Source of the DNA: Mariprofundus ferrooxydans PV-1
GTDB lineage: Bacteria > Pseudomonadota > Zetaproteobacteria > Mariprofundales > Mariprofundaceae
NCBI RefSeq assembly: GCF_000153765.1
Contig: NZ_DS022295.1
Coordinates: 1,271,849 to 1,335,848, forward strand
Length of the DNA: 64,000 bases
Reading direction: 5' to 3'
Both the position numbers and the translations under genes were made by a program. A model generated the notes under the pieces. That model was not told the origin of the DNA, ran no database searches, and saw nothing but the letters and a program-made list of their open reading frames with translations. Below, in pieces: positions 1 through 64,000 of the stretch (positions are counted from its first letter, which is position 1; each line of letters opens with the position of its first letter).

Positions 1-499
1 GCAGCTGGTCACCCGTCTCGGCAGCCCGCCCGGCTTCAATTTCAAATTTCACCTGTGATTTCTGCAACCGGTCAATAACAGCCTGTACATCAGCATCCTC
101 GACGCTGACAGTCGTCTCATCAAACGCGAGGCCGGATAGCGGCTTGATTTCAACATCAGGCCAGGTCGTTACTTTCATGGTAAATTCAAAACCACTCGAC
201 GGCTGTGCGGCCGGCACGTCCAGCAGAGGCTGCACAGCAGGGATCAGACCGGACTTTTCAATCGCTGTTACATAATGGGTCTGGATCAGCTCGGAGACCG
301 TATCTTCATGCAGCTTGGGCCCGAACTGCTTCTTCAGCACGTGCGACGGGGTCTTACCCGGCCGGAAACCCGGCAACTTGGCCTGCATGCTCAGCTTGTT
401 CACCAACATGGCATAAATGCGGTCATATTCACCCTGTTCCACAGTAACATGCACCTGATATTCATTGGGGGCCAGTGTTTTCACTTCTGTCTGAATCAT
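1..499 (-). CDS. tig: Trigger factor, N-terminal part (gene continues past the left edge)
   Basis: Ribosome-associated peptidyl-prolyl isomerase and chaperone that meets nascent chains at the tunnel exit. The visible 166 residues contain the ribosome-docking signature GFRPGKTPSHVLKKQFG around residues 43-59, which is diagnostic of the trigger factor tail domain, and run on towards the PPIase domain. The ATG at 499 is preceded by a GGAG ribosome site 7 nt away. The 3' part lies beyond position 1, so clpP/clpX, its usual neighbours, cannot be checked. A tRNA-Leu gene lies just upstream on the same strand. Confidence 0.95.
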   Translation of the reverse strand, partial: MIQTEVKTLAPNEYQVHVTVEQGEYDRIYAMLVNKLSMQAKLPGFRPGKTPSHVLKKQFGPKLHEDTVSELIQTHYVTAIEKSGLIPAVQPLLDVPAAQPSSGFEFTMKVTTWPDVEIKPLSGLAFDETTVSVEDADVQAVIDRLQKSQVKFEIEAGRAAETGDQL

Positions 500-565
500 T
501 CGTATCTCCATCCGCCATCCGGACTTTATTATCAGGCAACATAAGTGCCCTGTTTATTGTAAATA

Positions 566-649
566 TGGTACGAGGAGGGGGACTCGAACCCCCACACCGA
601 TGGTACTGGTACCTAAAACCAGCGCGTCTACCAATTCCGCCATCCTCGC
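566..649 (-). tRNA. tRNA-Leu (anticodon UAG)
   Basis: Read on the minus strand this folds as a class II tRNA. The 7-bp acceptor stem starts GCGAGGA and closes with TCCTCGT (one G-U pair), followed by the discriminator A and an encoded CCA (566-568). The D arm contains AATTGGTAGACGC. The anticodon stem CTGGT/ACCAG encloses the loop TTTAGGT with anticodon TAG (613-615 on the plus strand). There is a long variable arm, and the T arm is GGGGGTTCGAGTCCCCC. The long variable arm and TAG anticodon identify leucine, reading CUN codons. It lies 66 nt upstream of tig and may share its transcript. Confidence 0.96.
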
Positions 650-763
650 GCATTTCCAACCATTTGAACAAAAAAGGAGCAAGGTCAACCCTTACTCCCC
701 ATCCAAAACGGCGCCGAATGATGCCACTGCCATGTGTTAAATCAAGAATGCCTGCTGTGATGA

Positions 764-2224
<1,461 letters not shown>

Positions 2225-2618
2225 TTTCCCCGTTTATCATGCGGAGCTCCGCATAAAAATGGAGCGATACCGAATGCAGTGAATGGGTTGCTTTGGCTGC
2301 GATACAGTGCCCCACTGTTCGACCTCCTACCTGCATAAGAGTTGCCTCGGCAATCTGTGACTCTTTCACCGGCACATCTGCCTTGCCATACCCGGCAACA
2401 AGAGCATGCAGCCATGGCGATGATGATCCGGATTCCAACTTCTCCCTGATCTCCTGATAACGCTGAAAAGCTACTGCCTTCTCTCGCCTGAATTTTGCAC
2501 ATCACGCCTGTGTAAGCCTCAAATCAGATGAACCCCTCACGCGCGTATGTGAATAGTTCGGACTGATATTGGTAAAATGACGGCTTGCTGATAGTTTGGG
2601 AAAACTATTCAACCGGGG
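2225..2618. other. Intergenic region after purB: palindrome and half-site repeats
   Basis: About 390 nt without a convincing gene. A perfect 16-bp palindrome (ATGCGGAGCTCCGCAT) sits at 2239-2254, just after purB; it lacks a T-run. Read on the minus strand, about 2255-2508 is open in one frame and codes a protein-like string (FQRYQEIREKLESG... then ALVAGYGKADVPVKESQIAE) without a good start codon, so it may be a gene remnant. Close to the kinase gene there is an inverted repeat ATAGTTT/AAACTAT (2591-2597 and 2602-2608) plus a further GAATAGTT copy at 2551-2558. Confidence 0.4.
2551..2610. promoter_or_regulatory. Candidate operator with three ATAGTT half-sites upstream of the kinase gene
   Basis: GAATAGTT at 2551-2558 is the exact reverse complement of AACTATTC at 2603-2610. 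A third half-site, ATAGTTT at 2591-2597, forms a compact inverted repeat with AAACTAT at 2602-2608. The group ends 8 nt before the proposed start of the histidine kinase gene. Spacing and symmetry suggest a protein-binding site or a 5' UTR hairpin; the binder is unknown. Confidence 0.3.
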
Positions 2619-3374
2619 TTGAGGGAGATGGCTTTGGATAAATGCAAGGTTTCATCAGGAAGTGGTGAAGAGAGGGATGGCTGCAGGCACGATATTCATG
2701 CCAGAAAAATGGAATCCCTTGGTCATTTCACCCAGGGTATTGTGCATGATATTCGCAACTCCCTGCATGTAATCATCAGTGCTTCCGGCATGATCCAGCG
2801 TCGTACTGATGACCCGCTCATCCTGCAACACCTGACTACGGTAAATAAAACGATTGAACGCGCCAATGGCCTGATCGATCGTATTCTGGGCTTTGCCAAT
2901 CATTCGGAAGATCACCTCGGCATCGTGGATCTGGCACACTCCATTGATGAATCGATTCAGCTTACCAGGCCGGTGTTTCCATCAGATATCACACTTGAAT
3001 GGCACCGCCCGGCTGAGCCATTGCATATTCTTGGTGACCACGGCCAGCTGTATCAGGTAGTACTCAACCTGTTCAAGAATGCAATTGAAGCAATTGGCAG
3101 GGAAACCCGGGGCTCAATTTTGATCACTCTGGATAACGTCTACCCATGGGCCGAGATTCGCGTGAAGGATTCAGGCCCCGGCATTGCTCCGGACATCATC
3201 GATCAGGTTTGTGAAGCGGCATTTACCACCAAGGCGGATGGCAATGGATTTGGCCTGGCCAATGTCTTCAATATTGTCGAGAAACACGGCGGCACCATGC
3301 AGGTAGCAAGCCCCGCCGCAGGTGGCGCCGAATTTATTATCCTGCTGCCCCTGCTACCCGATCTGCATATCTGA
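2619..3374 (+). CDS. Soluble orphan histidine kinase (NtrB-like core)
   Basis: Two-component sensor kinase reduced to its catalytic core: about 35 N-terminal residues, a DHp helix pair with the H box FTQGIVHDIRNSLH (His near residue 43), then an HATPase domain with N box QVVLNLFKNAIEAI, G1 box VKDSGPGI and G2 box NGFGLANVFNIVEKHGG. There is no transmembrane segment and no PAS, GAF or HAMP domain, so any signal must come from a partner protein. No response regulator gene is adjacent. The start is uncertain: TTG at 2619 or ATG at 2628, the latter being too close to the GAGGGAG motif. It converges with the PilB-like gene. Confidence 0.85.
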   Translation: MREMALDKCKVSSGSGEERDGCRHDIHARKMESLGHFTQGIVHDIRNSLHVIISASGMIQRRTDDPLILQHLTTVNKTIERANGLIDRILGFANHSEDHLGIVDLAHSIDESIQLTRPVFPSDITLEWHRPAEPLHILGDHGQLYQVVLNLFKNAIEAIGRETRGSILITLDNVYPWAEIRVKDSGPGIAPDIIDQVCEAAFTTKADGNGFGLANVFNIVEKHGGTMQVASPAAGGAEFIILLPLLPDLHI

Positions 3375-3392
3375 ACGCGATATACGTCAGTA

Positions 3393-5807
3393 TTACATCA
3401 ATGAGTAAACAAAATCGTGATGATCAATGACGCCGTCTGCCGCCAGTTTCAGGGCATATTCCGACTTCGGAACCATGCCATTGGCAATGGCAATTTCCTG
3501 CAGATCATGGCCGGTTTTACCGTCATGAATAGCCTGACGAATCGCATCATTGACCGCCAGAAACTCATACAACATCACCCGTCCCACATAACCGGTCTTG
3601 TTGCACTTCTTACAACCGGCTCCCGTATATAAATGCTCGGGCTTGGGATAGCCCAGGTCACTGATGATCGAGAACACTTCATCATCCTCAGGCACCGGCT
3701 GCCTGCAGTCCGGACAGAGCGTTTTGAGCAAGTTCTGACTGATCACACCAAGCAGGGATGGCGCAATCAGATAATTGGGCACATCCAGATCATTAAGCCG
3801 GATAATCGTATCCACCGCCGAGTTTGTATGCAGGGTGGAGAACATCAGGTGCCCGGTCAGTGCCGCTTCAATGCCGATTTCGGCCGTTTCGGCATCGCGC
3901 ATTTCACCGATCATGATGATATCCGGATCGTGTCGCAGCACATTGCGCAGAATACGCGCAAACGTCATGCCGATCTTGCTATTGACCTGGATCTGGTTGG
4001 CACCGGGAATCTCCGATTCAACCGGATCTTCAATGGTCAGAATATGAGCCGGCAGATGTGAAATCGACTTGAGTATGGAAAACAGCGTGGTGGATTTACC
4101 TGAGCCGGTCGGACCGGTCACCAGCAGCAACCCGTAAGGTTTGCGGACCATGATTGACAGCTGCGCCAGGTCAGATTGACGCAAACCCAGCTTCTCCAGG
4201 TCAACCGCCGCATCCTTGTTCAATACGCGCAGCACCAACGATTCGCCGAATGTATTCGGAATACACGACACACGAAACTCGTACTTCTTTTTGCCGTCAC
4301 GTAACTGTAAGCGCCCGTCCTGCGGCAACCGCTGCTCTGAGATATCCATGCCGCATAAAATCTTGATGCGCGCGGCAATCTGTTTGTGCGAGCCTCTGTC
4401 GAGCGAATTTTCGCTCAACAGTTGTCCGTTTAACCGATAGGCCAATGTGATTTTTTTCGCCTGCGGCAGAATATGGATATCCGAAGCGTTCTTGCGCAGA
4501 CCATTTCGAATAATTCGATTGACCAGTCGCACGATAGGCGCGTCTTCCGCCGACTGTGTCATCTCCTGGGCACTCTGCGGCTCATCCTCCTCATCATTTT
4601 CCTGATGCAGAAACTCGCAGGACAGCTCATCGTCAGCCAGATCCTCCTTGAGAAACTGTGCGATTTTCAACTCTAACTGAGAGGCTTTGGCCATCACCTC
4701 GTGCACTTTTTTGCCGGTCTTGAAACTGATGGTATCGTAGGCCTCCAGCCCCATAGGGTCGGACAGGGCAATCGTCAGCGAATGGGCATCAGTATCAATC
4801 GGCAAAATGCCGTATTTTTCCACCACAGCACGTTCAATCAGTGCACCTGCAGCCGGGTTAATCTCATATGTCTCCAGATCAACCGTTGGCAAACGAAACT
4901 TCTTTGCCAACACATCGAGCAACTGATCTTCAGTAATCACTTCTGTACTGAGCAGTATCTCGCCAAGCCGGTGTCCGTGCGCTTTTTGCTCGTCCAGCGC
5001 ATTCTTCAGGTCCGCTTCATTAATCAGCTTTGCCTCAAGCAGAATCTCACCCAGCCGCATTTTCCTGCGGCTCTGCATATGCAGGGCGGAATCGAGATGA
5101 GTATCCTGCACCTTGCCAGTGTCTATCAGAATTTTGCCCAGCGGTGTACCTACTGACCTGCTCTGCTCCTCCAGAGCCTCATTCACATCACTTTCAGTCA
5201 CAAACTCATGGTGAACAAGCAGGTCACCCAGGCGCATACGCTGCAATTTCTGAGTTTTCAGAGCTTCGTCCAGGTCGTTCTCGCTAACCTTACCCTGATC
5301 TTTCAGCACATTACCCAATGAAGGCATCGAACTGATCTGAAAGTCCAGCGCTTTCCGGACATCCTCTTCACCCAGAACCTCCTGATCAATCAGCATATCA
5401 CCGAGTCGCTCAGGCTTCTCCTGATAACGCAGACCATGCTGATAAAAAAAGATGCGATCAAATGGCGATGATTCGTCTTTGGGATAGGCATAAAACCCTG
5501 ATGCATTTGACACAGCAGGCAGCGCAAGCACATCAAAGGTATCGAGGTTGACGGTGCTGATTTTCAGGTCATCCATATCCGATAATCGGGCAGGGTGCTT
5601 TATCGGCGCATCACTCGTGTGCTGCATCCCGATAAATACGATATCAGCTATATCAAGCTTACGGGAAGCCCCGTCCCCGCTTCCGATAAAATGCAATTTA
5701 TGCATGATGGGCGAAAAACCGAGCAGATGCCCCACAATGGTTTCCCCATTCATCAGGTTGATTGTCACCGGCTGATAGCGCGGGCTCTGTTTTTCAGGTC
5801 TGCTCAT
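3393..5807 (-). CDS. GspE/PilB-family ATPase with six tandem MshEN-type repeats
   Basis: Assembly ATPase of the type IV pilus/type II secretion family, 804 residues, much longer than PilB (about 570). Residues 14-60 form a small beta-rich region I do not recognise. Residues 134-303 hold six copies of a 24-residue motif (RLGxxLxxxxxxxxxxLxxALxxQ) starting at 134, 163, 192, 222, 251 and 280; this is the MshEN pattern known to bind cyclic-di-GMP in MshE. An ordinary linker follows. The ATPase has Walker A GPTGSGKST at 565-573, Walker B around 629-637, the His-box STLHTNSA and a CPDC/CKKC zinc site near 698-735. The upstream neighbour is a FimV-like gene; no pilin or pilC gene is nearby. Confidence 0.9.
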   Translation of the reverse strand: MSRPEKQSPRYQPVTINLMNGETIVGHLLGFSPIMHKLHFIGSGDGASRKLDIADIVFIGMQHTSDAPIKHPARLSDMDDLKISTVNLDTFDVLALPAVSNASGFYAYPKDESSPFDRIFFYQHGLRYQEKPERLGDMLIDQEVLGEEDVRKALDFQISSMPSLGNVLKDQGKVSENDLDEALKTQKLQRMRLGDLLVHHEFVTESDVNEALEEQSRSVGTPLGKILIDTGKVQDTHLDSALHMQSRRKMRLGEILLEAKLINEADLKNALDEQKAHGHRLGEILLSTEVITEDQLLDVLAKKFRLPTVDLETYEINPAAGALIERAVVEKYGILPIDTDAHSLTIALSDPMGLEAYDTISFKTGKKVHEVMAKASQLELKIAQFLKEDLADDELSCEFLHQENDEEDEPQSAQEMTQSAEDAPIVRLVNRIIRNGLRKNASDIHILPQAKKITLAYRLNGQLLSENSLDRGSHKQIAARIKILCGMDISEQRLPQDGRLQLRDGKKKYEFRVSCIPNTFGESLVLRVLNKDAAVDLEKLGLRQSDLAQLSIMVRKPYGLLLVTGPTGSGKSTTLFSILKSISHLPAHILTIEDPVESEIPGANQIQVNSKIGMTFARILRNVLRHDPDIIMIGEMRDAETAEIGIEAALTGHLMFSTLHTNSAVDTIIRLNDLDVPNYLIAPSLLGVISQNLLKTLCPDCRQPVPEDDEVFSIISDLGYPKPEHLYTGAGCKKCNKTGYVGRVMLYEFLAVNDAIRQAIHDGKTGHDLQEIAIANGMVPKSEYALKLAADGVIDHHDFVYSLM

Positions 5808-5860
5808 CCCTGCCTCTCCCCCGTCCGGTTTTTCATCCGCCCGTCAACCACACCATCGAC

Positions 5861-7645
5861 TCAACTCTTACCCTGTATCGAGCCATGTTCCACCCCGTCA
5901 CCAAAACAGGCATTCCATACATGGGAAGGCAGAAGCTGGGAAAAGTGTTGCCATCCATCCTTGTCGGAAGATGCACTGATTTGATCAATCAATGCATCCC
6001 GCTCCTCTGTCCGGCCCGTTTCATGGTATACCTGCGCTCGCAATGCTGCGGCTCTGAGCGAGTCGGGCGACCGGTTGCTAACGGCTTCCAGCAAGCGTCC
6101 GGCCTCTTCATAATCACATCGTCCGATGCGCTCTTCCACCTTGTTCAGCAACTGTATCAGCTCATCATCTACTGCGGACTTTTCTGCCGGCAAAGTAGCA
6201 ACATCCTGCTTCTCTGCGGCCACGGGCGGCGCTACCGGTGGCTCTTCTGCAGCCGTAGGCGCTATCGGTTGCCCTGCTGCTGCAGACGCTACCGGTTGCT
6301 CCTTTGCAACTGCTGCAGGTGTCACTGGTTGCTTTTCTGAGACTGCAGGCGCCACCGGTTGCTCTGCTGGTACGGCTCGACCAAACAAGCGTCGTCGCAT
6401 GATCATCGCGCCAAGCAGCAGGCCTGCCACTCCGGCAAGCAATACATAAAAGGCCACCTGCCAGCTCATTGTTGGCTCGACTGGAACCACCGCCTGCGGC
6501 CGATTCCGTATAGCAGTGACATCGTGCTTAAGCTTTTGCATATCCTGACGGATCAATTCAACAGAACTATTGAGCCCGGCTACCGACTTGCCCAGCTCTG
6601 ACATCTGTAACTTGCCAGCCATCAGCTCACTGTGAATAGATGTCAACTGATCGTTGGCAGCATCCGCAGGTGCCGAAGCAGCCCCCTGTTTGTCAGCGCC
6701 CCTGTTCAGGGAAATTTTACCGCTATATTGCAATGCCTCAGGCGGTTGTTTCGGTTCTGCAGCCGGTACCTCTCCGGGAGCAGGAGCAGACAGAGGCTGT
6801 TTCTCGCCTTCGACCAACTTCACAGGTTGACGAAGCAGTGTCGAGAACCGTTGCATCGCAGCGTCGTTGCCATAACTGCTCACCACACTGGCGGCCGGCA
6901 CATCCAGCCATGCGCCCTCTTTCAGTTGGTTGATATTGCCATCTGTAAATGCCTGCCTGTTTTTATCATACAGGGCGAGCATCACCTGCCGGTTATTGAA
7001 TCGCTTGTCCTTGCGCAAGCGCTGGGCAATACGGCCCAGACTCTCTCCGGAGCGGATCGGACCATAGCGCAACCTTCTGGACCAGAAGTCATCAGCAACC
7101 ACAGATGTCGGCAACAGCGCTGCCGCCTCGGCTTGCGGGTGTAGCGGAAGCACGGCCGGCTGTTGCTCTCTTCGCGTCATCGCAGCAGCTTCCACAGAGT
7201 CGAGCAACAAGCGGTACTGTTTGAAATAGGTTCCACGTCCGGCTCTGGTAGCCTTGAGTACAATCGACAGAATCGGAGTATGGATGGCGGTGGCAGAATA
7301 GAGGTGAATCACCGCCCCGTTGGCCTGCTGTTCGGGTTTGGTGACCCTGATCCGCTCCAGATCAGGCTGCCAGTTCAGACCCATTTGCCGGTATTCATTT
7401 TCACTGGCCAACTCGACGCGCACCTGACCCACCTTCTCTGACGCACCAAGCAGCAGTGGCACCTCTGCATTAAGGGGTTCATTGAGATGGCTGTTAAGCA
7501 TTAATTTGCCGAAGCCGAGTGCTGCCGCACTCCCCGGCGACAGACAGAAAGCAAATGCCAGCATCAGAAATCCGGCACAGGCCCGCCGGATCACACCACC
7601 ATGCATCGGGCACACCTTTGTAACCTCAGCCATTGCCGTCAACAT
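5861..7645 (-). CDS. FimV-like pilus/polar hub protein
   Basis: 594 residues organised like FimV: a signal peptide (RRACAGFLMLAFAFCLSPGSAAA), then the FimV N-domain beginning LGFGKLMLNSHLNEPLNAEV, then a LysM-like peptidoglycan-binding segment (YGPIRSGESLGRIAQRLR). A single membrane helix lies near residue 400 (AFYVLLAGVAGLLLGAMIM), followed by a Pro/Ala-rich linker of imperfect QPVAPA repeats and a cytoplasmic tail (EERIGRCDYEEAGRLL) of TPR type. FimV proteins anchor at the pole, help type IV pilus assembly and feed into cAMP or c-di-GMP signalling. Its stop lies 53 nt before the PilB-like ATPase, so the two are probably co-transcribed. The start is ATG 7645 with GGAAGGG upstream. Confidence 0.85.
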   Translation of the reverse strand: MLTAMAEVTKVCPMHGGVIRRACAGFLMLAFAFCLSPGSAAALGFGKLMLNSHLNEPLNAEVPLLLGASEKVGQVRVELASENEYRQMGLNWQPDLERIRVTKPEQQANGAVIHLYSATAIHTPILSIVLKATRAGRGTYFKQYRLLLDSVEAAAMTRREQQPAVLPLHPQAEAAALLPTSVVADDFWSRRLRYGPIRSGESLGRIAQRLRKDKRFNNRQVMLALYDKNRQAFTDGNINQLKEGAWLDVPAASVVSSYGNDAAMQRFSTLLRQPVKLVEGEKQPLSAPAPGEVPAAEPKQPPEALQYSGKISLNRGADKQGAASAPADAANDQLTSIHSELMAGKLQMSELGKSVAGLNSSVELIRQDMQKLKHDVTAIRNRPQAVVPVEPTMSWQVAFYVLLAGVAGLLLGAMIMRRRLFGRAVPAEQPVAPAVSEKQPVTPAAVAKEQPVASAAAGQPIAPTAAEEPPVAPPVAAEKQDVATLPAEKSAVDDELIQLLNKVEERIGRCDYEEAGRLLEAVSNRSPDSLRAAALRAQVYHETGRTEERDALIDQISASSDKDGWQHFSQLLPSHVWNACFGDGVEHGSIQGKS

Positions 7646-7717
7646 TGTATCTGATCCCTTCCGCCATGATACCGCTCCCCACCAGCACTTGCCCGTGCTC
7701 GCCCCTCTCAGCCATAG

Positions 7718-7745
7718 AGTATAGGCCTAGTATGAGCAAAGTCAC
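7718..7745 (-). promoter_or_regulatory. Possible sigma-70 promoter for the FimV-like gene
   Basis: On the minus strand GTGACT (7740-7745) and TATACT (7718-7723) are separated by 16 nt, a fair match to a vegetative promoter, about 65 nt upstream of the start codon at 7645. The pepA stop codon lies just upstream at 7755, so the element would separate the pilus pair from the pepA operon. The -35 matches the consensus at four of six positions. Confidence 0.35.
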
Positions 7746-7754
7746 TGCCACTCA

Positions 7755-9257
7755 TCAAGCGTTTCTCTTCAACAGATAATCCATCACCAGGCGTACACCC
7801 GCTCCTGTCGCACCCTTGGCCGCAATATCGCTACCCTTCATATCCCATGCCGTGCCGGCGACATCCAGATGCGCCCATGGAATATCATCCACAAAACGTG
7901 ACAAAAAGCATGCTGCCGTAATCGCACCAGCTTCGCGTCCACCGGTATTCTTGATATCGGCGATTTCCGATTTGATCTGCTCCTGATACTCCTCGAACAT
8001 CGGCAACTCCCATACCCGGTCATGGGTATGCTCACCGGAACTCTTCAATGCAGCTTTCAGCTTTTCGCCTGTGCCGATCAAGCCTGTGGCCTGTCCGCCG
8101 AGTGCAACCACACAGGCTCCTGTCAGCGTAGCAAAATCAATAATTTCAGCCGGCTTTTTCTCTGCCGCATAAGCCAGCGCATCAGACAGAATAATCCGCC
8201 CTTCCGCATCCGTGTTGAGCACCTCTATCGTCACGCCCTTGTAGCTGGTAATAATATCACCCGGCTTGTAAGCCGCGCTGCCCAGCAGGTTTTCTGTGGA
8301 GGGAATCACTCCCAGCAGGTTAACAGGCAGATTCAATTCACACACCGCCTTGAACACACCCAATACTGCCGCTGACCCGCACATATCGAACTTCATTTCA
8401 TCCATCTGGGCTGCGGGTTTGATCGAAATACCACCGGCATCGAATGTAAGTCCCTTGCCCACCAGCGCCAACGGAGCCTGATCATCGCTCCCCCCGTTAT
8501 ACTCCAGCACGATAAATCGCGGCTCCTTTGCAGAGCCCTGATTGACAGCCAGCAGGGCGGTAAATCCGGCAGCTTCGATGGCCTGCTTATCCATTACCGT
8601 GACATTCAGTTTATCATGCGATAAAGCTGCAGCCTGCTCTCCAAGAAACTCCGGCGTACAGACATTGCCCGGCTCATTGCCCAGGTCACGGGCAAAGTTC
8701 GTGCCGGCTGATACAGCTCTGGCACAATCTAAAGCAGCCTGTGCCGTATCCAGGTCGCGACGCGAGGCAATCATCACCGTAACCGAGCGCAGTCGTCGTT
8801 TCTCCTGCTCCTCTTTACTGCTCTGATATTTATCAAAACGGTACAACCCCAGCCACACACCTTCAGCCACAGCCTGCACCTTGTCCGCCAGCGAGGCTCC
8901 GCGCACACTGAGCTCGGAAAGATACAAGGCTGCATCCCGGGCTCCGCCCGCATCCAACTCCCGCGCAACCCTGGCTGACAACATGCGCAGCTTGTGCAGC
9001 GTCAACAGTTTTTCATCGCCACAGCCGAGCAATACAATACGGGAGGAGAGTGATCCCTCTACATGATACAATGTTTTCGATTCGCCGAATTTTCCGCTGA
9101 CATCCTGTTTGCGCAAAAAAGACGGCAGCGCCTTACCCGTTTCCTGCTGCAAGAGCTTGCCTGACTCACTCAGTTTTCGCCCGCCAAGCAAAGGGATCAC
9201 AACCGCGTCATCACGCTGCTTGTGTGCCTGTCCTGCTTTCACATACATCTCAATCAT
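7755..9257 (-). CDS. pepA: Leucyl aminopeptidase (M17, PepA)
   Basis: Dinuclear metal aminopeptidase, 500 residues as usual for the family. The C-terminal catalytic domain contains the metal-binding Lys/Asp segment GKGLTFDAGGISIKP, a further metal-binding segment MDEMKFDMCGSAAVLG, and the M17 signature NTDAEGRI. The N-terminal domain is the variable half. PepA proteins also bind DNA in some bacteria, so a regulatory role cannot be excluded. The ATG at 9257 has AAGAGG upstream. It is the last gene of the run DUF4390-ntrY-ntrX-trkA-trkH-pepA, 34 nt after trkH. Confidence 0.95.
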   Translation of the reverse strand: MIEMYVKAGQAHKQRDDAVVIPLLGGRKLSESGKLLQQETGKALPSFLRKQDVSGKFGESKTLYHVEGSLSSRIVLLGCGDEKLLTLHKLRMLSARVARELDAGGARDAALYLSELSVRGASLADKVQAVAEGVWLGLYRFDKYQSSKEEQEKRRLRSVTVMIASRRDLDTAQAALDCARAVSAGTNFARDLGNEPGNVCTPEFLGEQAAALSHDKLNVTVMDKQAIEAAGFTALLAVNQGSAKEPRFIVLEYNGGSDDQAPLALVGKGLTFDAGGISIKPAAQMDEMKFDMCGSAAVLGVFKAVCELNLPVNLLGVIPSTENLLGSAAYKPGDIITSYKGVTIEVLNTDAEGRIILSDALAYAAEKKPAEIIDFATLTGACVVALGGQATGLIGTGEKLKAALKSSGEHTHDRVWELPMFEEYQEQIKSEIADIKNTGGREAGAITAACFLSRFVDDIPWAHLDVAGTAWDMKGSDIAAKGATGAGVRLVMDYLLKRNA

Positions 9258-9291
9258 CTAGAAAACCTCTTTTTGGATAGGAATGGCTGCC

Positions 9292-10743
9292 TCAGTCCCG
9301 CCAGAATTCCGGAACGAGCATAACGAAAAACGTATAAATTTCCAAACGTCCGAGCAGCATACCGAAAATTAACACGCTCTTGGCCATCTCCGGCATGGAG
9401 GCATAGGTACCAGACGGTCCTACCGAGCCGAAGCCGGGCCCCGTATTGGTGATGCAGGCCGCCGCTGCAGAAAATGCGGTCACCATATCCACGCCGGTAA
9501 ATGCCACCAGTATAGCCAGCATGATATAGCATACCAAATACAGCACCGCGAAACCCCATAAGGCCTCGGTCACTTCAGATGACATCCGGAGCCGGCCCAT
9601 CTTGACATGAATCACAGCATGCGGATGCACCAGCCGCCGAATCTCACGCAGACCCTGACGAAACAGCAGCAGAATGCGAACCACCTTCATACCGCCACCG
9701 GTGGATCCTGCACAGGCTCCGACAAACATCGTCATCAGCAACAACATCGTGGCGCCGGGGGGCCATTGACCGTAATCGCTGACGGCAAAACCTGTCGTCG
9801 TCGCTACAGAGACCACATTGAACAGAATATCCACAAAGCCGTTTTCACCGCCAAGTCCGCTGTTAACAGAGAGCAGGGCAAAGATCACCAGAAACAACAT
9901 GGCAATCCACAGAATATATGTCCTGAACTCCTCGTCATGCAGATAGGTGCGCAGCGAAAAACCGCGCAATGCCGCAGCAAAATGCAGGGTGAAGTTGATA
10001 CCGGCCAGCACCATAAAAAACACGGCCATCAAACGCAGACCGGCGCTGTCAAAATAACCGAAGCTGGCATCATGGGTAGAAAATCCGCCAATAGCCACCG
10101 TACACATGGCGTGATTCACCGCATCAAAAGGCGTCATGCCTCCCGACCAGTAAGCCAGCGCACAGACCACCGTCATGCTCAGGTAGAGATACCACAATAA
10201 CTTCGCAGTTTCAGTCACCCGTGCCGTTAATTTATCCTTGACCGGCCCGGGACTCTCCGCCTTGAACAACTGCATGCCGCCCACACCCAGCAGAGGCATC
10301 ACCGCGAGAGCCAGAACGATGATACCCATGCCACCCAGCCACTCCTGCATCGAACGCCATAACAGAATGGAGCGAGGCAGATTATCCAGACCGGTCAGCA
10401 CCGTCGCCCCGGTCGTAGTCAGACCCGATGCCGATTCAAACATGGCATCAACCACCGAAGGCAGCGTACCTGTCGTCCAGAACGGCACGGCTCCGATGAG
10501 CGACAACACCAGCCATGCCAGTGCCACAATCATGAATCCGTCCTTGTGACTGAGGCGGGCGGGCGAACCGCCGCCATACCACATCATCGCCCCGCCGGTC
10601 AGCATGACAATCGTGCCGGCTTCGAGAAACTCGGCCACATGCCCTGCGCCGTAATACATGGCCAGCATCGCAGGAATCAGCATGCTCGCGCCATACAACA
10701 CTACCAGCACACCAATCGTCCAGATGACCCCCTTCGGGTGCAT
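9292..10743 (-). CDS. trkH: Trk potassium uptake membrane subunit TrkH
   Basis: Inner-membrane potassium-translocating subunit, 483 residues with roughly ten hydrophobic stretches and the repeated pore-loop motifs of the TrkH/KtrB family, such as SASGLTTTGATVL, AIGGFSTHDASFGYF and SVATTTGFAVSDYGQWP. The gene starts 3 nt after the trkA stop (trkA ends at 10747, trkH starts at 10743), so the channel and its nucleotide-binding gate are coupled. The neighbouring NtrY/NtrX genes suggest that potassium uptake is co-regulated with, or senses, the same envelope signal. Confidence 0.95.
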   Translation of the reverse strand: MHPKGVIWTIGVLVVLYGASMLIPAMLAMYYGAGHVAEFLEAGTIVMLTGGAMMWYGGGSPARLSHKDGFMIVALAWLVLSLIGAVPFWTTGTLPSVVDAMFESASGLTTTGATVLTGLDNLPRSILLWRSMQEWLGGMGIIVLALAVMPLLGVGGMQLFKAESPGPVKDKLTARVTETAKLLWYLYLSMTVVCALAYWSGGMTPFDAVNHAMCTVAIGGFSTHDASFGYFDSAGLRLMAVFFMVLAGINFTLHFAAALRGFSLRTYLHDEEFRTYILWIAMLFLVIFALLSVNSGLGGENGFVDILFNVVSVATTTGFAVSDYGQWPPGATMLLLMTMFVGACAGSTGGGMKVVRILLLFRQGLREIRRLVHPHAVIHVKMGRLRMSSEVTEALWGFAVLYLVCYIMLAILVAFTGVDMVTAFSAAAACITNTGPGFGSVGPSGTYASMPEMAKSVLIFGMLLGRLEIYTFFVMLVPEFWRD

Positions 10744-10746
10744 CTG

Positions 10747-12117
10747 TTAAAAGAATTCCAGATGCACGGCGAACAGCTTTTCGACTTGTGGTATCGACTC
10801 GGTAGTGGTGACCATCAACACATGGTCTCCTGTTTTGACTGCCACCAAACCATTGGGGATAATAATTTCATCACCCCGCATAATTGCGCCTACCACCGTA
10901 TCATCCGGTAATTTCAGGTGTTTCAGCGGGATATCAAGAATACTGCTGGTTGCCAGGGCCTCGGCCTCCAGCACCTCAAGCTGCCCGTCAGCCAGCGAGG
11001 CCATGCCGTGAATACGCCCCTTGCGTATATGACTGAGAATCGTCGCCACAGTCGACAGGCGCGGTGATACCGTCACATCCAGACCGATCTGACGCATCAG
11101 CTGCATATAAATAGCCTTGTTCACCAGCGTCACCACATGCCCTACACCGTAGCGCTTGGCAATCAGACTACCCAGAATATTGTTTTCATCATCATTAGTC
11201 AGAGCCAGGAAATCGTCCATCCGGTCGATGTTTTCCTCCTCCAGCAATTTACGATCGAGAGCATCGCCATAAATGACAACAACATTATTCAGGTGTTCAG
11301 ACAGCCATTCGGCACGTTCGGCATTAAATTCGATAATTTTAACCTTGGCGCCGGCCAGCTCCAGCTCCTTTGCCACCAGATAACCGATGCGTCCGCCGCC
11401 GATCATCATGACATTACGCCCGGCCGGTGTCTGGTAGGCCAGGTCAATCGTCTGCATCAGCGTATCCAGATGCTTTTTCTCTACCGTCACGTAGATACTG
11501 TCTCCCGCCAGCAGCACTGTATCCCCGCGCGGTACCCGCCAGCGGTTATTATGCTCGTGCGCCACAACATAGACACGCAGCGCCCCCATCACATCCGGCA
11601 ACTCTTTCAAAGCCAGTCCGGCCAGTTTGCTTTTCGGGCGTACCGTCACCTCCACCAGCTCAATAGCGCCGTTAAAAAACTCCCTGGCATCCTGTGCACT
11701 GGAGACATTGAGTCGGCCCATCACCACTTTGGCAGCCTCACCCTCCGGCGAGATCATTTTGTCGATCGGCAGATCATCGCGCCCAAATAGTTCGGGATGC
11801 TTCACATAGTCCTGCTCACGTACCCGGGCCAGCTTCGTCGGCACTTTAAACAGGGAGTGCGCCACCTGACAGGCCAGCATATTCACTTCATCATTGGTTG
11901 TGACCGCAATCAGCAGATCCGCATGCGCCGTCCCGGCCTGCTCCAGCACTGCGGGATAGGAGGCCTTGCCACACACCGTACGCACATCCATCGCATCGGC
12001 AATGACCTGCAAGCGTGTTTCATCCTGATCAACCACACACACATCATTTCCTTCCGTCGCCAGACGAATGGCGATGTGATAACCCACCTCACCCGCTCCA
12101 AGAATTACAACATTCAT
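10747..12117 (-). CDS. trkA: Trk potassium uptake regulator TrkA
   Basis: Peripheral NAD-binding subunit that gates TrkH, 456 residues made of two RCK halves. Each half begins with a Rossmann glycine motif (VVILGAGEVGYHIA at the N-terminus and VMMIGGGRIGYLVAKELE in the middle), and each is followed by a TrkA-C ligand domain. The start ATG at 12117 (MNVVILGAGEVG) overlaps the ntrX stop as ATGA, a classic translational coupling; an upstream in-frame ATG at 12219 would add 34 residues from inside ntrX and is rejected. Confidence 0.95.
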   Translation of the reverse strand: MNVVILGAGEVGYHIAIRLATEGNDVCVVDQDETRLQVIADAMDVRTVCGKASYPAVLEQAGTAHADLLIAVTTNDEVNMLACQVAHSLFKVPTKLARVREQDYVKHPELFGRDDLPIDKMISPEGEAAKVVMGRLNVSSAQDAREFFNGAIELVEVTVRPKSKLAGLALKELPDVMGALRVYVVAHEHNNRWRVPRGDTVLLAGDSIYVTVEKKHLDTLMQTIDLAYQTPAGRNVMMIGGGRIGYLVAKELELAGAKVKIIEFNAERAEWLSEHLNNVVVIYGDALDRKLLEEENIDRMDDFLALTNDDENNILGSLIAKRYGVGHVVTLVNKAIYMQLMRQIGLDVTVSPRLSTVATILSHIRKGRIHGMASLADGQLEVLEAEALATSSILDIPLKHLKLPDDTVVGAIMRGDEIIIPNGLVAVKTGDHVLMVTTTESIPQVEKLFAVHLEFF

Positions 12118-13514
12118 AACGCATCCTTTTGTGGTGGGGTAAGACCAAACGATTTTATTTTCCGATGCAACTGACTGCGCTCCATACCTATATCGTTCGC
12201 TGTACGACTGATATTCCACTCATGCTTTTCCAGCTGTTGCAGCAGAAACTGCCGCTCAAATATCTCACGGGCTTCGTGGAAACTGTCAGCTTCCGGAATA
12301 TCGGCAACCACTGAAGCTTGCCCGTTTATCTGCTTCTGGGCACCAGCCTGGTCGGGCGGCAGCATATTATCCGGGTTCATCTCTTCGCCGGGCATCAGAA
12401 TATGGCAACGCTCAATATAGTTCCGCAGCTCCCGCACATTCCCCGGCCAGTGATAGGCTGACAGCTCGGCCACCACCTCCGGGGTGAATTGCACAGGTTC
12501 TCCGCCAAGCTCTCTGGCCTGCTCTCCTGCCAGCGTTTCGATCAACAGCGGCAAATCACTCAACCTTTCACGCAGTGCCGGCATACGAATAGAGACCACA
12601 TTAAGCCGGTAATAAAAATCTTCACGCAGCTGCTCATCTGCCAGCGCCTTTTCCAGATCACGTGCACTGGCCGCAATCAGGCGCACATTGCATGGCAATA
12701 TACCGGGATTACCCAGTCGCTGCACAGAACGCTCCTGCATCACGCGCAAAACCTTTGCCTGCGCGCTCAAGCTCAGTTCGGTTACTTCATCGAAAAACAG
12801 GCTGCCCTGATGCGCCACCTCAAAGCGCCCCCGCTGACTGTGCAGAGCACCGGAAAAAGCACCTTTTTCATGACCGAATAGTTCAGAATCCATCATATGG
12901 GGTGGTACGCTGGCCGTATTCACTTCAACAAACGGACTATCCTTTCGCCGTGAAGAGGCATGCAACAACCTGGCTGCCACTGCCTTGCCCGTACCATGTT
13001 CACCAAGTATCAACACCGGTGAATCGGACAGTGCCACGCGCCCGATCAGCATTCTGACCTCGTCAATCGCCTTACTGTCGCCGATCAACTCCTGTCGGCT
13101 CTGTTGCAACTGCTCCTGACGCTTCAGATCGACGTTTTCCTGCTCCAGGCGTCGCTTCTGTACAGCGTTGCGGGCCAATATCGCCAGACGATCGAAAGAG
13201 ACCGGCTTTTCAACAAAATCGAATGCTCCCTGCCGGGTAGCGCGGACAGCGGTATCAATCGTGGCATGGCCACTCATCATAATCACCGGCAGTCTGGCAT
13301 CAATCTGATGAATACGACTGAGCGTCTCCAGCCCGTCAATACCGGGCATCCAAATATCCAGCAACACACAATCCACCGCCTGCCTGCGCAGACGGGCAAT
13401 AGCCTCCTCGCCGGAAGCCGCGCAAACGACCAAATACTCCTCATCTTCGAACAGACCTTGCAGAGACTCCCGAATCGCCTGCTCATCATCGACAATCATA
13501 ATACGTGATGTCAT
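12114..13514 (-). CDS. ntrX: Sigma-54 response regulator, NtrX-like
   Basis: NtrC-superfamily activator of 466 residues. The receiver domain has phospho-acceptor Asp53 in LLDIWMPGIDGL and Lys in VEKPVSF. The AAA+ domain has Walker A GEHGTGKA (171-178) and the sigma-54 contact loop GAFSGA (218-223), where the usual Thr of GAFTGA is Ser. A Fis-type helix-turn-helix ends the protein (ISRTANDIGMERSQLHRKI). The GTP/ATP switch and sensor motifs look intact. The start is ATG 13514 after a GGGGGAGAGG site, overlapping the ntrY stop by 4 nt. It is the partner of the kinase gene upstream. Confidence 0.92.
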   Translation of the reverse strand: MTSRIMIVDDEQAIRESLQGLFEDEEYLVVCAASGEEAIARLRRQAVDCVLLDIWMPGIDGLETLSRIHQIDARLPVIMMSGHATIDTAVRATRQGAFDFVEKPVSFDRLAILARNAVQKRRLEQENVDLKRQEQLQQSRQELIGDSKAIDEVRMLIGRVALSDSPVLILGEHGTGKAVAARLLHASSRRKDSPFVEVNTASVPPHMMDSELFGHEKGAFSGALHSQRGRFEVAHQGSLFFDEVTELSLSAQAKVLRVMQERSVQRLGNPGILPCNVRLIAASARDLEKALADEQLREDFYYRLNVVSIRMPALRERLSDLPLLIETLAGEQARELGGEPVQFTPEVVAELSAYHWPGNVRELRNYIERCHILMPGEEMNPDNMLPPDQAGAQKQINGQASVVADIPEADSFHEAREIFERQFLLQQLEKHEWNISRTANDIGMERSQLHRKIKSFGLTPPQKDAL

Positions 13515-15646
13515 GCCTCTCCCCCGTCCACCTGTCGCGGCAATCGCAAACAAAAATGTGTCGGTGCGGCTGCCGAAACCAGCAGCAACTCACCATGATG
13601 ATCTTCAGCAATCCGCTTGGCTATCGCCAGACCAAGCCCTGAACCACTGGCCTTGGTCGAGTAATAGGCTTCAAACAGCCTTGATACAGCCGCCTCCTCA
13701 ATGCCGTCACCATCATCCTCAACATGCCACTCAACCCAGTGGTCGGAAAGCACAGCATACAAGCGGATTGCAACCTTGTCGCTGCTGGCTGAAACTGCAT
13801 TATCCATCAGGTTAATCAGCACCTGTCGAACCTGATCCGGATCGCAAGGACACTGCCAGTGCGGATCACAAAAACGCACCTCAACCTGACGATAGCCATG
13901 AAACAGGTCATTCATCTCCTGCAGCAGCACATTCACCGGTACCTCGCGAATTTTCGGCTGCGGCATTCGCGCCAGCGTGGAAAAATCAGCGATCAGGCGC
14001 TGCAAACGCTCGACCTGGGCAATAATAGCCTGTGTACAGGCATCGAATACCTGGTGATTATCCACCTGTACCCGAAACCGCCGCTGCAGACGCTCGGCCG
14101 ACAACTTGATCGGCGTCAGCGGATTTTTGATCTCATGCGCCAGACGCCTCGCCACCTCGGCCCATGCCTTGTTACGCTGAGCTTCGGCCAGTTCGGAAAT
14201 ATCATCTATCACCAGCAGGTATCCGGAAAAATCAGAAGCGCTGGCATTAAGCCTGGCACCACGCGCCAGCACATGCACGTGCCTGCTCTCCTCCGGCAGA
14301 CTGATATCGAACTCGCGCTGCAGGTGCTCCTCCTTCTGATGCTTCAGTTCATTATAAAAATCACCGATATCCTGCAAGTTTCCCTGACTGGCCTGCAACA
14401 GATCCACGCTGGGCACCCAATTTACCGGCAGATGCAGAATATCTCTCACGGCCTGATTGAGCAGTCGTACGCGCCCGTCACCATCAACCAGCAGCACTCC
14501 CGTATGCAGGTTGGCCAGCAGAGATTCCAGTACAAATTGTCGCTGACGGCTCTTGTCCAACGCATGGGTCAGATCTTGCTGGCCCTGCTCAATTGCTTCG
14601 GCATGATGCCGCAGACGATTGGTCATTTTGTTAAATGAGCGCGCCAGAGAGCCCAGTTCATCCTGAGACAACTCTGCAATCTCGACATCCAGATCACCCT
14701 CGGTCACCCGCTTTAACGCATATGCCAAGTCACCGATCGGCGCAGTCAGACGGCGGGCGAACAACAGGCCTACAAGACCGGCCAACAATACCACTACCAG
14801 CGTGACAAACAGCATGACATGGGTAAATGTCTCGGCAATCGCCTGTCGATTATGTTCAAGCTGGCGATAATTCCGGTAATCGGACTCTACCGCCCGGGCA
14901 TTCTGGATCACGCCCGCCGGCAACTTCATCTCCACCCGCAACAGACCAACCACCGAAGTTACGCCGATAAGCGGTGCATAACCGACAGCCATTTCTCCGT
15001 CAGGGCCTGTTTTCAACTCCGTAGCCACACGCCCCAGACGCATGGAGAGTCGGGCCGCATCGCTAAGCGGCTCTGATTCGAGCGTGCTGAGCTCGCCGAC
15101 CTGCACACCAGCGACCTGTCGCTCATTGAGATCAAAAAGTTCCGCCTTCTGCCAGCCCTCTTTCTCCCTGATTTCCGCCAGATAATTAGTGGTCGCACCG
15201 TATTCCATATTGCCACTTACCGCCGCAATCATCACTCCGTCACTGATATAACCAAGCAGGCTACGCTTCATATCCTTTTCCAGCCGCTCATAAAATCCCT
15301 GTGCCAGATTCAGGGCACGATCCAGCAGCGTATCCACACGCACATCAAACCAGACATCCATGCCCCGCTCCACCATCTGACTGGCGGCCAGCTGAATCAC
15401 CATCGCCGGCACCAGCAACAGACCAACCATACCGACAACCAGTCTGGCACGCAGTCGCGAACCGGGGCGGGGTTCCGCTCGATCCCGTAACAACCGTATG
15501 CCATAACGCAGCAACAGCAACGACAATACAAGCATGACAGTAACATTGATCCAGGCCAGGAGACCTACATCTCCGGCAGGCGAAGGCCATACCAGTACAG
15601 TTACGAGAATCAACACCGATGCCATTAACAGTGGCATCAGACGCAT
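13511..15646 (-). CDS. ntrY: Membrane histidine kinase, NtrY-like
   Basis: Sensor kinase of about 711 residues. It has several N-terminal membrane helices, a periplasmic domain, a final helix near residue 290, a HAMP segment (RRLTAPIGDLAYALKRVTEGD), a PAS domain (NLHTGVLLVDGDGRVRLLNQ), the H box VARRLAHEIKNPLTPIKLS and an HATPase domain with EDDGDGIEE and SGLGLAIAKRIAEDHHGE. NtrY/NtrX pairs govern nitrogen metabolism, respiration or envelope functions in different proteobacteria; the signal is not evident here. I prefer the start at 15646 (MRLMPLLMAS), 14 nt after the DUF4390 stop. Confidence 0.92.
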   Translation of the reverse strand: MRLMPLLMASVLILVTVLVWPSPAGDVGLLAWINVTVMLVLSLLLLRYGIRLLRDRAEPRPGSRLRARLVVGMVGLLLVPAMVIQLAASQMVERGMDVWFDVRVDTLLDRALNLAQGFYERLEKDMKRSLLGYISDGVMIAAVSGNMEYGATTNYLAEIREKEGWQKAELFDLNERQVAGVQVGELSTLESEPLSDAARLSMRLGRVATELKTGPDGEMAVGYAPLIGVTSVVGLLRVEMKLPAGVIQNARAVESDYRNYRQLEHNRQAIAETFTHVMLFVTLVVVLLAGLVGLLFARRLTAPIGDLAYALKRVTEGDLDVEIAELSQDELGSLARSFNKMTNRLRHHAEAIEQGQQDLTHALDKSRQRQFVLESLLANLHTGVLLVDGDGRVRLLNQAVRDILHLPVNWVPSVDLLQASQGNLQDIGDFYNELKHQKEEHLQREFDISLPEESRHVHVLARGARLNASASDFSGYLLVIDDISELAEAQRNKAWAEVARRLAHEIKNPLTPIKLSAERLQRRFRVQVDNHQVFDACTQAIIAQVERLQRLIADFSTLARMPQPKIREVPVNVLLQEMNDLFHGYRQVEVRFCDPHWQCPCDPDQVRQVLINLMDNAVSASSDKVAIRLYAVLSDHWVEWHVEDDGDGIEEAAVSRLFEAYYSTKASGSGLGLAIAKRIAEDHHGELLLVSAAAPTHFCLRLPRQVDGGEA

Positions 15647-15660
15647 CACACCAGGCCCCT

Positions 15661-16218
15661 TCACTTCTGCAGCCTGAAATCCTGTTGCAGGGTCGCCTGA
15701 GCCGGATGCCAAATATCGGACCACCAGGCTTGTTTGAATTCACCATAATGCACTTCAACTTTAACACTCATACGATAAGGTATGCCGTTAGTCAGCAAGC
15801 TCCGGTCAAGCACGGGAAACTGCTCCAGAGAGGAGAGAAAGTGGACCGCTTCATCCAGTTGATACACACGCCGTGAAATGCCGCTGGAATCATCGACAAG
15901 TTGCCAGCTGCGGGAGAGCAGATCCGGCTTCACCCGGCGGGTTACCGAAATATCAGCGATCGTGTCATTGAGCCAGTACTGCCGCACTTTGGCCACCTGA
16001 AAATGCCACACGGTAGTTCCGGTAATGCCGTCTTTCAAAGCAACCGCAATAGCCTTGCTCTCCGCGTGCAGCGTGGCGTTACACTCAATCACCGATGCAT
16101 CAGGAAGTATCTGCAGGCTGCCTGCATCATCGGCGGCAACCGCCGGCTGTACAAAAACAGCCAGCCCAGCCACGAAGAGCAGAGCCCCTACCCACCGGAA
16201 ACGTATCCAATACATCAT
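15661..16218 (-). CDS. DUF4390 exported protein
   Basis: 185-residue protein with an N-terminal signal peptide (MMYWIRFRWVGALLFVAGLA...VAADD) and a beta-rich mature part containing VWHFQVAKVRQYWLNDTIAD and YRMSVKVEVHYGEFKQAWW, the pattern I associate with DUF4390. Family members typically precede ntrY/ntrX genes, which is the arrangement here (14 nt upstream of ntrY). A periplasmic accessory or sensory role for the kinase is an inference. The GTG and ATG starts further upstream are less likely because they place residues before the signal peptide. Confidence 0.75.
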   Translation of the reverse strand: MMYWIRFRWVGALLFVAGLAVFVQPAVAADDAGSLQILPDASVIECNATLHAESKAIAVALKDGITGTTVWHFQVAKVRQYWLNDTIADISVTRRVKPDLLSRSWQLVDDSSGISRRVYQLDEAVHFLSSLEQFPVLDRSLLTNGIPYRMSVKVEVHYGEFKQAWWSDIWHPAQATLQQDFRLQK

Positions 16219-16352
16219 CACCGCCGGAGTGTAGCAGCAGAACGAGGGCAGTTCGATGCCCAATAGCAGACGCCTTTAAAAGGCAGCTCAGACATCACGT
16301 CAAATCATACAAACGAACAACAGATATGCGGCAACGAGCTTACGCTGATGTA

Positions 16353-16385
16353 CAAAAAAAAGAGGCTCCGGCGGATGCCGGAGCC
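16353..16385 (-). terminator. Intrinsic terminator on the minus strand (uvrA or an sRNA)
   Basis: GGCTCCGGC (16364-16372) pairs perfectly with GCCGGAGCC (16377-16385) around a 4-nt loop. Read on the minus strand the hairpin is followed by TCTTTTTTTTG. The uvrA stop codon is about 180 nt upstream, a rather long 3' UTR, which leaves room for an independent small RNA ending at this terminator. Confidence 0.9.
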
Positions 16386-16473
16386 TGATATCTGACGCAA
16401 AACACTAGGGAGGGGAGGGAGGAATGGCGCCAGACAATATGTACGATAACCATGGGCTGCTGAGACAGGGATG
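16353..16473 (-). ncRNA. Candidate small RNA with a C-rich seed, ending at the uvrA-downstream terminator
   Basis: The minus strand carries a weak promoter-like pair (CTGACT, 16-nt spacer, TAATCT) near 16484-16515. About 50 nt into the putative transcript comes a run CCTCCCTCCCCTCCC, then about 25 nt and the strong terminator hairpin with U-tail. C-rich unpaired motifs able to pair with Shine-Dalgarno sequences, followed by a Rho-independent terminator, are the layout of several known regulatory RNAs, including sRNAs cut from mRNA 3' ends. No Hfq site or conservation could be tested; it may simply be the uvrA 3' UTR. Confidence 0.35.
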
Positions 16474-16564
16474 AACAAAGCGTTAAAGATTATTCATCTA
16501 TATCAAGAAGTCAGATAGTGAAAACACCTCCAGAAAATGGCCGTACTTATCAACGGCTGAACCG

Positions 16565-19390
16565 TCACAACATACGGCTTAAATACCGGCCGGTATAAGA
16601 GGCTTCGCATGCCGCCACCTGCTCGGGCGTACCGGCAACGACAATATTGCCGCCGCGATCTCCACCCTCAGGTCCAAGGTCGACAATCCAGTCCGCTGTT
16701 TTAATTACATCCAGATTATGCTCAATAACAATCACGGTATTACCGCGCTCCACCAGCGCATGCAGCACATCCAGCAGCTTGGCCACATCATGAAAATGCA
16801 GGCCGGTAGTAGGCTCATCCAGAATATAGAGCGTATCACCGGTGGCACGACGAGCCAGCTCTTTGGACAGTTTAATGCGTTGAGCCTCCCCGCCTGACAA
16901 TGTTGTCGCCGATTGCCCGAGCCTGATATAGCCCAGCCCTACCTGTGCAAGCGTGGAGAGCCGGTTCTTCAGGGCCGGAATCGCATCAAAAAACAGCACC
17001 GCTTCATCCACCGTCATCTGCAAAACGTCATCAATGGTCTTGCCCTTGTAGCGGATATCCAGTGTTTCCCGGTTATAGCGCTTGCCCTGACATGATTCGC
17101 AGTGCACATACACATCCGGCAGAAAGTGCATTTCCACCTTGATGATGCCGTCGCCCTGACAGGCCTCACAGCGACCGCCTTTGACATTAAACGAAAAACG
17201 TCCCGGCTTGTAGGCGCGGGCACGCGACTCCGGCACCTGGGCAAACAGATCCCGAATCGGCGTGAACAGGCCACTATAGGTCGCAGGATTCGAGCGTGGC
17301 GTGCGTCCGATCGGGCTCTGATCAATATCAATCACCTTATCCACCAGTTCAGTACCGACCAGATGCGCGTGCGCCCCGATCCGCTCACTCTTTAAACCCT
17401 GAGCACGGGCAAAGGCACGAAACAGCGTATCATTGGTCAATGTGGACTTGCCCGAACCGGATACACCGGTGACACAGGAGAAGCGGGCCAGCGGAAAGCG
17501 TGCATTAACCGCTTTCAGGTTATGCTCACATGCACCGTCCACACCGATCATCGGGGTTTTTCCGGTCACCGCTCGTCGCTTCGGCACTTCAATGCATTTG
17601 CGTCCGGAGAGATAATCGGAGGTCAGCGTATGCACCTGCAGAATATCTTCCAGCGATCCCGCCGCCACCACTTCGCCGCCATGCTCACCGGCCTCCGGCC
17701 CCATATCGACAATCCAGTCGGCATGACGAATGGCATCTTCATCATGTTCAACCACCACCACTGAATTACCCAGATCGCGCAACCGTTTCAATGTAGCCAG
17801 CAGCCGGTCGTTATCGCGCTGATGCAGTCCGATCGACGGCTCATCAAGAATATACAGCACCCCGACCAGAGCCGAACCGATCTGTGTTGCCAGTCGGATA
17901 CGCTGAGCCTCGCCGCCGGAGAGGGTCCCTGCAGTACGCTCCAGACTCAGGTAATCTAGCCCCACCTCAATCATAAAACCGAGGCGCGCGGCAATCTCCT
18001 CCAGCACCTTGTCTGCAATCGCCCGCTGCTGTTCGGATAACGTCAATGTGCCGGTCCAGGCATGCATATCACGTAACGGCATCGCCACCAGCTCAGGCAA
18101 ACTGATCCCGCCCACACGTACATGCCGTGCCGCCCGATTCAGGCGTGAACCGGCACATGCCGGGCAGTCAATTGCATTGATATATTTGGCCAGAGCCTCA
18201 CGCACCTCTTCGGATGTCGTCTCACGATATCGCCGTTCCAGATTCGGAATCACGCCTTCAAACGGGCGCTCGACAACACGATCCTGACCCGGGGTCTGGT
18301 AGATAAAACGGACACTTTTACGCCCGCTACCATAGAGAAACACCATTCTGGCCGCTTCCGGCAAATCGGCAAAGGGCGTATCCATGTCGCATCCGACAAA
18401 ATCGGCCACCGCCTCCAGCGTCTGTCTGTACATCACAGTTTCACGACCAGCCCATGGCTCAATAGCGCCGTCAGCCAGACTCAGTCGGGAATCGGGGACC
18501 ACCAGCTCCGGATCAAATACCGTACTGGCTCCCAGCCCGTCACAGGCCGGACAGGCACCGGCAGGAGAATTAAACGAGAACAGACGCGGCTCGATTTCCG
18601 GATAGGAGATGCCGCAATCGGCACAGGCAAAACGCTCGGAAAATACCTGCTCATCAGCCGGCTGATCGGGAGTATCGACCAGTGCGATCATCAGCCCCTC
18701 ACCATAGCGCAGTGCCGTTTCAACCGAGTCGGCCAGACGGGTACGCATGCCGTCGCGCACAACCAGACGATCCACCACCAGTTCAATATTGTGCTTGGTA
18801 TGCTTCTGCAGAGCGGGCGCATCCTCGAGCGGCATCACCTCCCCGTTGATACGTACGCGCACAAAACCATCTTTGGCCGCTTGTTCCAGCTCCTTGCGAA
18901 ATTCGCCTTTTCGTCCGCGTGCGATCGGCGCCAGCAACTGCAGCTTTGTCCCGGTCGGCAACACCTCCAGTTGATCGATAATCACACTGGCGGGCTGAGA
19001 GGTAATCGGTTTACCGCAGCTGTAACAAAAGGGCTGTCCGATTCGGGCAAACAACAGGCGCAGATAATCGTAGACTTCGGTAATCGTGCCGACAGTGGAG
19101 CGCGGATTGCGACTGGTAGTCTTCTGTTCAATCGAAATTGCCGGCGACAGGCCGTCGATGGCATCCACATCGGGACGCTCCATCATACCGAGAAACTGGC
19201 GGGCGTATGCCGACAGCGATTCCACATAGCGCCGCTGCCCTTCGGCATACAGGGTATCAAAAGCCAGGCTGGACTTGCCGGAGCCCGAGACGCCGGTAAT
19301 CACTACCAGCTGATTACGCGGAATGCTCAGGGAGATATTTTTCAGATTGTGTACCCGCGCACCTTCGATGCGGATCATCTGTTCATTCAT
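16565..19390 (-). CDS. uvrA: Excinuclease ABC subunit A
   Basis: DNA damage recognition ATPase of nucleotide excision repair, 941 residues. It has two ABC modules: Walker [16 protein letters not shown] near the N-terminus and [15 protein letters not shown] in the middle, with ABC signatures [17 protein letters not shown] and [15 protein letters not shown]. Zinc sites are CADC...CPAC and CEAC...CESC. The start at 19390 ([18 protein letters not shown]) follows AGGAG by 5 nt. It is transcribed alone; uvrB lies about 11 kb away at 30423, so a shared damage response would need separate promoters. Confidence 0.98.
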
Positions 19391-19563
19391 TACTACTCCT
19401 GATAAGGCGGGCCAAAAGGCCTGCACATGTATGTCATTCCATGGCAGATACTAACAGCTGATTCAATTTCATCAGCCTTGAAACAGCGCACCTGTGTCCG
19501 GCTGGACTGCTGCGGTCGCACGCGACATGATGCCCCACCTTCCCCCTCCCCAAGGAGATATGC

Positions 19564-20313
19564 ATGAGCGATCAAAAAAGCGAACGACTCGACAAACTAT
19601 TGTCCAACCTCGGCTACGGCGCCAGAAAAGATGTACGCCACTGGATCAAGGCCGGCTGGATTACCGTACAGGGCGAAGCTGCCGAGTCGCCGGCCCAGAA
19701 AGTATTCGCATCGGATGTACTGCTCGAGGGAGAGCCACTGGATCACCCGGACGGGCTGACCATCATCTACCACAAACCATTGGATACCGTCTGCTCACGC
19801 AAGGAGGGCGGGCGCCTGATCTATGATGATCTCCCTGCCCGCTGGCTGGACAGAAAACCGCCATTTTCACCGGTTGGTCGTCTGGACAAGGATACCTCCG
19901 GCCTGCTGATTGTCACCGACGACGGTCAGTTGAACCATTGCTTAACCAGCCCGAAACAGCATATCAGCAAAACCTATTCTGTTACGCTGGCCGAACCGTT
20001 GCAGGGCCGGGAGGCTGAGATTATGGCCGCCGGTACACTGCTACTGGAAAATGATGATCGTCCATGCCTGCCGGCCGAGCTGATAGTTCACTCGCCCACA
20101 CAGGCATCACTGACCCTGCATGAAGGACGCTACCATCAGGCTCGCCGTATGTTTGTTGCCCTGGGTAACCACGTGACAGCACTGCAACGCACACATATCG
20201 GTGCACTGGCACTGAAAGATACTGGTCTGAAACCCGGTGAGTATCAGGTCACGACGTCTGCAGAGTTGATGGCAATGATCCAGCCTGTTGCGCCGTCATC
20301 AGCGCAAGGCTGA
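19564..20313 (+). CDS. Pseudouridine synthase of the RsuA/RluB/E/F family
   Basis: RNA-modifying enzyme of 249 residues: an N-terminal S4 RNA-binding domain (ERLDKLLSNLGYGARKDVRHWI) and a catalytic domain with the family motif GRLDKDTSGLLIVTDDG, which contains the nucleophilic Asp. Size and the lack of long extensions favour RsuA, which modifies U516 of 16S rRNA, but RluE-type 23S activity cannot be excluded by eye. The ATG at 19564 is 8 nt after AAGGAG. Its stop codon is 1 nt from the stop of the convergent ftr1 gene, so there is no room for a separate terminator. Confidence 0.88.
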   Translation: MSDQKSERLDKLLSNLGYGARKDVRHWIKAGWITVQGEAAESPAQKVFASDVLLEGEPLDHPDGLTIIYHKPLDTVCSRKEGGRLIYDDLPARWLDRKPPFSPVGRLDKDTSGLLIVTDDGQLNHCLTSPKQHISKTYSVTLAEPLQGREAEIMAAGTLLLENDDRPCLPAELIVHSPTQASLTLHEGRYHQARRMFVALGNHVTALQRTHIGALALKDTGLKPGEYQVTTSAELMAMIQPVAPSSAQG

Positions 20314-20314
20314 C

Positions 20315-21151
20315 TCAAGCCGGTTGGTGGTTCTGCGTAGTTGCCTTCATCGGTGGCTTCAATCGATAATACAGAATGCCCATCACGGTTAGCGACAGTA
20401 TGAATACAAGCACCTGCATAGCGCTGGGCGCTTCATCATAGCCAATCAATATATGCAGCAGCTCACCCGGCAGGCTCTGCTGAGACAATAGCGCAGCACT
20501 ATTCCACAGCGGATCAATCATGGCAGGCAACCAGTCGATAGCTACCAGATTCCATGCTGCCTGCGACGCCATACCGGCCGCCAGCAGCATCAACATCCAG
20601 CCGATGATACCAAACAGTGCCTTCATCGGAATCCTGATCATACCCAGATAAAACAGCGCACCGAGTACCAGCGCCATTACAGCGCCGAGGATGCCACCAA
20701 GCAGCATACTACCGTTATCAGCGCCCATTCCCTGCGCAGCACCAAAAAGGAAAAAAGCTGCCTCCGATCCTTCACGCATCACCGCGGCCATCGATACCAC
20801 CGCCAGTGACAGGAAGGGCAACTCACCCCTGCTCACCGAATTGCCGACCTGCTGCATGCGCTGGCCGGCTTCGCGACCGTGCCGACTCATCCACAACACG
20901 GTCCAGGCAATCAGTGTTGCCGCCATCAGCAGCAGTGCCGCATTGAAGAGAAACTCGCCATTGCCCCCGAACGAAGTTTCCATCTGCTCCATAAACACAC
21001 CAAAAAAAACTGCACCAAGCAATCCCGCCCCACTGCCAAGCGTAATCCACAAACGTGAGCCTGGCAGACCACGTGTGGCCGCCAGTAACACGCCGATAAC
21101 CAGCACCATCTCCAGCATCTCCCTGAACACAATCACCATTGAAGAAATCAT
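20315..21151 (-). CDS. FTR1/EfeU-family iron permease
   Basis: Inner-membrane iron transporter of 278 residues with about seven hydrophobic helices. FTR1 proteins carry REXXE iron-ligand motifs in helices 1 and 4; here these appear as FREMLEMVLVIGV (REMLE) and MREGSEAAFFLF (REGSE). The ATG at 21151 follows AAGGAG by 8 nt and overlaps the stop of the fur-like gene as ATGA, so permease and regulator are translationally coupled and both lie behind the Fur box at 21542-21563. No efeO or efeB gene is present, so the pathway for supplying or oxidising Fe(II) is elsewhere. Confidence 0.9.
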   Translation of the reverse strand: MISSMVIVFREMLEMVLVIGVLLAATRGLPGSRLWITLGSGAGLLGAVFFGVFMEQMETSFGGNGEFLFNAALLLMAATLIAWTVLWMSRHGREAGQRMQQVGNSVSRGELPFLSLAVVSMAAVMREGSEAAFFLFGAAQGMGADNGSMLLGGILGAVMALVLGALFYLGMIRIPMKALFGIIGWMLMLLAAGMASQAAWNLVAIDWLPAMIDPLWNSAALLSQQSLPGELLHILIGYDEAPSAMQVLVFILSLTVMGILYYRLKPPMKATTQNHQPA

Positions 21152-21537
21152 TTCTGCTCTCCTTGTGAACACCTTTCACATAAACCAAACATCACCAGCT
21201 GATGGCCAGTGACGGTAAACCCCTTCTCTGCCGCAACAGAGAGCTGGAGGCTCTCAATTTTGGCATGGGCAAACTCTTCGATATCACCGCAGACAGTACA
21301 GATCATATGATCATGGTGCGCCTTGTCGGCTCGCTCATAGCGCTTTTTATCCGCCAGTTGAATAGACTCGATCAGACCGGCAGCCTCCAGCGTAGCCAGA
21401 CCGCGATATACCGTGGCGATACCAATCGGCTGACCGTTATCGGATAGAGAGCGCGCCAGCTCATCCGCATCCCAGTGTCTGTCGGATGCGTTGATCATGT
21501 CGAGGATCGCCTGTCTCTGCGCTGTCAGCTTTATCAT
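21148..21537 (-). CDS. Fur-family metalloregulator
   Basis: 129-residue regulator with the family fold: winged helix (LTAQRQAILDMINASDRHWDADELA and IATVYRGLATLEAAGLI), the metal motif HHDHMICTVCGDIEEF, and two CxxC pairs (CTVC and CERC) forming the structural zinc site. It is shorter than typical Fur (about 145). The operator just upstream and the coupled FTR1 gene favour Fur-like iron sensing, though Zur or PerR specificity cannot be read from sequence. The ATG at 21537 has no ribosome site and lies 8 nt from a TATCAT -10 box, suggesting a leaderless mRNA. Confidence 0.9.
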   Translation of the reverse strand: MIKLTAQRQAILDMINASDRHWDADELARSLSDNGQPIGIATVYRGLATLEAAGLIESIQLADKKRYERADKAHHDHMICTVCGDIEEFAHAKIESLQLSVAAEKGFTVTGHQLVMFGLCERCSQGEQK

Positions 21538-21541
21538 AATT

Positions 21542-21563
21542 CAAAATGATAATCATTATCATT
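21542..21563 (-). promoter_or_regulatory. Fur box upstream of the fur-ftr1 pair
   Basis: Positions 21542-21560 match the 19-bp Fur consensus at 17 of 19 positions (only the first and third differ), and the GATAAT-type hexamers continue to 21563 (TGATAATCATTATCATTATT). It covers the spacer and -10 of the putative promoter, so iron-loaded Fur would block initiation directly. Auto-regulation of the adjacent fur-like gene is the simplest reading. Confidence 0.92.
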
Positions 21564-21573
21564 ATTGCGTCAA
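21546..21573 (-). promoter_or_regulatory. Sigma-70 promoter of the fur-ftr1 operon
   Basis: On the minus strand TTGACG (21568-21573) and TATCAT (21546-21551) are 16 nt apart, each differing from consensus at one position. The -10 box ends 8 nt before the ATG at 21537, so transcription should begin at or within about two nucleotides of the start codon. The Fur box overlaps the element. Confidence 0.65.
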
Positions 21574-21662
21574 GCCTATGTTGACGGGTTGGGTTATTTA
21601 TCTACAAGTATGAAATATGAACAGCTAGCTGCCAAAAGAACCTGACAGGCAAGCGAGCGGCT

Positions 21663-22328
21663 TCATGCCAGCAACACCGCCACGATGCCGGTAATGAAGA
21701 TGCCGTCAAAAGTGCCCGCGCCGCCAACAGAAGCCATCGGCGCGCCCAGCTTACGCACATCCTTCATCCGCAACAGATCCGCCCCGAGCAACACGCCAAG
21801 CGTGCCGCAAACATAGGCTAGCGGTGCGGCATGCTCCGGATTAATCACTATAGCTACCATGGCAGCCGCCAAAGGTGCCAGCAGCACTGGAATACCAATG
21901 CCGATGCCCGGCACCGGACGACTTACCACATAGCTGAAAGCCGTGATCATACCGATTGCGACACCGGCTTCAGACAGGGTGACAGGATTGTTATGCAACA
22001 GAGCAAGCGAAAAGACGATCGGGATAATGCAGCCCCCGACATTGACTGCAATCACTGTTTTCCCGGTGAACGGAACAGGCGGCATACGCAGCATCCCGAG
22101 CATGGGCCGTGGCGGTCTTCCTGACAACGGCTCGGCGCGAATACTGACCAACGGCAGATTAATGCCACTGCCAAGCAGGGAGGCAAGCAGTAACAACATG
22201 GCCTGCGAGGCCGTAAGCCCCAGCTTGTCGAAAGCAATGGTGATCAGACCGACCTGAATAAAGGCCAGTATCAAGGCAGTGCCAAGCACAAGCAGCAGGA
22301 GAGACAGCGGGGAGAACGGCTGGCGCAT
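21663..22328 (-). CDS. DUF1614 membrane protein
   Basis: Hydrophobic protein of about 221 residues with six or seven membrane helices. The segment IAFDKLGLTASQAMLLLLAS followed by LLGSGINLPL, with PVTLSEAGVAIGMI further on and the glycine-rich end MASVGGAGTFDGIFITGI, is typical of DUF1614. The function of the family is unknown. The start is uncertain: ATG at 22328 (MRQPFSPLS) or a GTG at 22352, neither with a clear ribosome site. It stands between the fur-ftr1 operon and the VWA gene and shows no coupling to either. Confidence 0.75.
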   Translation of the reverse strand: MRQPFSPLSLLLLVLGTALILAFIQVGLITIAFDKLGLTASQAMLLLLASLLGSGINLPLVSIRAEPLSGRPPRPMLGMLRMPPVPFTGKTVIAVNVGGCIIPIVFSLALLHNNPVTLSEAGVAIGMITAFSYVVSRPVPGIGIGIPVLLAPLAAAMVAIVINPEHAAPLAYVCGTLGVLLGADLLRMKDVRKLGAPMASVGGAGTFDGIFITGIVAVLLA

Positions 22329-22460
22329 AGGACACATGATAGCCGGACTCACGGGTGATTGCGCGGTGCAAATAACGCTCCAATCGCAACAGTGACTCCG
22401 GATCGCACACTTACAAGTTAGTGATGCGCATCCTGGTTCATTTCCTGATAAATATCAGCC

Positions 22461-23291
22461 TTACTGAAACTTCAACTCAAGCATACGCCCGCCGGTCTGA
22501 TCGGCTATCTTCTGAAATGCGTATTTGGTCGTATCATTACTCGTACCCAGCGGCAGCGTGAATACCGGGGCCGGTATCTCATGATACCCCACTTGATCGG
22601 TCGGCGGCTCATCACCAATCAACAGGTATGCGCCCGGTACCGGCGAATGCGCCTCTATTTCACGGAACGTATGCCCGATCGTTTCATCTACACCCACAAA
22701 TGGCGCTTCCGACATCAGATTATCAAACATCTCACCCATACTGCCTGTATAGGTGCCTGTCCTGTTATCCGCATACCAGCTCACCGCAGAGAGATGCTTG
22801 CCTGAGCGAATCGCTATCAGACGAAGCACCGGTATCAAAAAGGTCGTCACCCCGTGCATCGAGCCAGTACCGTCAACAACCAGATGCAGATCCGTGCCCG
22901 GCAGGTCTCGTAACCCTTTGACGAACATGTCAAAATCCTTGCGCCCTTTGCCCGTCGCCATACCGGCACTGACCAGAACATTCTCCATCTTCTGCTGCAC
23001 ATCCTTGCTCGACATCAGCGCCTCGGCATTCTGCAACTGCTGCTGCGCATCAACGCTCGCCAGACTATTGATCTCCTGCTGCAGCTTGAGGTTCTCGCGT
23101 TTGGCCTGGGCCAGCTTCTGTTTCAGGTTTGCTATCTCCTGCAACGTTTCTTCCGCCTTGCCGCTGCCCTGTAACTGTGCATTGATCAGAATCAGCGCAA
23201 ACAGAAAGATAAATGCCGCCAACATCAACAGCGCCATATCCGAAAATATCTCGTAAAAATTATCCTGCTGGATGTTCCTTGATCTGCGCAT
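22461..23291 (-). CDS. Membrane-anchored VWA-domain protein with MotB/ExbD-like N-terminus
   Basis: 276 residues. The N-terminus SDMALLMLAAFIFLFALILI has an Asp (residue 18) directly before a single membrane helix, the arrangement of the proton-binding Asp in MotB/ExbD/TolR. A coiled-coil region (about 43-105, rich in Gln/Leu/Lys) follows. The C-terminal half is a von Willebrand A domain with the metal-site motif VVDGTGSM (Asp140, Ser144) and a later LLIGDEPPTD. Where MotB and ZorB have an OmpA-type peptidoglycan binder, this protein has VWA. The gene starts 8 nt after the ExbB/MotA-like gene, so the two likely form a stator-like complex. The substrate and output are unknown. Confidence 0.8.
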   Translation of the reverse strand: MRRSRNIQQDNFYEIFSDMALLMLAAFIFLFALILINAQLQGSGKAEETLQEIANLKQKLAQAKRENLKLQQEINSLASVDAQQQLQNAEALMSSKDVQQKMENVLVSAGMATGKGRKDFDMFVKGLRDLPGTDLHLVVDGTGSMHGVTTFLIPVLRLIAIRSGKHLSAVSWYADNRTGTYTGSMGEMFDNLMSEAPFVGVDETIGHTFREIEAHSPVPGAYLLIGDEPPTDQVGYHEIPAPVFTLPLGTSNDTTKYAFQKIADQTGGRMLELKFQ

Positions 23292-23299
23292 AGAACGAA

Positions 23300-24286
23300 T
23301 CAGTCCCTGCGGCGATTAAATATGCGAGTCAGAATGCCCGGACGAATACCTAATGCATAACGGGCATGACCGCCCGCCATCTTGCGAATCGGATCATCCG
23401 CAGCCAGCTCACCAAGCTCCTTATGCATCGTGGCCGCCTCTTCACGCAGCATACCCATCTCTTCACGGCTCGCCCGCAGGGCAAGGTTGAGCAGCTCAAC
23501 GCGGCTCTGAAGCTGCTGGACACTCACATCAAGCGCCCTGATATTACGATCATCACTCGGCTCCAGATCGGCTGATGCATGCACTATACAGGTGCGCAAC
23601 ATCAGATCCTGTAGGCCGTTGACCGAGGCATCGGTGATCCATGAAAAAACACGCAGCAGAACACCGCCCAACACAGAGCCGATCAGGGTAGTATAAAAAG
23701 CCACTCCCATACCGGTCATCGCGCTACGCAAACCCTCAACCAGCAGATGCTGATTCACGCCCAGTGAACCCAGTGCTCCGCTCAGCCCGTTCATCGTGAT
23801 CGTCATGCCAAGCACCGTACCAATCAGACCCAGCGTAATCATCAGGTTACCCAGCAACCCGACAAACTGGCTCATGCGATGCTGTGCGGAAAATTCAACG
23901 TCAATCAGCGCATCCACATCCACACGTCCGTTGCGCTCAGTGATCATATGCATCGCATCAACAAAACGATCAACCAGATGACCACCGCCGCGATTGCGGA
24001 TGCCCGCTAACCCTTTATCTTTCATCAGCGATTCAATGCGATAGGCGCGAAACCATTCGGCCGTAAGCTTCATCGCCTGAATCATGCTCACGGCTACACC
24101 CAGCATGAACATTCCCACGATCATCCATGTGACATGCGTTTGATCCTGCTCAATAAAACCAACGACATTCGCCTTGCGTGACATCATGGCAAATACCGTG
24201 ACTGCCGATATCGCCCAGCCCATCCACAGCGCAAAGGTCCTCAGCGCACGCTGATCTGCAGATTTCTGAATTACATTTGATGCCAT
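23300..24286 (-). CDS. MotA/TolQ/ExbB-family proton channel protein
   Basis: 328 residues with N-terminal helices at about 20-36 and 50-70, a cytoplasmic loop, and the family core: LGNLMITLGLIGTVLGMTIT and SAMTGMGVAFYTTLIGSVLGG, equivalent to TolQ/ExbB helices 2 and 3. The tail (about 250-310) contains heptad-like SVQQLQSRVELLNLALR and is long for ExbB, recalling ZorA-type tails but shorter. The start at 24286 has GGGAGAGG upstream. With the adjacent VWA protein it would make an ion-driven motor unit of a type distinct from flagellar, Tol, Ton and Zorya sets. Confidence 0.82.
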   Translation of the reverse strand: MASNVIQKSADQRALRTFALWMGWAISAVTVFAMMSRKANVVGFIEQDQTHVTWMIVGMFMLGVAVSMIQAMKLTAEWFRAYRIESLMKDKGLAGIRNRGGGHLVDRFVDAMHMITERNGRVDVDALIDVEFSAQHRMSQFVGLLGNLMITLGLIGTVLGMTITMNGLSGALGSLGVNQHLLVEGLRSAMTGMGVAFYTTLIGSVLGGVLLRVFSWITDASVNGLQDLMLRTCIVHASADLEPSDDRNIRALDVSVQQLQSRVELLNLALRASREEMGMLREEAATMHKELGELAADDPIRKMAGGHARYALGIRPGILTRIFNRRRD

Positions 24287-24317
24287 TCGATGCCTCTCCC
24301 TGCCCTGACTGCCTGCA

Positions 24318-24743
24318 CTATTTATTTCCCCCATGTCCGGGCATATCAATATCATCGTGTTCCACATCTGAATCCAGACGACCACCCCGGCTGGATCCAT
24401 ACAATGTCGTCATAAAATAAATCACACCGCCGGCCACAATAAAATAGAGCAGTGCGTAGAGGTGGCCCATGGTAAACCACGGGCGCGCGTGGCCGGGCCT
24501 GTCTCCCCAGAATGGCAGCGACAAACCGAAGGCTACAATCAGCACGCCGACAATCACGCCATAAAACCATTTCGGCACACGTTTCTGCGATTCGGGGATA
24601 TGTTCCACCATTTCCCAGTCATCCAGACCACGCTTTTCCAGGCGCTCCTCATCGGAGGCATAGCCATAGTGATCCGCGGGGATTCCTCCCCACTCCTGAC
24701 TGGTATGTTGCAAACTACTCTGCTGCTCACCTGATGATTTCAT
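24318..24743 (-). CDS. Two-helix membrane protein of unknown function in the ccoG operon
   Basis: 141 residues: a hydrophilic N-terminus of about 55 residues (DDWEMVEHIPESQKRVPKWF), a first helix (YGVIVGVLIVAFGLSLPFWG), a short loop and a second helix (MGHLYALLYFIVAGGVIYFM), then a charged tail ending HDDIDMPGHGGNK. The PKWFY...helix pattern recalls the N-terminal membrane anchor of CcoP-type oxidase subunits, but there is no CxxCH haem motif, so this is only a resemblance. It follows the ccoG stop by 1 nt (TGAAATG) with AGGAGG upstream, so it is tightly coupled to ccoG. Confidence 0.7.
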   Translation of the reverse strand: MKSSGEQQSSLQHTSQEWGGIPADHYGYASDEERLEKRGLDDWEMVEHIPESQKRVPKWFYGVIVGVLIVAFGLSLPFWGDRPGHARPWFTMGHLYALLYFIVAGGVIYFMTTLYGSSRGGRLDSDVEHDDIDMPGHGGNK

Positions 24744-24744
24744 T

Positions 24745-26139
24745 TCAACCTCCTGACTGCTGCTTATCCGCTACAAAATGTGTGACTCGAAAGGAATCCG
24801 ACCAACCATTCCCCGCATGGGCACGCACAATAAACCTGTGTAATCCGGCAGACATATTCGCATGCAGATGCAGCATCACATCGGCACTGCCCGCTGTGTC
24901 AAAGTGAACATGCTTTTGCTTGAGTTCATACATGGAAGGATCCAGCCCCTCTACCTGAAGCGTAATATCGGTCGGTTTAAATAATTTATGGGCAAGATGA
25001 ACCCTGTAGTCGAGGATCTTGCCACCCTTGCCTTCCGCCTCTTTGTAAACCGAGAGGTGCTCGCTCTGATAACTGCCAATGCCGATACCAAACAGCAATA
25101 AACCGGCCAGCGTTGCCAACAGGGACTTTCTGGTACGGGCAAGAAACCCAAGCACAGGATGCCCCCGCCTTGAGGAGTCACCTTGCATGCCGCTCACAAA
25201 ACTCAGCAGGCCGGGCCCTTCGAGCTTCTTGCTCTTGCTATGCAATTCGTCACAGGCTGTTACGCATGCACCACAATTCACGCAATTATCAATCACCCCT
25301 GTACTGCGCGGGTCGAGATCAAAAAAGCATGCATCCACACAATAATGACAACCGGCACAGTGATCCGAGCGCTGCGCATCATAGTGAATTCTCAATGACT
25401 CCGGTTTTTTGAATGACTCCTGCCACACACGATAAAAACAGATATTTTTGCACCAGAAGTGCCTGACAGCAGCAATATCGATCAGAAAGAGTGCGGTAAA
25501 GATAAAATAGATCCAATACAGGCTGCCCGTCTCTCTTGCAGAGTCAGAAAACGTCATAAAAGACCATATCACCGACGGGGAGTTAAAATAGAGTAACGGG
25601 ATAAGGCCATAAATCATGGCAGGCAAGAGTACGCCAATACCAAATAACAGATAATTCAACAGCGATTGATTGCGTCTCGCGACCTGCATTTTCCTGCCGC
25701 TGATATCCATCATATCCGCACTGCGACCGAGCAGCTTGCGAGTCAGCATATCGGCAAATTCCGATGCTGTATTTTGCGGGCACATCCAACCACAAAATGC
25801 ACTGCCCACCAGCGAGTAGCTCATCACCAAGAGGCTTGCAACAAACAACCAGAAACCAAAGATGATCGTAATATCCGAGAACCAGACCTGACGACCCAAC
25901 AGAATAAAAGTACCTGCCGCCATATCAATGCGAAACAGGCCCGTGAGTGGAATAAGAATCAGAATCAACAGCGTCAGATATTGCAACGCCCGTCGTGCCG
26001 GGTGCAGAATCGCGGCACCCGGTATGTGTTCGGAATGAACCGGTATTTGTTTCAATGCATCATCAGCCGCCCCGTAAGGCCGCTTCTTCAAGTCTGAACT
26101 TCCCATATGACTGTACTCAGCACCATTGAACCGCTCCAT
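24745..26139 (-). CDS. ccoG: CcoG/FixG-family copper-handling ferredoxin protein
   Basis: Membrane-bound iron-sulphur protein of 464 residues that in other bacteria reduces Cu(II) for assembly of cbb3 cytochrome oxidase. It has N-terminal helices, the CGWMCPQ motif (116-122), further helices, a ferredoxin segment with two 4Cys clusters (HCAGCHYCVDAC and NCVNCGACVTACD), another helix (LLATLAGLLLFGIGIGSY) and a C-terminal periplasmic Ig-like domain. No ccoNOP genes are in the window. The gene heads the operon with the two-TM protein and the ExbB-VWA pair. The start is 26139; an alternative lies at 26106. Confidence 0.9.
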   Translation of the reverse strand: MERFNGAEYSHMGSSDLKKRPYGAADDALKQIPVHSEHIPGAAILHPARRALQYLTLLILILIPLTGLFRIDMAAGTFILLGRQVWFSDITIIFGFWLFVASLLVMSYSLVGSAFCGWMCPQNTASEFADMLTRKLLGRSADMMDISGRKMQVARRNQSLLNYLLFGIGVLLPAMIYGLIPLLYFNSPSVIWSFMTFSDSARETGSLYWIYFIFTALFLIDIAAVRHFWCKNICFYRVWQESFKKPESLRIHYDAQRSDHCAGCHYCVDACFFDLDPRSTGVIDNCVNCGACVTACDELHSKSKKLEGPGLLSFVSGMQGDSSRRGHPVLGFLARTRKSLLATLAGLLLFGIGIGSYQSEHLSVYKEAEGKGGKILDYRVHLAHKLFKPTDITLQVEGLDPSMYELKQKHVHFDTAGSADVMLHLHANMSAGLHRFIVRAHAGNGWSDSFRVTHFVADKQQSGG

Positions 26140-26211
26140 TCACCTGATCGGACAAGCGAAGCACCCTAATGCCGTGCTTTTATCTATCAATTGCCTAAAA
26201 AAAGAAACATA

Positions 26212-26229
26212 ATGTGCAAATATGCACAT
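26212..26229. promoter_or_regulatory. Palindromic operator between ccoG and lysR
   Basis: ATGTGCA (26212-26218) and TGCACAT (26223-26229) are perfect inverted repeats around AATA, 15 nt upstream of the lysR start and about 70 nt upstream of the divergent ccoG start. An interrupted palindrome in a divergent lysR intergenic region is the usual position for LysR autoregulation and control of the neighbour, so the ccoG operon is the likely target. Confidence 0.55.
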
Positions 26230-26244
26230 GTATGGAGAATTACA

Positions 26245-27132
26245 ATGAACTGGGATGATTTAAGGCTGTTTCTGGCCGTTGCACGGGAAGGCTCTATCAG
26301 TGGCGGCGCCCGTAAACTCGGCGTGCAACACTCTACGGTATCAAGGCGTATGCAGACGCTGGAAACAAAGCTTGGCGTACGACTGATCGAACGCAAGAAA
26401 AGCGGTTATGAATTAACACCTGCGGGTGAAAGTCTGAAGATAGCCGCCTGTCGAATGGAGCATGAAGTCCTGGAGGTGGACGGCTTTCTGGGTGGCCGGG
26501 ATAACAGATTGATCGGTGAGCTGCGAGTCTCAGCAATCAGCAGTATGGCCTCAGGCATTTTGATGCCCATGTTTGCCAAATTTAGCAGAAACAACCCCGA
26601 TGTGGATCTGCACGTACTTGTATCCAACAAAAATATCAGTCTGGTTGAGCGTGACGCGGATGTGGCCATTCGTTTAACCAATACTCCAAGTGATGCTCTG
26701 ATCGGCACACAACTGGCTACTGTCTCCTCAACCATTTATGCCAGTCATCGCTATCTGGATCAGTTGCGCTCTGAAGGGGGAAAACCAAAATGGCTGGGTG
26801 TCAGCTGTTGTGCGTTCCATCAAAGCTGGACAAAAAAAAGTGCTGCCGGCCAGCGTCATAATTTTTTCGTGGACGATGCCCTGCTAACCACTGCCGCATT
26901 AAAACAACATATGGGCCTGGCATATCTTCCCTGCTTTATCGGCGATAGTGAACCGGAACTGGCACGCTATTGCGCCCCCGACCCGCAGATGAACCTTGGG
27001 CTCTGGTTACTGTTTCACCCTGACCTGAAGCGCACGGCAAGAGTGCTGGCATTTCGGGATCATATGATACATGAGGTTAAACTGCAGACGGCTTTACTGA
27101 CCGGGAAAAGACCGGAGCAACTGCACACCTGA
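26245..27132 (+). CDS. LysR-family transcriptional regulator
   Basis: 295 residues: a winged helix-turn-helix (DDLRLFLAVAREGSISGGA, then VQHSTVSRRMQTLE) and a C-terminal effector domain of the periplasmic-binding fold starting near residue 90 (GELRVSAISSMASGIL). The HTH has the LysR pattern with the SRRMQTLE turn typical of the subgroup represented by YafC/DsdC-like proteins; the ligand is unknown. The start at ATG 26245 follows GGAGA; an upstream in-frame ATG at 26191 is rejected because it lies in the operator. It is divergent from ccoG and converges with the SNF2 gene 10 nt away. Confidence 0.9.
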   Translation: MNWDDLRLFLAVAREGSISGGARKLGVQHSTVSRRMQTLETKLGVRLIERKKSGYELTPAGESLKIAACRMEHEVLEVDGFLGGRDNRLIGELRVSAISSMASGILMPMFAKFSRNNPDVDLHVLVSNKNISLVERDADVAIRLTNTPSDALIGTQLATVSSTIYASHRYLDQLRSEGGKPKWLGVSCCAFHQSWTKKSAAGQRHNFFVDDALLTTAALKQHMGLAYLPCFIGDSEPELARYCAPDPQMNLGLWLLFHPDLKRTARVLAFRDHMIHEVKLQTALLTGKRPEQLHT

Positions 27133-27142
27133 CCGCTCTGAA

Positions 27143-30100
27143 TCAACCCAGCGGCGTGAACAGAGACTCCAGATCGGCCGGTGTCCATAACGGCACCTTG
27201 CCGGCACCCTGCTGATGAATACTGTCGGCCAGTTCCCGCTTGCGATCCTGCATTTCGAGAATGCGCTCCTCCACCGTACCTTCGGTCAGCAGCTTGTAGA
27301 CAAACACCGCCTTATCCTGACCGATTCGATGGGCGCGGTCGGTTGCCTGCGCTTCCACGGCAGGATTCCACCACGGATCGTAATGGATCACTGTATCGGC
27401 AGCCGTCAGATTCAAACCTACGCCGCCAGCTTTCAGACTGATCAGAAACAGCGGCACTTCGCCGTTCTGAAAACGCTCTACAGGCGTTTCCCGATCGCGC
27501 GTCTGACCGGTCAGCTTGACGTAATCAATCCCTGCTGCGGTAACCTCTGCCTCAATCAACTTTAACATCGATGTAAACTGCGAGAAGAGCAGCACCCGTC
27601 GCCCCTCTTCAATCATCTCCGGCAACATCTCCATCAGCATGGTCAACTTGGCCGATGCGGGCAAGGCTCCCTGCAAACCGCTTACCAGTCTCGGATCGCA
27701 GCAGACCTGACGCATTTTCATCAAGGCATCGAGTACCACGATCTGACTCTGGGCTACACCCATGGAGGCAACGGCATCACGCACCCGCTTCTGCATGGCA
27801 AGGCGCACGCTCTCATACAGTTCCCGCTGCGCTCCCTCCATATCAACTGAACGAATGATCTCCGTCTTGTCAGGCAACTCCAGCGCCACCTGATCCTTGC
27901 CCCGTCTGAGCAGGAACGGGCGAATACGCATATTCAACGCATTCTGTCTGGCCTGATCGCCCTGTATCTCGATAGGTTTACGAAACACCTTCGCAAACTG
28001 GCGTTTATCATGCAAATAACCGGGCAGCAGAAAATCAAACTGAGCCCATAGCTCGCCCAGATGATTCTCCATCGGCGTGCCGGTGATGCACAGCTTATGG
28101 CTGGCCATAAGCCTGCGTACGCGTTGCGCCGCTTTCGAGCTCGCATTCTTGATATATTGCGCCTCATCAAGAATCAACAGATGCCACTGCTGTTGCTCCA
28201 GCACTTCAAAATCACGAACCAGCAACGGGTATGTCGTCAGTACAATATCAAAATCGGCAATCTCGGCGAACCGCTCCATCCGGTTCGGTCCGTGCAGTAC
28301 CAGCACAGACAAATCCGGGGTGAACTTTTTGGCTTCCCGCCGCCAGTTATGCATCAGGCTCGTTGGCGCAATCACCAGTGTCGGTTGCTGCAAACGGCCC
28401 GCCTCTTTTTCAATCAGAATATGCGTCAGCGCCTGTACCGTTTTACCCAGCCCCATATCATCGGCAAGAATTCCCGCCAGCTGCATCTGGCGCAGCATCT
28501 GCATCCAGTTGACGCCCTCATGCTGATAATCACGCAGTGTCGCCTGCAACCCTGCTGGCAGGACCGCTGCCGGCACTCTGGCAATATCAGCCAGTTGCCG
28601 CATCTGCTGCAGCCAGGCCGTGCTGCTCACCTGTACAGCCCCTCCACCCTCAAAATGCTCTTCCAGCGCCAGCATTTGCGGCACACTGAGAGTGGCTTCC
28701 GCGGCACCGCCGCTGGCAAAGACATCCAGCATATAGTGCAGAATATTGGCAATCGCATCCGCAGGAGCCGCCAGAAAACGGCCGTCAGCCATCGGCAGTG
28801 CAATGCTCTGTTGCTCACGCATCGCAGCCAGCGAGGCTTCGCTCAACAGCTTCGGTTGATTACCCACCCAGCGGGCCAACGCATCAATCAGGTCGACCTC
28901 CTCACCATCATCCAGCGTAGCGGTAAATGATGCATGCCCCATCAAGGCACTACTGACGCCCGACGACTCACCCAGCTGTAAATGCCATGAGTGCGCGGTT
29001 TCCATGCGAAACGGAAAATCATCCATCACTTCAATGACAAAACCCTGCTCTTTGAGGTCAGCGCACTCATACAGCATCCAGTCCGGCCACTGATCATCAT
29101 CGGGCAAAATAAAGTAGTGCTCATCCACCTCAACAGCGGGTGTCATACTCTGCTCCCTGAGCGGAAACAGACCGCTTGCACAGAGCGCATCCACAGCTCT
29201 GGCATGGGCTGCGGCGTCATAGGTATAATCAATGACCCGATCACCGCGAATGCTGCGAATCATCTCGGTCCGGCTGCTGTGAGTGATACGCTTGCCATCG
29301 TAATCCATGCAGAGACTGGCGACATGAAAGGCTTCCGGCTTGCGGTAATAGCCGCGACCTTGCGGTCGAATCGTTGTCAGTTGTAAACGGGGTATCGGCG
29401 TCACCTGCCTGCGCTCGTGCGTCAAAGCAAGCGGAGCAGGAACTCCGGGCGGCAGATGTTTCCGTACGGCCGCGAGCACTTCATCGCTACAGTCCAGTTC
29501 AACTGCAGGCATATTCAACAGAATTTCCGCCACCGTTGCCGGCTGGGCACTATCAATCGGTGCGCATATCGCCTTATGCACATCCAGAAACCAGGGCGGC
29601 GACGTCGGTATCACGATCTCATCGGCAGGCATATGCAGGGTCAGATACTGATCACCACGACTATTAAGCTGCCAGCGCCATTCACCTGCCCGCTTTTCGC
29701 CACGTTTGATCGCCGGCGCATCTTTGCTCTGCCAGTGACAGCGACCACTGGCCACTATGCGTTTGAGTATACGCAACCCGTCTTCACCCTGCAGGCGGTA
29801 GCCGTGCAAACTGCCGAGTGAGCGATCCATCGCCACTTCCCGTAAAATGCGTTCATCCGATGCCAGTAAATACTGGGGGGTATGGTGACTGAGGATGTTA
29901 ACCGGACTGTAAACGCTGGCCTTGCCGTAACCACCGTCCTTGAGCAGACGTGCAGTCAGGCATTGCATACGCACATTGCGCTCCCCATTGGGCTGCAATA
30001 TATAGAGCATGCGCTGCTTCACACTGTCGGGAAACTCATCACGCACCGGCTGTCCATCACGCACCTGATCCAGTGCACCCAGCCACTGGCCAAACGCAAA

Positions 30101-30430
30101 GGGAACCGGGCCGGTTGCCGCCTCGGCCTTTGCCTCAGCGTCAACCTCATCCTGCTCATTCATCCAGGCATAAAGTGCAGCCGCCACATGCTTGCAGTCC
30201 GCCCCCACCGGACAGGAGCAGTGGGATACCAGCTCTGCTTTGCTGGTAAAGCGAATATGCAGCTTATAGGGATCACTCTCTTTCCCGCGTACCGAAGCTG
30301 CCAGCAACCCGTCATCCATCGCCAGATCAAGAACATGACCCAGTCGATAATAGGCTTTGCCACGCGTGCTACAGGCGCGGCCCAGCCACTGCTGAATACG
30401 TTTTTCACTGATCCGGGGCCATTCAGTCAT
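27143..30430 (-). CDS. SWIM-zinc-finger SNF2-family helicase
   Basis: Double-stranded DNA translocase of 1095 residues. The N-terminal SWIM zinc finger is [11 protein letters not shown] (about 73-83), then a long linker, then the SNF2 core: motif [13 protein letters not shown], motif [10 protein letters not shown], motif [16 protein letters not shown], and C-lobe motifs [17 protein letters not shown] and [10 protein letters not shown]. Bacterial members of this HepA-like group are linked to transcription recycling or repair. The ATG at 30430 overlaps the uvrB stop by 8 nt (ATGACTGA), so it forms an operon with uvrB, favouring a repair-related role. Confidence 0.93.
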
Positions 30431-32402
30431 CTGCAATTTCCTTTAACTGTATTCTCTCGTCTCTGTAGCGCGCCGCATCCTCAAAGCGCAGGTCGGCTGC
30501 AGCCTCGGCCATCAACCTCTCCAGCTCGCTCATACGTTGCTGCTTTTGTGCCGACGTCATCGGCTCCGGCTCCGCAACTTCCGGAATATGGGCATAATCC
30601 ATTTCATATACCGAGCCGAGAATATCCTTGATCTCCGATTTCACCGTCTGCGGCGTAATCCCGTGTTCGGCATTGTATGCCAACTGCCGCACCCTGCGGC
30701 GCCGCGTCTCATCCATCGCCCGCTGCATGGAGTTGGTGATCTTGTCCGCATAGAGAATCACCCGCCCTTCGATATTACGCGCCGCCCGACCAATAGTCTG
30801 GGTCAGGGAGCGTTCCGAGCGCAGAAATCCCTCTTTATCGGCATCAAAAATTGCCACCAGCGCCACTTCCGGCAGATCCAGTCCCTCACGTAACAGGTTA
30901 ATGCCGACCAGCACATCAAACACGCCCAGTCTTAAATCGCGCAAAATCTCCATACGCTCCACTGTATCGATATCCGAATGCAGATAACGCACCCGCATAC
31001 CGAGGTTATTCAGATATTCGGTCAGATCCTCTGCCATGCGTTTGGTCAGACAGGTAGCCAGCACACGGAAACCGGTCTCAATCACCGGCGTTGCCGCCGA
31101 CACAAAGTCATCCACCTGTGTCCCTGCCGGCCGCACCTCCACTTCCGGATCAACCAGCCCTGTTGGCCGGATCACCTGCTCAACAATAACACCCCCGCAC
31201 TGCTCCATCTCATAGGGGCCGGGCGTGGCCGAAACATAAATAGCCTGCGGCACAATCGCCTCAAATTCGGGAAACTGCAGCGGCCGGTTATCCAGCGCCG
31301 AAGGCAGGCGAAAACCGAAATCCACCAGCGTGGTTTTGCGCGAACGATCGCCTTTGAACATGCCACCGATCTGCGGCACCGTGACATGCGATTCATCGAG
31401 CATGACCAGTGCATTATTGGGCAGGTAATCGAGCAGCGTCGGCGGCGCTTCACCGGGCTGACGCCCTGTCAGATGACGCGAGTAATTCTCCACGCCCGAG
31501 CAATAGCCCACCTCCTGGATCATCTCCAGATCAAACACGGTACGCTGCTCCAGCCGTTGCGCCTCAACCAGCTTGTTGTTGTCATGCAATTCGGCCAGCC
31601 GCTCGGCCAGTTCATTACGAATAGCCTCCATCGCCCGGAGCAGGTGCTCACGCGGCGTAACAAAATGGCTCTTCGGGAAAATGGTATATTTATGCAATGA
31701 TTCTATACGTCGCCCGGTCAACGGATCAAAACGGCTGATGGCATCCACGTCATCGCCGAAAAACTCTATGCGAACGGCAAAATCCTCGGCATGTGCCGGA
31801 AACACCTCCAGCACATCCCCGCGCAAACGGAATGTACCGCGATGAAAATCCATATCATTGCGCTGATATTGCAGCTCAACCAGTTTATTGACTGCTGCCC
31901 GCTGATCGGTCTCACGTCCCACTTCAACATAGAGCAGCATCTCGGCATAGGCCTCGGGGCTGCCCAGACCATAAATACAGGAGACCGATGACACGATAAT
32001 GACATCCTCCCGCTCAAGCAGTGCGCGCGTGGCGGCATGGCGCATGCGATCAATCTGCTCATTGATCGCCGAATCCTTTTCGATATAGGTATCCGACTGC
32101 GGCACATAGGCTTCCGGCTGGTAATAATCGTAATAGGAGACGAAATACTCAACCGCATTATCGGGGAAAAACTGTTTAAACTCTCCATATAACTGTGCTG
32201 CCAGCGTCTTGTTTGGTGCCATAATCAGTGTCGGCTTCTGCGTACGCTCAATCACGCAGGCCATGGTATAGGTCTTGCCCGAGCCGGTAACACCCAGCAA
32301 TGTCTGGTGGCGGGCACCTTCGCCTACCCCCTTCACCAATTCTGCAATAGCCTGCGGCTGATCGCCGCGTGGCGTGAAATCACCTGCCAGTTTAAAACGC
32401 AT
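30423..32402 (-). CDS. uvrB: Excinuclease ABC subunit B
   Basis: Helicase-like damage verification subunit of nucleotide excision repair, 659 residues. Motifs include Walker [12 protein letters not shown], the beta-hairpin region [12 protein letters not shown], the [16 protein letters not shown] segment, QTIGRAARN, and the C-terminal UVR motif ([15 protein letters not shown]) that contacts UvrC. The ATG at 32402 starts [19 protein letters not shown], matching family starts. It is translationally coupled to the SNF2 helicase gene downstream. Confidence 0.98.
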
Positions 32403-32702
32403 CGCGCGATACTACCGCAGCTCTCCATGCTGACCAGCCCGGTCTTGCCTCTCATCCCTTCGACGCACTATTACTGCAGGCGAAAAACCCCTGTGACGAC
32501 CAAACTTTGCAGGCATGCGGGAGCCACTCAGGTAATCGCATCAATATATTGCACCGCAGGGATGCCGAACCGGCTTTCTGCCCGGCCTCACGGTTGATCG
32601 GCAGAGGTCTGTGTCATATGATAAGAGGCATCTCATCCGAAACTGATTTCAGCGCAGGAGCACAATAATTCAGCATCTCCCGAAAGGGCAAAAGGAGATA
32701 CC
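32403..32702. other. Divergent intergenic region between uvrB and sixA
   Basis: 300 nt that must contain the uvrB promoter (minus) and the sixA promoter (plus). I see no protein-coding frame, no strong hairpin, no LexA box (CTGTN8ACAG) and no recognisable riboswitch. The only clear signal is an AAAGGAG ribosome site at the right end for sixA. Confidence 0.5.
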
Positions 32703-33200
32703 ATGAAACGTATGATTCTACTCAGACATGCCAAATCGAGCTGGGCCCAACCCGCCCTGAATGATTTTGAACGGCCGTTGAACAAGCGCGGCAAACGCGA
32801 TGCGCCAATCATGGGCATGCGGCTGAAACGTCAAAAAAAACTGCCTGATAAAATCGTCAGCAGCCCGGCAAAGCGAGCCATCAGCACGGCCGGAATCATC
32901 GCAAAGCAGCTGGATATACCGAAATCCGCTATCCGCAAAGAGCCGGGTATTTATGATGCATCTGCCATTGAATTACTGGCCATTATACGTAACTGGCAAA
33001 ATGCATGGGAAACCGTACTCATGGTAGGTCACATGCCGGGAATTGCCGATCTGGCGTGGCTGTTGGTCGAAAACGAGGTCGGTCCGGTACCGACATGCAG
33101 CGTGCTTGAGATCGAGCTGGAGATCAATCACTGGTCCGATGCCGGCCCCGGTTGCGGTCGCTTAGCATGCGTAATGACACCTAAAGAGAGTGCAGGGTAG
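32703..33200 (+). CDS. sixA: Histidine phosphatase of the SixA type
   Basis: 165-residue member of the histidine phosphatase superfamily. It has the RHG-type motif LLRHAKSSW with the catalytic His near residue 9, a second Arg/Glu region (SSPAKRAISTAGII), and the second catalytic His in LMVGHMPGIADLA. SixA dephosphorylates His-phosphotransfer domains such as ArcB-HPt or PTS proteins. The small size without extra domains suits SixA better than cofactor-dependent mutases. The ATG at 32703 follows AAAGGAG. Confidence 0.85.
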   Translation: MKRMILLRHAKSSWAQPALNDFERPLNKRGKRDAPIMGMRLKRQKKLPDKIVSSPAKRAISTAGIIAKQLDIPKSAIRKEPGIYDASAIELLAIIRNWQNAWETVLMVGHMPGIADLAWLLVENEVGPVPTCSVLEIELEINHWSDAGPGCGRLACVMTPKESAG

Positions 33201-33266
33201 CCTGCCTGTAGTTTATTCCTTGTCCGTTGGCGGAGCGTATCAGAAAGGCACAAGGTACTGAGTATT

Positions 33267-33689
33267 CTAATGCTCGGAGTTAACCTTGATACACTTCTCC
33301 AGAAACGCGTTATCCTTGATGGCCAGTAATTTAGCCCCGCGATAAAACAGCGCCTGCTCTTTTTCTCCTGCCTTGCCATGGACAAGAGCAACAGCCCACA
33401 AATCCCTGAGTAATTGTACCCGCTCACGCATCGGCAGCTCCCGCAGCGCTGCAACAGAGCCTGGCCTCTGTTGTCCCGGGCCATAGCTGTCGATTTTTCC
33501 ACGCACCGTGGCCGGATCAAAATGGTATACATGCACGAGAATTTTTGTCAGCGCTTCGATTTCCCGCTCGTCAGGTTTGCCATCCAGCCACGCCATCTGC
33601 ATCAGGAAATTCAGGACCAGCTGTTGAAGCCGTTCCCGGCTGAGCTGCGTAGGTTGGCTCTGACTGCTTCTGAACATATCGAAGAACAT
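33267..33689 (-). CDS. TerB-like (tellurite resistance/DjlA-type) helical protein
   Basis: 140 residues, all-helical, containing the TerB-type acidic segment MQMAWLDGKPDEREIEAL and LRDLWAVALVHGKAGEKEQA, which fit the repeated Asp-rich motif of the TerB fold. TerB domains bind metals and occur in envelope-stress proteins; specific function here is unknown. The start at 33689 has GGGGGAG upstream. It converges with sixA across 66 nt and lies upstream of trmB on the same strand, 92 nt apart. Confidence 0.7.
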   Translation of the reverse strand: MFFDMFRSSQSQPTQLSRERLQQLVLNFLMQMAWLDGKPDEREIEALTKILVHVYHFDPATVRGKIDSYGPGQQRPGSVAALRELPMRERVQLLRDLWAVALVHGKAGEKEQALFYRGAKLLAIKDNAFLEKCIKVNSEH

Positions 33690-33781
33690 ACGGACTCCCC
33701 CTTCGGTTACGCTGTAAGTGCATATAAATCAGGAGATCAGGGCGCCCGATTTACAGACCTTAACCATCAATTTCAGACTAA

Positions 33782-34483
33782 TCACTCCTTCACATAGTGC
33801 AAGAACTGACTAACACGACCGGCGCGCAGGCCGCGCTGCTCGAATTTGGTTTCAGGCCGGTCTGCATCGCGATCAATATAGCCGCCGACTCCGGCGACAT
33901 TTTTCAGCCCCGGCGTGGCGTCCAGAATATCGCGCATCCATTCAGCCAGATCCGGCTTGTCGCTGGCCAGCTTGATAAAGCCGCCCGGCTTCAGACGGGA
34001 AACCATCAGCGCGGCAAAATCTTTCTGGATAATCCTGCGCTTGTGATGTCTCGCTTTCGGCCATGGATCGGGATGATTGACGAACAGACCATCGAGTTGT
34101 TCTGCAGCAACCTGGTGTTCCAATACATACTGTGCCGGCAATTGCGTGATACGGGTACGCTCGATCACGCCTGCATCCTCCAGTCGCCCCACCGCCTTGG
34201 CGACACCAGGCAGGTATATCTCAACACCGATCAGGATCCACTCCGGATGAGACTCGGCCAAATGCACGAGGAAATCACCATTTCCGAAACCGATCTCCAT
34301 CACTACCGGCGAGCCTGCCGGAATATTGGCATCGGCCAGTGTTTTCTCTTTCGGCAAACCGATCAGCGGCAACCAGTGCAGCAGGCGCGCCTCCTGGCCC
34401 GTGGTGACAAAACCGTTCTTGCGTCCGTGGGTACGCATCTCATGCTGAATAAACTGATCTCTGAATTCTTTTGAAAGTCGCAT
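33782..34483 (-). CDS. trmB: tRNA (guanine-N7)-methyltransferase
   Basis: SAM-dependent enzyme that makes m7G46 in tRNA variable loops. 233 residues with the SAM site MEIGFGNGDFLVHLA, the substrate-recognition motif HPDPWPKARHHKRR and the C-terminal signature TKFEQRG. The start at 34483 (MRLSKEFRD) is preferred over an upstream TTG at 34504. Its upstream leader is short because a terminator for the cytochrome b561 gene ends about 40 nt before the ATG. Confidence 0.95.
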   Translation of the reverse strand: MRLSKEFRDQFIQHEMRTHGRKNGFVTTGQEARLLHWLPLIGLPKEKTLADANIPAGSPVVMEIGFGNGDFLVHLAESHPEWILIGVEIYLPGVAKAVGRLEDAGVIERTRITQLPAQYVLEHQVAAEQLDGLFVNHPDPWPKARHHKRRIIQKDFAALMVSRLKPGGFIKLASDKPDLAEWMRDILDATPGLKNVAGVGGYIDRDADRPETKFEQRGLRAGRVSQFLHYVKE

Positions 34484-34523
34484 GCGGCCAATATTACGGC
34501 GCAAAGCGCATTAGCCAACCGGT

Positions 34524-34569
34524 AATAAAAAACAGGGCGCGCCGACGCTGACTGCGCCATGATCCCTGT
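34524..34569 (-). terminator. Intrinsic terminator downstream of the cytochrome b561 gene
   Basis: On the minus strand ACAGGG (34564-34569) pairs with CCCTGT (34532-34537), with additional GGCGC/GCGCC pairing inside, followed by TTTTTTATTA (34523-34531). It lies between the cytochrome gene and trmB, both read leftwards. Confidence 0.75.
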
Positions 34570-34576
34570 AGATCAT

Positions 34577-34622
34577 CCTTGCCGGTATATGCCGGGCAAG
34601 GGCCTCATCATAAGGCCCTTGC
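34577..34622 (-). repeat. Overlapping alternative hairpins after the cytochrome b561 gene
   Basis: GCAAGGGCCT (34596-34605) pairs perfectly with AGGCCCTTGC (34613-34622). The same GCAAGG segment can instead pair leftwards: CCGGGCAAGG (34592-34601) with CCTTGCCGG (34577-34585), one bulged G. The two stems are mutually exclusive, as in attenuators. No T-run follows either one. Confidence 0.5.
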
Positions 34623-34631
34623 TGCACTGTA

Positions 34632-35255
34632 TTAATCCCGATCAACCTGCTTGCGGCCAGTAACCATAGCGCGAACCAGATTCTCGCGGCCCAGCATACT
34701 GGATAAGGCCACACCGCCCAGGTGAAGAAAGATCAACACCAGCATAAAGCTAACACACGCCTCGTGTGCCTCTTCCCAGAACTCATCGCCTTTTCCATGA
34801 CGCTCTCCATGTTCCCAGTCATGAGCCTGGGCGGCCGGAATACCCAGCGAGAGAGTGGTTGCAACCAGAGGCCCTTTGCCCTCAGCCTCATAAGCCTTGA
34901 GTCCCGTCCAGCTGGTAGCCATCAGACCGAGCAGCAACAGGATGACCATCAGGCCGCCCGCCGGATTATGGCCCAGATAACGTTTCGGATGCCGGGCAGG
35001 CAGGCTTTTGAGATGGGCCATGATTTCTGCCGGGCTGTAGATAAAATCGCTAAAACGGGCATGGCGGCTACCAATAAGCCCCCACACAATTCTATAGGCC
35101 AGCAGAGCGATAATCACATAGCCGGCCCAGGCGTGCAGCGTCTCTGTTTCAACTTCACCGGTGATATAGGCGATAACAAAAAATGCCACCAGCCCCCAGT
35201 GGAACAAACGTATACTGATGTCCCAAACCTTGATTGATGAAGTATCATGCATCAT
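34632..35255 (-). CDS. Di-haem cytochrome b561-family membrane protein
   Basis: 207 residues with four membrane helices and conserved His positions (SIRLFHWGLVAFFVIAY, HAWAGYVIIALLAYRIVWG, NPAGGLMVILLLLGLMATSW and LVLIFLHLGGVALSSML). The motif RLFHW and GSRHARFSDF fit the Ni/Fe-hydrogenase-type cytochrome b family, which passes electrons between quinol and soluble partners. A His-rich segment (AHDWEHGERHGKGDEFWEEAH) sits between helices 3 and 4. The start is ATG 35255 after CAGGAGGTG. No cytochrome c or hydrogenase gene is next to it. Confidence 0.85.
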   Translation of the reverse strand: MMHDTSSIKVWDISIRLFHWGLVAFFVIAYITGEVETETLHAWAGYVIIALLAYRIVWGLIGSRHARFSDFIYSPAEIMAHLKSLPARHPKRYLGHNPAGGLMVILLLLGLMATSWTGLKAYEAEGKGPLVATTLSLGIPAAQAHDWEHGERHGKGDEFWEEAHEACVSFMLVLIFLHLGGVALSSMLGRENLVRAMVTGRKQVDRD

Positions 35256-35544
35256 GTCACCTCCTGTCAGGAATGTATCGCTAGTTTAAATACTCTGTCT
35301 GAAATGGGGCTGAACAGCTATTGGAGAAAAGAATCCGCGCCTGCTCCTGGCCACGCAGATTGCTTGCAACCCCCGTCATATCAGCACATGGCTTGAACGA
35401 TGGGCGGCAACTGATACCAGTGTTCGCGCCAGATTCCGGAAAAGGCAGCCAAAATTCTACATGCTTACAAACCATCCAATATGTAGCATAGGCTTTCATA
35501 CACATACCACTATGCGCCGAACAGGCGCTAAATCAGGAGTATTT

Positions 35545-35868
35545 ATGTTTCGCACAACCATTTTACTGGCCCTGCTGAGCCTGCCGGCTATCAGCGCTAG
35601 CGCCGCCACCTATACCTACACCATCGATCACGGCACGCCGGGCGTGATTGCCAGTGAATCAAAAATGGCACGGCTGGTTATTATCGCATCCGGCGATTGC
35701 AGCAATATTCCCTATGAAGTGATCGCCGATGGGGTCAAATCCCTAGGTGGTCACTTCGACCTCAAAAAGCCGCTGTCACTGCCGCTGGATTTCACCACCG
35801 TAACCCTCTCCTGTGACCACCACGGCGTGCAGGCCTCAATCAACAAAAAGGGCAACTCCCTGTTTTAA
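35545..35868 (+). CDS. Small secreted protein of unknown function
   Basis: 107 residues with a signal peptide (MFRTTILLALLSLPAISASA, cleavage after ASA) and a mature part of about 87 residues with two cysteines (GDCSNIP and LSCDHHGVQ) that could form a disulphide. I do not recognise a family. The ATG at 35545 follows AGGAG; the frame is open upstream but the signal peptide fixes the start. It is divergent from the cytochrome b561 gene; the roughly 290 nt between them should hold both promoters. It is followed by a large inverted repeat. Confidence 0.7.
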   Translation: MFRTTILLALLSLPAISASAATYTYTIDHGTPGVIASESKMARLVIIASGDCSNIPYEVIADGVKSLGGHFDLKKPLSLPLDFTTVTLSCDHHGVQASINKKGNSLF

Positions 35869-35889
35869 TCAAAGCTCACAGATCACCAT

Positions 35890-35986
35890 AAGGCACGAGG
35901 TCACAAAAAAGAACATCGGAATGGCGTATCCGATCGCGATGTCGGATGACAAGCCACAGATGTTTAACGTTGTGACCTCGTGCCTT
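35890..35986. repeat. 97-nt inverted-repeat element (16-bp perfect arms)
   Basis: AAGGCACGAGGTCACA at 35890-35905 is the exact reverse complement of TGTGACCTCGTGCCTT at 35971-35986. Inside, AACATC (35912-35917) pairs with GATGTT (35959-35964), and ATCCGA/TCGGAT repeats lie near the middle, so the whole unit can fold as one long hairpin. It stands between the secreted-protein gene and the YbjQ-like gene. It is either a REP/MITE-type repeat or a transcription barrier. Confidence 0.75.
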
Positions 35987-36015
35987 GTGACCCTCTATTT
36001 CATCAGGAGTTCAGC

Positions 36016-36339
36016 ATGCTGCTTAGCACGACACCGACCATCGAAGGAAAATCGATCACCGACTACAAGGGCATCGTGGTCGGCGAGGCTATCCTCGGCA
36101 CCAATATCTTCCGGGATATGTTCGCCGGCATCCGTGATATTGTCGGCGGGCGCTCGGCCGCTTATGAAAAAGAGCTGGCCAAATCGCGCGAAATTGCTTT
36201 TGCCGAGTTGCAGGAGCGTGCTGCAGAGCTCGGCGCCAATGGCGTTGTCGGGATTGATATCGATTATGAAGTGGTCGGCAAGGACGGCAGCATGATGATG
36301 GTCAGTGTCTGCGGCACGGCTGTAACGCTATCTAGATAG
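36016..36339 (+). CDS. YbjQ/UPF0145-family protein
   Basis: 107 residues matching the YbjQ family (UPF0145, heavy-metal-binding DUF74): [20 protein letters not shown], then [38 protein letters not shown] and a final VCGTAVTL. Family members form pentamers of unknown physiological role. The start at ATG 36016 follows CAGGAG. Convergent with def across 54 nt, where TTCACCC/GGGTGAA (36360-36381) could act as a weak terminator hairpin. Confidence 0.88.
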
Positions 36340-36393
36340 TCGGCAACGACTTCCGGCTGTTCACCCTGACTTGTGGGTGAATGCTTCGGCTGA

Positions 36394-36936
36394 TCAGCTT
36401 TTGTAGAGCTTTTTCATCTTCTTGGTGATCATCCGGCGTTTGAGCGGGCTGAGGTAGTCGATAAACAACTTCCCGTCCAGATGATCAAACTCATGCTGCA
36501 AGGCCACAGCCTGGAAACCATCGAAATCCTGTTCATGCTGTACACCGTGCTCATCAAACCAGCGCAAACGAAGCGCTGCAGGCCGGCTTACATCACCCCA
36601 GGTCTCGGGTACCGACAAGCACCCCTCCTCCCACGTCTCCATTTCATCGGATTTCCAGAGAAACTCGGGATTAATCCAGACTTTCAATTCACGGTGACCA
36701 CCCGGCAGATCGCCATCGTGTCGCACTTCCTTGTCGCGCCAGACCGTATCAGTCACCGCAATACGCAGTAATTCACCAACCTGCGGCGCCGCCAGCCCGA
36801 CACCGGGCGCATCGTACATTGTATCGGCCATATCCCTGATCAACTCTTTTACTTCATCGCTCAGCGGAAATTCGACCGGTCGGGAAACCTGCACCAGGCG
36901 ATCATCCGGATGTATCAGTATCTCGCGCACAGCCAC
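36394..36936 (-). CDS. def: Peptide deformylase
   Basis: Removes the formyl group from nascent protein N-termini. 180 residues with all three motifs: GVGLAAPQVG, EGCLSVP (metal-binding Cys) and QHEFDHLDG (HEXXH metal site, catalytic Glu). I place the start at GTG 36936, sharing one nucleotide with the TAG stop of the tautomerase gene (TAGTG) behind a GGGGGG ribosome site; an ATG at 36957 would add seven residues. Being last in the rnf operon rather than next to fmt is unusual. Confidence 0.93.
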   Translation of the reverse strand: MAVREILIHPDDRLVQVSRPVEFPLSDEVKELIRDMADTMYDAPGVGLAAPQVGELLRIAVTDTVWRDKEVRHDGDLPGGHRELKVWINPEFLWKSDEMETWEEGCLSVPETWGDVSRPAALRLRWFDEHGVQHEQDFDGFQAVALQHEFDHLDGKLFIDYLSPLKRRMITKKMKKLYKS

Positions 36937-37274
36937 TAGAATGTCCCCCCGTTCCAACCGAACATGGCCCTCTCGGGTGCGGCAAACTCGATATAGATAC
37001 GGGCGGCATCCAGTCCCAACTCGCGTGTCAGCAGCGCAGACAATCGTGCTGACAGCGCTTCTGTCTTGCTATCACTCAGCCCCAGACTCTTGAGCTCGAT
37101 AAACGCCAGCGGCGCATCTGAGCCGGCAAACAGCATCGGACGCGCATCGGATATTTCCACCATAACATAGCTTTCCGGTTTGCCCAATGCCGCAGCAACC
37201 TCAGCGGAGGCCGTCTGCAACAAGGCATCGGTATCCGGAATCCGAATATTGGTATGAATATGCAGGTACGGCAT
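36936..37274 (-). CDS. MIF-family tautomerase
   Basis: 112 residues beginning MPYLHIHTN; the Pro exposed after Met removal is the catalytic base in tautomerases. Internal segments KPESYVMVEI, PLAFIELKSLG and AARIYIEFAAPERAMFGWNGGTF follow the MIF/phenylpyruvate tautomerase pattern. The gene starts on the rnfE stop codon (TGATG) and ends on the def start codon, so it is embedded in the rnf-def transcript. Substrate unknown. Confidence 0.85.
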   Translation of the reverse strand: MPYLHIHTNIRIPDTDALLQTASAEVAAALGKPESYVMVEISDARPMLFAGSDAPLAFIELKSLGLSDSKTEALSARLSALLTRELGLDAARIYIEFAAPERAMFGWNGGTF

Positions 37275-37939
37275 CAGCCAGCCTCCACAGCAACAGTTGC
37301 GGCTGCATCAGCGTTTACAGCTTTAGCTTTCGCCGCATCGGCACGGAGCTTCAGCTGGCGGTTGACCAGATTCACTCCTGCCAGAATAAAGCCCAGCGCA
37401 ATAAAAGCGCCCGGCGGCAGAATAAACATCAGTACGTTCGGATAGGATTCACCAAACACCGGAAAGCCGAACAGCTCCCCCTGCCCGAGCAGTTCACGTA
37501 CGCCGCCAAGCAGCAGCAGTGCAAAGGTAAAGCCCAGCCCGACAGCCAGCGCATCCACCACGGCATCGGATACACTGTTCTTGCTGGCAAAGGCTTCAGC
37601 ACGGCCAAGAATAGCGCAGTTCACCACAATCAGCGGGATAAACAGGCCGAGGATCAGATACATATCATGCATCCACGCATTCATCAGCATCCCCACCACC
37701 GTCACAAAGGCGGCGATGATGGTAATGTAAGCAGGAATACGCACGTTTTTCGGGATCACACCGCGCACCAGAGAGACCACCAGGTTGGAGCCGAGCAGCA
37801 CCAGCAGTGTGGCAGCTCCCATCCAGAAGCCGTTTTCTGCTGACGTAGTCACGCCCAGCAGCGGGCACATACCCAGCAGCTGGACAAAAATCGTATTATT
37901 CTTCCAGAAGCCGTCGGCAAAGACCTCCTGCTTGTTCAT
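37274..37939 (-). CDS. rnfE: RNF complex subunit RnfE
   Basis: Integral membrane subunit of the ion-translocating ferredoxin:NAD oxidoreductase, 221 residues with six helices (NTIFVQLLGMCPLLGVTTSA, MYLILGLFIPLIVVNCAILG), paralogous to RnfA. The C-terminal tail is Ala/Lys-rich and somewhat long. Start ATG 37939 overlaps the rnfG stop by 4 nt. With RnfA it forms the membrane core that holds a [2Fe-2S] centre; the Cys in LLGMCPLLG and VVNCAILG are present. Confidence 0.95.
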   Translation of the reverse strand: MNKQEVFADGFWKNNTIFVQLLGMCPLLGVTTSAENGFWMGAATLLVLLGSNLVVSLVRGVIPKNVRIPAYITIIAAFVTVVGMLMNAWMHDMYLILGLFIPLIVVNCAILGRAEAFASKNSVSDAVVDALAVGLGFTFALLLLGGVRELLGQGELFGFPVFGESYPNVLMFILPPGAFIALGFILAGVNLVNRQLKLRADAAKAKAVNADAAATVAVEAG

Positions 37940-38556
37940 TCGCCACCTCCTGCAGAACCGGGCACAGATTCGCTATTACCGTTCAGGCGACCAACAATAG
38001 CAGTCTGCTTCGCCCGATAAAACTCCAGCGCACCCTTCACTGCCTTGACGACTGCCCGCGGTGAAATTGTGGCGCCGGTAAACTGATCGAAATCACCACC
38101 ATCCTTTTTCACCTTCCAGCGCACATCGTCCAGGCCACGACCGCGGAAACTGTCCACCCATGCCTGATTGCGCACAATACCATCGCCCAGCCCCGGTGTT
38201 TCCTTATGATCAGTCACGCGAATAGCCAGCACATGGCCGTCCGGATGCACGCCGACCAGAATCCGGATCGAGCCGGAGTAGCCATCCGGCGCAATCACTT
38301 CCCATGCCATGCCGGCCAGTTTACCGTGGTCACGCGCCGGATAAATCACCTTTCCATCGACATCGACCGCTTCCGCCTGCGGGTCGTTGGTATGCGCCGG
38401 CAATACCTGCTGTAGTGCCCTGTGCAGCGCCTCTTTCCGGGCCGCCGCAATCGGTTCGCGTGTGACGATATCGGTCAGGCCCAACAGGATGGCTGCAATG
38501 GCTGCCACCACGAACAGGGCCAGCACCATCTGCAGTTGCTCGCGCTCCAGTTTCAT
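37936..38556 (-). CDS. rnfG: RNF complex subunit RnfG (FMN-binding)
   Basis: Periplasm-facing flavoprotein subunit, 206 residues with one N-terminal helix (MVLALFVVAAIAAILLGL). The flavinylation motif is FTGATISPRAVV, with FMN expected on the Thr of GAT. HKETPGLGDGIV is also conserved. An ApbE-type flavin transferase is required but not in this window. Overlaps rnfD upstream and rnfE downstream by 4 nt each. Confidence 0.95.
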   Translation of the reverse strand: MKLEREQLQMVLALFVVAAIAAILLGLTDIVTREPIAAARKEALHRALQQVLPAHTNDPQAEAVDVDGKVIYPARDHGKLAGMAWEVIAPDGYSGSIRILVGVHPDGHVLAIRVTDHKETPGLGDGIVRNQAWVDSFRGRGLDDVRWKVKKDGGDFDQFTGATISPRAVVKAVKGALEFYRAKQTAIVGRLNGNSESVPGSAGGGE

Positions 38557-39620
38557 GATTTACGCCCGCTCTCATGGCCGTAGACACGCGGCCGGAAATA
38601 GTGGTCAATCAGCGGCACTGCGCAGTTCATCAGCAGTACGGAGAACATCGCTCCCTCCGGATAGCCGCCAAAACTGCGAATACTCCATGTCAGGACACCG
38701 CAGCCGATACCGAACACAATCTGCCCGGTCGGCGTAACCGGCGAAGAGACCGGGTCGGTAGCCATGAAAAAGGCGCACAACATCAGACCGCCGGCAAACA
38801 GGTGAAACATCGGCGGCGCAAAATGATCCGGATCGATACCGCTGAACAAGGCTGCCAGCACCGCCACCGTCGCCAGATAGGAGAACGGGATATGCCAGGT
38901 AATGCTGTGTCTGGCCATCAGGAAGACACCACCGATCAGCAGTGCCAGCACACTCGTTTCACCGATACTGCCGGCCTCGGTGCCGAGAAAGGCGCCAAGG
39001 TAGCTGTAGTGATAGTGAGCCAGGGCGTCCGCCACCGGTACACCCAGCGTCCATTCGGTTTTCACATGCCCCAGCGGCGAAGCCATCGAGATCGCATCCA
39101 GCCCGAGCTTTAATGCATCGGGACCAGCAAAAAACAGCGTCAGGCAAGTGGATAGATCATACAAATTCACCACCGGCGTGGCTGCCGACATCGGGATGAT
39201 CCATGTCGTCATCTGCAATGGAAAGGAGATCAGCAGAATAACCCGCGCCGACAGCGCCGGGTTGAAAATATTATAGCCAAGCCCGCCATACACCTGTTTA
39301 CCCAGTACGATGGCGAAAATACTGCCCACCACGGCCATCCACCACGGCGTCAATGCCGGCAGTGTCAGTGCCAGCAACAGGCCGGTCAGTGCCGCGGAGT
39401 TATCCAGCAATGTCGTCAGTGATTTGCCCATCAGTTTCAGGCATACAGCTTCGGTGGCCAGACAGGAGAGCATGCAAACCAGTATTAACAACACCGCCAG
39501 CCAGCCGAACAGATAGACACTGACTGCCGCGGCCGGCAACAGCGCCAGAATAACGGTCAACATCATCATGCGCAGCGAATCGCCGCCATGCATATGGGGA
39601 GAGGAGAGCATCACCAGCAT
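38553..39620 (-). CDS. rnfD: RNF complex subunit RnfD
   Basis: Membrane subunit of 355 residues with about ten helices. Family motifs include SPHMHGGDSLRMMM at the N-terminus, NPALSARV, TDPVSSPVTPTGQIVFGIGCG and the C-terminal GGYPEGAMFSVLLMN. The position that carries covalent FMN in RnfD/NqrB (Thr of an SGAT-type motif) reads SMASPLG, so Ser181 would be the acceptor. The start shares a base with the rnfC stop (TGATG). Confidence 0.95.
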   Translation of the reverse strand: MLVMLSSPHMHGGDSLRMMMLTVILALLPAAAVSVYLFGWLAVLLILVCMLSCLATEAVCLKLMGKSLTTLLDNSAALTGLLLALTLPALTPWWMAVVGSIFAIVLGKQVYGGLGYNIFNPALSARVILLISFPLQMTTWIIPMSAATPVVNLYDLSTCLTLFFAGPDALKLGLDAISMASPLGHVKTEWTLGVPVADALAHYHYSYLGAFLGTEAGSIGETSVLALLIGGVFLMARHSITWHIPFSYLATVAVLAALFSGIDPDHFAPPMFHLFAGGLMLCAFFMATDPVSSPVTPTGQIVFGIGCGVLTWSIRSFGGYPEGAMFSVLLMNCAVPLIDHYFRPRVYGHESGRKS

Positions 39621-41185
39621 CAGTCTTTACTCCCCTCATCCGTTTTGTCAGCAGCACTGTCACCGGCTGCATCCGTTTTTGCTGTTGATTCAGCAGCAGG
39701 CGCATGTGTCTTGCGCACACTGGAACGACGGGCGGCGCGGGCCTGATTCTCCCGCTCGATACGCATCTCACGCGCTTCCGAGCGCAGCCTTGAGGCCTCG
39801 GCAAAACTCTTTTCCCGGCGCTGCTGTGCAATCTGCCCTTTACCGTAACGGAAATAGTGAACCAGCGGTATATTGGATGGACAGACATAGGAACAGGCGC
39901 CGCATTCGATACAATCAAACAGATCATAGGATTCGGCTTTTTCGAACTGATCGGAACGGCACTGATCGGCCAGCAGATTGGGTACCAGTCCTGCCGGACA
40001 CGCCTCGGAGCAATGGCCGCAACGAATACACGCCTGCTCCTGCGTGTGGCCGCCCATAAATGAAGCCTCAAGCATGGCTAGCATACCGTTGGTCGATTTC
40101 ACCACCGGCACATCCGGATGGCGCAGCAACTCACCCATCATCGGACCACCATGCAGAATACGCACATCCTCGAAATCCGTCAGCCCCTGTTGTGCAAACA
40201 CATAGCGCATGGGCGTGCCGATACGCACATGCAGGTTGGCCGGCCGGGGCATGGCATCGCCGCTGACGGTGACCAGGCGCTCGGTTAACGGCTCAGCCCG
40301 CACCACAGCCCGGTACAGAGCTCGCGCCGTAGCAACATTCTGACACAGCATGCCGATATGCATCGGCAGTTTGCCCGCCGGCACCTCACGGCCGGTCAGT
40401 GAGTAAATCAACTGCTTTTCACTGCCTTGCGGATAACGGGTAGGCAGCAGCACCACACGCGCTCCTTCCAGATCATCGCGCAGGGCCAGCGCCTGCTCGA
40501 TGGCCTCAGCCGCATCGGACTTATTGTCTTCAATAGCGATAATGGCCGAATCGGTATTGACCATATGCATGATGATAGCCAGGCCGGTCAGGATCTCATC
40601 GGCATACTCGAGCATCAGGCGATGATCCGTGGTCAGCCACGGCTCACACTCGATACCGTTAAGCACCACCGTTTCGATGGGAAAGCGACTGTCCTGCACC
40701 AGCTTGATAAAGGTCGGAAACACAGCGCCGCCCAGTCCCGCAAGACCACACATGCGGGCCCGCTCACGCAACAGAGCCGGGTCCGTATTACGCCAGTCGG
40801 TGATCGGCTCAAGACTATCGTCGGAAGCGTCATCGCCATCCGACTCGATAATAATACTCGGCATACCCATGCCGGAAGGGTGCGGTATCGCATACTCCTC
40901 GATGCGTACCACGCGCCCGGAAGTCGAGGCATGCACAGGCACCGATACATAACCTTCGGATCTGGCAATCTTCTGACCACGCAGCACACGATCACCCACC
41001 GCCACCAGAGGTAAGCAGGCCTCTCCGATATGCATCTTCATCGGCAGAATATGTACCGGCGACAACGGACATGGCTCGCTGTGTAGTCCCGCGCCCAGCT
41101 TATGATCTGACGGATGGATTCCGCCGTCAAAGCTGTGCGCCATCATGCCCAGCCGCTGGGCCAGATTTCTAAGCATGGCCGGCAT
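39620..41185 (-). CDS. rnfC: RNF complex subunit RnfC (NADH-binding)
   Basis: Peripheral subunit of 521 residues. The N-terminal barrel (FDGGIHPSDHK), the NADH/FMN-binding core (GLAGLGGAVFPTFIKL, VLNGIECEPWLTTDHRLM) and two [4Fe-4S] motifs (CIRCGHCSEACP and CIECGACSYVCP) are visible. The C-terminal tail from about 455 is Ala/Lys/Arg-rich as in other long RnfC proteins. I chose ATG 41185 (MPAMLRNL) behind GAGGAGAG, overlapping rnfB by 17 nt; the ATG at 41176 is an alternative. Confidence 0.95.
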   Translation of the reverse strand: MPAMLRNLAQRLGMMAHSFDGGIHPSDHKLGAGLHSEPCPLSPVHILPMKMHIGEACLPLVAVGDRVLRGQKIARSEGYVSVPVHASTSGRVVRIEEYAIPHPSGMGMPSIIIESDGDDASDDSLEPITDWRNTDPALLRERARMCGLAGLGGAVFPTFIKLVQDSRFPIETVVLNGIECEPWLTTDHRLMLEYADEILTGLAIIMHMVNTDSAIIAIEDNKSDAAEAIEQALALRDDLEGARVVLLPTRYPQGSEKQLIYSLTGREVPAGKLPMHIGMLCQNVATARALYRAVVRAEPLTERLVTVSGDAMPRPANLHVRIGTPMRYVFAQQGLTDFEDVRILHGGPMMGELLRHPDVPVVKSTNGMLAMLEASFMGGHTQEQACIRCGHCSEACPAGLVPNLLADQCRSDQFEKAESYDLFDCIECGACSYVCPSNIPLVHYFRYGKGQIAQQRREKSFAEASRLRSEAREMRIERENQARAARRSSVRKTHAPAAESTAKTDAAGDSAADKTDEGSKD

Positions 41186-41753
41186 GATGTTCTCTCCTCT
41201 CGTGTCCCAGCCGGGAACGTCGGGTTTCCGGCAACGGCCACGACCAGTGCTCAATCAGTTCCGGTTTAACCAGCATATCAATACAGTCCACAGGACATGG
41301 CTCCACACATAACTCGCAACCGGTACAGTGATCGGCCAGTACCGTGTGATATTGCTTGGGTGCTCCGATAATGGCATCCACAGGACAGGCTTTAATACAG
41401 AGTGTACAGCCGATGCACTCATCTTCACGCACAAACGCCAGCATCGGTGCTGCAGCTTCCTGCTCCACGGCTTTCGGCTCCACACCCATCAGATCGGCAA
41501 TAGCCAGCATCGTCCGCTCACCGCCGGGGACACAGTGATTCACCTCTTCCCCTTCGCTGGCCACAGCCGTGGCATAGGGCTTGCATCCCGGATAACCGCA
41601 CTGACCGCACTGGGTCTGCGGCAGCAGCGCATCGATTTTATCCACCATCGGGTCGCCCTCGACGTAAAACACCTTCTGCGCAACAGCCAGCACAATACCG
41701 GCCAGCAAAGCAAATGTGCCCAGACTCAACAGGGCATAGAGTAATCCGGTCAT
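41169..41753 (-). CDS. rnfB: RNF complex subunit RnfB (ferredoxin subunit)
   Basis: 194 residues: an N-terminal helix anchor (LLYALLSLGTFALLAGIVLAV), a 4Fe-4S binding segment CGQCGYPGCKPYA with a downstream Cys (NHCVPGG), and two ferredoxin motifs (CIGCTLCIKACP and CTGCELCVEPCP). It accepts electrons from soluble ferredoxin. The C-terminal WSWPLPETRRSRLGHER tail is not conserved in the family. It follows rnfA by 11 nt. Confidence 0.95.
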   Translation of the reverse strand: MTGLLYALLSLGTFALLAGIVLAVAQKVFYVEGDPMVDKIDALLPQTQCGQCGYPGCKPYATAVASEGEEVNHCVPGGERTMLAIADLMGVEPKAVEQEAAAPMLAFVREDECIGCTLCIKACPVDAIIGAPKQYHTVLADHCTGCELCVEPCPVDCIDMLVKPELIEHWSWPLPETRRSRLGHERREHHAGHA

Positions 41754-41764
41754 AATGGGTGAAC

Positions 41765-42346
41765 CTAGATTTTGACCAGGCCGGAGAAGCCCATAAAGGC
41801 CAGCGACATCATGCCGGCTGTAATCAGGGTCAACGGAGATCCCTTGAACAGAGCGGGTACGGGGGAAACATCCATGCGTTCACGCAGGCCGGCAAACAGC
41901 ACCAGTACCAGTGCAAAACCGACCGCTGCACCAAAGCCGTAGAGCGCGGAGCTGACAAATGTCTGTTCCTGCTGCACATTCAACAGCGCTACGCCTAACA
42001 CCGCGCAGTTGGTGGTGATCAACGGCAGAAAAATACCCAGCGCCTGATACAAAACCGGACTGGTCTTGTGGATCATCATTTCGATAAACTGGACAAGCGC
42101 TGCAATAATCAGAATGAAGAAGATGGTCTGCAAATACTCCAGACCCAGCGGCACCAGCACAAACTCCTGCACCAGCCACGAGCAGACAGAGGCCAGCGTC
42201 ATGACAAACATCACGGCAAACGACATGCCAACCGCCGTTTCCACCTTGCCGGATGTACCGAGAAACGGACAAATGCCGAGAAACTTGGTCAACACGAAGT
42301 TGTTCACCAGAACGGCAGAGAGTAAAATGAGTGCTACTTCAGTCAT
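41765..42346 (-). CDS. rnfA: RNF complex subunit RnfA
   Basis: First gene of the rnfABCDGE operon, 193 residues with six helices. The opening [20 protein letters not shown] and [17 protein letters not shown] are family-typical, as is [15 protein letters not shown] couples ferredoxin and NAD to ion pumping and can run in reverse to make reduced ferredoxin, which suits autotrophs or nitrogen fixers. No ribosome site precedes the ATG at 42346, and a TATACT box lies 8 nt upstream, so the mRNA may be leaderless. Confidence 0.95.
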
Positions 42347-42354
42347 GGCGCGGA

Positions 42355-42360
42355 AGTATA
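42355..42360 (-). promoter_or_regulatory. Possible -10 box of the rnf operon
   Basis: TATACT on the minus strand, preceded by GGGCC, 8 nt upstream of the rnfA ATG. No good -35 is present at 16-18 nt (best TGTACG), so an activator may be needed. The distance implies a transcript starting at or next to the start codon. Confidence 0.35.
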
Positions 42361-42426
42361 GGCCCAGTCAGCTATCGCGTACACCTGTCTAAACCCACAC
42401 TTTTTCCCATACAGGGCAACAGAGGC

Positions 42427-42735
42427 ATGACAGACGCAGTCAGCCGTCGCAATATTGGCCTCATGAATGACTCCACCCAGACATCGCCGCTGACATTCCC
42501 CTGCCGCTTCCCGGTCAAGGTCATGGGCAGCAACAGCGATCACTTCAGAGAGGATATTGTGGCCATCGCGCGCGAGTATTTTACACCGCTGGATGAAGCC
42601 GATATCACTGTAACCGCGAGCCGGACGGCAAAATATCTGTCGGTCAGCGTGATCGTCACTGCCGAGAGCCGGGAGCAACTGGATAACCTCTATCGCGCCA
42701 TCAATGCCCACCCCGATGTTCGCATGGTGCTCTGA
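42427..42735 (+). CDS. DUF493/YbeD-like protein
   Basis: 102 residues. The core FPCRFPVKVMGSNSDHFRED, then SRTAKYLSVSVIVTAESREQ and LYRAINAHPDVRMVL, matches the YbeD (DUF493) family, an ACT-like fold of unknown role often near lipB. The family core starts near residue 20; the start may be ATG 42427 (with AGAGG upstream) or ATG 42463. No lipA/lipB genes are nearby. Divergent from rnfA and followed by the MITE-like repeat. Confidence 0.85.
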   Translation: MTDAVSRRNIGLMNDSTQTSPLTFPCRFPVKVMGSNSDHFREDIVAIAREYFTPLDEADITVTASRTAKYLSVSVIVTAESREQLDNLYRAINAHPDVRMVL

Positions 42736-42749
42736 TAGAGAGTCAAAAA

Positions 42750-42912
42750 CTTTTCACCACAGAGGACACGAAGGACACAGAGGAAAGACAAAGCATTGTA
42801 GATAAAGAATAACTGCTGTCATCGCTGCCTTCAGGGATTCACTCTGCCCGTGTGAAGACTGTGACTATCTTCGTTTCCTTGCTTTTACCTTTGTGTCCTC
42901 TGTGGTGAAAAG
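42750..42912. repeat. MITE-like element with 25-bp terminal inverted repeats
   Basis: Left arm 42750-42774 (CTTTTCACCACAGAGGACAC plus GAAGG) and right arm 42888-42912 are inverted copies with one mismatch in 25. The total length is 163 nt and the interior shows no coding frame. The ACCACAGAGGACACAGAGG-type sequence is one I recognise as a dispersed intergenic repeat in various bacteria. It fills the gap between convergent ybeD and aroK. On the plus strand the right arm is followed by CTTTTTTATTTTCTTTTTTT, so it could also terminate ybeD transcription. Confidence 0.75.
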
Positions 42913-42917
42913 CTTTT

Positions 42918-43451
42918 TTATTTTCTTTTTTTCCATTTATCGAGAAATTTCAGGATAGCCGCCAGCGCATCCGGCTTGTTCATATCGCCTCGTGGCAACG
43001 TGAAGTCGGCACACTCCTCGTATAACGGATAACGGAGCTCAGCCAGCTGCTGTAGACGACTCAAGGTGTCGCCCTCCGCGATCAATGGCCTGTTGCTGTC
43101 ACCGTCAATACGCTCTGCCAGAAACTCTGGTGAAGCCTTCAGCCAGATAACCGGCGTATGCTCTTTCAACAACGCCCGGTTTTCCTCACGCATGACGACA
43201 CCACCCCCACTGGCAATCACCGCCGGCCTGCCCAGAACGGCACGTAGTGCGGCAGTTTCCATATCGCGAAAACCATCCTCACCGCGTTCGGCAAAGATAT
43301 CCGGAATGCTCATGCCCGCCTGTGCAACGATATAATCATCCAGATCTATCAAATCCAACTTCAGCTTCTTCGCCAGTCGCCTGCCGATACTGCTTTTCCC
43401 CGAGCCCATCAGGCCGATCAAAACCGGAGATACTCCCTTGATTCTCTTCAC
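42918..43451 (-). CDS. aroK: Shikimate kinase
   Basis: 177 residues. P-loop GLMGSGKSS, shikimate-binding Asp in DLDDYI and Arg in DGFRDMETAAL, the glycine-rich ASGGGVV loop, and the lid Arg in NRPLI are all present. It catalyses step five of the chorismate pathway. The last codons (WKKRK) are encoded by the T-rich tract next to the inverted repeat. No aroB gene follows, unlike in many proteobacteria. Confidence 0.96.
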   Translation of the reverse strand: MKRIKGVSPVLIGLMGSGKSSIGRRLAKKLKLDLIDLDDYIVAQAGMSIPDIFAERGEDGFRDMETAALRAVLGRPAVIASGGGVVMREENRALLKEHTPVIWLKASPEFLAERIDGDSNRPLIAEGDTLSRLQQLAELRYPLYEECADFTLPRGDMNKPDALAAILKFLDKWKKRK

Positions 43452-43658
43452 CTCGCCCCCTTACGCTGACCGCTATTTTCTACAGTAACGGAAACTGACT
43501 ATTCCATTCGCGCTGCGCAAGGAAGATACACAACCATCAGAGTCATCATCCTTGCCCCGCCTCAGACCCGTTCTCTGGCGAAAAACCTGCTCAGGGATTA
43601 CCATCACACCACTGCAGAGCCGTAGGAAAGCTCTACAACATTTCACCGGAGAGTCACC

Positions 43659-44630
43659 ATGCATCATACAGGCCTGATATACGCATTCGTTCTCGACGGG
43701 AGTGGCGGCGCAAGGCAGCTGGACTGGCAAGGCGTCAGATCGTGGCAGCATGAACAGGGACCGATATGGATTCACCTGGACTACAGCTCGGATGAGGCGC
43801 GCAACTGGATACTGACCGAAAGCCATATCAATGAGATTGCTGGTGAAGCCCTGCTCAATGAAGAGACACGCCCCAGAGCTACCGCCGTCGGTGATGCCCT
43901 GCTGCTATCGCTGCGCGGCGTAAATTTCAATCCCGGCTCGGACCCTGAAGATATGGTATCAATCAGAATGTGGCTGACCAGTGATCAGGTAGTGACCACA
44001 CGCAAACGGAAATTACAGTCTGCGTCCGACATGGCCGCATCCCTTCAAAACGGTAACGGCCCAAAAACAATCAGTGAGTTTCTCGTCGATTTTTCCAGCC
44101 GCATTACATCCAGAATGGAAGCTCTCGTGGAGGAGCTGGAAGATCGTTCCGCCCAACTGGAAGAGGCGGTGATTGATAATGGTAACGCTATCCTGCGCAG
44201 CGAGCTTTCAGCCATTCGGCGTGAGACGATTATGTTGCGTCGCTATCTGGCACCCCAGCGGGAGGCGATGATAAAGCTTGCCTCTGCAACCGCTGCCTGG
44301 CTAACCGATAACGACCGCATGCGGCTGCGCGAAGTAACCGATCAACTGGTACGTTATATTGAAGATCTGGATTCGATCAGGGATCGGGCTTCGGTCACAC
44401 ATGAGGAGCTGGTTAACAGGCAGTCTGAACAGATGAACGCCAGAATGTATATATTGTCTCTGGTAGCCGCGCTGTTTTTACCCCTTGGTTTTTTTACCGG
44501 CCTGCTGGGCATCAACGTCGGCGGCATTCCCGGAGCCAATAACCCGTGGGCTTTTGCCATATTTATTGTCATCCTGCTGGTCATTGTCATCTTTCAGGTC
44601 ATCTTCTTCAAAAAGAAACAATGGATGTAA
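43659..44630 (+). CDS. CorA-family transporter, ZntB type
   Basis: 323 residues: a large N-terminal cytoplasmic domain rich in helices with GPIWIHLDY and DALLLSLRGVN, a long coiled-coil stalk (about 140-250), and two C-terminal helices. The pore motif reads GINVGGIPG rather than GMN, which is the ZntB/CorA-II variant associated with zinc. Ends KKKQWM. Start ATG 43659 follows CCGGAGAG. It is the last ordinary chromosomal gene before the AT-rich cassette region. Confidence 0.88.
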   Translation: MHHTGLIYAFVLDGSGGARQLDWQGVRSWQHEQGPIWIHLDYSSDEARNWILTESHINEIAGEALLNEETRPRATAVGDALLLSLRGVNFNPGSDPEDMVSIRMWLTSDQVVTTRKRKLQSASDMAASLQNGNGPKTISEFLVDFSSRITSRMEALVEELEDRSAQLEEAVIDNGNAILRSELSAIRRETIMLRRYLAPQREAMIKLASATAAWLTDNDRMRLREVTDQLVRYIEDLDSIRDRASVTHEELVNRQSEQMNARMYILSLVAALFLPLGFFTGLLGINVGGIPGANNPWAFAIFIVILLVIVIFQVIFFKKKQWM

Positions 44631-44926
44631 CCCCCCTCACCGTTAGTAGGCTGCCAGTATCTAAGGGTCCTATTTCACCGGGAATGAGAGTTTACGAGTC
44701 GCTTCTTTGGCCAGAACCTGTCATTCAGTTTGAGATATACATAACAAGGGTATATCAATATCCAGTGTTATATATACGTATACATAACCACGATATTTCA
44801 GGATAAATGGATAGCACCTACCCGAATTTGCAATCCGGACCGTCCTAACCTAGGCTGATGAACAAGGAATCAGGGGGGAAGATATTATGATCACCTGGCA
44901 AAAAGATACGTGCGTATATTAATATG
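44631..44926. other. AT-rich intergenic region between zntB and the integron cassette
   Basis: About 296 nt without a gene. It carries three copies of a TATACATAAC-type half-site (next entry), a stretch GGGGGGAAGATATTATG near 44873-44888 followed by a frame of only a dozen codons, and AT-rich sequence (TGCGTATATTAATATG) up to the cassette boundary at 44926/44927. No recognisable attI structure or preceding attC is visible. Confidence 0.5.
44736..44788. promoter_or_regulatory. Near-palindrome with an extra half-site (operator or recombination site)
   Basis: GTTATATATAC (44767-44777) abuts GTATACATAAC (44778-44788), forming a 22-bp palindrome with one mismatched pair. A further direct copy, TATACATAAC, lies at 44736-44745. 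The arrangement could be a regulator site for the cassette genes or a Xer-type core; it does not match a standard dif sequence closely. Confidence 0.4.
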
Positions 44927-44940
44927 TTAGCTGTGAAAAG

Positions 44941-44973
44941 ATGGAGAAACAATTAGAAGACTATGAGCAATAG
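44941..44973 (+). CDS. Ten-codon upstream frame overlapping the TIR gene start
   Basis: ATG at 44941 opens the frame MEKQLEDYEQ and stops at TAG 44971-44973, 11 nt inside the TIR gene that starts at 44963. It begins 14 nt into the cassette. Short leader frames that deliver ribosomes to the first cassette gene are known in integrons (the attI-borne ORF-11). The TIR start itself has only a weak AGAAG site, so translational coupling is plausible. It could also be chance. Confidence 0.35.
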   Translation: MEKQLEDYEQ

Positions 44974-45796
44974 AAAAAGAGTATTTCTCTCATACTGCCA
45001 TGCTGACATTGAAGTAGCCTTAGACATTGAAAGAAGGCTTCGAGATGACAGCATTGAAGTTCTAAGTAGCTTTGATCTTGACCCAGGTTCAAATATTCAA
45101 ACCAACCTGAAGTACTTTGTCGAATCTAGTGACATTGTTCTATTGCTGCTATCTAAAGACTATTTCAACTCTGTTTACAGCGGGAAAGAGCTGTACGAAT
45201 TTCTCAATGAAAGTAATAAAAGGAAGGTCTCCGTCATTCCAGTCGCCATTGAAAGATGCAATATTCCTTGGCAGTTGAAAAATCTTAATACAATTAATTT
45301 ATACAACAATATCGATTCTGGAATCGAATCATTAAAGCGGCAAATCAATGTTTTAACACATGTGAGTTTTGATAATTTCTCCGCGGAGAATTTTGAGGAA
45401 TTTACGTACTTGTTGCTGAAAGAGTATGGATTTAAAAATATAAGGCGCGAATTTCATAGCTCTGACTACGGGATTGACTTTGTTGCTGAAGCCTTCACAA
45501 AAAACCCATTTGGCTTCACGCAAAAGGAAACATGGATTGTTGAAGTTAAGTTTTATAGGAACGAACGTTTTAGCATAAATACAATAAAGCAGCTATTTGA
45601 ATATAAGCGCAGTGTATTGCCTCATGATAGCAAGATGCTACTTATTACTAATAGTATTTTAACGTCCGTTGCAGAAGAGTATCTTTCTGACCTTCAGAAA
45701 CACGAGAACACCCAAATAGAGGTTATTGATGGCATAAAGCTAAAAAAACTCATCGCAAAACGGAAAAAGCTAATTAATGAGTTTTTGCCATCATGA
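44963..45796 (+). CDS. TIR domain-Mrr-like restriction nuclease fusion
   Basis: 277 residues. Residues 5-130 form a TIR domain: RVFLSYCHADIEVALDIERR, SSFDLDPGSNI, SSDIVLLLLSKDYFNSVYSG and a Glu in GKELYEF (Glu76) at the position used by NAD-cleaving TIRs. Residues 140-260 form a PD-(D/E)XK nuclease of the Mrr type: FEEFTYLLLKEYGFKNI, Asp172 in YGIDFVAE and the Glu-x-Lys pair in WIVEVKFYRN (194-196), then MLLITNSILTS. Signal-sensing or NADase TIR plus nuclease suggests an anti-phage effector. It overlaps the next gene as ATGA. Codon use is AT-rich compared with neighbours. Confidence 0.85.
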   Translation: MSNRKRVFLSYCHADIEVALDIERRLRDDSIEVLSSFDLDPGSNIQTNLKYFVESSDIVLLLLSKDYFNSVYSGKELYEFLNESNKRKVSVIPVAIERCNIPWQLKNLNTINLYNNIDSGIESLKRQINVLTHVSFDNFSAENFEEFTYLLLKEYGFKNIRREFHSSDYGIDFVAEAFTKNPFGFTQKETWIVEVKFYRNERFSINTIKQLFEYKRSVLPHDSKMLLITNSILTSVAEEYLSDLQKHENTQIEVIDGIKLKKLIAKRKKLINEFLPS

Positions 45797-46347
45797 GTCA
45801 GGTTAACGACTTTATAATGGCATTGGATAACTGCCCATTAGGGAATGCTGGTTGGGTTCAGTTCGAAGATTTATGTACGGATATTCTTTCATTTTTGTTC
45901 GTCCCGCCCTTGAGTCCACCCAATAGGCAAGCAAGAACATATTCGGGTGTTAATAGAAGAGATGCGGTCTATCCGAACAGGAATATCACCCAAAATAATA
46001 ATCCAAATTCCAGTAATTGGCATCATCTGTTTCTCGAACTAAATGCTCGAATGATATTGGTGGAGTATAAGAACTATGACAATACTGAGATCGGTCATGA
46101 AGAAGTAAACCAAACTAGGAATTACTTGACGAACCCAATGGGAAGGCTTGCACTAATGGTTTGCAGCAAGCAACCTAATGAATCAGCTCACCGTCAAAGA
46201 AATACTGTTTTTACTCAGGATGAAAAAGTTATCGTTTTCTTAGACAAGGAGCAATTGAAGGAAATGCTGGCCATGAAGGAAAGGGGGGAAGACCCCTCGG
46301 ATTTGATAATTGACTTGGTAGAAAGGTTTTACATTCAACATGAGTAA
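45793..46347 (+). CDS. Restriction-endonuclease-like partner protein
   Basis: 184 residues. The N-terminal helix WVQFEDLCTDIL (Glu25), then RRDAVYPN (Asp57) and ILVEYKNYD (Glu91, Lys93) reproduce the order E-D-ExK of restriction-fold nucleases, followed by EVNQTRNYL and ALMVCSK as the next strand and helix. I cannot name a family. It is translationally coupled to the TIR-nuclease gene, so the two proteins probably act together. The last 40 residues are charged and helical. An alternative is a nuclease-fold protein that binds rather than cuts DNA. Confidence 0.7.
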   Translation: MSQVNDFIMALDNCPLGNAGWVQFEDLCTDILSFLFVPPLSPPNRQARTYSGVNRRDAVYPNRNITQNNNPNSSNWHHLFLELNARMILVEYKNYDNTEIGHEEVNQTRNYLTNPMGRLALMVCSKQPNESAHRQRNTVFTQDEKVIVFLDKEQLKEMLAMKERGEDPSDLIIDLVERFYIQHE

Positions 46348-46352
46348 TAGTC

Positions 46353-46423
46353 AGCTAACAAGTAGCTCCACCGGACAAAATACTCGCTGCGCTCGCATTT
46401 TTCCGGTGAGCTAAGCGTTGGGC
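46353..46423 (+). other. attC: attC recombination site of the cassette
   Basis: 71 nt. R'' AGCTAAC (46353-46359), an L'' arm TAGCTCCACCGGA, a variable loop, the L' arm TCCGGTGAGCTA and R' GTTGGGC (46417-46423, matching GTTRRRY). The arms pair with one extra base on the L'' side, the unpaired base that gives attC its strand polarity. The stem continues with AAAAT/ATTTT. Only the AAC/GTT triplets pair between R'' and the R' now present, as expected when the last six bases belong to whatever follows. Confidence 0.82.
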
Positions 46424-46441
46424 GTAAAAAAGAGATGAGTC

Positions 46442-46543
46442 ATGGATGTATCTAAAGAAACAAAAAATAAAAGGGGTCAGGACTTGTTTTGCGCATTTCC
46501 ATCGGCAGATTTAATAATTCGGGCAACTGGGGTCGGATCTTGA
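46442..46543 (+). pseudogene. Remnant of a following cassette gene
   Basis: Directly after the attC, the sequence AAAAAAGAGATGAGTCATGG gives a ribosome site and an ATG at 46442 about 25 nt from the cassette junction, the usual layout of a cassette gene. The frame MDVSKETKNKRGQDLF continues for only 33 residues, and its coding character is lost where the GGGGTCAGG repeat begins. I read it as the 5' scar of a second cassette interrupted by a repeat element. Confidence 0.35.
46473..46542. repeat. Pair of GGGGTCxGGxCTTG-type direct repeats
   Basis: GGGGTCAGGACTTG (46473-46486) and GGGGTCGGATCTTG (46529-46542) differ at three positions and lie in the same orientation, 56 nt apart. I recall similar GGGGTCAGG(T/A)CTTG strings near REP-type elements and REP-associated transposases, but no transposase is present here. 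Confidence 0.4.
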
Positions 46544-46655
46544 ATATTGAATCATCATAGCCCTCCCCTCTTTGGTAAGGTTAAATGTAAACCTTCCAAT
46601 AGGTGAATGTCTATGTTTGGCCAAAAGCAGACCCATTCAAGCAATAGATTTATTT

Positions 46656-46677
46656 GGCAGGCCATGCATGGCCTGCC
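46656..46677 (-). terminator. 22-bp palindromic hairpin downstream of the DUF748 gene
   Basis: GGCAGGCCATGCATGGCCTGCC is a perfect palindrome located 28 nt past the DUF748 stop codon on its strand. It is followed on the minus strand by AAATAAATC, AT-rich but not a real T-run, so termination efficiency is uncertain. The rest of 46544-46655 holds nothing I recognise. Confidence 0.5.
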
Positions 46678-46704
46678 CGGAGGCATCGGATTCATCAGCT
46701 CTAC

Positions 46705-49350
46705 CTAGTCGAGCAACAACTCAACTCTGGGTTTAGCCTTCTTTTTTTCTGCATCAATCTGCGGGCGGCAGCCGAATAGCTGATCTGCTTTCACACCATG
46801 TGAGGCAATAGCCTCCTGCACATGATTCGAGCGCGCTGTCGCCAGCTCCAGAAGCTGTTGATCACTCATGGCAGATGCAGGCGCCTGAGCCTGATCCGCC
46901 GCTACCGCCACGCCTTCGCCGGAGGTGGCAACGCCGCAAATCTGCAAACGCAACCCCTTCTCCTTCATCAACCCGGCAATCTTGCCGGCATATTCGGCCA
47001 TCGGGGCAGTGAGGGCACTGCTGCGTGGCTCAAATATAATCGGCGTCAATCTGGGCTTGGCCGCATCACTAATCATACCGCTGGCCAGATTGGCCGCGAG
47101 GACAATGCTGCCGTAAGGCTGCAGAACCAGTGCAGCGTAAGTCATCGCGCCGGATGAGAGTGAGGAGAGCAGTGCCTTGTTGATAATATCATGGATATTG
47201 ATATTCGGATCAGTCAGCAGCCCCTTGACCGGCACATCCAGCGCAATATCCCCGCGCCCGTCACGCAGCATATCCAGCGACATACCAAGCGGCATCGTCA
47301 AACCCTGCGTCGCCGTACCCTGCTGCGCGGAGTCCCCCAGCGTCAGACCGCGTAACATCAACTTGTTGGCCGAATCGATATGCCCGTCGGCAATGCTCAC
47401 CGTACTGTCGAGATCCAGTTGGCCTGTACGGATAGATTTGCCAAAATCCGGTTCAATATATCCGGAGAGCTCCGGCATTTTAAAGCGTTTCAGGCTGACT
47501 TTGAGCTGTGTCGCAGGTGAAGGTCCCGGCCGCACCTCTCCTGTCACAACCAACTGCCCCGCCTCGCCCAGCTTCAACCGCATATCGAGTGACCCCTTAC
47601 GTTTACCGGAGAGATCAAGCGGCGCCAGACGCATCTTTTCAACCACCATACGGGTGTCAAATGCCGGCAACACACTGGCATCGCGCATCTCCGCCCGACT
47701 ACCTTTTGCCACAATCAGCTCATCAACAAGCAGCTGGCTGGCAGACTGATGCGGGTCGCTTGCAGCAACCTTATGACTCGCACCCTTCGGTTCTTTTTCC
47801 GGAGCGTTACCGGCGGACAGCTTATCAAGGACTGCAATCTTTCCATCCTTCTGCCGCTCGATATGCAGATCCAGGCCGGCAAACTGCAATCGCTTCACAT
47901 GATAGCTGTCAGCCTTCATTGCCGCCTGCGTCACCTTCACACTGCCGATACGTCCCATGGCATGTCCGCCCACCGCCGGTAACGTCCAGCCGTTCACCAG
48001 CAACTGGTCGAAACCGCCGCTCTCTACCCCCGTCATGTGCAACTTGTTCAACTTAATCTCATCCACAGCGACAAGCTTCACGATATTATTGCGCGCACTC
48101 CGTCGGGAATCTGTAGCGGAGACAGACGGACGCTCCAGTTGCAATTTACTCAAAGCAAGCGATGCCAGCTGCACCTGCTGTTTGGCATCCACAGCGACAG
48201 ATTTGAGCAGTAACTGCTCCAGTTTCATCTGATCCCCGTTACCCGGCAGGTTATTCGCCCGCACACCGCCCGCCTCCAGCTGCGCCATCGCTATCGCGCC
48301 GGTCGGGTCGACTGTAATCTGCTGCGCCTTTACCCTGTCCACAGAAACATTCGCTGAGCTTTTATTCATATCGGGAGCCGTCACTGAATCCAGTGACAGG
48401 GATGCCACCGACACCTTACCGTTTGCCACTACATGAACGTTCTGCAACTTCACCGCTTTCGCACCCATGGCACCGTTGCCGGTCAGGGCGTCAGTGACCT
48501 TCGGCGCAACCAGATCCACCATGCCGGCCGTAACCTTGCCATCCATATGCACACCCAGATCACGTATATCAACGGACTCCAGCGACGCCAGCTGCACGCC
48601 ATCCATATCCTTGAGTGACACACGACCCAGACCAACCCGTAACGTTCCGGTCCTCAAACCGGTCAACAGATCCTGGTTGCCCGCGTCCAACCTGATATCG
48701 CCGTCGGTCTCCAGTGTCGTATATGCCAGATTGTAGCCTGCGATTATCAAATCAACCGGCCCGGTCTGGAAGCGCAGGCTCATGCCATGCCGACCTGATG
48801 CATCCGCCCCCCGCAGGTGAAGTGTCAGCAGCTGAATCGGCAGCGACAGCGACAGCGGCTTGTCTGACAAACGGCCTTCAAGGTGCAGGTTGATATCACT
48901 GAACTGCACATCGGCAGGCGCCACCTGCCAGTCAGATGACCCAGCATCCGCCTCGGGCGTCGCCTCTCCGGCTGTATCATCCAGCCGGATACTGCCAAAC
49001 TGCCATACGCCGTGTGCATCCTGCTGCACCCGCAGGTCCCCTCCGTGGAGATGCAACGAATGAATCAACACTTTCCGCTTGAGCAGCGGCAACCAGTCCA
49101 CCTTCACACTCAAGCGACGCACATGCATGCCTTTACCGGCATTCAAACCCACCAGCACAAATGAGCCGGTAAAGGGGTTGAAATCTATATCCTCAACCTG
49201 GGCCTGCACGGCGCCGTGATCCCGTAACCAGTGCTGCGCCCCCACACGGAGCACTTCCGGCAACAACGATAACAATATGACGCTCAACAGCAGCAGTGAG
49301 CATACCCATATTAACCAGCGGTAGCGCTGTGCCTTCGGCGTATCAGACAT
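46705..49350 (-). CDS. DUF748/AsmA-like envelope protein
   Basis: 881 residues: an N-terminal membrane helix (LIWVCSLLLLSVILLSLLP), then a very long periplasmic beta-rich region of the AsmA/DUF748 type (VEDIDFNPFTGSFVLVGL, LTLHLRGADASGR, LDVPVKGLLTDPNINIHDI), ending in an OmpA-like segment (IIFEPRSSALTAPMAEYAGKI, LATARSNHVQEAIASHGV). Such proteins are thought to help move lipids between membranes. The middle contains many imperfect VxxVxLxSLxLxxxxAP-type repeats. Divergent from pilU. Confidence 0.88.
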   Translation of the reverse strand: MSDTPKAQRYRWLIWVCSLLLLSVILLSLLPEVLRVGAQHWLRDHGAVQAQVEDIDFNPFTGSFVLVGLNAGKGMHVRRLSVKVDWLPLLKRKVLIHSLHLHGGDLRVQQDAHGVWQFGSIRLDDTAGEATPEADAGSSDWQVAPADVQFSDINLHLEGRLSDKPLSLSLPIQLLTLHLRGADASGRHGMSLRFQTGPVDLIIAGYNLAYTTLETDGDIRLDAGNQDLLTGLRTGTLRVGLGRVSLKDMDGVQLASLESVDIRDLGVHMDGKVTAGMVDLVAPKVTDALTGNGAMGAKAVKLQNVHVVANGKVSVASLSLDSVTAPDMNKSSANVSVDRVKAQQITVDPTGAIAMAQLEAGGVRANNLPGNGDQMKLEQLLLKSVAVDAKQQVQLASLALSKLQLERPSVSATDSRRSARNNIVKLVAVDEIKLNKLHMTGVESGGFDQLLVNGWTLPAVGGHAMGRIGSVKVTQAAMKADSYHVKRLQFAGLDLHIERQKDGKIAVLDKLSAGNAPEKEPKGASHKVAASDPHQSASQLLVDELIVAKGSRAEMRDASVLPAFDTRMVVEKMRLAPLDLSGKRKGSLDMRLKLGEAGQLVVTGEVRPGPSPATQLKVSLKRFKMPELSGYIEPDFGKSIRTGQLDLDSTVSIADGHIDSANKLMLRGLTLGDSAQQGTATQGLTMPLGMSLDMLRDGRGDIALDVPVKGLLTDPNINIHDIINKALLSSLSSGAMTYAALVLQPYGSIVLAANLASGMISDAAKPRLTPIIFEPRSSALTAPMAEYAGKIAGLMKEKGLRLQICGVATSGEGVAVAADQAQAPASAMSDQQLLELATARSNHVQEAIASHGVKADQLFGCRPQIDAEKKKAKPRVELLLD

Positions 49351-49559
49351 ATCCGGTTCTCCTTGCTTGTATCTGACCCACTCTCCATGCTGTCGCAGAT
49401 GGCAAAACGTGTAAAGATTTCACCCCGGATCATGCGTGTCGAAAACAGCGTGTCTGGCACCTGTCTTGCTCCCGCTTTTCCAGAGAAAGTATCGCAATGC
49501 CATTTCAAACTGCTCAGTCGGAGGATATACTTCATGACAGCACAACGAACGGAGATCAT

Positions 49560-50714
49560 ATGACTGACCAACTTTCCATCCGGAAACTGCTCGCTGTAAT
49601 GGTCGAGCAGGATGCATCCGACCTCTACCTGATGGCCGGAGCGCCTCCGGGCTATCGCATCAGCGGCAACATCCGTCGCCTTGGTGATACGGAACTCACG
49701 CCGGGCATGGTCGAAAAACTGGCCAGTGAGCTGATGAGCGAAAAGCAGAAGGCTGACTTTGCCGATGACATGGAGATGAACCTCTCCACCGCCATCCCCG
49801 GTATGGGACGCTTCCGCGTCAACATTTACCGTCAGCGTGGCAGTGTCGGCATGGTCATTCGCCAGATCACAACCGACATCCCGACTATCGACCAGCTCGG
49901 ACTGCCTCAAATCTTCAAAGAGATCGTGATGAGCAAACGCGGACTGGTGCTGATGGTCGGAGCAACCGGTTCCGGAAAATCATCATCACTGGCAGCCATG
50001 ATCGATCACCGCAACAGTAATCAGGCCGGTCATATCATCACCATCGAAGACCCGATCGAGTTCATGCACGTTCACAAAAAATGTTTTGTCACACAAAGAG
50101 AGGTGGGATCGGATACCATCTCCTTCCAGAAAGCACTGAAAAACACGTTGCGGCAGGCTCCCGATGTAATTCTGCTCGGTGAAATCCGCGAACACGATAC
50201 CATGGAGCATGCCATCGCCTTTGCCGAGACCGGCCACCTGGCCATGTCCACCCTGCATGCCAACAATGCCAATCAGGCTCTCGAACGCATCCTCAATTTT
50301 TTCCCTAAGGAGCAACATGAGCAGATCAGCATGAATCTCTCCATGAATCTGCGCGCCATCCTGTCGCAACGACTGGTCAAAACCGTTGATGGCAAACGTG
50401 TTGCCGCCATTGAAATTCTGATCAATACACCGCGCATTGCCGATCTGATCCTCAAAGGCTCTATTGATGAGATCAAGTCCACGATGGCAGCAGGTGAACA
50501 ACAGGGCATGCAGACCTTTGATCAGGCTCTGTTGAAACTGTGGAAGGCCGGAACGATTAGTGAAGTGGAGGCGCTACGCAATGCCGATTCAGCCAATAAC
50601 CTGCGCCTGCAGATGAAGATGGACAAAATCGGGGCGGGCGACGGCGCTGTGGAAAGCATGCTGGATAAAAAATCCGACGATGAAGAGGACGGCGGCTTTA
50701 AACTATCCATCTGA
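49560..50714 (+). CDS. pilU: Type IV pilus retraction ATPase, PilU-like
   Basis: 384 residues. Walker A GATGSGKSSSLAAMIDHRNS, Asp box IITIEDPIEF, Walker B VILLGEIREHDTMEHAIA, His box STLHANNANQALERILNFF. The AMIDHRN, HAIAFAETGHL and NFFPKEQ stretches and the acidic C-terminal extension favour PilU over PilT. PilU assists PilT in retracting pili. The ATG at 49560 follows CGGAG. It fits with the FimV-like and PilB-like genes at 3393-7645, although the loci are far apart. Confidence 0.93.
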   Translation: MTDQLSIRKLLAVMVEQDASDLYLMAGAPPGYRISGNIRRLGDTELTPGMVEKLASELMSEKQKADFADDMEMNLSTAIPGMGRFRVNIYRQRGSVGMVIRQITTDIPTIDQLGLPQIFKEIVMSKRGLVLMVGATGSGKSSSLAAMIDHRNSNQAGHIITIEDPIEFMHVHKKCFVTQREVGSDTISFQKALKNTLRQAPDVILLGEIREHDTMEHAIAFAETGHLAMSTLHANNANQALERILNFFPKEQHEQISMNLSMNLRAILSQRLVKTVDGKRVAAIEILINTPRIADLILKGSIDEIKSTMAAGEQQGMQTFDQALLKLWKAGTISEVEALRNADSANNLRLQMKMDKIGAGDGAVESMLDKKSDDEEDGGFKLSI

Positions 50715-50726
50715 AACTGCCGGGAA

Positions 50727-50745
50727 GCGCTGGTTCATTCAGCGC
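50727..50745. terminator. Hairpin between convergent pilU and tsaE
   Basis: GCGCTG (50727-50732) and CAGCGC (50740-50745) form a 6-bp stem around a 7-nt loop, 12 nt after the pilU stop. Neither strand has a T-run beyond it, so it is at best a weak terminator. Confidence 0.3.
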
Positions 50746-50823
50746 AGAGAAAAGATACGACATTGCAGGGAAAACATATAACTGCTGCCATCTTACTGAT
50801 GACACACCGGTTACGGCCCACCC

Positions 50824-51264
50824 TCACCTGCTGATTTCAATCAAACGGGCATCGGGATCGTCATCCACGCAACGTAGCTCCACCGTGACCGCCGTCTCCG
50901 GCAGCAGGCCTCGCGCACGCTCCGGCCATTCAATCAGACAGATCCATGGCGGCCGGAAATAGTCACGTACGCCCAGCAGGTCAATCTCTTCGGCATCATC
51001 GAGTCGATACCAGTCCATATGAGCAATCCTGCAGTGGCTGCCGTCATACTCCTGAATAATCGCAAATGTAGGACTCGGCAAAGCCGCATCGGTGACGCCC
51101 AGCGCCCGCATCACGGCGCGCGAAAACACGCTTTTACCCGCGCCCAGCTCGCCGTGCAAAGCTACGACATCACCCGGTTTCAGACTCTCGGCAAAGCGAC
51201 CGGCTACAGCAGCCGTATCGGACTCCTGAACAGTACGAAACTGCAATGAATTATCGGTTGGCAA
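50824..51264 (-). CDS. tsaE: tRNA t6A biosynthesis ATPase TsaE
   Basis: 146 residues. The P-loop GELGAGKSVFSRAVMRALG, SPTFAIIQEY, HMDWYRL and LIEWPERA are all TsaE hallmarks. It works with TsaB/C/D to place threonylcarbamoyl on A37 of ANN-reading tRNAs. There is no ATG; a TTG at 51264 inside the end of the CBS gene gives a 14-nt overlap, and a TTG at 51249 is another possibility. Confidence 0.93.
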   Translation of the reverse strand: MPTDNSLQFRTVQESDTAAVAGRFAESLKPGDVVALHGELGAGKSVFSRAVMRALGVTDAALPSPTFAIIQEYDGSHCRIAHMDWYRLDDAEEIDLLGVRDYFRPPWICLIEWPERARGLLPETAVTVELRCVDDDPDARLIEISR

Positions 51265-51715
51265 CCAGCGCCTTGATCACATCGTGCTTGCCGATCAGGC
51301 CGATCACAACATCGCCATCAAGGACCGGCAGGTGATGCACACTGTTGTCACCCATAATCGAGGCAATTTCACTAAGCTCCGTATCCGGCCCGACGGTTCT
51401 GACACCGTCACTCGCCAACTCCCCGGCAGTCACCGCCTGCAAACGGGCCAGTTCGCTCTCGAATTTCGCCTCTCCCATCGGGATCACCATATCAAACAGC
51501 GCTACAGCCGTTGGCACATGCAGGTTTTTCTGCTGGTCAATCAGGTCGGTTTCGGTCACCACACCGAGCAGGCGCTTGTCTTCATCCACCACCAGCAACC
51601 CGGTAATATCTTCCTCACTGAAACGGCGTGCCACTTCGCGAATAGTGGCGTCAGGCTTACAGAACGGCGGCTCGGCATTCATAATATCGCGCGCAAAGAC
51701 TTTGGTGTATGACAT
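51251..51715 (-). CDS. Tandem CBS-domain protein
   Basis: 154 residues made almost entirely of two CBS domains: ARDIMNAEPPFCKPDATIREV with LLVVDEDKRLLGVVTETDLI, then VRTVGPDTELSEIASIM with HLPVLDGDVVIGLIGKHDVI. Such stand-alone pairs bind adenine nucleotides and act as energy sensors for a partner protein, which is not evident here. The start at 51715 follows AGGAGGGAAC. Overlaps tsaE. Confidence 0.9.
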   Translation of the reverse strand: MSYTKVFARDIMNAEPPFCKPDATIREVARRFSEEDITGLLVVDEDKRLLGVVTETDLIDQQKNLHVPTAVALFDMVIPMGEAKFESELARLQAVTAGELASDGVRTVGPDTELSEIASIMGDNSVHHLPVLDGDVVIGLIGKHDVIKALVANR

Positions 51716-51800
51716 TGTTCCCTCCTGCATCTCATGCACAGTCTAATCAGAACACGGATGAATTAAAGCCCCCGCTCATTCAGCTCCGATCAGCGGAATA

Positions 51801-53899
<2,099 letters not shown>

Positions 53900-54040
53900 T
53901 TGCACACGGCATCTGAGGATCAGGCCACACAGAGCAATGAACATCAGCAGACGAAACAGTGTACAAAAAACGAGAATGAGGGATATATTTTCGTACCCGG
54001 CATGAAAAGGGAAGACGGGCGATTTCTGATACCGGAATAA
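53900..54040 (+). CDS. 46-residue hydrophilic protein, unknown
   Basis: A TTG start at 53900 sits 5 nt after GGGGGGAA, and the frame runs for 46 residues: MHTASEDQATQSNEHQQTK, then QCTKNENEGYIFVPGMKRED and GRFLIPE. A strong intrinsic terminator begins 13 nt after the TAA, and an AT-rich promoter-like segment lies upstream, so this looks like a complete small transcription unit. The N-terminal half is polar and probably disordered; the C-terminal half is compact. I do not recognise a family. Confidence 0.55.
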   Translation: MHTASEDQATQSNEHQQTKQCTKNENEGYIFVPGMKREDGRFLIPE

Positions 54041-54052
54041 ATGATCTCAACA

Positions 54053-54081
54053 GGGGCTCTTTCAGAGCCCCCTGTTTTTTT
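54053..54081 (+). terminator. Intrinsic terminator of the small gene
   Basis: GGGGCTCT (54053-54060) pairs with AGAGCCCC (54064-54071) around a 3-nt loop, followed by CTGTTTTTTTTC. It is oriented for the plus strand; the T-run is absent on the other side, so it does not serve pabB, which converges here. Confidence 0.9.
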
Positions 54082-54112
54082 CACCTGCAGGAAGAGCCGT
54101 TACAACAGGGCC

Positions 54113-55420
54113 CTAGACCGACAAAGCCCTGAGCAGGCCTTCTGCTTTATGTTCGGTTTCGACCAGTTCGTGCTCAGGGTCGGAGTCGGCAACAATCCCC
54201 GCTCCCGCCGCCCAGCTCAAGTTTCCAGCGTAGTGCCAGAAGGTCCGGATGAGAATATTCATATCGGCCGTGCCATCCCAGCCGAGATAACCCAGACCAC
54301 CTGTATAAGGACCGCGGGCGTTATGTTCCAGCTCGTGGATGATCTCCATGCAATGCACCTTCGGGCAACCGGTAATGGTGCCGCCGGGGAACATCGCTTT
54401 AAACAGATCAACGACATCCTTTCCCTGCTCAAGCGTACCGCGCACATTGGAAACGATATGCTGCACGGTGGCATATTGCTCAATCACCATGCGCTCATTC
54501 ACCTCTACTGTACCCGGCTTACATACCCGTCCAAGATCATTACGTTCGAGATCAACCAGCATAATATGCTCTGCACGCTCTTTTTCAGACAACAGCAACT
54601 CCGACCGGAGTGAGTCATCCATCTCGCCCTCAGCACGGCGGCGGGTACCTGCAATGGGTCTTGTGTCCACTTCACCATTCGGATGCATGCGAAACAGACG
54701 CTCAGGCGACGCTGAAACCAGCGTCAGCAGATCTTTGCCACTGCCAACACGCACAAATGACGAAAATGGTGCGGAATTCACACGCCGCAACTGATCGTAC
54801 AGCCCGACCAGATCAGCCTGCTCAAAAGGCACGGACCAGAAGCGGGCAATATTGGCCTGAAAGATATCGCCAGCGCCAATGTAATCCTTCACCCGTTCAA
54901 CGGCCTGTTTATAAGACGCACCGGAAGTTACTTCCGGTCTGGCCAGCATCTGCAGGGATACGCCGGGTAGCAATACATTGCCTACTTCATCGAGCATCAG
55001 CAGCACAGCTTGCACCGCCTGTTCATTTTTTGCTGCCAGATAGATCGCATCACCGTCAAAGCATAGTGAAAAAGTCGGATATAATGTCCACAGCACAGGG
55101 CCGGGAACCGCCGTCTTGGGGGCAGGCAGCTCCTCAATCAACGCGCACGCCTCATAGGCGGCATAAAACAGACAACGGATGGCCGGCGAGTGTTCCTGCT
55201 CGCCTGCAACCGCATGTTTCCAGCTGTTAAAAAACAGTTCCACATGCTCGACACCGGCATCCTGAGCCAGCGAAACCGACTGTCCGTGTTGTGAAACAAG
55301 AAACTGTCTCCCCAAACCGGACGGGTCTTCAAGAACTGCGGAGAAATGATCCGGAAATGCAGAAAAAAGGCCGTAAGCGGAAAGCTTACGGCCCTGATTT
55401 GATATGACGCGGAATATCAC
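54113..55420 (-). CDS. pabB: Chorismate-utilising synthase component I (PabB-like)
   Basis: 435 residues. The catalytic domain has IGAGDIFQANIARFWSVPF, PERLFRMHPNGEVDTRPIAG, SEKERAEHIMLVDLERNDLG, the FPGGTITGCPK stretch and YTGGLGYLGWDG. FPGG-TITG resembles PabB, whereas PIAGTR replaces the PIKGT lysine of E. coli PabB and looks TrpE-like, so aminodeoxychorismate synthase is preferred but not certain. The N-terminal frame opens at GTG 55420, 17 nt after fabF, and passes through the fabF terminator hairpin. Confidence 0.8.
   Translation of the reverse strand: MIFRVISNQGRKLSAYGLFSAFPDHFSAVLEDPSGLGRQFLVSQHGQSVSLAQDAGVEHVELFFNSWKHAVAGEQEHSPAIRCLFYAAYEACALIEELPAPKTAVPGPVLWTLYPTFSLCFDGDAIYLAAKNEQAVQAVLLMLDEVGNVLLPGVSLQMLARPEVTSGASYKQAVERVKDYIGAGDIFQANIARFWSVPFEQADLVGLYDQLRRVNSAPFSSFVRVGSGKDLLTLVSASPERLFRMHPNGEVDTRPIAGTRRRAEGEMDDSLRSELLLSEKERAEHIMLVDLERNDLGRVCKPGTVEVNERMVIEQYATVQHIVSNVRGTLEQGKDVVDLFKAMFPGGTITGCPKVHCMEIIHELEHNARGPYTGGLGYLGWDGTADMNILIRTFWHYAGNLSWAAGAGIVADSDPEHELVETEHKAEGLLRALSV
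55362..55393 (-). terminator. Intrinsic terminator after fabF, inside the 5' end of pabB
   Basis: GGCCGTAAGC (55369-55378) and GCTTACGGCC (55384-55393) form a perfect 10-bp stem with a 5-nt loop; on the minus strand TTTTTTCT follows. It lies 45 nt after the fabF stop and within the open pabB frame (coding for GRKLSAYGLFS), so it can act as terminator for the fab operon or as an attenuator of pabB. Confidence 0.88.
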
Positions 55421-55437
55421 GTCAGCTCGCGTTTACG

Positions 55438-56682
55438 TCAGTCGAACTTGCGTACGATAACAGAAGCGTTGGTACCGCCGAAACCGAACGAGTTGGATAT
55501 AGCCACCTTAATATTAGCCTGACGCGCTTCATGCGGTACATAATCCAGATCACATTCAGGATCCTGATTATCCAGATTAATGGTTGGTGGAACAACACCA
55601 TTATGTACAGCCAGCACCGAAAAAGCCGCTTCAATGCCGCCGGCAGCCCCGAGCAGATGACCCGTCATCGATTTCGATGATGAAACCATCAGCTTTTTGG
55701 CATGATCGCCGAACACCGACTTGATACCCTGTGTTTCTGCCACGTCGCCTGCAGGTGTGGATGTACCGTGCGCATTGATATAATCCACATCTTCCGGATT
55801 AATACCCGCACGATTCATCGCTGCCTTCATACAGCGACCGCCACCTTCGCCACCCGGAGAGGGAGAAGTCATATGGTAAGCATCACCGCTCATACCATAA
55901 CCGATCACCTCGGCCAGGATCACGGCACCACGTGCCTTGGCACTCTCCAGTGATTCCAGTACCAACACGCCGGCACCTTCGCCCATAACAAAACCGTCGC
56001 GATCCTTATCCCACGGACGGGATGCACGCTCAGGTTCATCGTTACGCGTGGAGAGGGCCCGTGCAGCCGAGAAGCCGCCGACACCCAACTCACAGATACA
56101 AGCTTCGGTTCCGCCTGCAATCATCGCATCGGCAGCGCCGCGGGCAATGATTTCAAATGCATCACCAATGGCATGCGTACCTGTTGCACAGGCAGTCACC
56201 GTGGCTACATTCGGCCCCTTGGCTCCGGACATCATCGACACCCAGCCGGATGTCATATTGATAATGGTCTGTGGAATGAAGAACGGAGAGATTTTGCGCG
56301 CTCCGCCAGCGTCATAAGCCCGCATGGTCTTTTCAATGGTTACCAGCCCACCGATGCCTGCACCGACAGCCACACCAACACGTTCGGCATTGCTTTCGTC
56401 AATCACCAGCCCCGACTGCTCCAGTGCCATCATCGATGCCGCTACGCCAAACTGGATAAACTGATCCATTTTTCGCGCATCTTTGCGATTGATGTATTGC
56501 TCGGCATCGAAATCAGGTACTTCACCCGCAATAGTACAGGCCATCCCTTTATCGACCGCATCGAAATAGCTGATGCGACGAATACCCGACTTGCCTGCAA
56601 TCAGGTTTTTCCAGGTGATATCCGTGCCTGTACCGAGCGGAGTAACCAGTCCTACACCGGTGACGACAACTCGTCTGGTCAT
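55438..56682 (-). CDS. fabF: 3-oxoacyl-ACP synthase II
   Basis: Condensing enzyme that elongates fatty acids and makes cis-vaccenate. 414 residues with nucleophile Cys in TACATGTHAIGDA and catalytic His residues in NAHGTSTPAGD and KSMTGHLLGAAGG, the standard KAS II triad. The start lies 3 nt after the acpP stop. Last gene of the fab block before the terminator. Confidence 0.97.
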   Translation of the reverse strand: MTRRVVVTGVGLVTPLGTGTDITWKNLIAGKSGIRRISYFDAVDKGMACTIAGEVPDFDAEQYINRKDARKMDQFIQFGVAASMMALEQSGLVIDESNAERVGVAVGAGIGGLVTIEKTMRAYDAGGARKISPFFIPQTIINMTSGWVSMMSGAKGPNVATVTACATGTHAIGDAFEIIARGAADAMIAGGTEACICELGVGGFSAARALSTRNDEPERASRPWDKDRDGFVMGEGAGVLVLESLESAKARGAVILAEVIGYGMSGDAYHMTSPSPGGEGGGRCMKAAMNRAGINPEDVDYINAHGTSTPAGDVAETQGIKSVFGDHAKKLMVSSSKSMTGHLLGAAGGIEAAFSVLAVHNGVVPPTINLDNQDPECDLDYVPHEARQANIKVAISNSFGFGGTNASVIVRKFD

Positions 56683-56685
56683 AAC

Positions 56686-56925
56686 TTATTCAGCTTTAGC
56701 CGCAATATAGTCGATTGCGTTCTGAACGCTCTGGATGCCTTCAGCATCTTCGTCCGGAATCTCAACGCCAAACTCTTCTTCGAAAGCCATCACCAGCTCA
56801 ACTGTGTCCAGGGAGTCAGCACCCAGATCATCTACAAATGAGGAATCCGGGTTGATTTCACCCTCATCGACATTCAGCTGATCGCCAACGATTTTAATGA
56901 TTTTAGCTTCGATTTCTGCAGACAT
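56686..56925 (-). CDS. acpP: Acyl carrier protein
   Basis: 79 residues, strongly acidic. The phosphopantetheine attachment Ser38 is in the [17 protein letters not shown] motif. Start ATG 56925 after a GGAGG site. It sits between fabG and fabF as in most proteobacteria. Confidence 0.98.
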
Positions 56926-57030
56926 ATAGTCCTCCCGAAATAATTGTAGGTGCGGCTTCTATCATACGGTTCAGATGCACACAAGTCTGAAGCCGTTCCA
57001 CCTGCCTGCACAGATGCAGGCAGAAAGAAA

Positions 57031-57771
57031 TTACATATACATACCACCGTTCACGTGCAAGACATGACCGGTGATATATCCGGCCGATTCACCGGCCAGA
57101 AACACAACTGCAGCAGCAATATCAGCCGGCTGCCCCAGGCGCCCAAGCGGGATCTGGTCAGTCAGGGCGGCATGTGCATCATCGCCCAGACCTGCTGTCA
57201 TATCCGTGGCGATAAAGCCCGGAGCAACGGCATTGACCGTAATACCACGCGAACCGATTTCACGCGCCAGCGAACGGGTCATAGCTTCCACGCCGCCCTT
57301 GCTGGCACAATAATTGAGCTGACCGGGATTACCCATGCCGGCCACCACCGATGAGATATTGATAATACGACCGCTACGTGCGCGCATCATCGGCTTGAGT
57401 GCCGCCTGCATGGCGTTAAACACCGATGACAGATTTGTATCAATCACTGCATCCCACTCGTCAGCCTTCATACGCATGGAGAGATTATCACGGGTAATAC
57501 CGGCATTATTGACCAGCACATCCAGACGCCCGTAATGCTTGGCGGTCTCCTGCACAAAACCCTGCATCTGTTCCCGGTCGGAAACATCCACCGCTCTGGC
57601 CAGCACTTCCACGCCGCAAGCCGAACGAATCTGCTCAGCTGCCTTATCTATCGTAGACCGGGTCGTACCACATATAGCCAGATTGTAGCCGGCTTCCGCC
57701 AGTTGGCTGGCAACCACAAAGCCAATACCGCGGCTCGCACCCGTTACCAGTGCTGTTTTCAGATCACCCAT
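57031..57771 (-). CDS. fabG: 3-oxoacyl-ACP reductase
   Basis: NADPH-dependent short-chain reductase, 246 residues. The Rossmann motif is TGASRGIGF, followed by the NNAGIT motif, the catalytic Ser in INISSVVAGMG and YCASKGG with the Tyr/Lys pair. Start ATG 57771 follows GAGGTAGAA and lies 7 nt after the fabD stop. Confidence 0.96.
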   Translation of the reverse strand: MGDLKTALVTGASRGIGFVVASQLAEAGYNLAICGTTRSTIDKAAEQIRSACGVEVLARAVDVSDREQMQGFVQETAKHYGRLDVLVNNAGITRDNLSMRMKADEWDAVIDTNLSSVFNAMQAALKPMMRARSGRIINISSVVAGMGNPGQLNYCASKGGVEAMTRSLAREIGSRGITVNAVAPGFIATDMTAGLGDDAHAALTDQIPLGRLGQPADIAAAVVFLAGESAGYITGHVLHVNGGMYM

Positions 57772-57778
57772 TTCTACC

Positions 57779-58720
57779 TCACTCTCCCGCAATCATAGCC
57801 AGACTGGCTTCTATCTGTCCCGGATTCACGCTCACGCCGACCTGCATACCGCTGTCAATACGCTTCACAAGCCCCGACAATACCTTGCCCGGTCCCATCT
57901 CCACGCCCTGCCTGATTCCACTTGCTGCCAGTTTCTGCACGGTTTCAGTCCAACGCACCGGAGAGACCAGCTGCGCCACCAGCGCCGTACGAATGCGCGC
58001 CACATCCTGCTCAGGAGCGGCGTTTGCATTACTCCATACCGGACAGGCCGGTGCGTGAATTGTGATCTCCTGCAAACGCGCCGCCATGGCGTCAGCCGCA
58101 GGCTGCATCAACGGCGTATGCGACGGTGCGCTCACGGCCAGCGGCAATGCGCGCCTGGCGCCCGCTGCCTTGGCATTCACCATCATCCGCTCCACAGCGG
58201 CAGCGTGACCCGCCACTACCAGCTGTCCCGGGCAGTTGTAATTGGCCGCCCAGACTTTTTCATCATCGTCGGAAGCCGCTGCACACAACTCTTCCACTAC
58301 ACCATCATCCAGCCCCAGGATCGCAGCCATTTTACCTACGCCTGCCGCAACCGCATCGGTCATAGCCCTGCCGCGGAATTCGACCAGCCGGACGGCATCG
58401 CTGAAATCGATAGCACCGGCCGCAACCAGCGCTGAATATTCACCCAGAGAATGACCTGCAACCTGCGCGGCATCGGGGCCGCCTCTCTCTCGCCACAAAC
58501 GCAGTATGGCCGTGGAAGCGGTCAGCAGTGCCGGCTGTGTAAACTCGGTCTGCCCCAGCATATCGTCAGCATCATCACGAATCAGCGCCGCCATATCGTA
58601 GCCCAGTGCATCCGACGCCTCTTCCAGCGTCCGCTCGATAACCTCAATACCATCAAATGCATCAAGCATGCCTTTGGATTGCGAGCCCTGACCGGGAAAC
58701 AAAAATACAAAATCAGTCAT
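57779..58720 (-). CDS. fabD: Malonyl-CoA:ACP transacylase
   Basis: 313 residues. Opens FVFLFPGQGSQSKGML, with the active-site Ser in GHSLGEYSALVAAG and His in VSAPSHTPLMQPA. It supplies malonyl-ACP to the condensing enzymes on either side. AAAGGATAT precedes the ATG. Confidence 0.97.
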   Translation of the reverse strand: MTDFVFLFPGQGSQSKGMLDAFDGIEVIERTLEEASDALGYDMAALIRDDADDMLGQTEFTQPALLTASTAILRLWRERGGPDAAQVAGHSLGEYSALVAAGAIDFSDAVRLVEFRGRAMTDAVAAGVGKMAAILGLDDGVVEELCAAASDDDEKVWAANYNCPGQLVVAGHAAAVERMMVNAKAAGARRALPLAVSAPSHTPLMQPAADAMAARLQEITIHAPACPVWSNANAAPEQDVARIRTALVAQLVSPVRWTETVQKLAASGIRQGVEMGPGKVLSGLVKRIDSGMQVGVSVNPGQIEASLAMIAGE

Positions 58721-58828
58721 TTTATATCCTTTCTATCATTCACTACGAAGCAGGCAAAACAGACGAAGTCAGGCGATATTGAACCGATCATATGGCCGCA
58801 GCAATAAAAACTTCGCCCATAGCCGCTT

Positions 58829-59848
58829 CTATTTCGACCAACGCAGCAGGTTTGCACCCCAGGCAAAGCCGCCGGCAAACGCTTCGAGCAGAATCAATTG
58901 CCCCGTCTCCAGGCGTCCTGTTCGATACAGATCATTCAACGCCAGCGGCACACTGGCCGATGACGTGTTGCCATGTCTGGCTACGGTCAATGCTACCCGA
59001 TCCATATCCATCTTGAGCTTCTTTGCCGTCGCCTGAATGATACGGATGTTGGCCTGATGCGGCACCAGCCAATCGATATCGGAGTCAACCAGCTCATATT
59101 TTTCGAGTATCTCATTAACTACACTGCCCAGCTTGGTAACAGCCACGCGAAACACTTCATTACCTTTCATTTCCACTGCGGCCGCACCGGCAGAGTCCAG
59201 CGCAAAATCAGCTGCGCCATGATGCATCTCCGGACTAGACGGCGGGTGCGGATGATGCGCCTTGAGCAGGTCCCGATAAGAGCCGTCAGCATGCAGTACA
59301 GAGCCAACCATGCCATAATCAACACTGGCATCACGCGCCTCCAGCACCACAGCGCCGGCGCCATCGCCAAACAGGATACAGGTGCCGCGATCCTGCCAGT
59401 TAACAATCCGGGACATCGCCTCTGCACCGATCAGCAGGACCCGCTTGAACATGCCGGAACGCATCATGCCATCCACCTGAGCCAGACCATAAACAAATCC
59501 TGAGCAGACCGCCTGAATATCCCAGGCGGGAAAATCCTTGCCGCCCAGCTTGCTCTGAACCACAGTAGCTGTAGACGGAAAAATCATATCCGGTGTCGTG
59601 GTTGCCACCACCAGCGCATCGATATCATTGATCGTGATACCGGCATCATCCAGCGCCTGCATTGCGGCAGCTGCTGCCAGATCCGAGGTCATCTGATCTT
59701 CGGCAATGATATGACGCTGCTCAATACCCGTACGTTCCCTGATCCACACATCAGTGGTATCGATCATCTTTTCCAGATCAGCATTGGTCAGCACACGTTC
59801 CGGCAGGTAGCCGCCAATGCCAGTAATATGTACCGTGGCCAGACTCAT
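58829..59848 (-). CDS. fabH: 3-oxoacyl-ACP synthase III
   Basis: 339 residues; initiates fatty acid synthesis from acetyl-CoA and malonyl-ACP. Catalytic Cys in DIQAVCSGFVYGLA, His in VPHQANIRI and Asn in HGNTSSASVPLAL. Usual family length is about 320; the extra residues are a short insertion (HPHPPSSPEMHHG). Overlaps plsX by 4 nt. Confidence 0.97.
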   Translation of the reverse strand: MSLATVHITGIGGYLPERVLTNADLEKMIDTTDVWIRERTGIEQRHIIAEDQMTSDLAAAAAMQALDDAGITINDIDALVVATTTPDMIFPSTATVVQSKLGGKDFPAWDIQAVCSGFVYGLAQVDGMMRSGMFKRVLLIGAEAMSRIVNWQDRGTCILFGDGAGAVVLEARDASVDYGMVGSVLHADGSYRDLLKAHHPHPPSSPEMHHGAADFALDSAGAAAVEMKGNEVFRVAVTKLGSVVNEILEKYELVDSDIDWLVPHQANIRIIQATAKKLKMDMDRVALTVARHGNTSSASVPLALNDLYRTGRLETGQLILLEAFAGGFAWGANLLRWSK

Positions 59849-60903
59849 GCGTCCATCAGCTCCTGTACCGATTCGGTAATACGGTCGGTCAAATTTTCAC
59901 TTACTTCCCTGCAGGCCACGCCAATAGCACAGGTAAAGCTGTCTGCATCGGCACCACCATGGCTTTTGACCACGATACCATTGAGACCTAGCAACGGCGC
60001 ACCATTATATTTACCGGGATTCACCTTATCCTTGAAGCGTTTGAGAGCGCTGCGCGCCATCAGCGCGCCGGTTTTCGCCACCAGCCCGGAGGTCAACTCG
60101 GAGCGCATATTTTCAGCCAGAAAACGCGCAGTTCCCTCCATGGTTTTCAGCGCCACATTGCCAACAAAACCATCACAGACAACCACATCAACATCATTAC
60201 CGAACAGGTCGGTGCCTTCGACATTGCCGATATAGTTAAGCTCTGAATCAGTCAGTTTAGCGGAGGTCAGCTTGATAACATCCGTACCCTTGATCTCTTC
60301 ACTGCCGATATTCAGCAGCCCGACACGCGGATATTCAATGCCTTCGGCAGCCTGCATATAGCACGACCCCATGATGGCAAACTGAACCAGATGATCAGAT
60401 GTGCATTCGGAGTTGGCTCCGGCATCCAGCATCAGGGTACGACCATTATTGCTGGCAGGAATCATCGAGGCTATGGCCGGACGATCAATACCGGGCAATG
60501 TTTTGAGTATGAACTTGCTGACCGCCATCAACGCACCGGTGTTACCGGCGGAGACCAGCGCATCCCAGTCACCGTCGCGCACCATACGGGCTCCGACATG
60601 AATGGATGAGTTTTTCTTGCGGCGCAGGGCCAGAGCCGGAGCATCGCACATGCCGATGATATCGGCCGCAGGCACCAGCGTGACCCGGTCGGTGAGCCCG
60701 CGCTTTTCCAGCAACGGGCGCAGCAGATCCTCCTGACCGACAATGCCGAATGTCAGGGGCAACAGAAACTGACTTGCAAAAGCAGGGGAAAGCACTTGCT
60801 GCAACGCATCAAGCACCATCTCCGGTGCATCATCACCGCCATGTCCGTCAACAAGGACACGGATTTGCCGTTCAGGACGCTGCTGTCCGAGCTCGTCGCT
60901 CAA
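59845..60903 (-). CDS. plsX: Phosphate acyltransferase PlsX
   Basis: Makes acyl-phosphate from acyl-ACP for phospholipid synthesis; peripheral membrane enzyme. 352 residues with VDGHGGDDAPEMVLDAL at the start, VSAGNTGALMAVSKF, DAGANSECTSDHL and the GKYNGAPLLGLNGIVVKSHG stretch. The N-terminal 13 residues are extra and the start could be slightly later. 56 nt after rpmF. Confidence 0.96.
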   Translation of the reverse strand: MSDELGQQRPERQIRVLVDGHGGDDAPEMVLDALQQVLSPAFASQFLLPLTFGIVGQEDLLRPLLEKRGLTDRVTLVPAADIIGMCDAPALALRRKKNSSIHVGARMVRDGDWDALVSAGNTGALMAVSKFILKTLPGIDRPAIASMIPASNNGRTLMLDAGANSECTSDHLVQFAIMGSCYMQAAEGIEYPRVGLLNIGSEEIKGTDVIKLTSAKLTDSELNYIGNVEGTDLFGNDVDVVVCDGFVGNVALKTMEGTARFLAENMRSELTSGLVAKTGALMARSALKRFKDKVNPGKYNGAPLLGLNGIVVKSHGGADADSFTCAIGVACREVSENLTDRITESVQELMDA

Positions 60904-60959
60904 CTGCGACTCCGGTTAACGCCATCCGGACCGGAGCGGTCAGAATTCAAAACAGTGAC

Positions 60960-61139
60960 TCAGTCTTCTACAGATTTTACTTCGCGACCCTTGTAGGTAC
61001 CACAATGCGGGCAGGCGTGATGCGGACGCATCATTTCGCCGCACTCCGGGCACTCAGACATGCCGGCAGGTACGATCTTGTCGTGGGCCCGACGCATATT
61101 GCGCTTGGAAGTGCTGGTCTTTCTCTTTGGTACTGCCAT
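60960..61139 (-). CDS. rpmF: Ribosomal protein L32
   Basis: 59 residues starting MAVPKRKTSTSKRNMRRAHD, with two zinc-binding CxxC pairs (CPEC and CPHC), so this is the zinc-containing (C+) form. It lies between yceD and plsX, the canonical arrangement. The reading frame was taken directly from the sequence because it is short. Confidence 0.97.
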   Translation of the reverse strand: MAVPKRKTSTSKRNMRRAHDKIVPAGMSECPECGEMMRPHHACPHCGTYKGREVKSVED

Positions 61140-61244
61140 CTCTACTCTCCTGTCACCATACGGTGAACTTTATGCGTGACAATGATAGCACGCGTTCATA
61201 CTTTCAAACTGTCAGCGGGCCAGTCACTCTTGCCGACCGGTTCG

Positions 61245-61793
61245 CTATCCGTTGAGCTTCAGCTTACGCAACGCAGCAAACGGATGATCGGAATCATCCC
61301 GTGTACAGCTGCACACCTCTGTGTTGAGGTTGCATCCGCAACCAAGGCAGAGACCCTTGCATGCTTCACTGCATACCACATCCGCCTTCCATGCCAGCCA
61401 GATATCTTCGCGCAACACGTCCAGCAAGTCCAGTTCGCCCGGTGCCGGCAGCGATTCACAAACACCTTCGTCCGCTTCCGTATCGCGAGCATCGGTGTCA
61501 TCCGCCTTGCCCAACTGAAAATCCCGCTCCATTACAGAGGAGACCTGCCAGTCAAACGGCGCCGTACAACGACAGCACTCTCGCCTGATCGCAGTGCTCC
61601 ACTCGCCGCTCAGATGAAAGAGATCACCACTGCGCTGCAGACTGGCCGACCAGTGAACATCACTAACCAGACCCGGTATAGCATCCACTTTCCCACTCTG
61701 CTCATCACCCAGCAGATCAGCGGATATCACTGCATCCCAGCTGCGTCCCGATGCCGGCATTCTCTGCAAAGTCATCAGCCATTGCTTCTGCAT
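61245..61793 (-). CDS. yceD: YceD/DUF177-family protein
   Basis: 182 residues. CCRCTAPFDW in the middle and the C-terminal cysteine cluster CSEACKGLCLGCGCNLNTEV are DUF177 hallmarks; the family is linked to 23S rRNA metabolism. Start ATG 61793 (MQKQWLMTLQ) has GGAGGTGAGC in front. Extra cysteines (CSCTRDDSDHP) may bind metal. First gene of the lipid block. Confidence 0.88.
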   Translation of the reverse strand: MQKQWLMTLQRMPASGRSWDAVISADLLGDEQSGKVDAIPGLVSDVHWSASLQRSGDLFHLSGEWSTAIRRECCRCTAPFDWQVSSVMERDFQLGKADDTDARDTEADEGVCESLPAPGELDLLDVLREDIWLAWKADVVCSEACKGLCLGCGCNLNTEVCSCTRDDSDHPFAALRKLKLNG

Positions 61794-62075
61794 GCTCACC
61801 TCCGGGCGGTACAAAGCAGGCGCGCATTATCAATAATGCTCTTAAACGGTCAAGCACGCTGTTTCCAGACAGTTTTCGATGCATTACACTATATACAAGG
61901 CATGTGACTGGCATCACCGCCAGTAAAAATCACTGCTATAGCTTCCACCCCGTAAAGTGTCACAACATCCACCCCACAGGACTACAGAGGTGATGTGACA
62001 CAGCAAACCGGCACGATTATTGCTGAATTCAGCATGTCACGCTATGTTGGCACTTTTTGTTTATGGAGATTGCTT

Positions 62076-63047
62076 ATGAAGGTATTGAAGTTTCTGTCTG
62101 CTCTGATGTTCAGTGCCATCCTGATGGCACCATTTTTTTCTGCCAGTGCAGCAAGCAGCAGCGTCCCTCCCATCCGTCAGCAATCCAACCCTGAACTGCA
62201 GCACATGCTGGAGCAACGCATTGCCAGCCTCCATCTGAATGGAGCTGTACGCAACAAACGTTTGTCCATTGCCCTGGTGGATATGACCGACCCGTCAAAT
62301 CCGGAACTGGCTCAGGTTAACGGCGATGAGATGATGTATGCCGCCAGCCTGCCGAAAATCGCCGTACTGCTGACCGCCTTTGAGCTGATCAAGCAGGGTA
62401 AATTGCCACTGAACCGGGAAACACGCGATACCATGACCCGCATGATCCGCTATTCATCCAACAAGGATGCCACCGCCATGATTGATATGGTCGGCAAGGA
62501 TTATATCAATACGGTAATGGAATCGCCCAAATACCGTCTCTATGACCCGAAATATAATGGCGGGCTGTGGGTCGGTAAGGAGTATGCCGGCGGCACCGCC
62601 TACCATCGCGACCCATTGCACAACCTTTCGCACGGCGCCACCGCCATGCAGGTTGCCCGATTCTATTATATGATGCAGACCGGTCAGCTGGTTTCACCCC
62701 GCTATTCCGCCGAGATGAAGGGCATCATGGCCGATTCGGGCATCAACCATAAATTCGTCAAGGGACTGGATGCCATGCATAACCCGGATATCCGGATGTA
62801 TCGCAAGTCCGGCACATGGCGCACCTATCATGCCGACAGCGCGCTGATTGAGCATAACGGACGCCGTTATATTGCCGTTGCACTGGCCGATGATGCGCGC
62901 GGCGGTATATGGATGACCAAATTAATCCGCGCAATGGACAACATTATTATGGCTGAACCCCATGCAAGCTACGTAACAGCGCATGCAGGCGTGTCGCCAG
63001 TCGCTGGTGGTCCAGAGCCGAGTTCTTCTTCAGTACATTTGATGTAA
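62076..63047 (+). CDS. Beta-lactamase-fold serine hydrolase
   Basis: 323 residues with a signal peptide (MKVLKFLSALMFSAILMA...ASA). Penicillin-recognition motifs: SLPK (SxxK) in YAASLPKIAVLL, SSN (SxN) in RYSSNKDATAM and KSG in YRKSGTW, so it belongs to the class A-like/D-Ala carboxypeptidase superfamily. The class A Glu166 region is not evident, so a peptidase role is as likely as beta-lactamase activity. The last 33 residues (AEPHAS...SSSSVHLM) overlap the convergent gene and look like an unstructured tail. Confidence 0.85.
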   Translation: MKVLKFLSALMFSAILMAPFFSASAASSSVPPIRQQSNPELQHMLEQRIASLHLNGAVRNKRLSIALVDMTDPSNPELAQVNGDEMMYAASLPKIAVLLTAFELIKQGKLPLNRETRDTMTRMIRYSSNKDATAMIDMVGKDYINTVMESPKYRLYDPKYNGGLWVGKEYAGGTAYHRDPLHNLSHGATAMQVARFYYMMQTGQLVSPRYSAEMKGIMADSGINHKFVKGLDAMHNPDIRMYRKSGTWRTYHADSALIEHNGRRYIAVALADDARGGIWMTKLIRAMDNIIMAEPHASYVTAHAGVSPVAGGPEPSSSSVHLM

Positions 63048-64000
63048 CCGTTACCATATAGTCCAGTCGCGGCGCACCGGCCGGCGACTCAATGATGGCC
63101 ACCGAATTCATCAGGTTAAAGCTGTTGCCCTTATATTTTCCGCACACAAAACCCTCTTCCGGCTTGCATTTATAAAACGACCCGGATTTAAAATAAACTG
63201 CAGCATCCTTAAGCGCGGGTGAAGAGGCATAGCGAATACGGCGCTGGGTCATATAAAGCAGCCGCTTGATCTGCAAGCTCGACCAGGCATCAACCAGCCT
63301 CCCCTGCTCCATCAGCAACAGATAGCGCATTAATTCGCGCGTGCTACAGACGCTGTTCGTCCCCGGTACACGTCGCTTGCCTTCACGCGAGAAGAAGCCG
63401 CCCTGCCGTAACTGGTTCGGGTTCAGACCATTGCGTACAAGCGGGTCCTGCAAGGCTGAGCGCAGTGCTGCGCTGAGCTCACGTTTCGGCGTTTGATTAA
63501 ACCAGGCCCGCTGTTGTTCAACAGTGACCGGATAATTGCGACCGAAATGACGCAGTAACAGCACATGTTCGAGCACCATACTCGCCGCAGCATTGGAGCT
63601 GGCCGACAGCATCCAGTCCAGCCAGGTCCAGTAGTTAGCGGTATCGCCCTCAACAATTTTTCGTTTTAGCAGGCGCATATGTTCCGGCTGCCAGAACGGC
63701 GCCTTGTGATGATCAAAGCGTATAAATTCATTTGCCACAATCATACTGTTGTGCAGCAGTCGCTCCCGGGCCGCCGTATCATCAGGATAAATATCCGCCA
63801 GTGCCTGAAACAGCGCCAGCGCTATCACCAACTTGCCCACACTGCCCGGATTGCGCGTATACACGCCATTATGTTCGGCATAACGTGGCTGTGCCGGATC
63901 ACTGAGATCAAGTACACTGATACTGTAATGATCAGCATCCGCCCCCAGCAAGGCGAGCACACGGTTGGTTAACATGGGGTCGGGGGTGAGCAGATGATCG
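62947..64000 (-). CDS. Second beta-lactamase-fold hydrolase (5' end outside the window)
   Basis: At least 350 residues visible, and the frame stays open to position 64000 (DHLLTPDPMLTN...), so the start is beyond the edge. Motifs are SVGK (SxxK) in NPGSVGKLVIALAL, SSN in SASSNAAASMVL and KSG in YFKSGSFYKCK. It resembles the neighbour at 62076-63047 in order of motifs but is longer, with an insert around NYPVTVEQQRAW. The two genes converge and overlap by 101 nt at their 3' ends. Confidence 0.82.
   Translation of the reverse strand, partial: DHLLTPDPMLTNRVLALLGADADHYSISVLDLSDPAQPRYAEHNGVYTRNPGSVGKLVIALALFQALADIYPDDTAARERLLHNSMIVANEFIRFDHHKAPFWQPEHMRLLKRKIVEGDTANYWTWLDWMLSASSNAAASMVLEHVLLLRHFGRNYPVTVEQQRAWFNQTPKRELSAALRSALQDPLVRNGLNPNQLRQGGFFSREGKRRVPGTNSVCSTRELMRYLLLMEQGRLVDAWSSLQIKRLLYMTQRRIRYASSPALKDAAVYFKSGSFYKCKPEEGFVCGKYKGNSFNLMNSVAIIESPAGAPRLDYMVTVTSNVLKKNSALDHQRLATRLHALLRSLHGVQP

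Follow-up and report, generated by a model that had tools for sequence, protein, structure and literature searches.

A probable integrase-less integron and recurrent orphan attI platforms in Mariprofundus ferrooxydans PV-1

Cassette arrays without an integrase

Integrase-less cassette arrays are usually seen as debris or as the outcome of off-target insertions. Where attC sites occur without an integron integrase, they go by the names SALIN and CALIN (PMC9024848, PMC9229058). The locus described here, which lies in a 64,000-nucleotide stretch of the M. ferrooxydans PV-1 genome that was analysed as a whole (the window), resembles them in having an attC site and a cassette with no intI nearby, but differs in that its array appears to be headed by a promoter-bearing attI. 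IntegronFinder 2.0 detects attI for class 1 only, and its default for a CALIN is at least two attC sites (PMC9024848); with these defaults, the element in the window would therefore be dropped.

Several described systems share one or another feature with this locus. The nearest precedent is a CALIN in the Shewanella prophage M16-3 that has an attI of its own (PMC9892861): there, as here, an integrase-less array has a copy of attI at its head, but the prophage also contains a complete integron, whereas four orphan attI sites are found here on an intI-free chromosome and the arrangement recurs across the genus. In class 1 integrons, Pc and ORF-11 are situated at attI1, and the leader aids translation of the first cassette (PMC8876359). 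The window platform seems to be built along similar lines, with a candidate promoter, a Shine-Dalgarno run and a short leader ORF overlapping attI ahead of the first cassette, but it lacks intI1, has another attI sequence and does not keep its leader frame fixed among copies. Chromosomal integrons of Xanthomonas have kept their cassettes after inactivation of intI (PMC12444791); cassettes outlast the loss of the integrase in both cases, but Xanthomonas has one canonical locus (ilvD), whereas several attI platforms are dispersed in each genome here. Finally, attG sites are known to receive cassettes (Loot et al. 2024, as cited in PMC12901181). The window cassette likewise sits at a chromosomal place away from intI, but attG, in the terms of that citation, is a non-classical target, whereas the target in the window is a conserved attI core.

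The attC site

A preliminary description, made from the sequence alone, had read a 71-nt hairpin in R''/L''/L'/R' order as an attC site, and both its exact position and its legible arms bear this out.

46353..46423, + strand: attC site, 71 nt (R'' 46353-46359, extrahelical C46368, R' 46417-46423)

The arms read AGCTAAC (R''), TAGCT-C-CACCGGA (L''), TCCGGTG-AGCTA (L') and GTTGGGC (R'); the single unpaired base on L'' and the GTTGGGC form of R', both pointed out earlier, can be read directly, the unpaired base being C46368. Two of the checks that had been proposed, folding of the bottom strand and a covariance search of the genome, gave concordant answers. With DNA parameters, the bottom strand folds at -14.8 kcal/mol, better than its shuffles (-9.69 +/- 2.17; z -2.35), and the site ranks first in its own genome at 44.8 bits with a covariance model of 13 attC sites, the window attC among them. 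In a home-made attC scanner, which in random sequence returns about three hits per Mb at a score of at least 34, the site reaches 38.2, and the runner-up place in the window, its own reverse strand excluded, scores 29.8. Independently of any model, blastn aligns the site with 626 plasmid records (80-90% identity); in many of these, the matching sequence is an attC of a class 1 integron, for example the one after estX (beside intI1) or catB2. The boxes end in AAC and start with GTT, and their pairing is perfect with the cassette circle's own R' (TTAGCT); the circular attC reconstituted in this way yields, with RNA parameters, -36.3 kcal/mol for the bottom strand and -29.1 kcal/mol for the top strand.

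The hairpin is strong and stands at the 3' end of a gene pair, and either property would suit an ordinary transcription terminator. Such an identity is nonetheless scarcely conceivable given the 80-90% identity to integron attC sites, the conserved AAC/GTT boxes, the extrahelical base and the exact match between R'' and the left junction; a terminator scan makes no call at the hairpin. The preliminary description had also raised the prospect of a terminator conserved in relatives, and the relatives of the hairpin turn out to be attC sites of other cassettes. On these sequence grounds, we take the hairpin to be a true attC. The absence of intI and of any other attC from the window had also been claimed earlier; a profile search finds no intI there, and scanner and covariance searches return no convincing second attC candidate in the window.

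The cassette and its cargo

The six bases missing from a perfect R' (TTAGCT) sit 1.43 kb upstream, at position 44927, right after a G. Because they complement R'' and stand behind a G, the cassette can be delimited as 44927-46417.

44927..46417, + strand: integrated gene cassette, 1,491 bp (TTAGCT ... attC ... GCG), whose left junction, TTAGCT, complements R'' AGCTAA exactly
44963..45796, + strand: cassette gene 1, TIR domain and Mrr-type restriction endonuclease, 277 aa (Pfam and PADLOC profiles)
45793..46347, + strand: cassette gene 2, nuclease-like, 184 aa (PADLOC candidate profile PDC-M36A, E 8.3e-17)

The product of gene 1 matches the Pfam families TIR_2 (E 3.8e-21) and Mrr_cat (E 7.8e-13) as well as the PADLOC profiles for the ThsB TIR and PDC-M58A/PDC-S02, and its plasmid relatives are distant only. 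Gene 2, which overlaps gene 1 by 4 bp, matches Mrr_cat weakly and under the cut-off (E 0.007). Judging from these profiles, the cargo comprises two putative DNA-defence genes and may serve an anti-phage role.

The attI platform

What lies to the left of the cassette is best described in terms of its parts (a slash marks the crossover point).

44706..44926, + strand: orphan attI platform (candidate promoter, leader ORF and attI core), with copies elsewhere in the genome and genus
44828..44856, + strand: putative cassette promoter Pc, sigma70-like, TTGCAA-17 bp-TAGGCT (positional conservation)
44873..44922, + strand: Shine-Dalgarno run GGGGGG and leader ORF, overlapping the attI core (conservation of the Shine-Dalgarno run and start codon)
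44887-44922, + strand: leader ORF MITWQKDTCVY*, ATG..TAA
44901..44929, + strand: attI core AAAAGATACGTGCGTATATTAATATG/TTA, crossover 44926/44927 (core conservation in the family, intI adjacency in relatives)

The core was delimited by sequence comparison, its conserved form being AAAAGATAC...TATTAATAWG/TT, and the left cassette junction AATATG/TTAGCT (44926/44927) coincides with its 3' end. Among 257 Gb of genomes, the core AGATAY..YATTAATAWG/TT has ten exact matches, nine of which fall in the Mariprofundaceae/Zetaproteobacteria; when up to three mismatches are allowed, a search of 74 family genomes locates 21 sites, spread over 13 of the genomes, and the reversed control yields one. Further platform copies in congeners stop at the identical G/TT point. 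In five other arrays of the genus that served as a control, no core was present within 4 kb upstream or to the end of the examined sequence (best 11-14 mismatches of 29), and an attC is therefore not automatically accompanied by the core.

In relatives, the core adjoins an integrase gene. At locus L103 of a family member (G034:C41), 137 bp separate it from the start of an intact 457-aa IntI, and the attC behind it has a matching R''; the distance to an intI start is 155-156 bp both in L069 (G004) and in L105 (Mariprofundus erugo), where intI is truncated to ~67 aa, and the core also stands beside intI in L078, which is grouped with L069. The exact complementarity of the left junction to R'' holds in L105, L103 and L069 as well. 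Two peculiarities of these loci may be recorded. The first ~118 residues of the 457-aa IntI match no Pfam family (L103 4386-5759 in G034:C41, L069 and L105); this N-terminal part precedes SAM-like and integrase domains and is possibly an unusual N-terminal extension. In L069 (1-1955, G004:C96), attI and one cassette are enclosed between a minus-strand 5' fragment of intI at the contig end and a plus-strand intI, an inverted orientation of the two pieces that may stem from a MAG artefact or from an inversion.

The preliminary description had likened the left junction to a secondary site rather than attI, and on this point it has to be revised: the junction is a conserved attI core that stands beside intI in relatives and occurs at three more places in the same genome. 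The corresponding alternative would be a SALIN at an attG-type site, that is, a cassette inserted at an arbitrary genomic G/TT with no attI involved. It accords with the absence of intI nearby and with the entry of cassettes into attG sites (reported by Loot et al. 2024, in the citation given by PMC12901181), but we hold it to be very improbable, because the junction is a conserved 29-bp core inside a repeated 220-bp block with promoter-like and leader elements and because the same core adjoins intI in relatives. We read 44706-44926 as the attI of a Mariprofundaceae integron, on the strength of its conservation and neighbourhood.

The elements upstream of the core are conserved by position. 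A sigma70-like TTG[AC]NN-16..18-TANNNT occurs in 14 of the 21 attI sites at the corresponding place between the left limit and the core; shuffled sequences average 0.3, and two control intervals contain none. A generic promoter scan makes no call at the candidate 44828..44856. At -68 to -28, 17 of the 21 have a start codon preceded by a Shine-Dalgarno-like run (shuffled mean 4.9, maximum 11 in 2000). The leader reading frame differs among platform copies, the second copy in the same genome having no ATG. We infer from these regularities that the Pc candidate and the leader may function as promoter and leader.

Orphan attI sites in an integrase-free genome

The genome belongs to the Mariprofundus group of the Zetaproteobacteria and comprises 2.99 Mb in four contigs, with 99.75% completeness. 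No intI was found in the window or elsewhere in it: the cut-off for TIGR02249 is 265 bits and the best match scores 74, and all 14 control genomes contain matches to this family below the cut-off. The genome has four attI cores, at C3:1316749 (the window), C3:992205, C3:225056 and C4:882230. Copy 2 (G000:C3:992011-992229) is 91% identical to the window platform over 221 bp, has the same G/TT end and is followed directly by a cassette with its own attC; a third copy, at 71% identity, shares the same end point. A genome-wide covariance search detected five attC sites at E <= 0.05, all of them on the same strand as, and at most 2.4 kb downstream of, the four attI cores; it scored 150 of the 1206 candidates from a first look and may have passed over weak attC sites. 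In each of the four arrays, the bases that follow the attI G complement R'' of the first attC exactly. The adjacent intI of a complete integron is absent, no intI remnant being found upstream of the attI copies. The earlier designation of the locus as a SALIN or the visible end of a CALIN thus stands in part: the assembly has no integrase, and the locus therefore qualifies as a SALIN in the usual sense, but that designation leaves out the attI.

One array ties the orphan platforms to a complete integron. In the congener G012, which has an intI-bearing integron, the first cassette of that integron matches the third cassette behind C4:882230 (array 4) at 90.5% identity over 944 bp, the homology running from boundary to boundary (G/TTATACC to R'); orphan arrays therefore draw on the cassette pool of an intI-bearing integron. 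The cassette common to array 4 and G012 (L106 5832-5925; L067) holds a 274-aa ORF.

Origin of the platforms

Other members of the genus have orphan attI sites too, some of which occupy non-orthologous loci in sister species, and the history of these sites could have taken more than one course. Each could be the relic, left in place, of a complete integron that lost its intI by deletion or decay, on the pattern of Xanthomonas, while attI never moved; we give this tentative account a little under an even chance. In M. erugo, the intI beside an attI with three attC sites is reduced to roughly its N-terminal 67 aa, and the attI sites of G009:C27 and G019:C13 both stand behind the same RND pump gene, which argues that some sites are old and vertically inherited. 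Several observations are harder to accommodate in this way. The copies in PV-1 have no upstream intI remnant; copies 1 and 2 share 91% identity over 221 bp, yet occupy different loci; and copy 3, which follows an amidohydrolase gene, is 89% identical over 204 bp to the platform of G009:C28, which occupies a non-orthologous locus behind zwf-gnd-pgl genes (named from translations). At the amidohydrolase locus of G009, where the gene itself is 86% identical, attI is absent.

Alternatively, a platform of ~155-220 bp (promoter, leader and attI core) may have dispersed alone, without intI, and Mariprofundus chromosomes would then have several independent sites at which cassettes dock and are expressed; the integron would be a multi-site one, served in trans by an integrase that may be elsewhere or absent. 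This is conceivable, if rather unlikely in our estimate; a mixture of in-place intI loss and platform dispersal is another option. In M. erugo, a 155-bp platform copy is 97% identical to its intI-side counterpart and abuts an IS30-like fragment. The second orphan attI of M. erugo (L104 8146-10792, C11:188119) lies between the C terminus of an IS30-like transposase and cassettes, after which comes an apparent REP-associated (Y1-type) transposase gene. The pentamer GGCCA is the common left limit of platform homology at four loci (window 44706-44710, copies 2 and 3 of PV-1, and G013:C59) and does not recur often in the 345 kb examined; inspection by eye for transposon ends recognised neither a terminal inverted repeat nor a target duplication. 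At G013:C59 (L065/L027, ~6150-6213), only the promoter half of the platform is present, an apparent PIN-domain gene replacing the attI core.

Empty sites were sought for the window locus and for copies 2 and 3. Genus relatives provided no clean empty site for the window locus. The CorA-type gene to the left of the platform (43659-44630) has no relative at E <= 1e-40 in 22 other genomes of the genus, and its neighbourhood may for that reason itself be acquired; on the DUF748 side, relatives are rearranged, G009 being partly homologous from about position 46604. For copy 2, no empty site is readable, the right-hand gene being unique to PV-1; for copy 3, the sister genome has no attI at that locus, but its right flank differs and the exact target is unreadable. 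Elsewhere, an attI of G019 (L112, G019:C63:33802) lies in the same RnfA-DUF493-aroK-pilT neighbourhood as that of the window (42331-49350), on the opposite side of aroK, through either common ancestry or coincidence.

A model for the locus and its implications

We consider it highly probable that the window contains an integrase-less integron, in which an attI would serve as the docking and expression site of a two-gene cassette inserted by IntI through attI x attC recombination. The attC of the cassette circle, with R'' and R' perfectly paired (AGCTAAC/GTTAGCT), would recombine at the G/TT of the attI core, an event that would leave the core to the left of the cassette and the target's old TTGGGC to its right. 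The platform promoter would then drive the TIR-Mrr and nuclease-like genes. The inserting enzyme was presumably a Mariprofundaceae IntI of the 457-aa type. Since the genome now lacks an integrase, the cassette would be fixed today unless IntI comes from outside.

Literature searches on integrons of Mariprofundus and of Zetaproteobacteria turned up no described attI. What is new here is the presence of several orphan attI platforms on an intI-free chromosome and their recurrence in the genus, the CALIN of the Shewanella prophage being the one precedent. Every attC match in the genome stands behind a conserved, apparently promoter-bearing attI despite the lack of an integrase, and the SALIN/CALIN label thus hides a class of orphan attI platforms, which would hold cassettes at an expressed first position. 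The analysis also yields a candidate attI and a likely cognate IntI type for the Zetaproteobacteria. If the platforms move or act in trans, integron function would not be bound to a single intI-linked locus.
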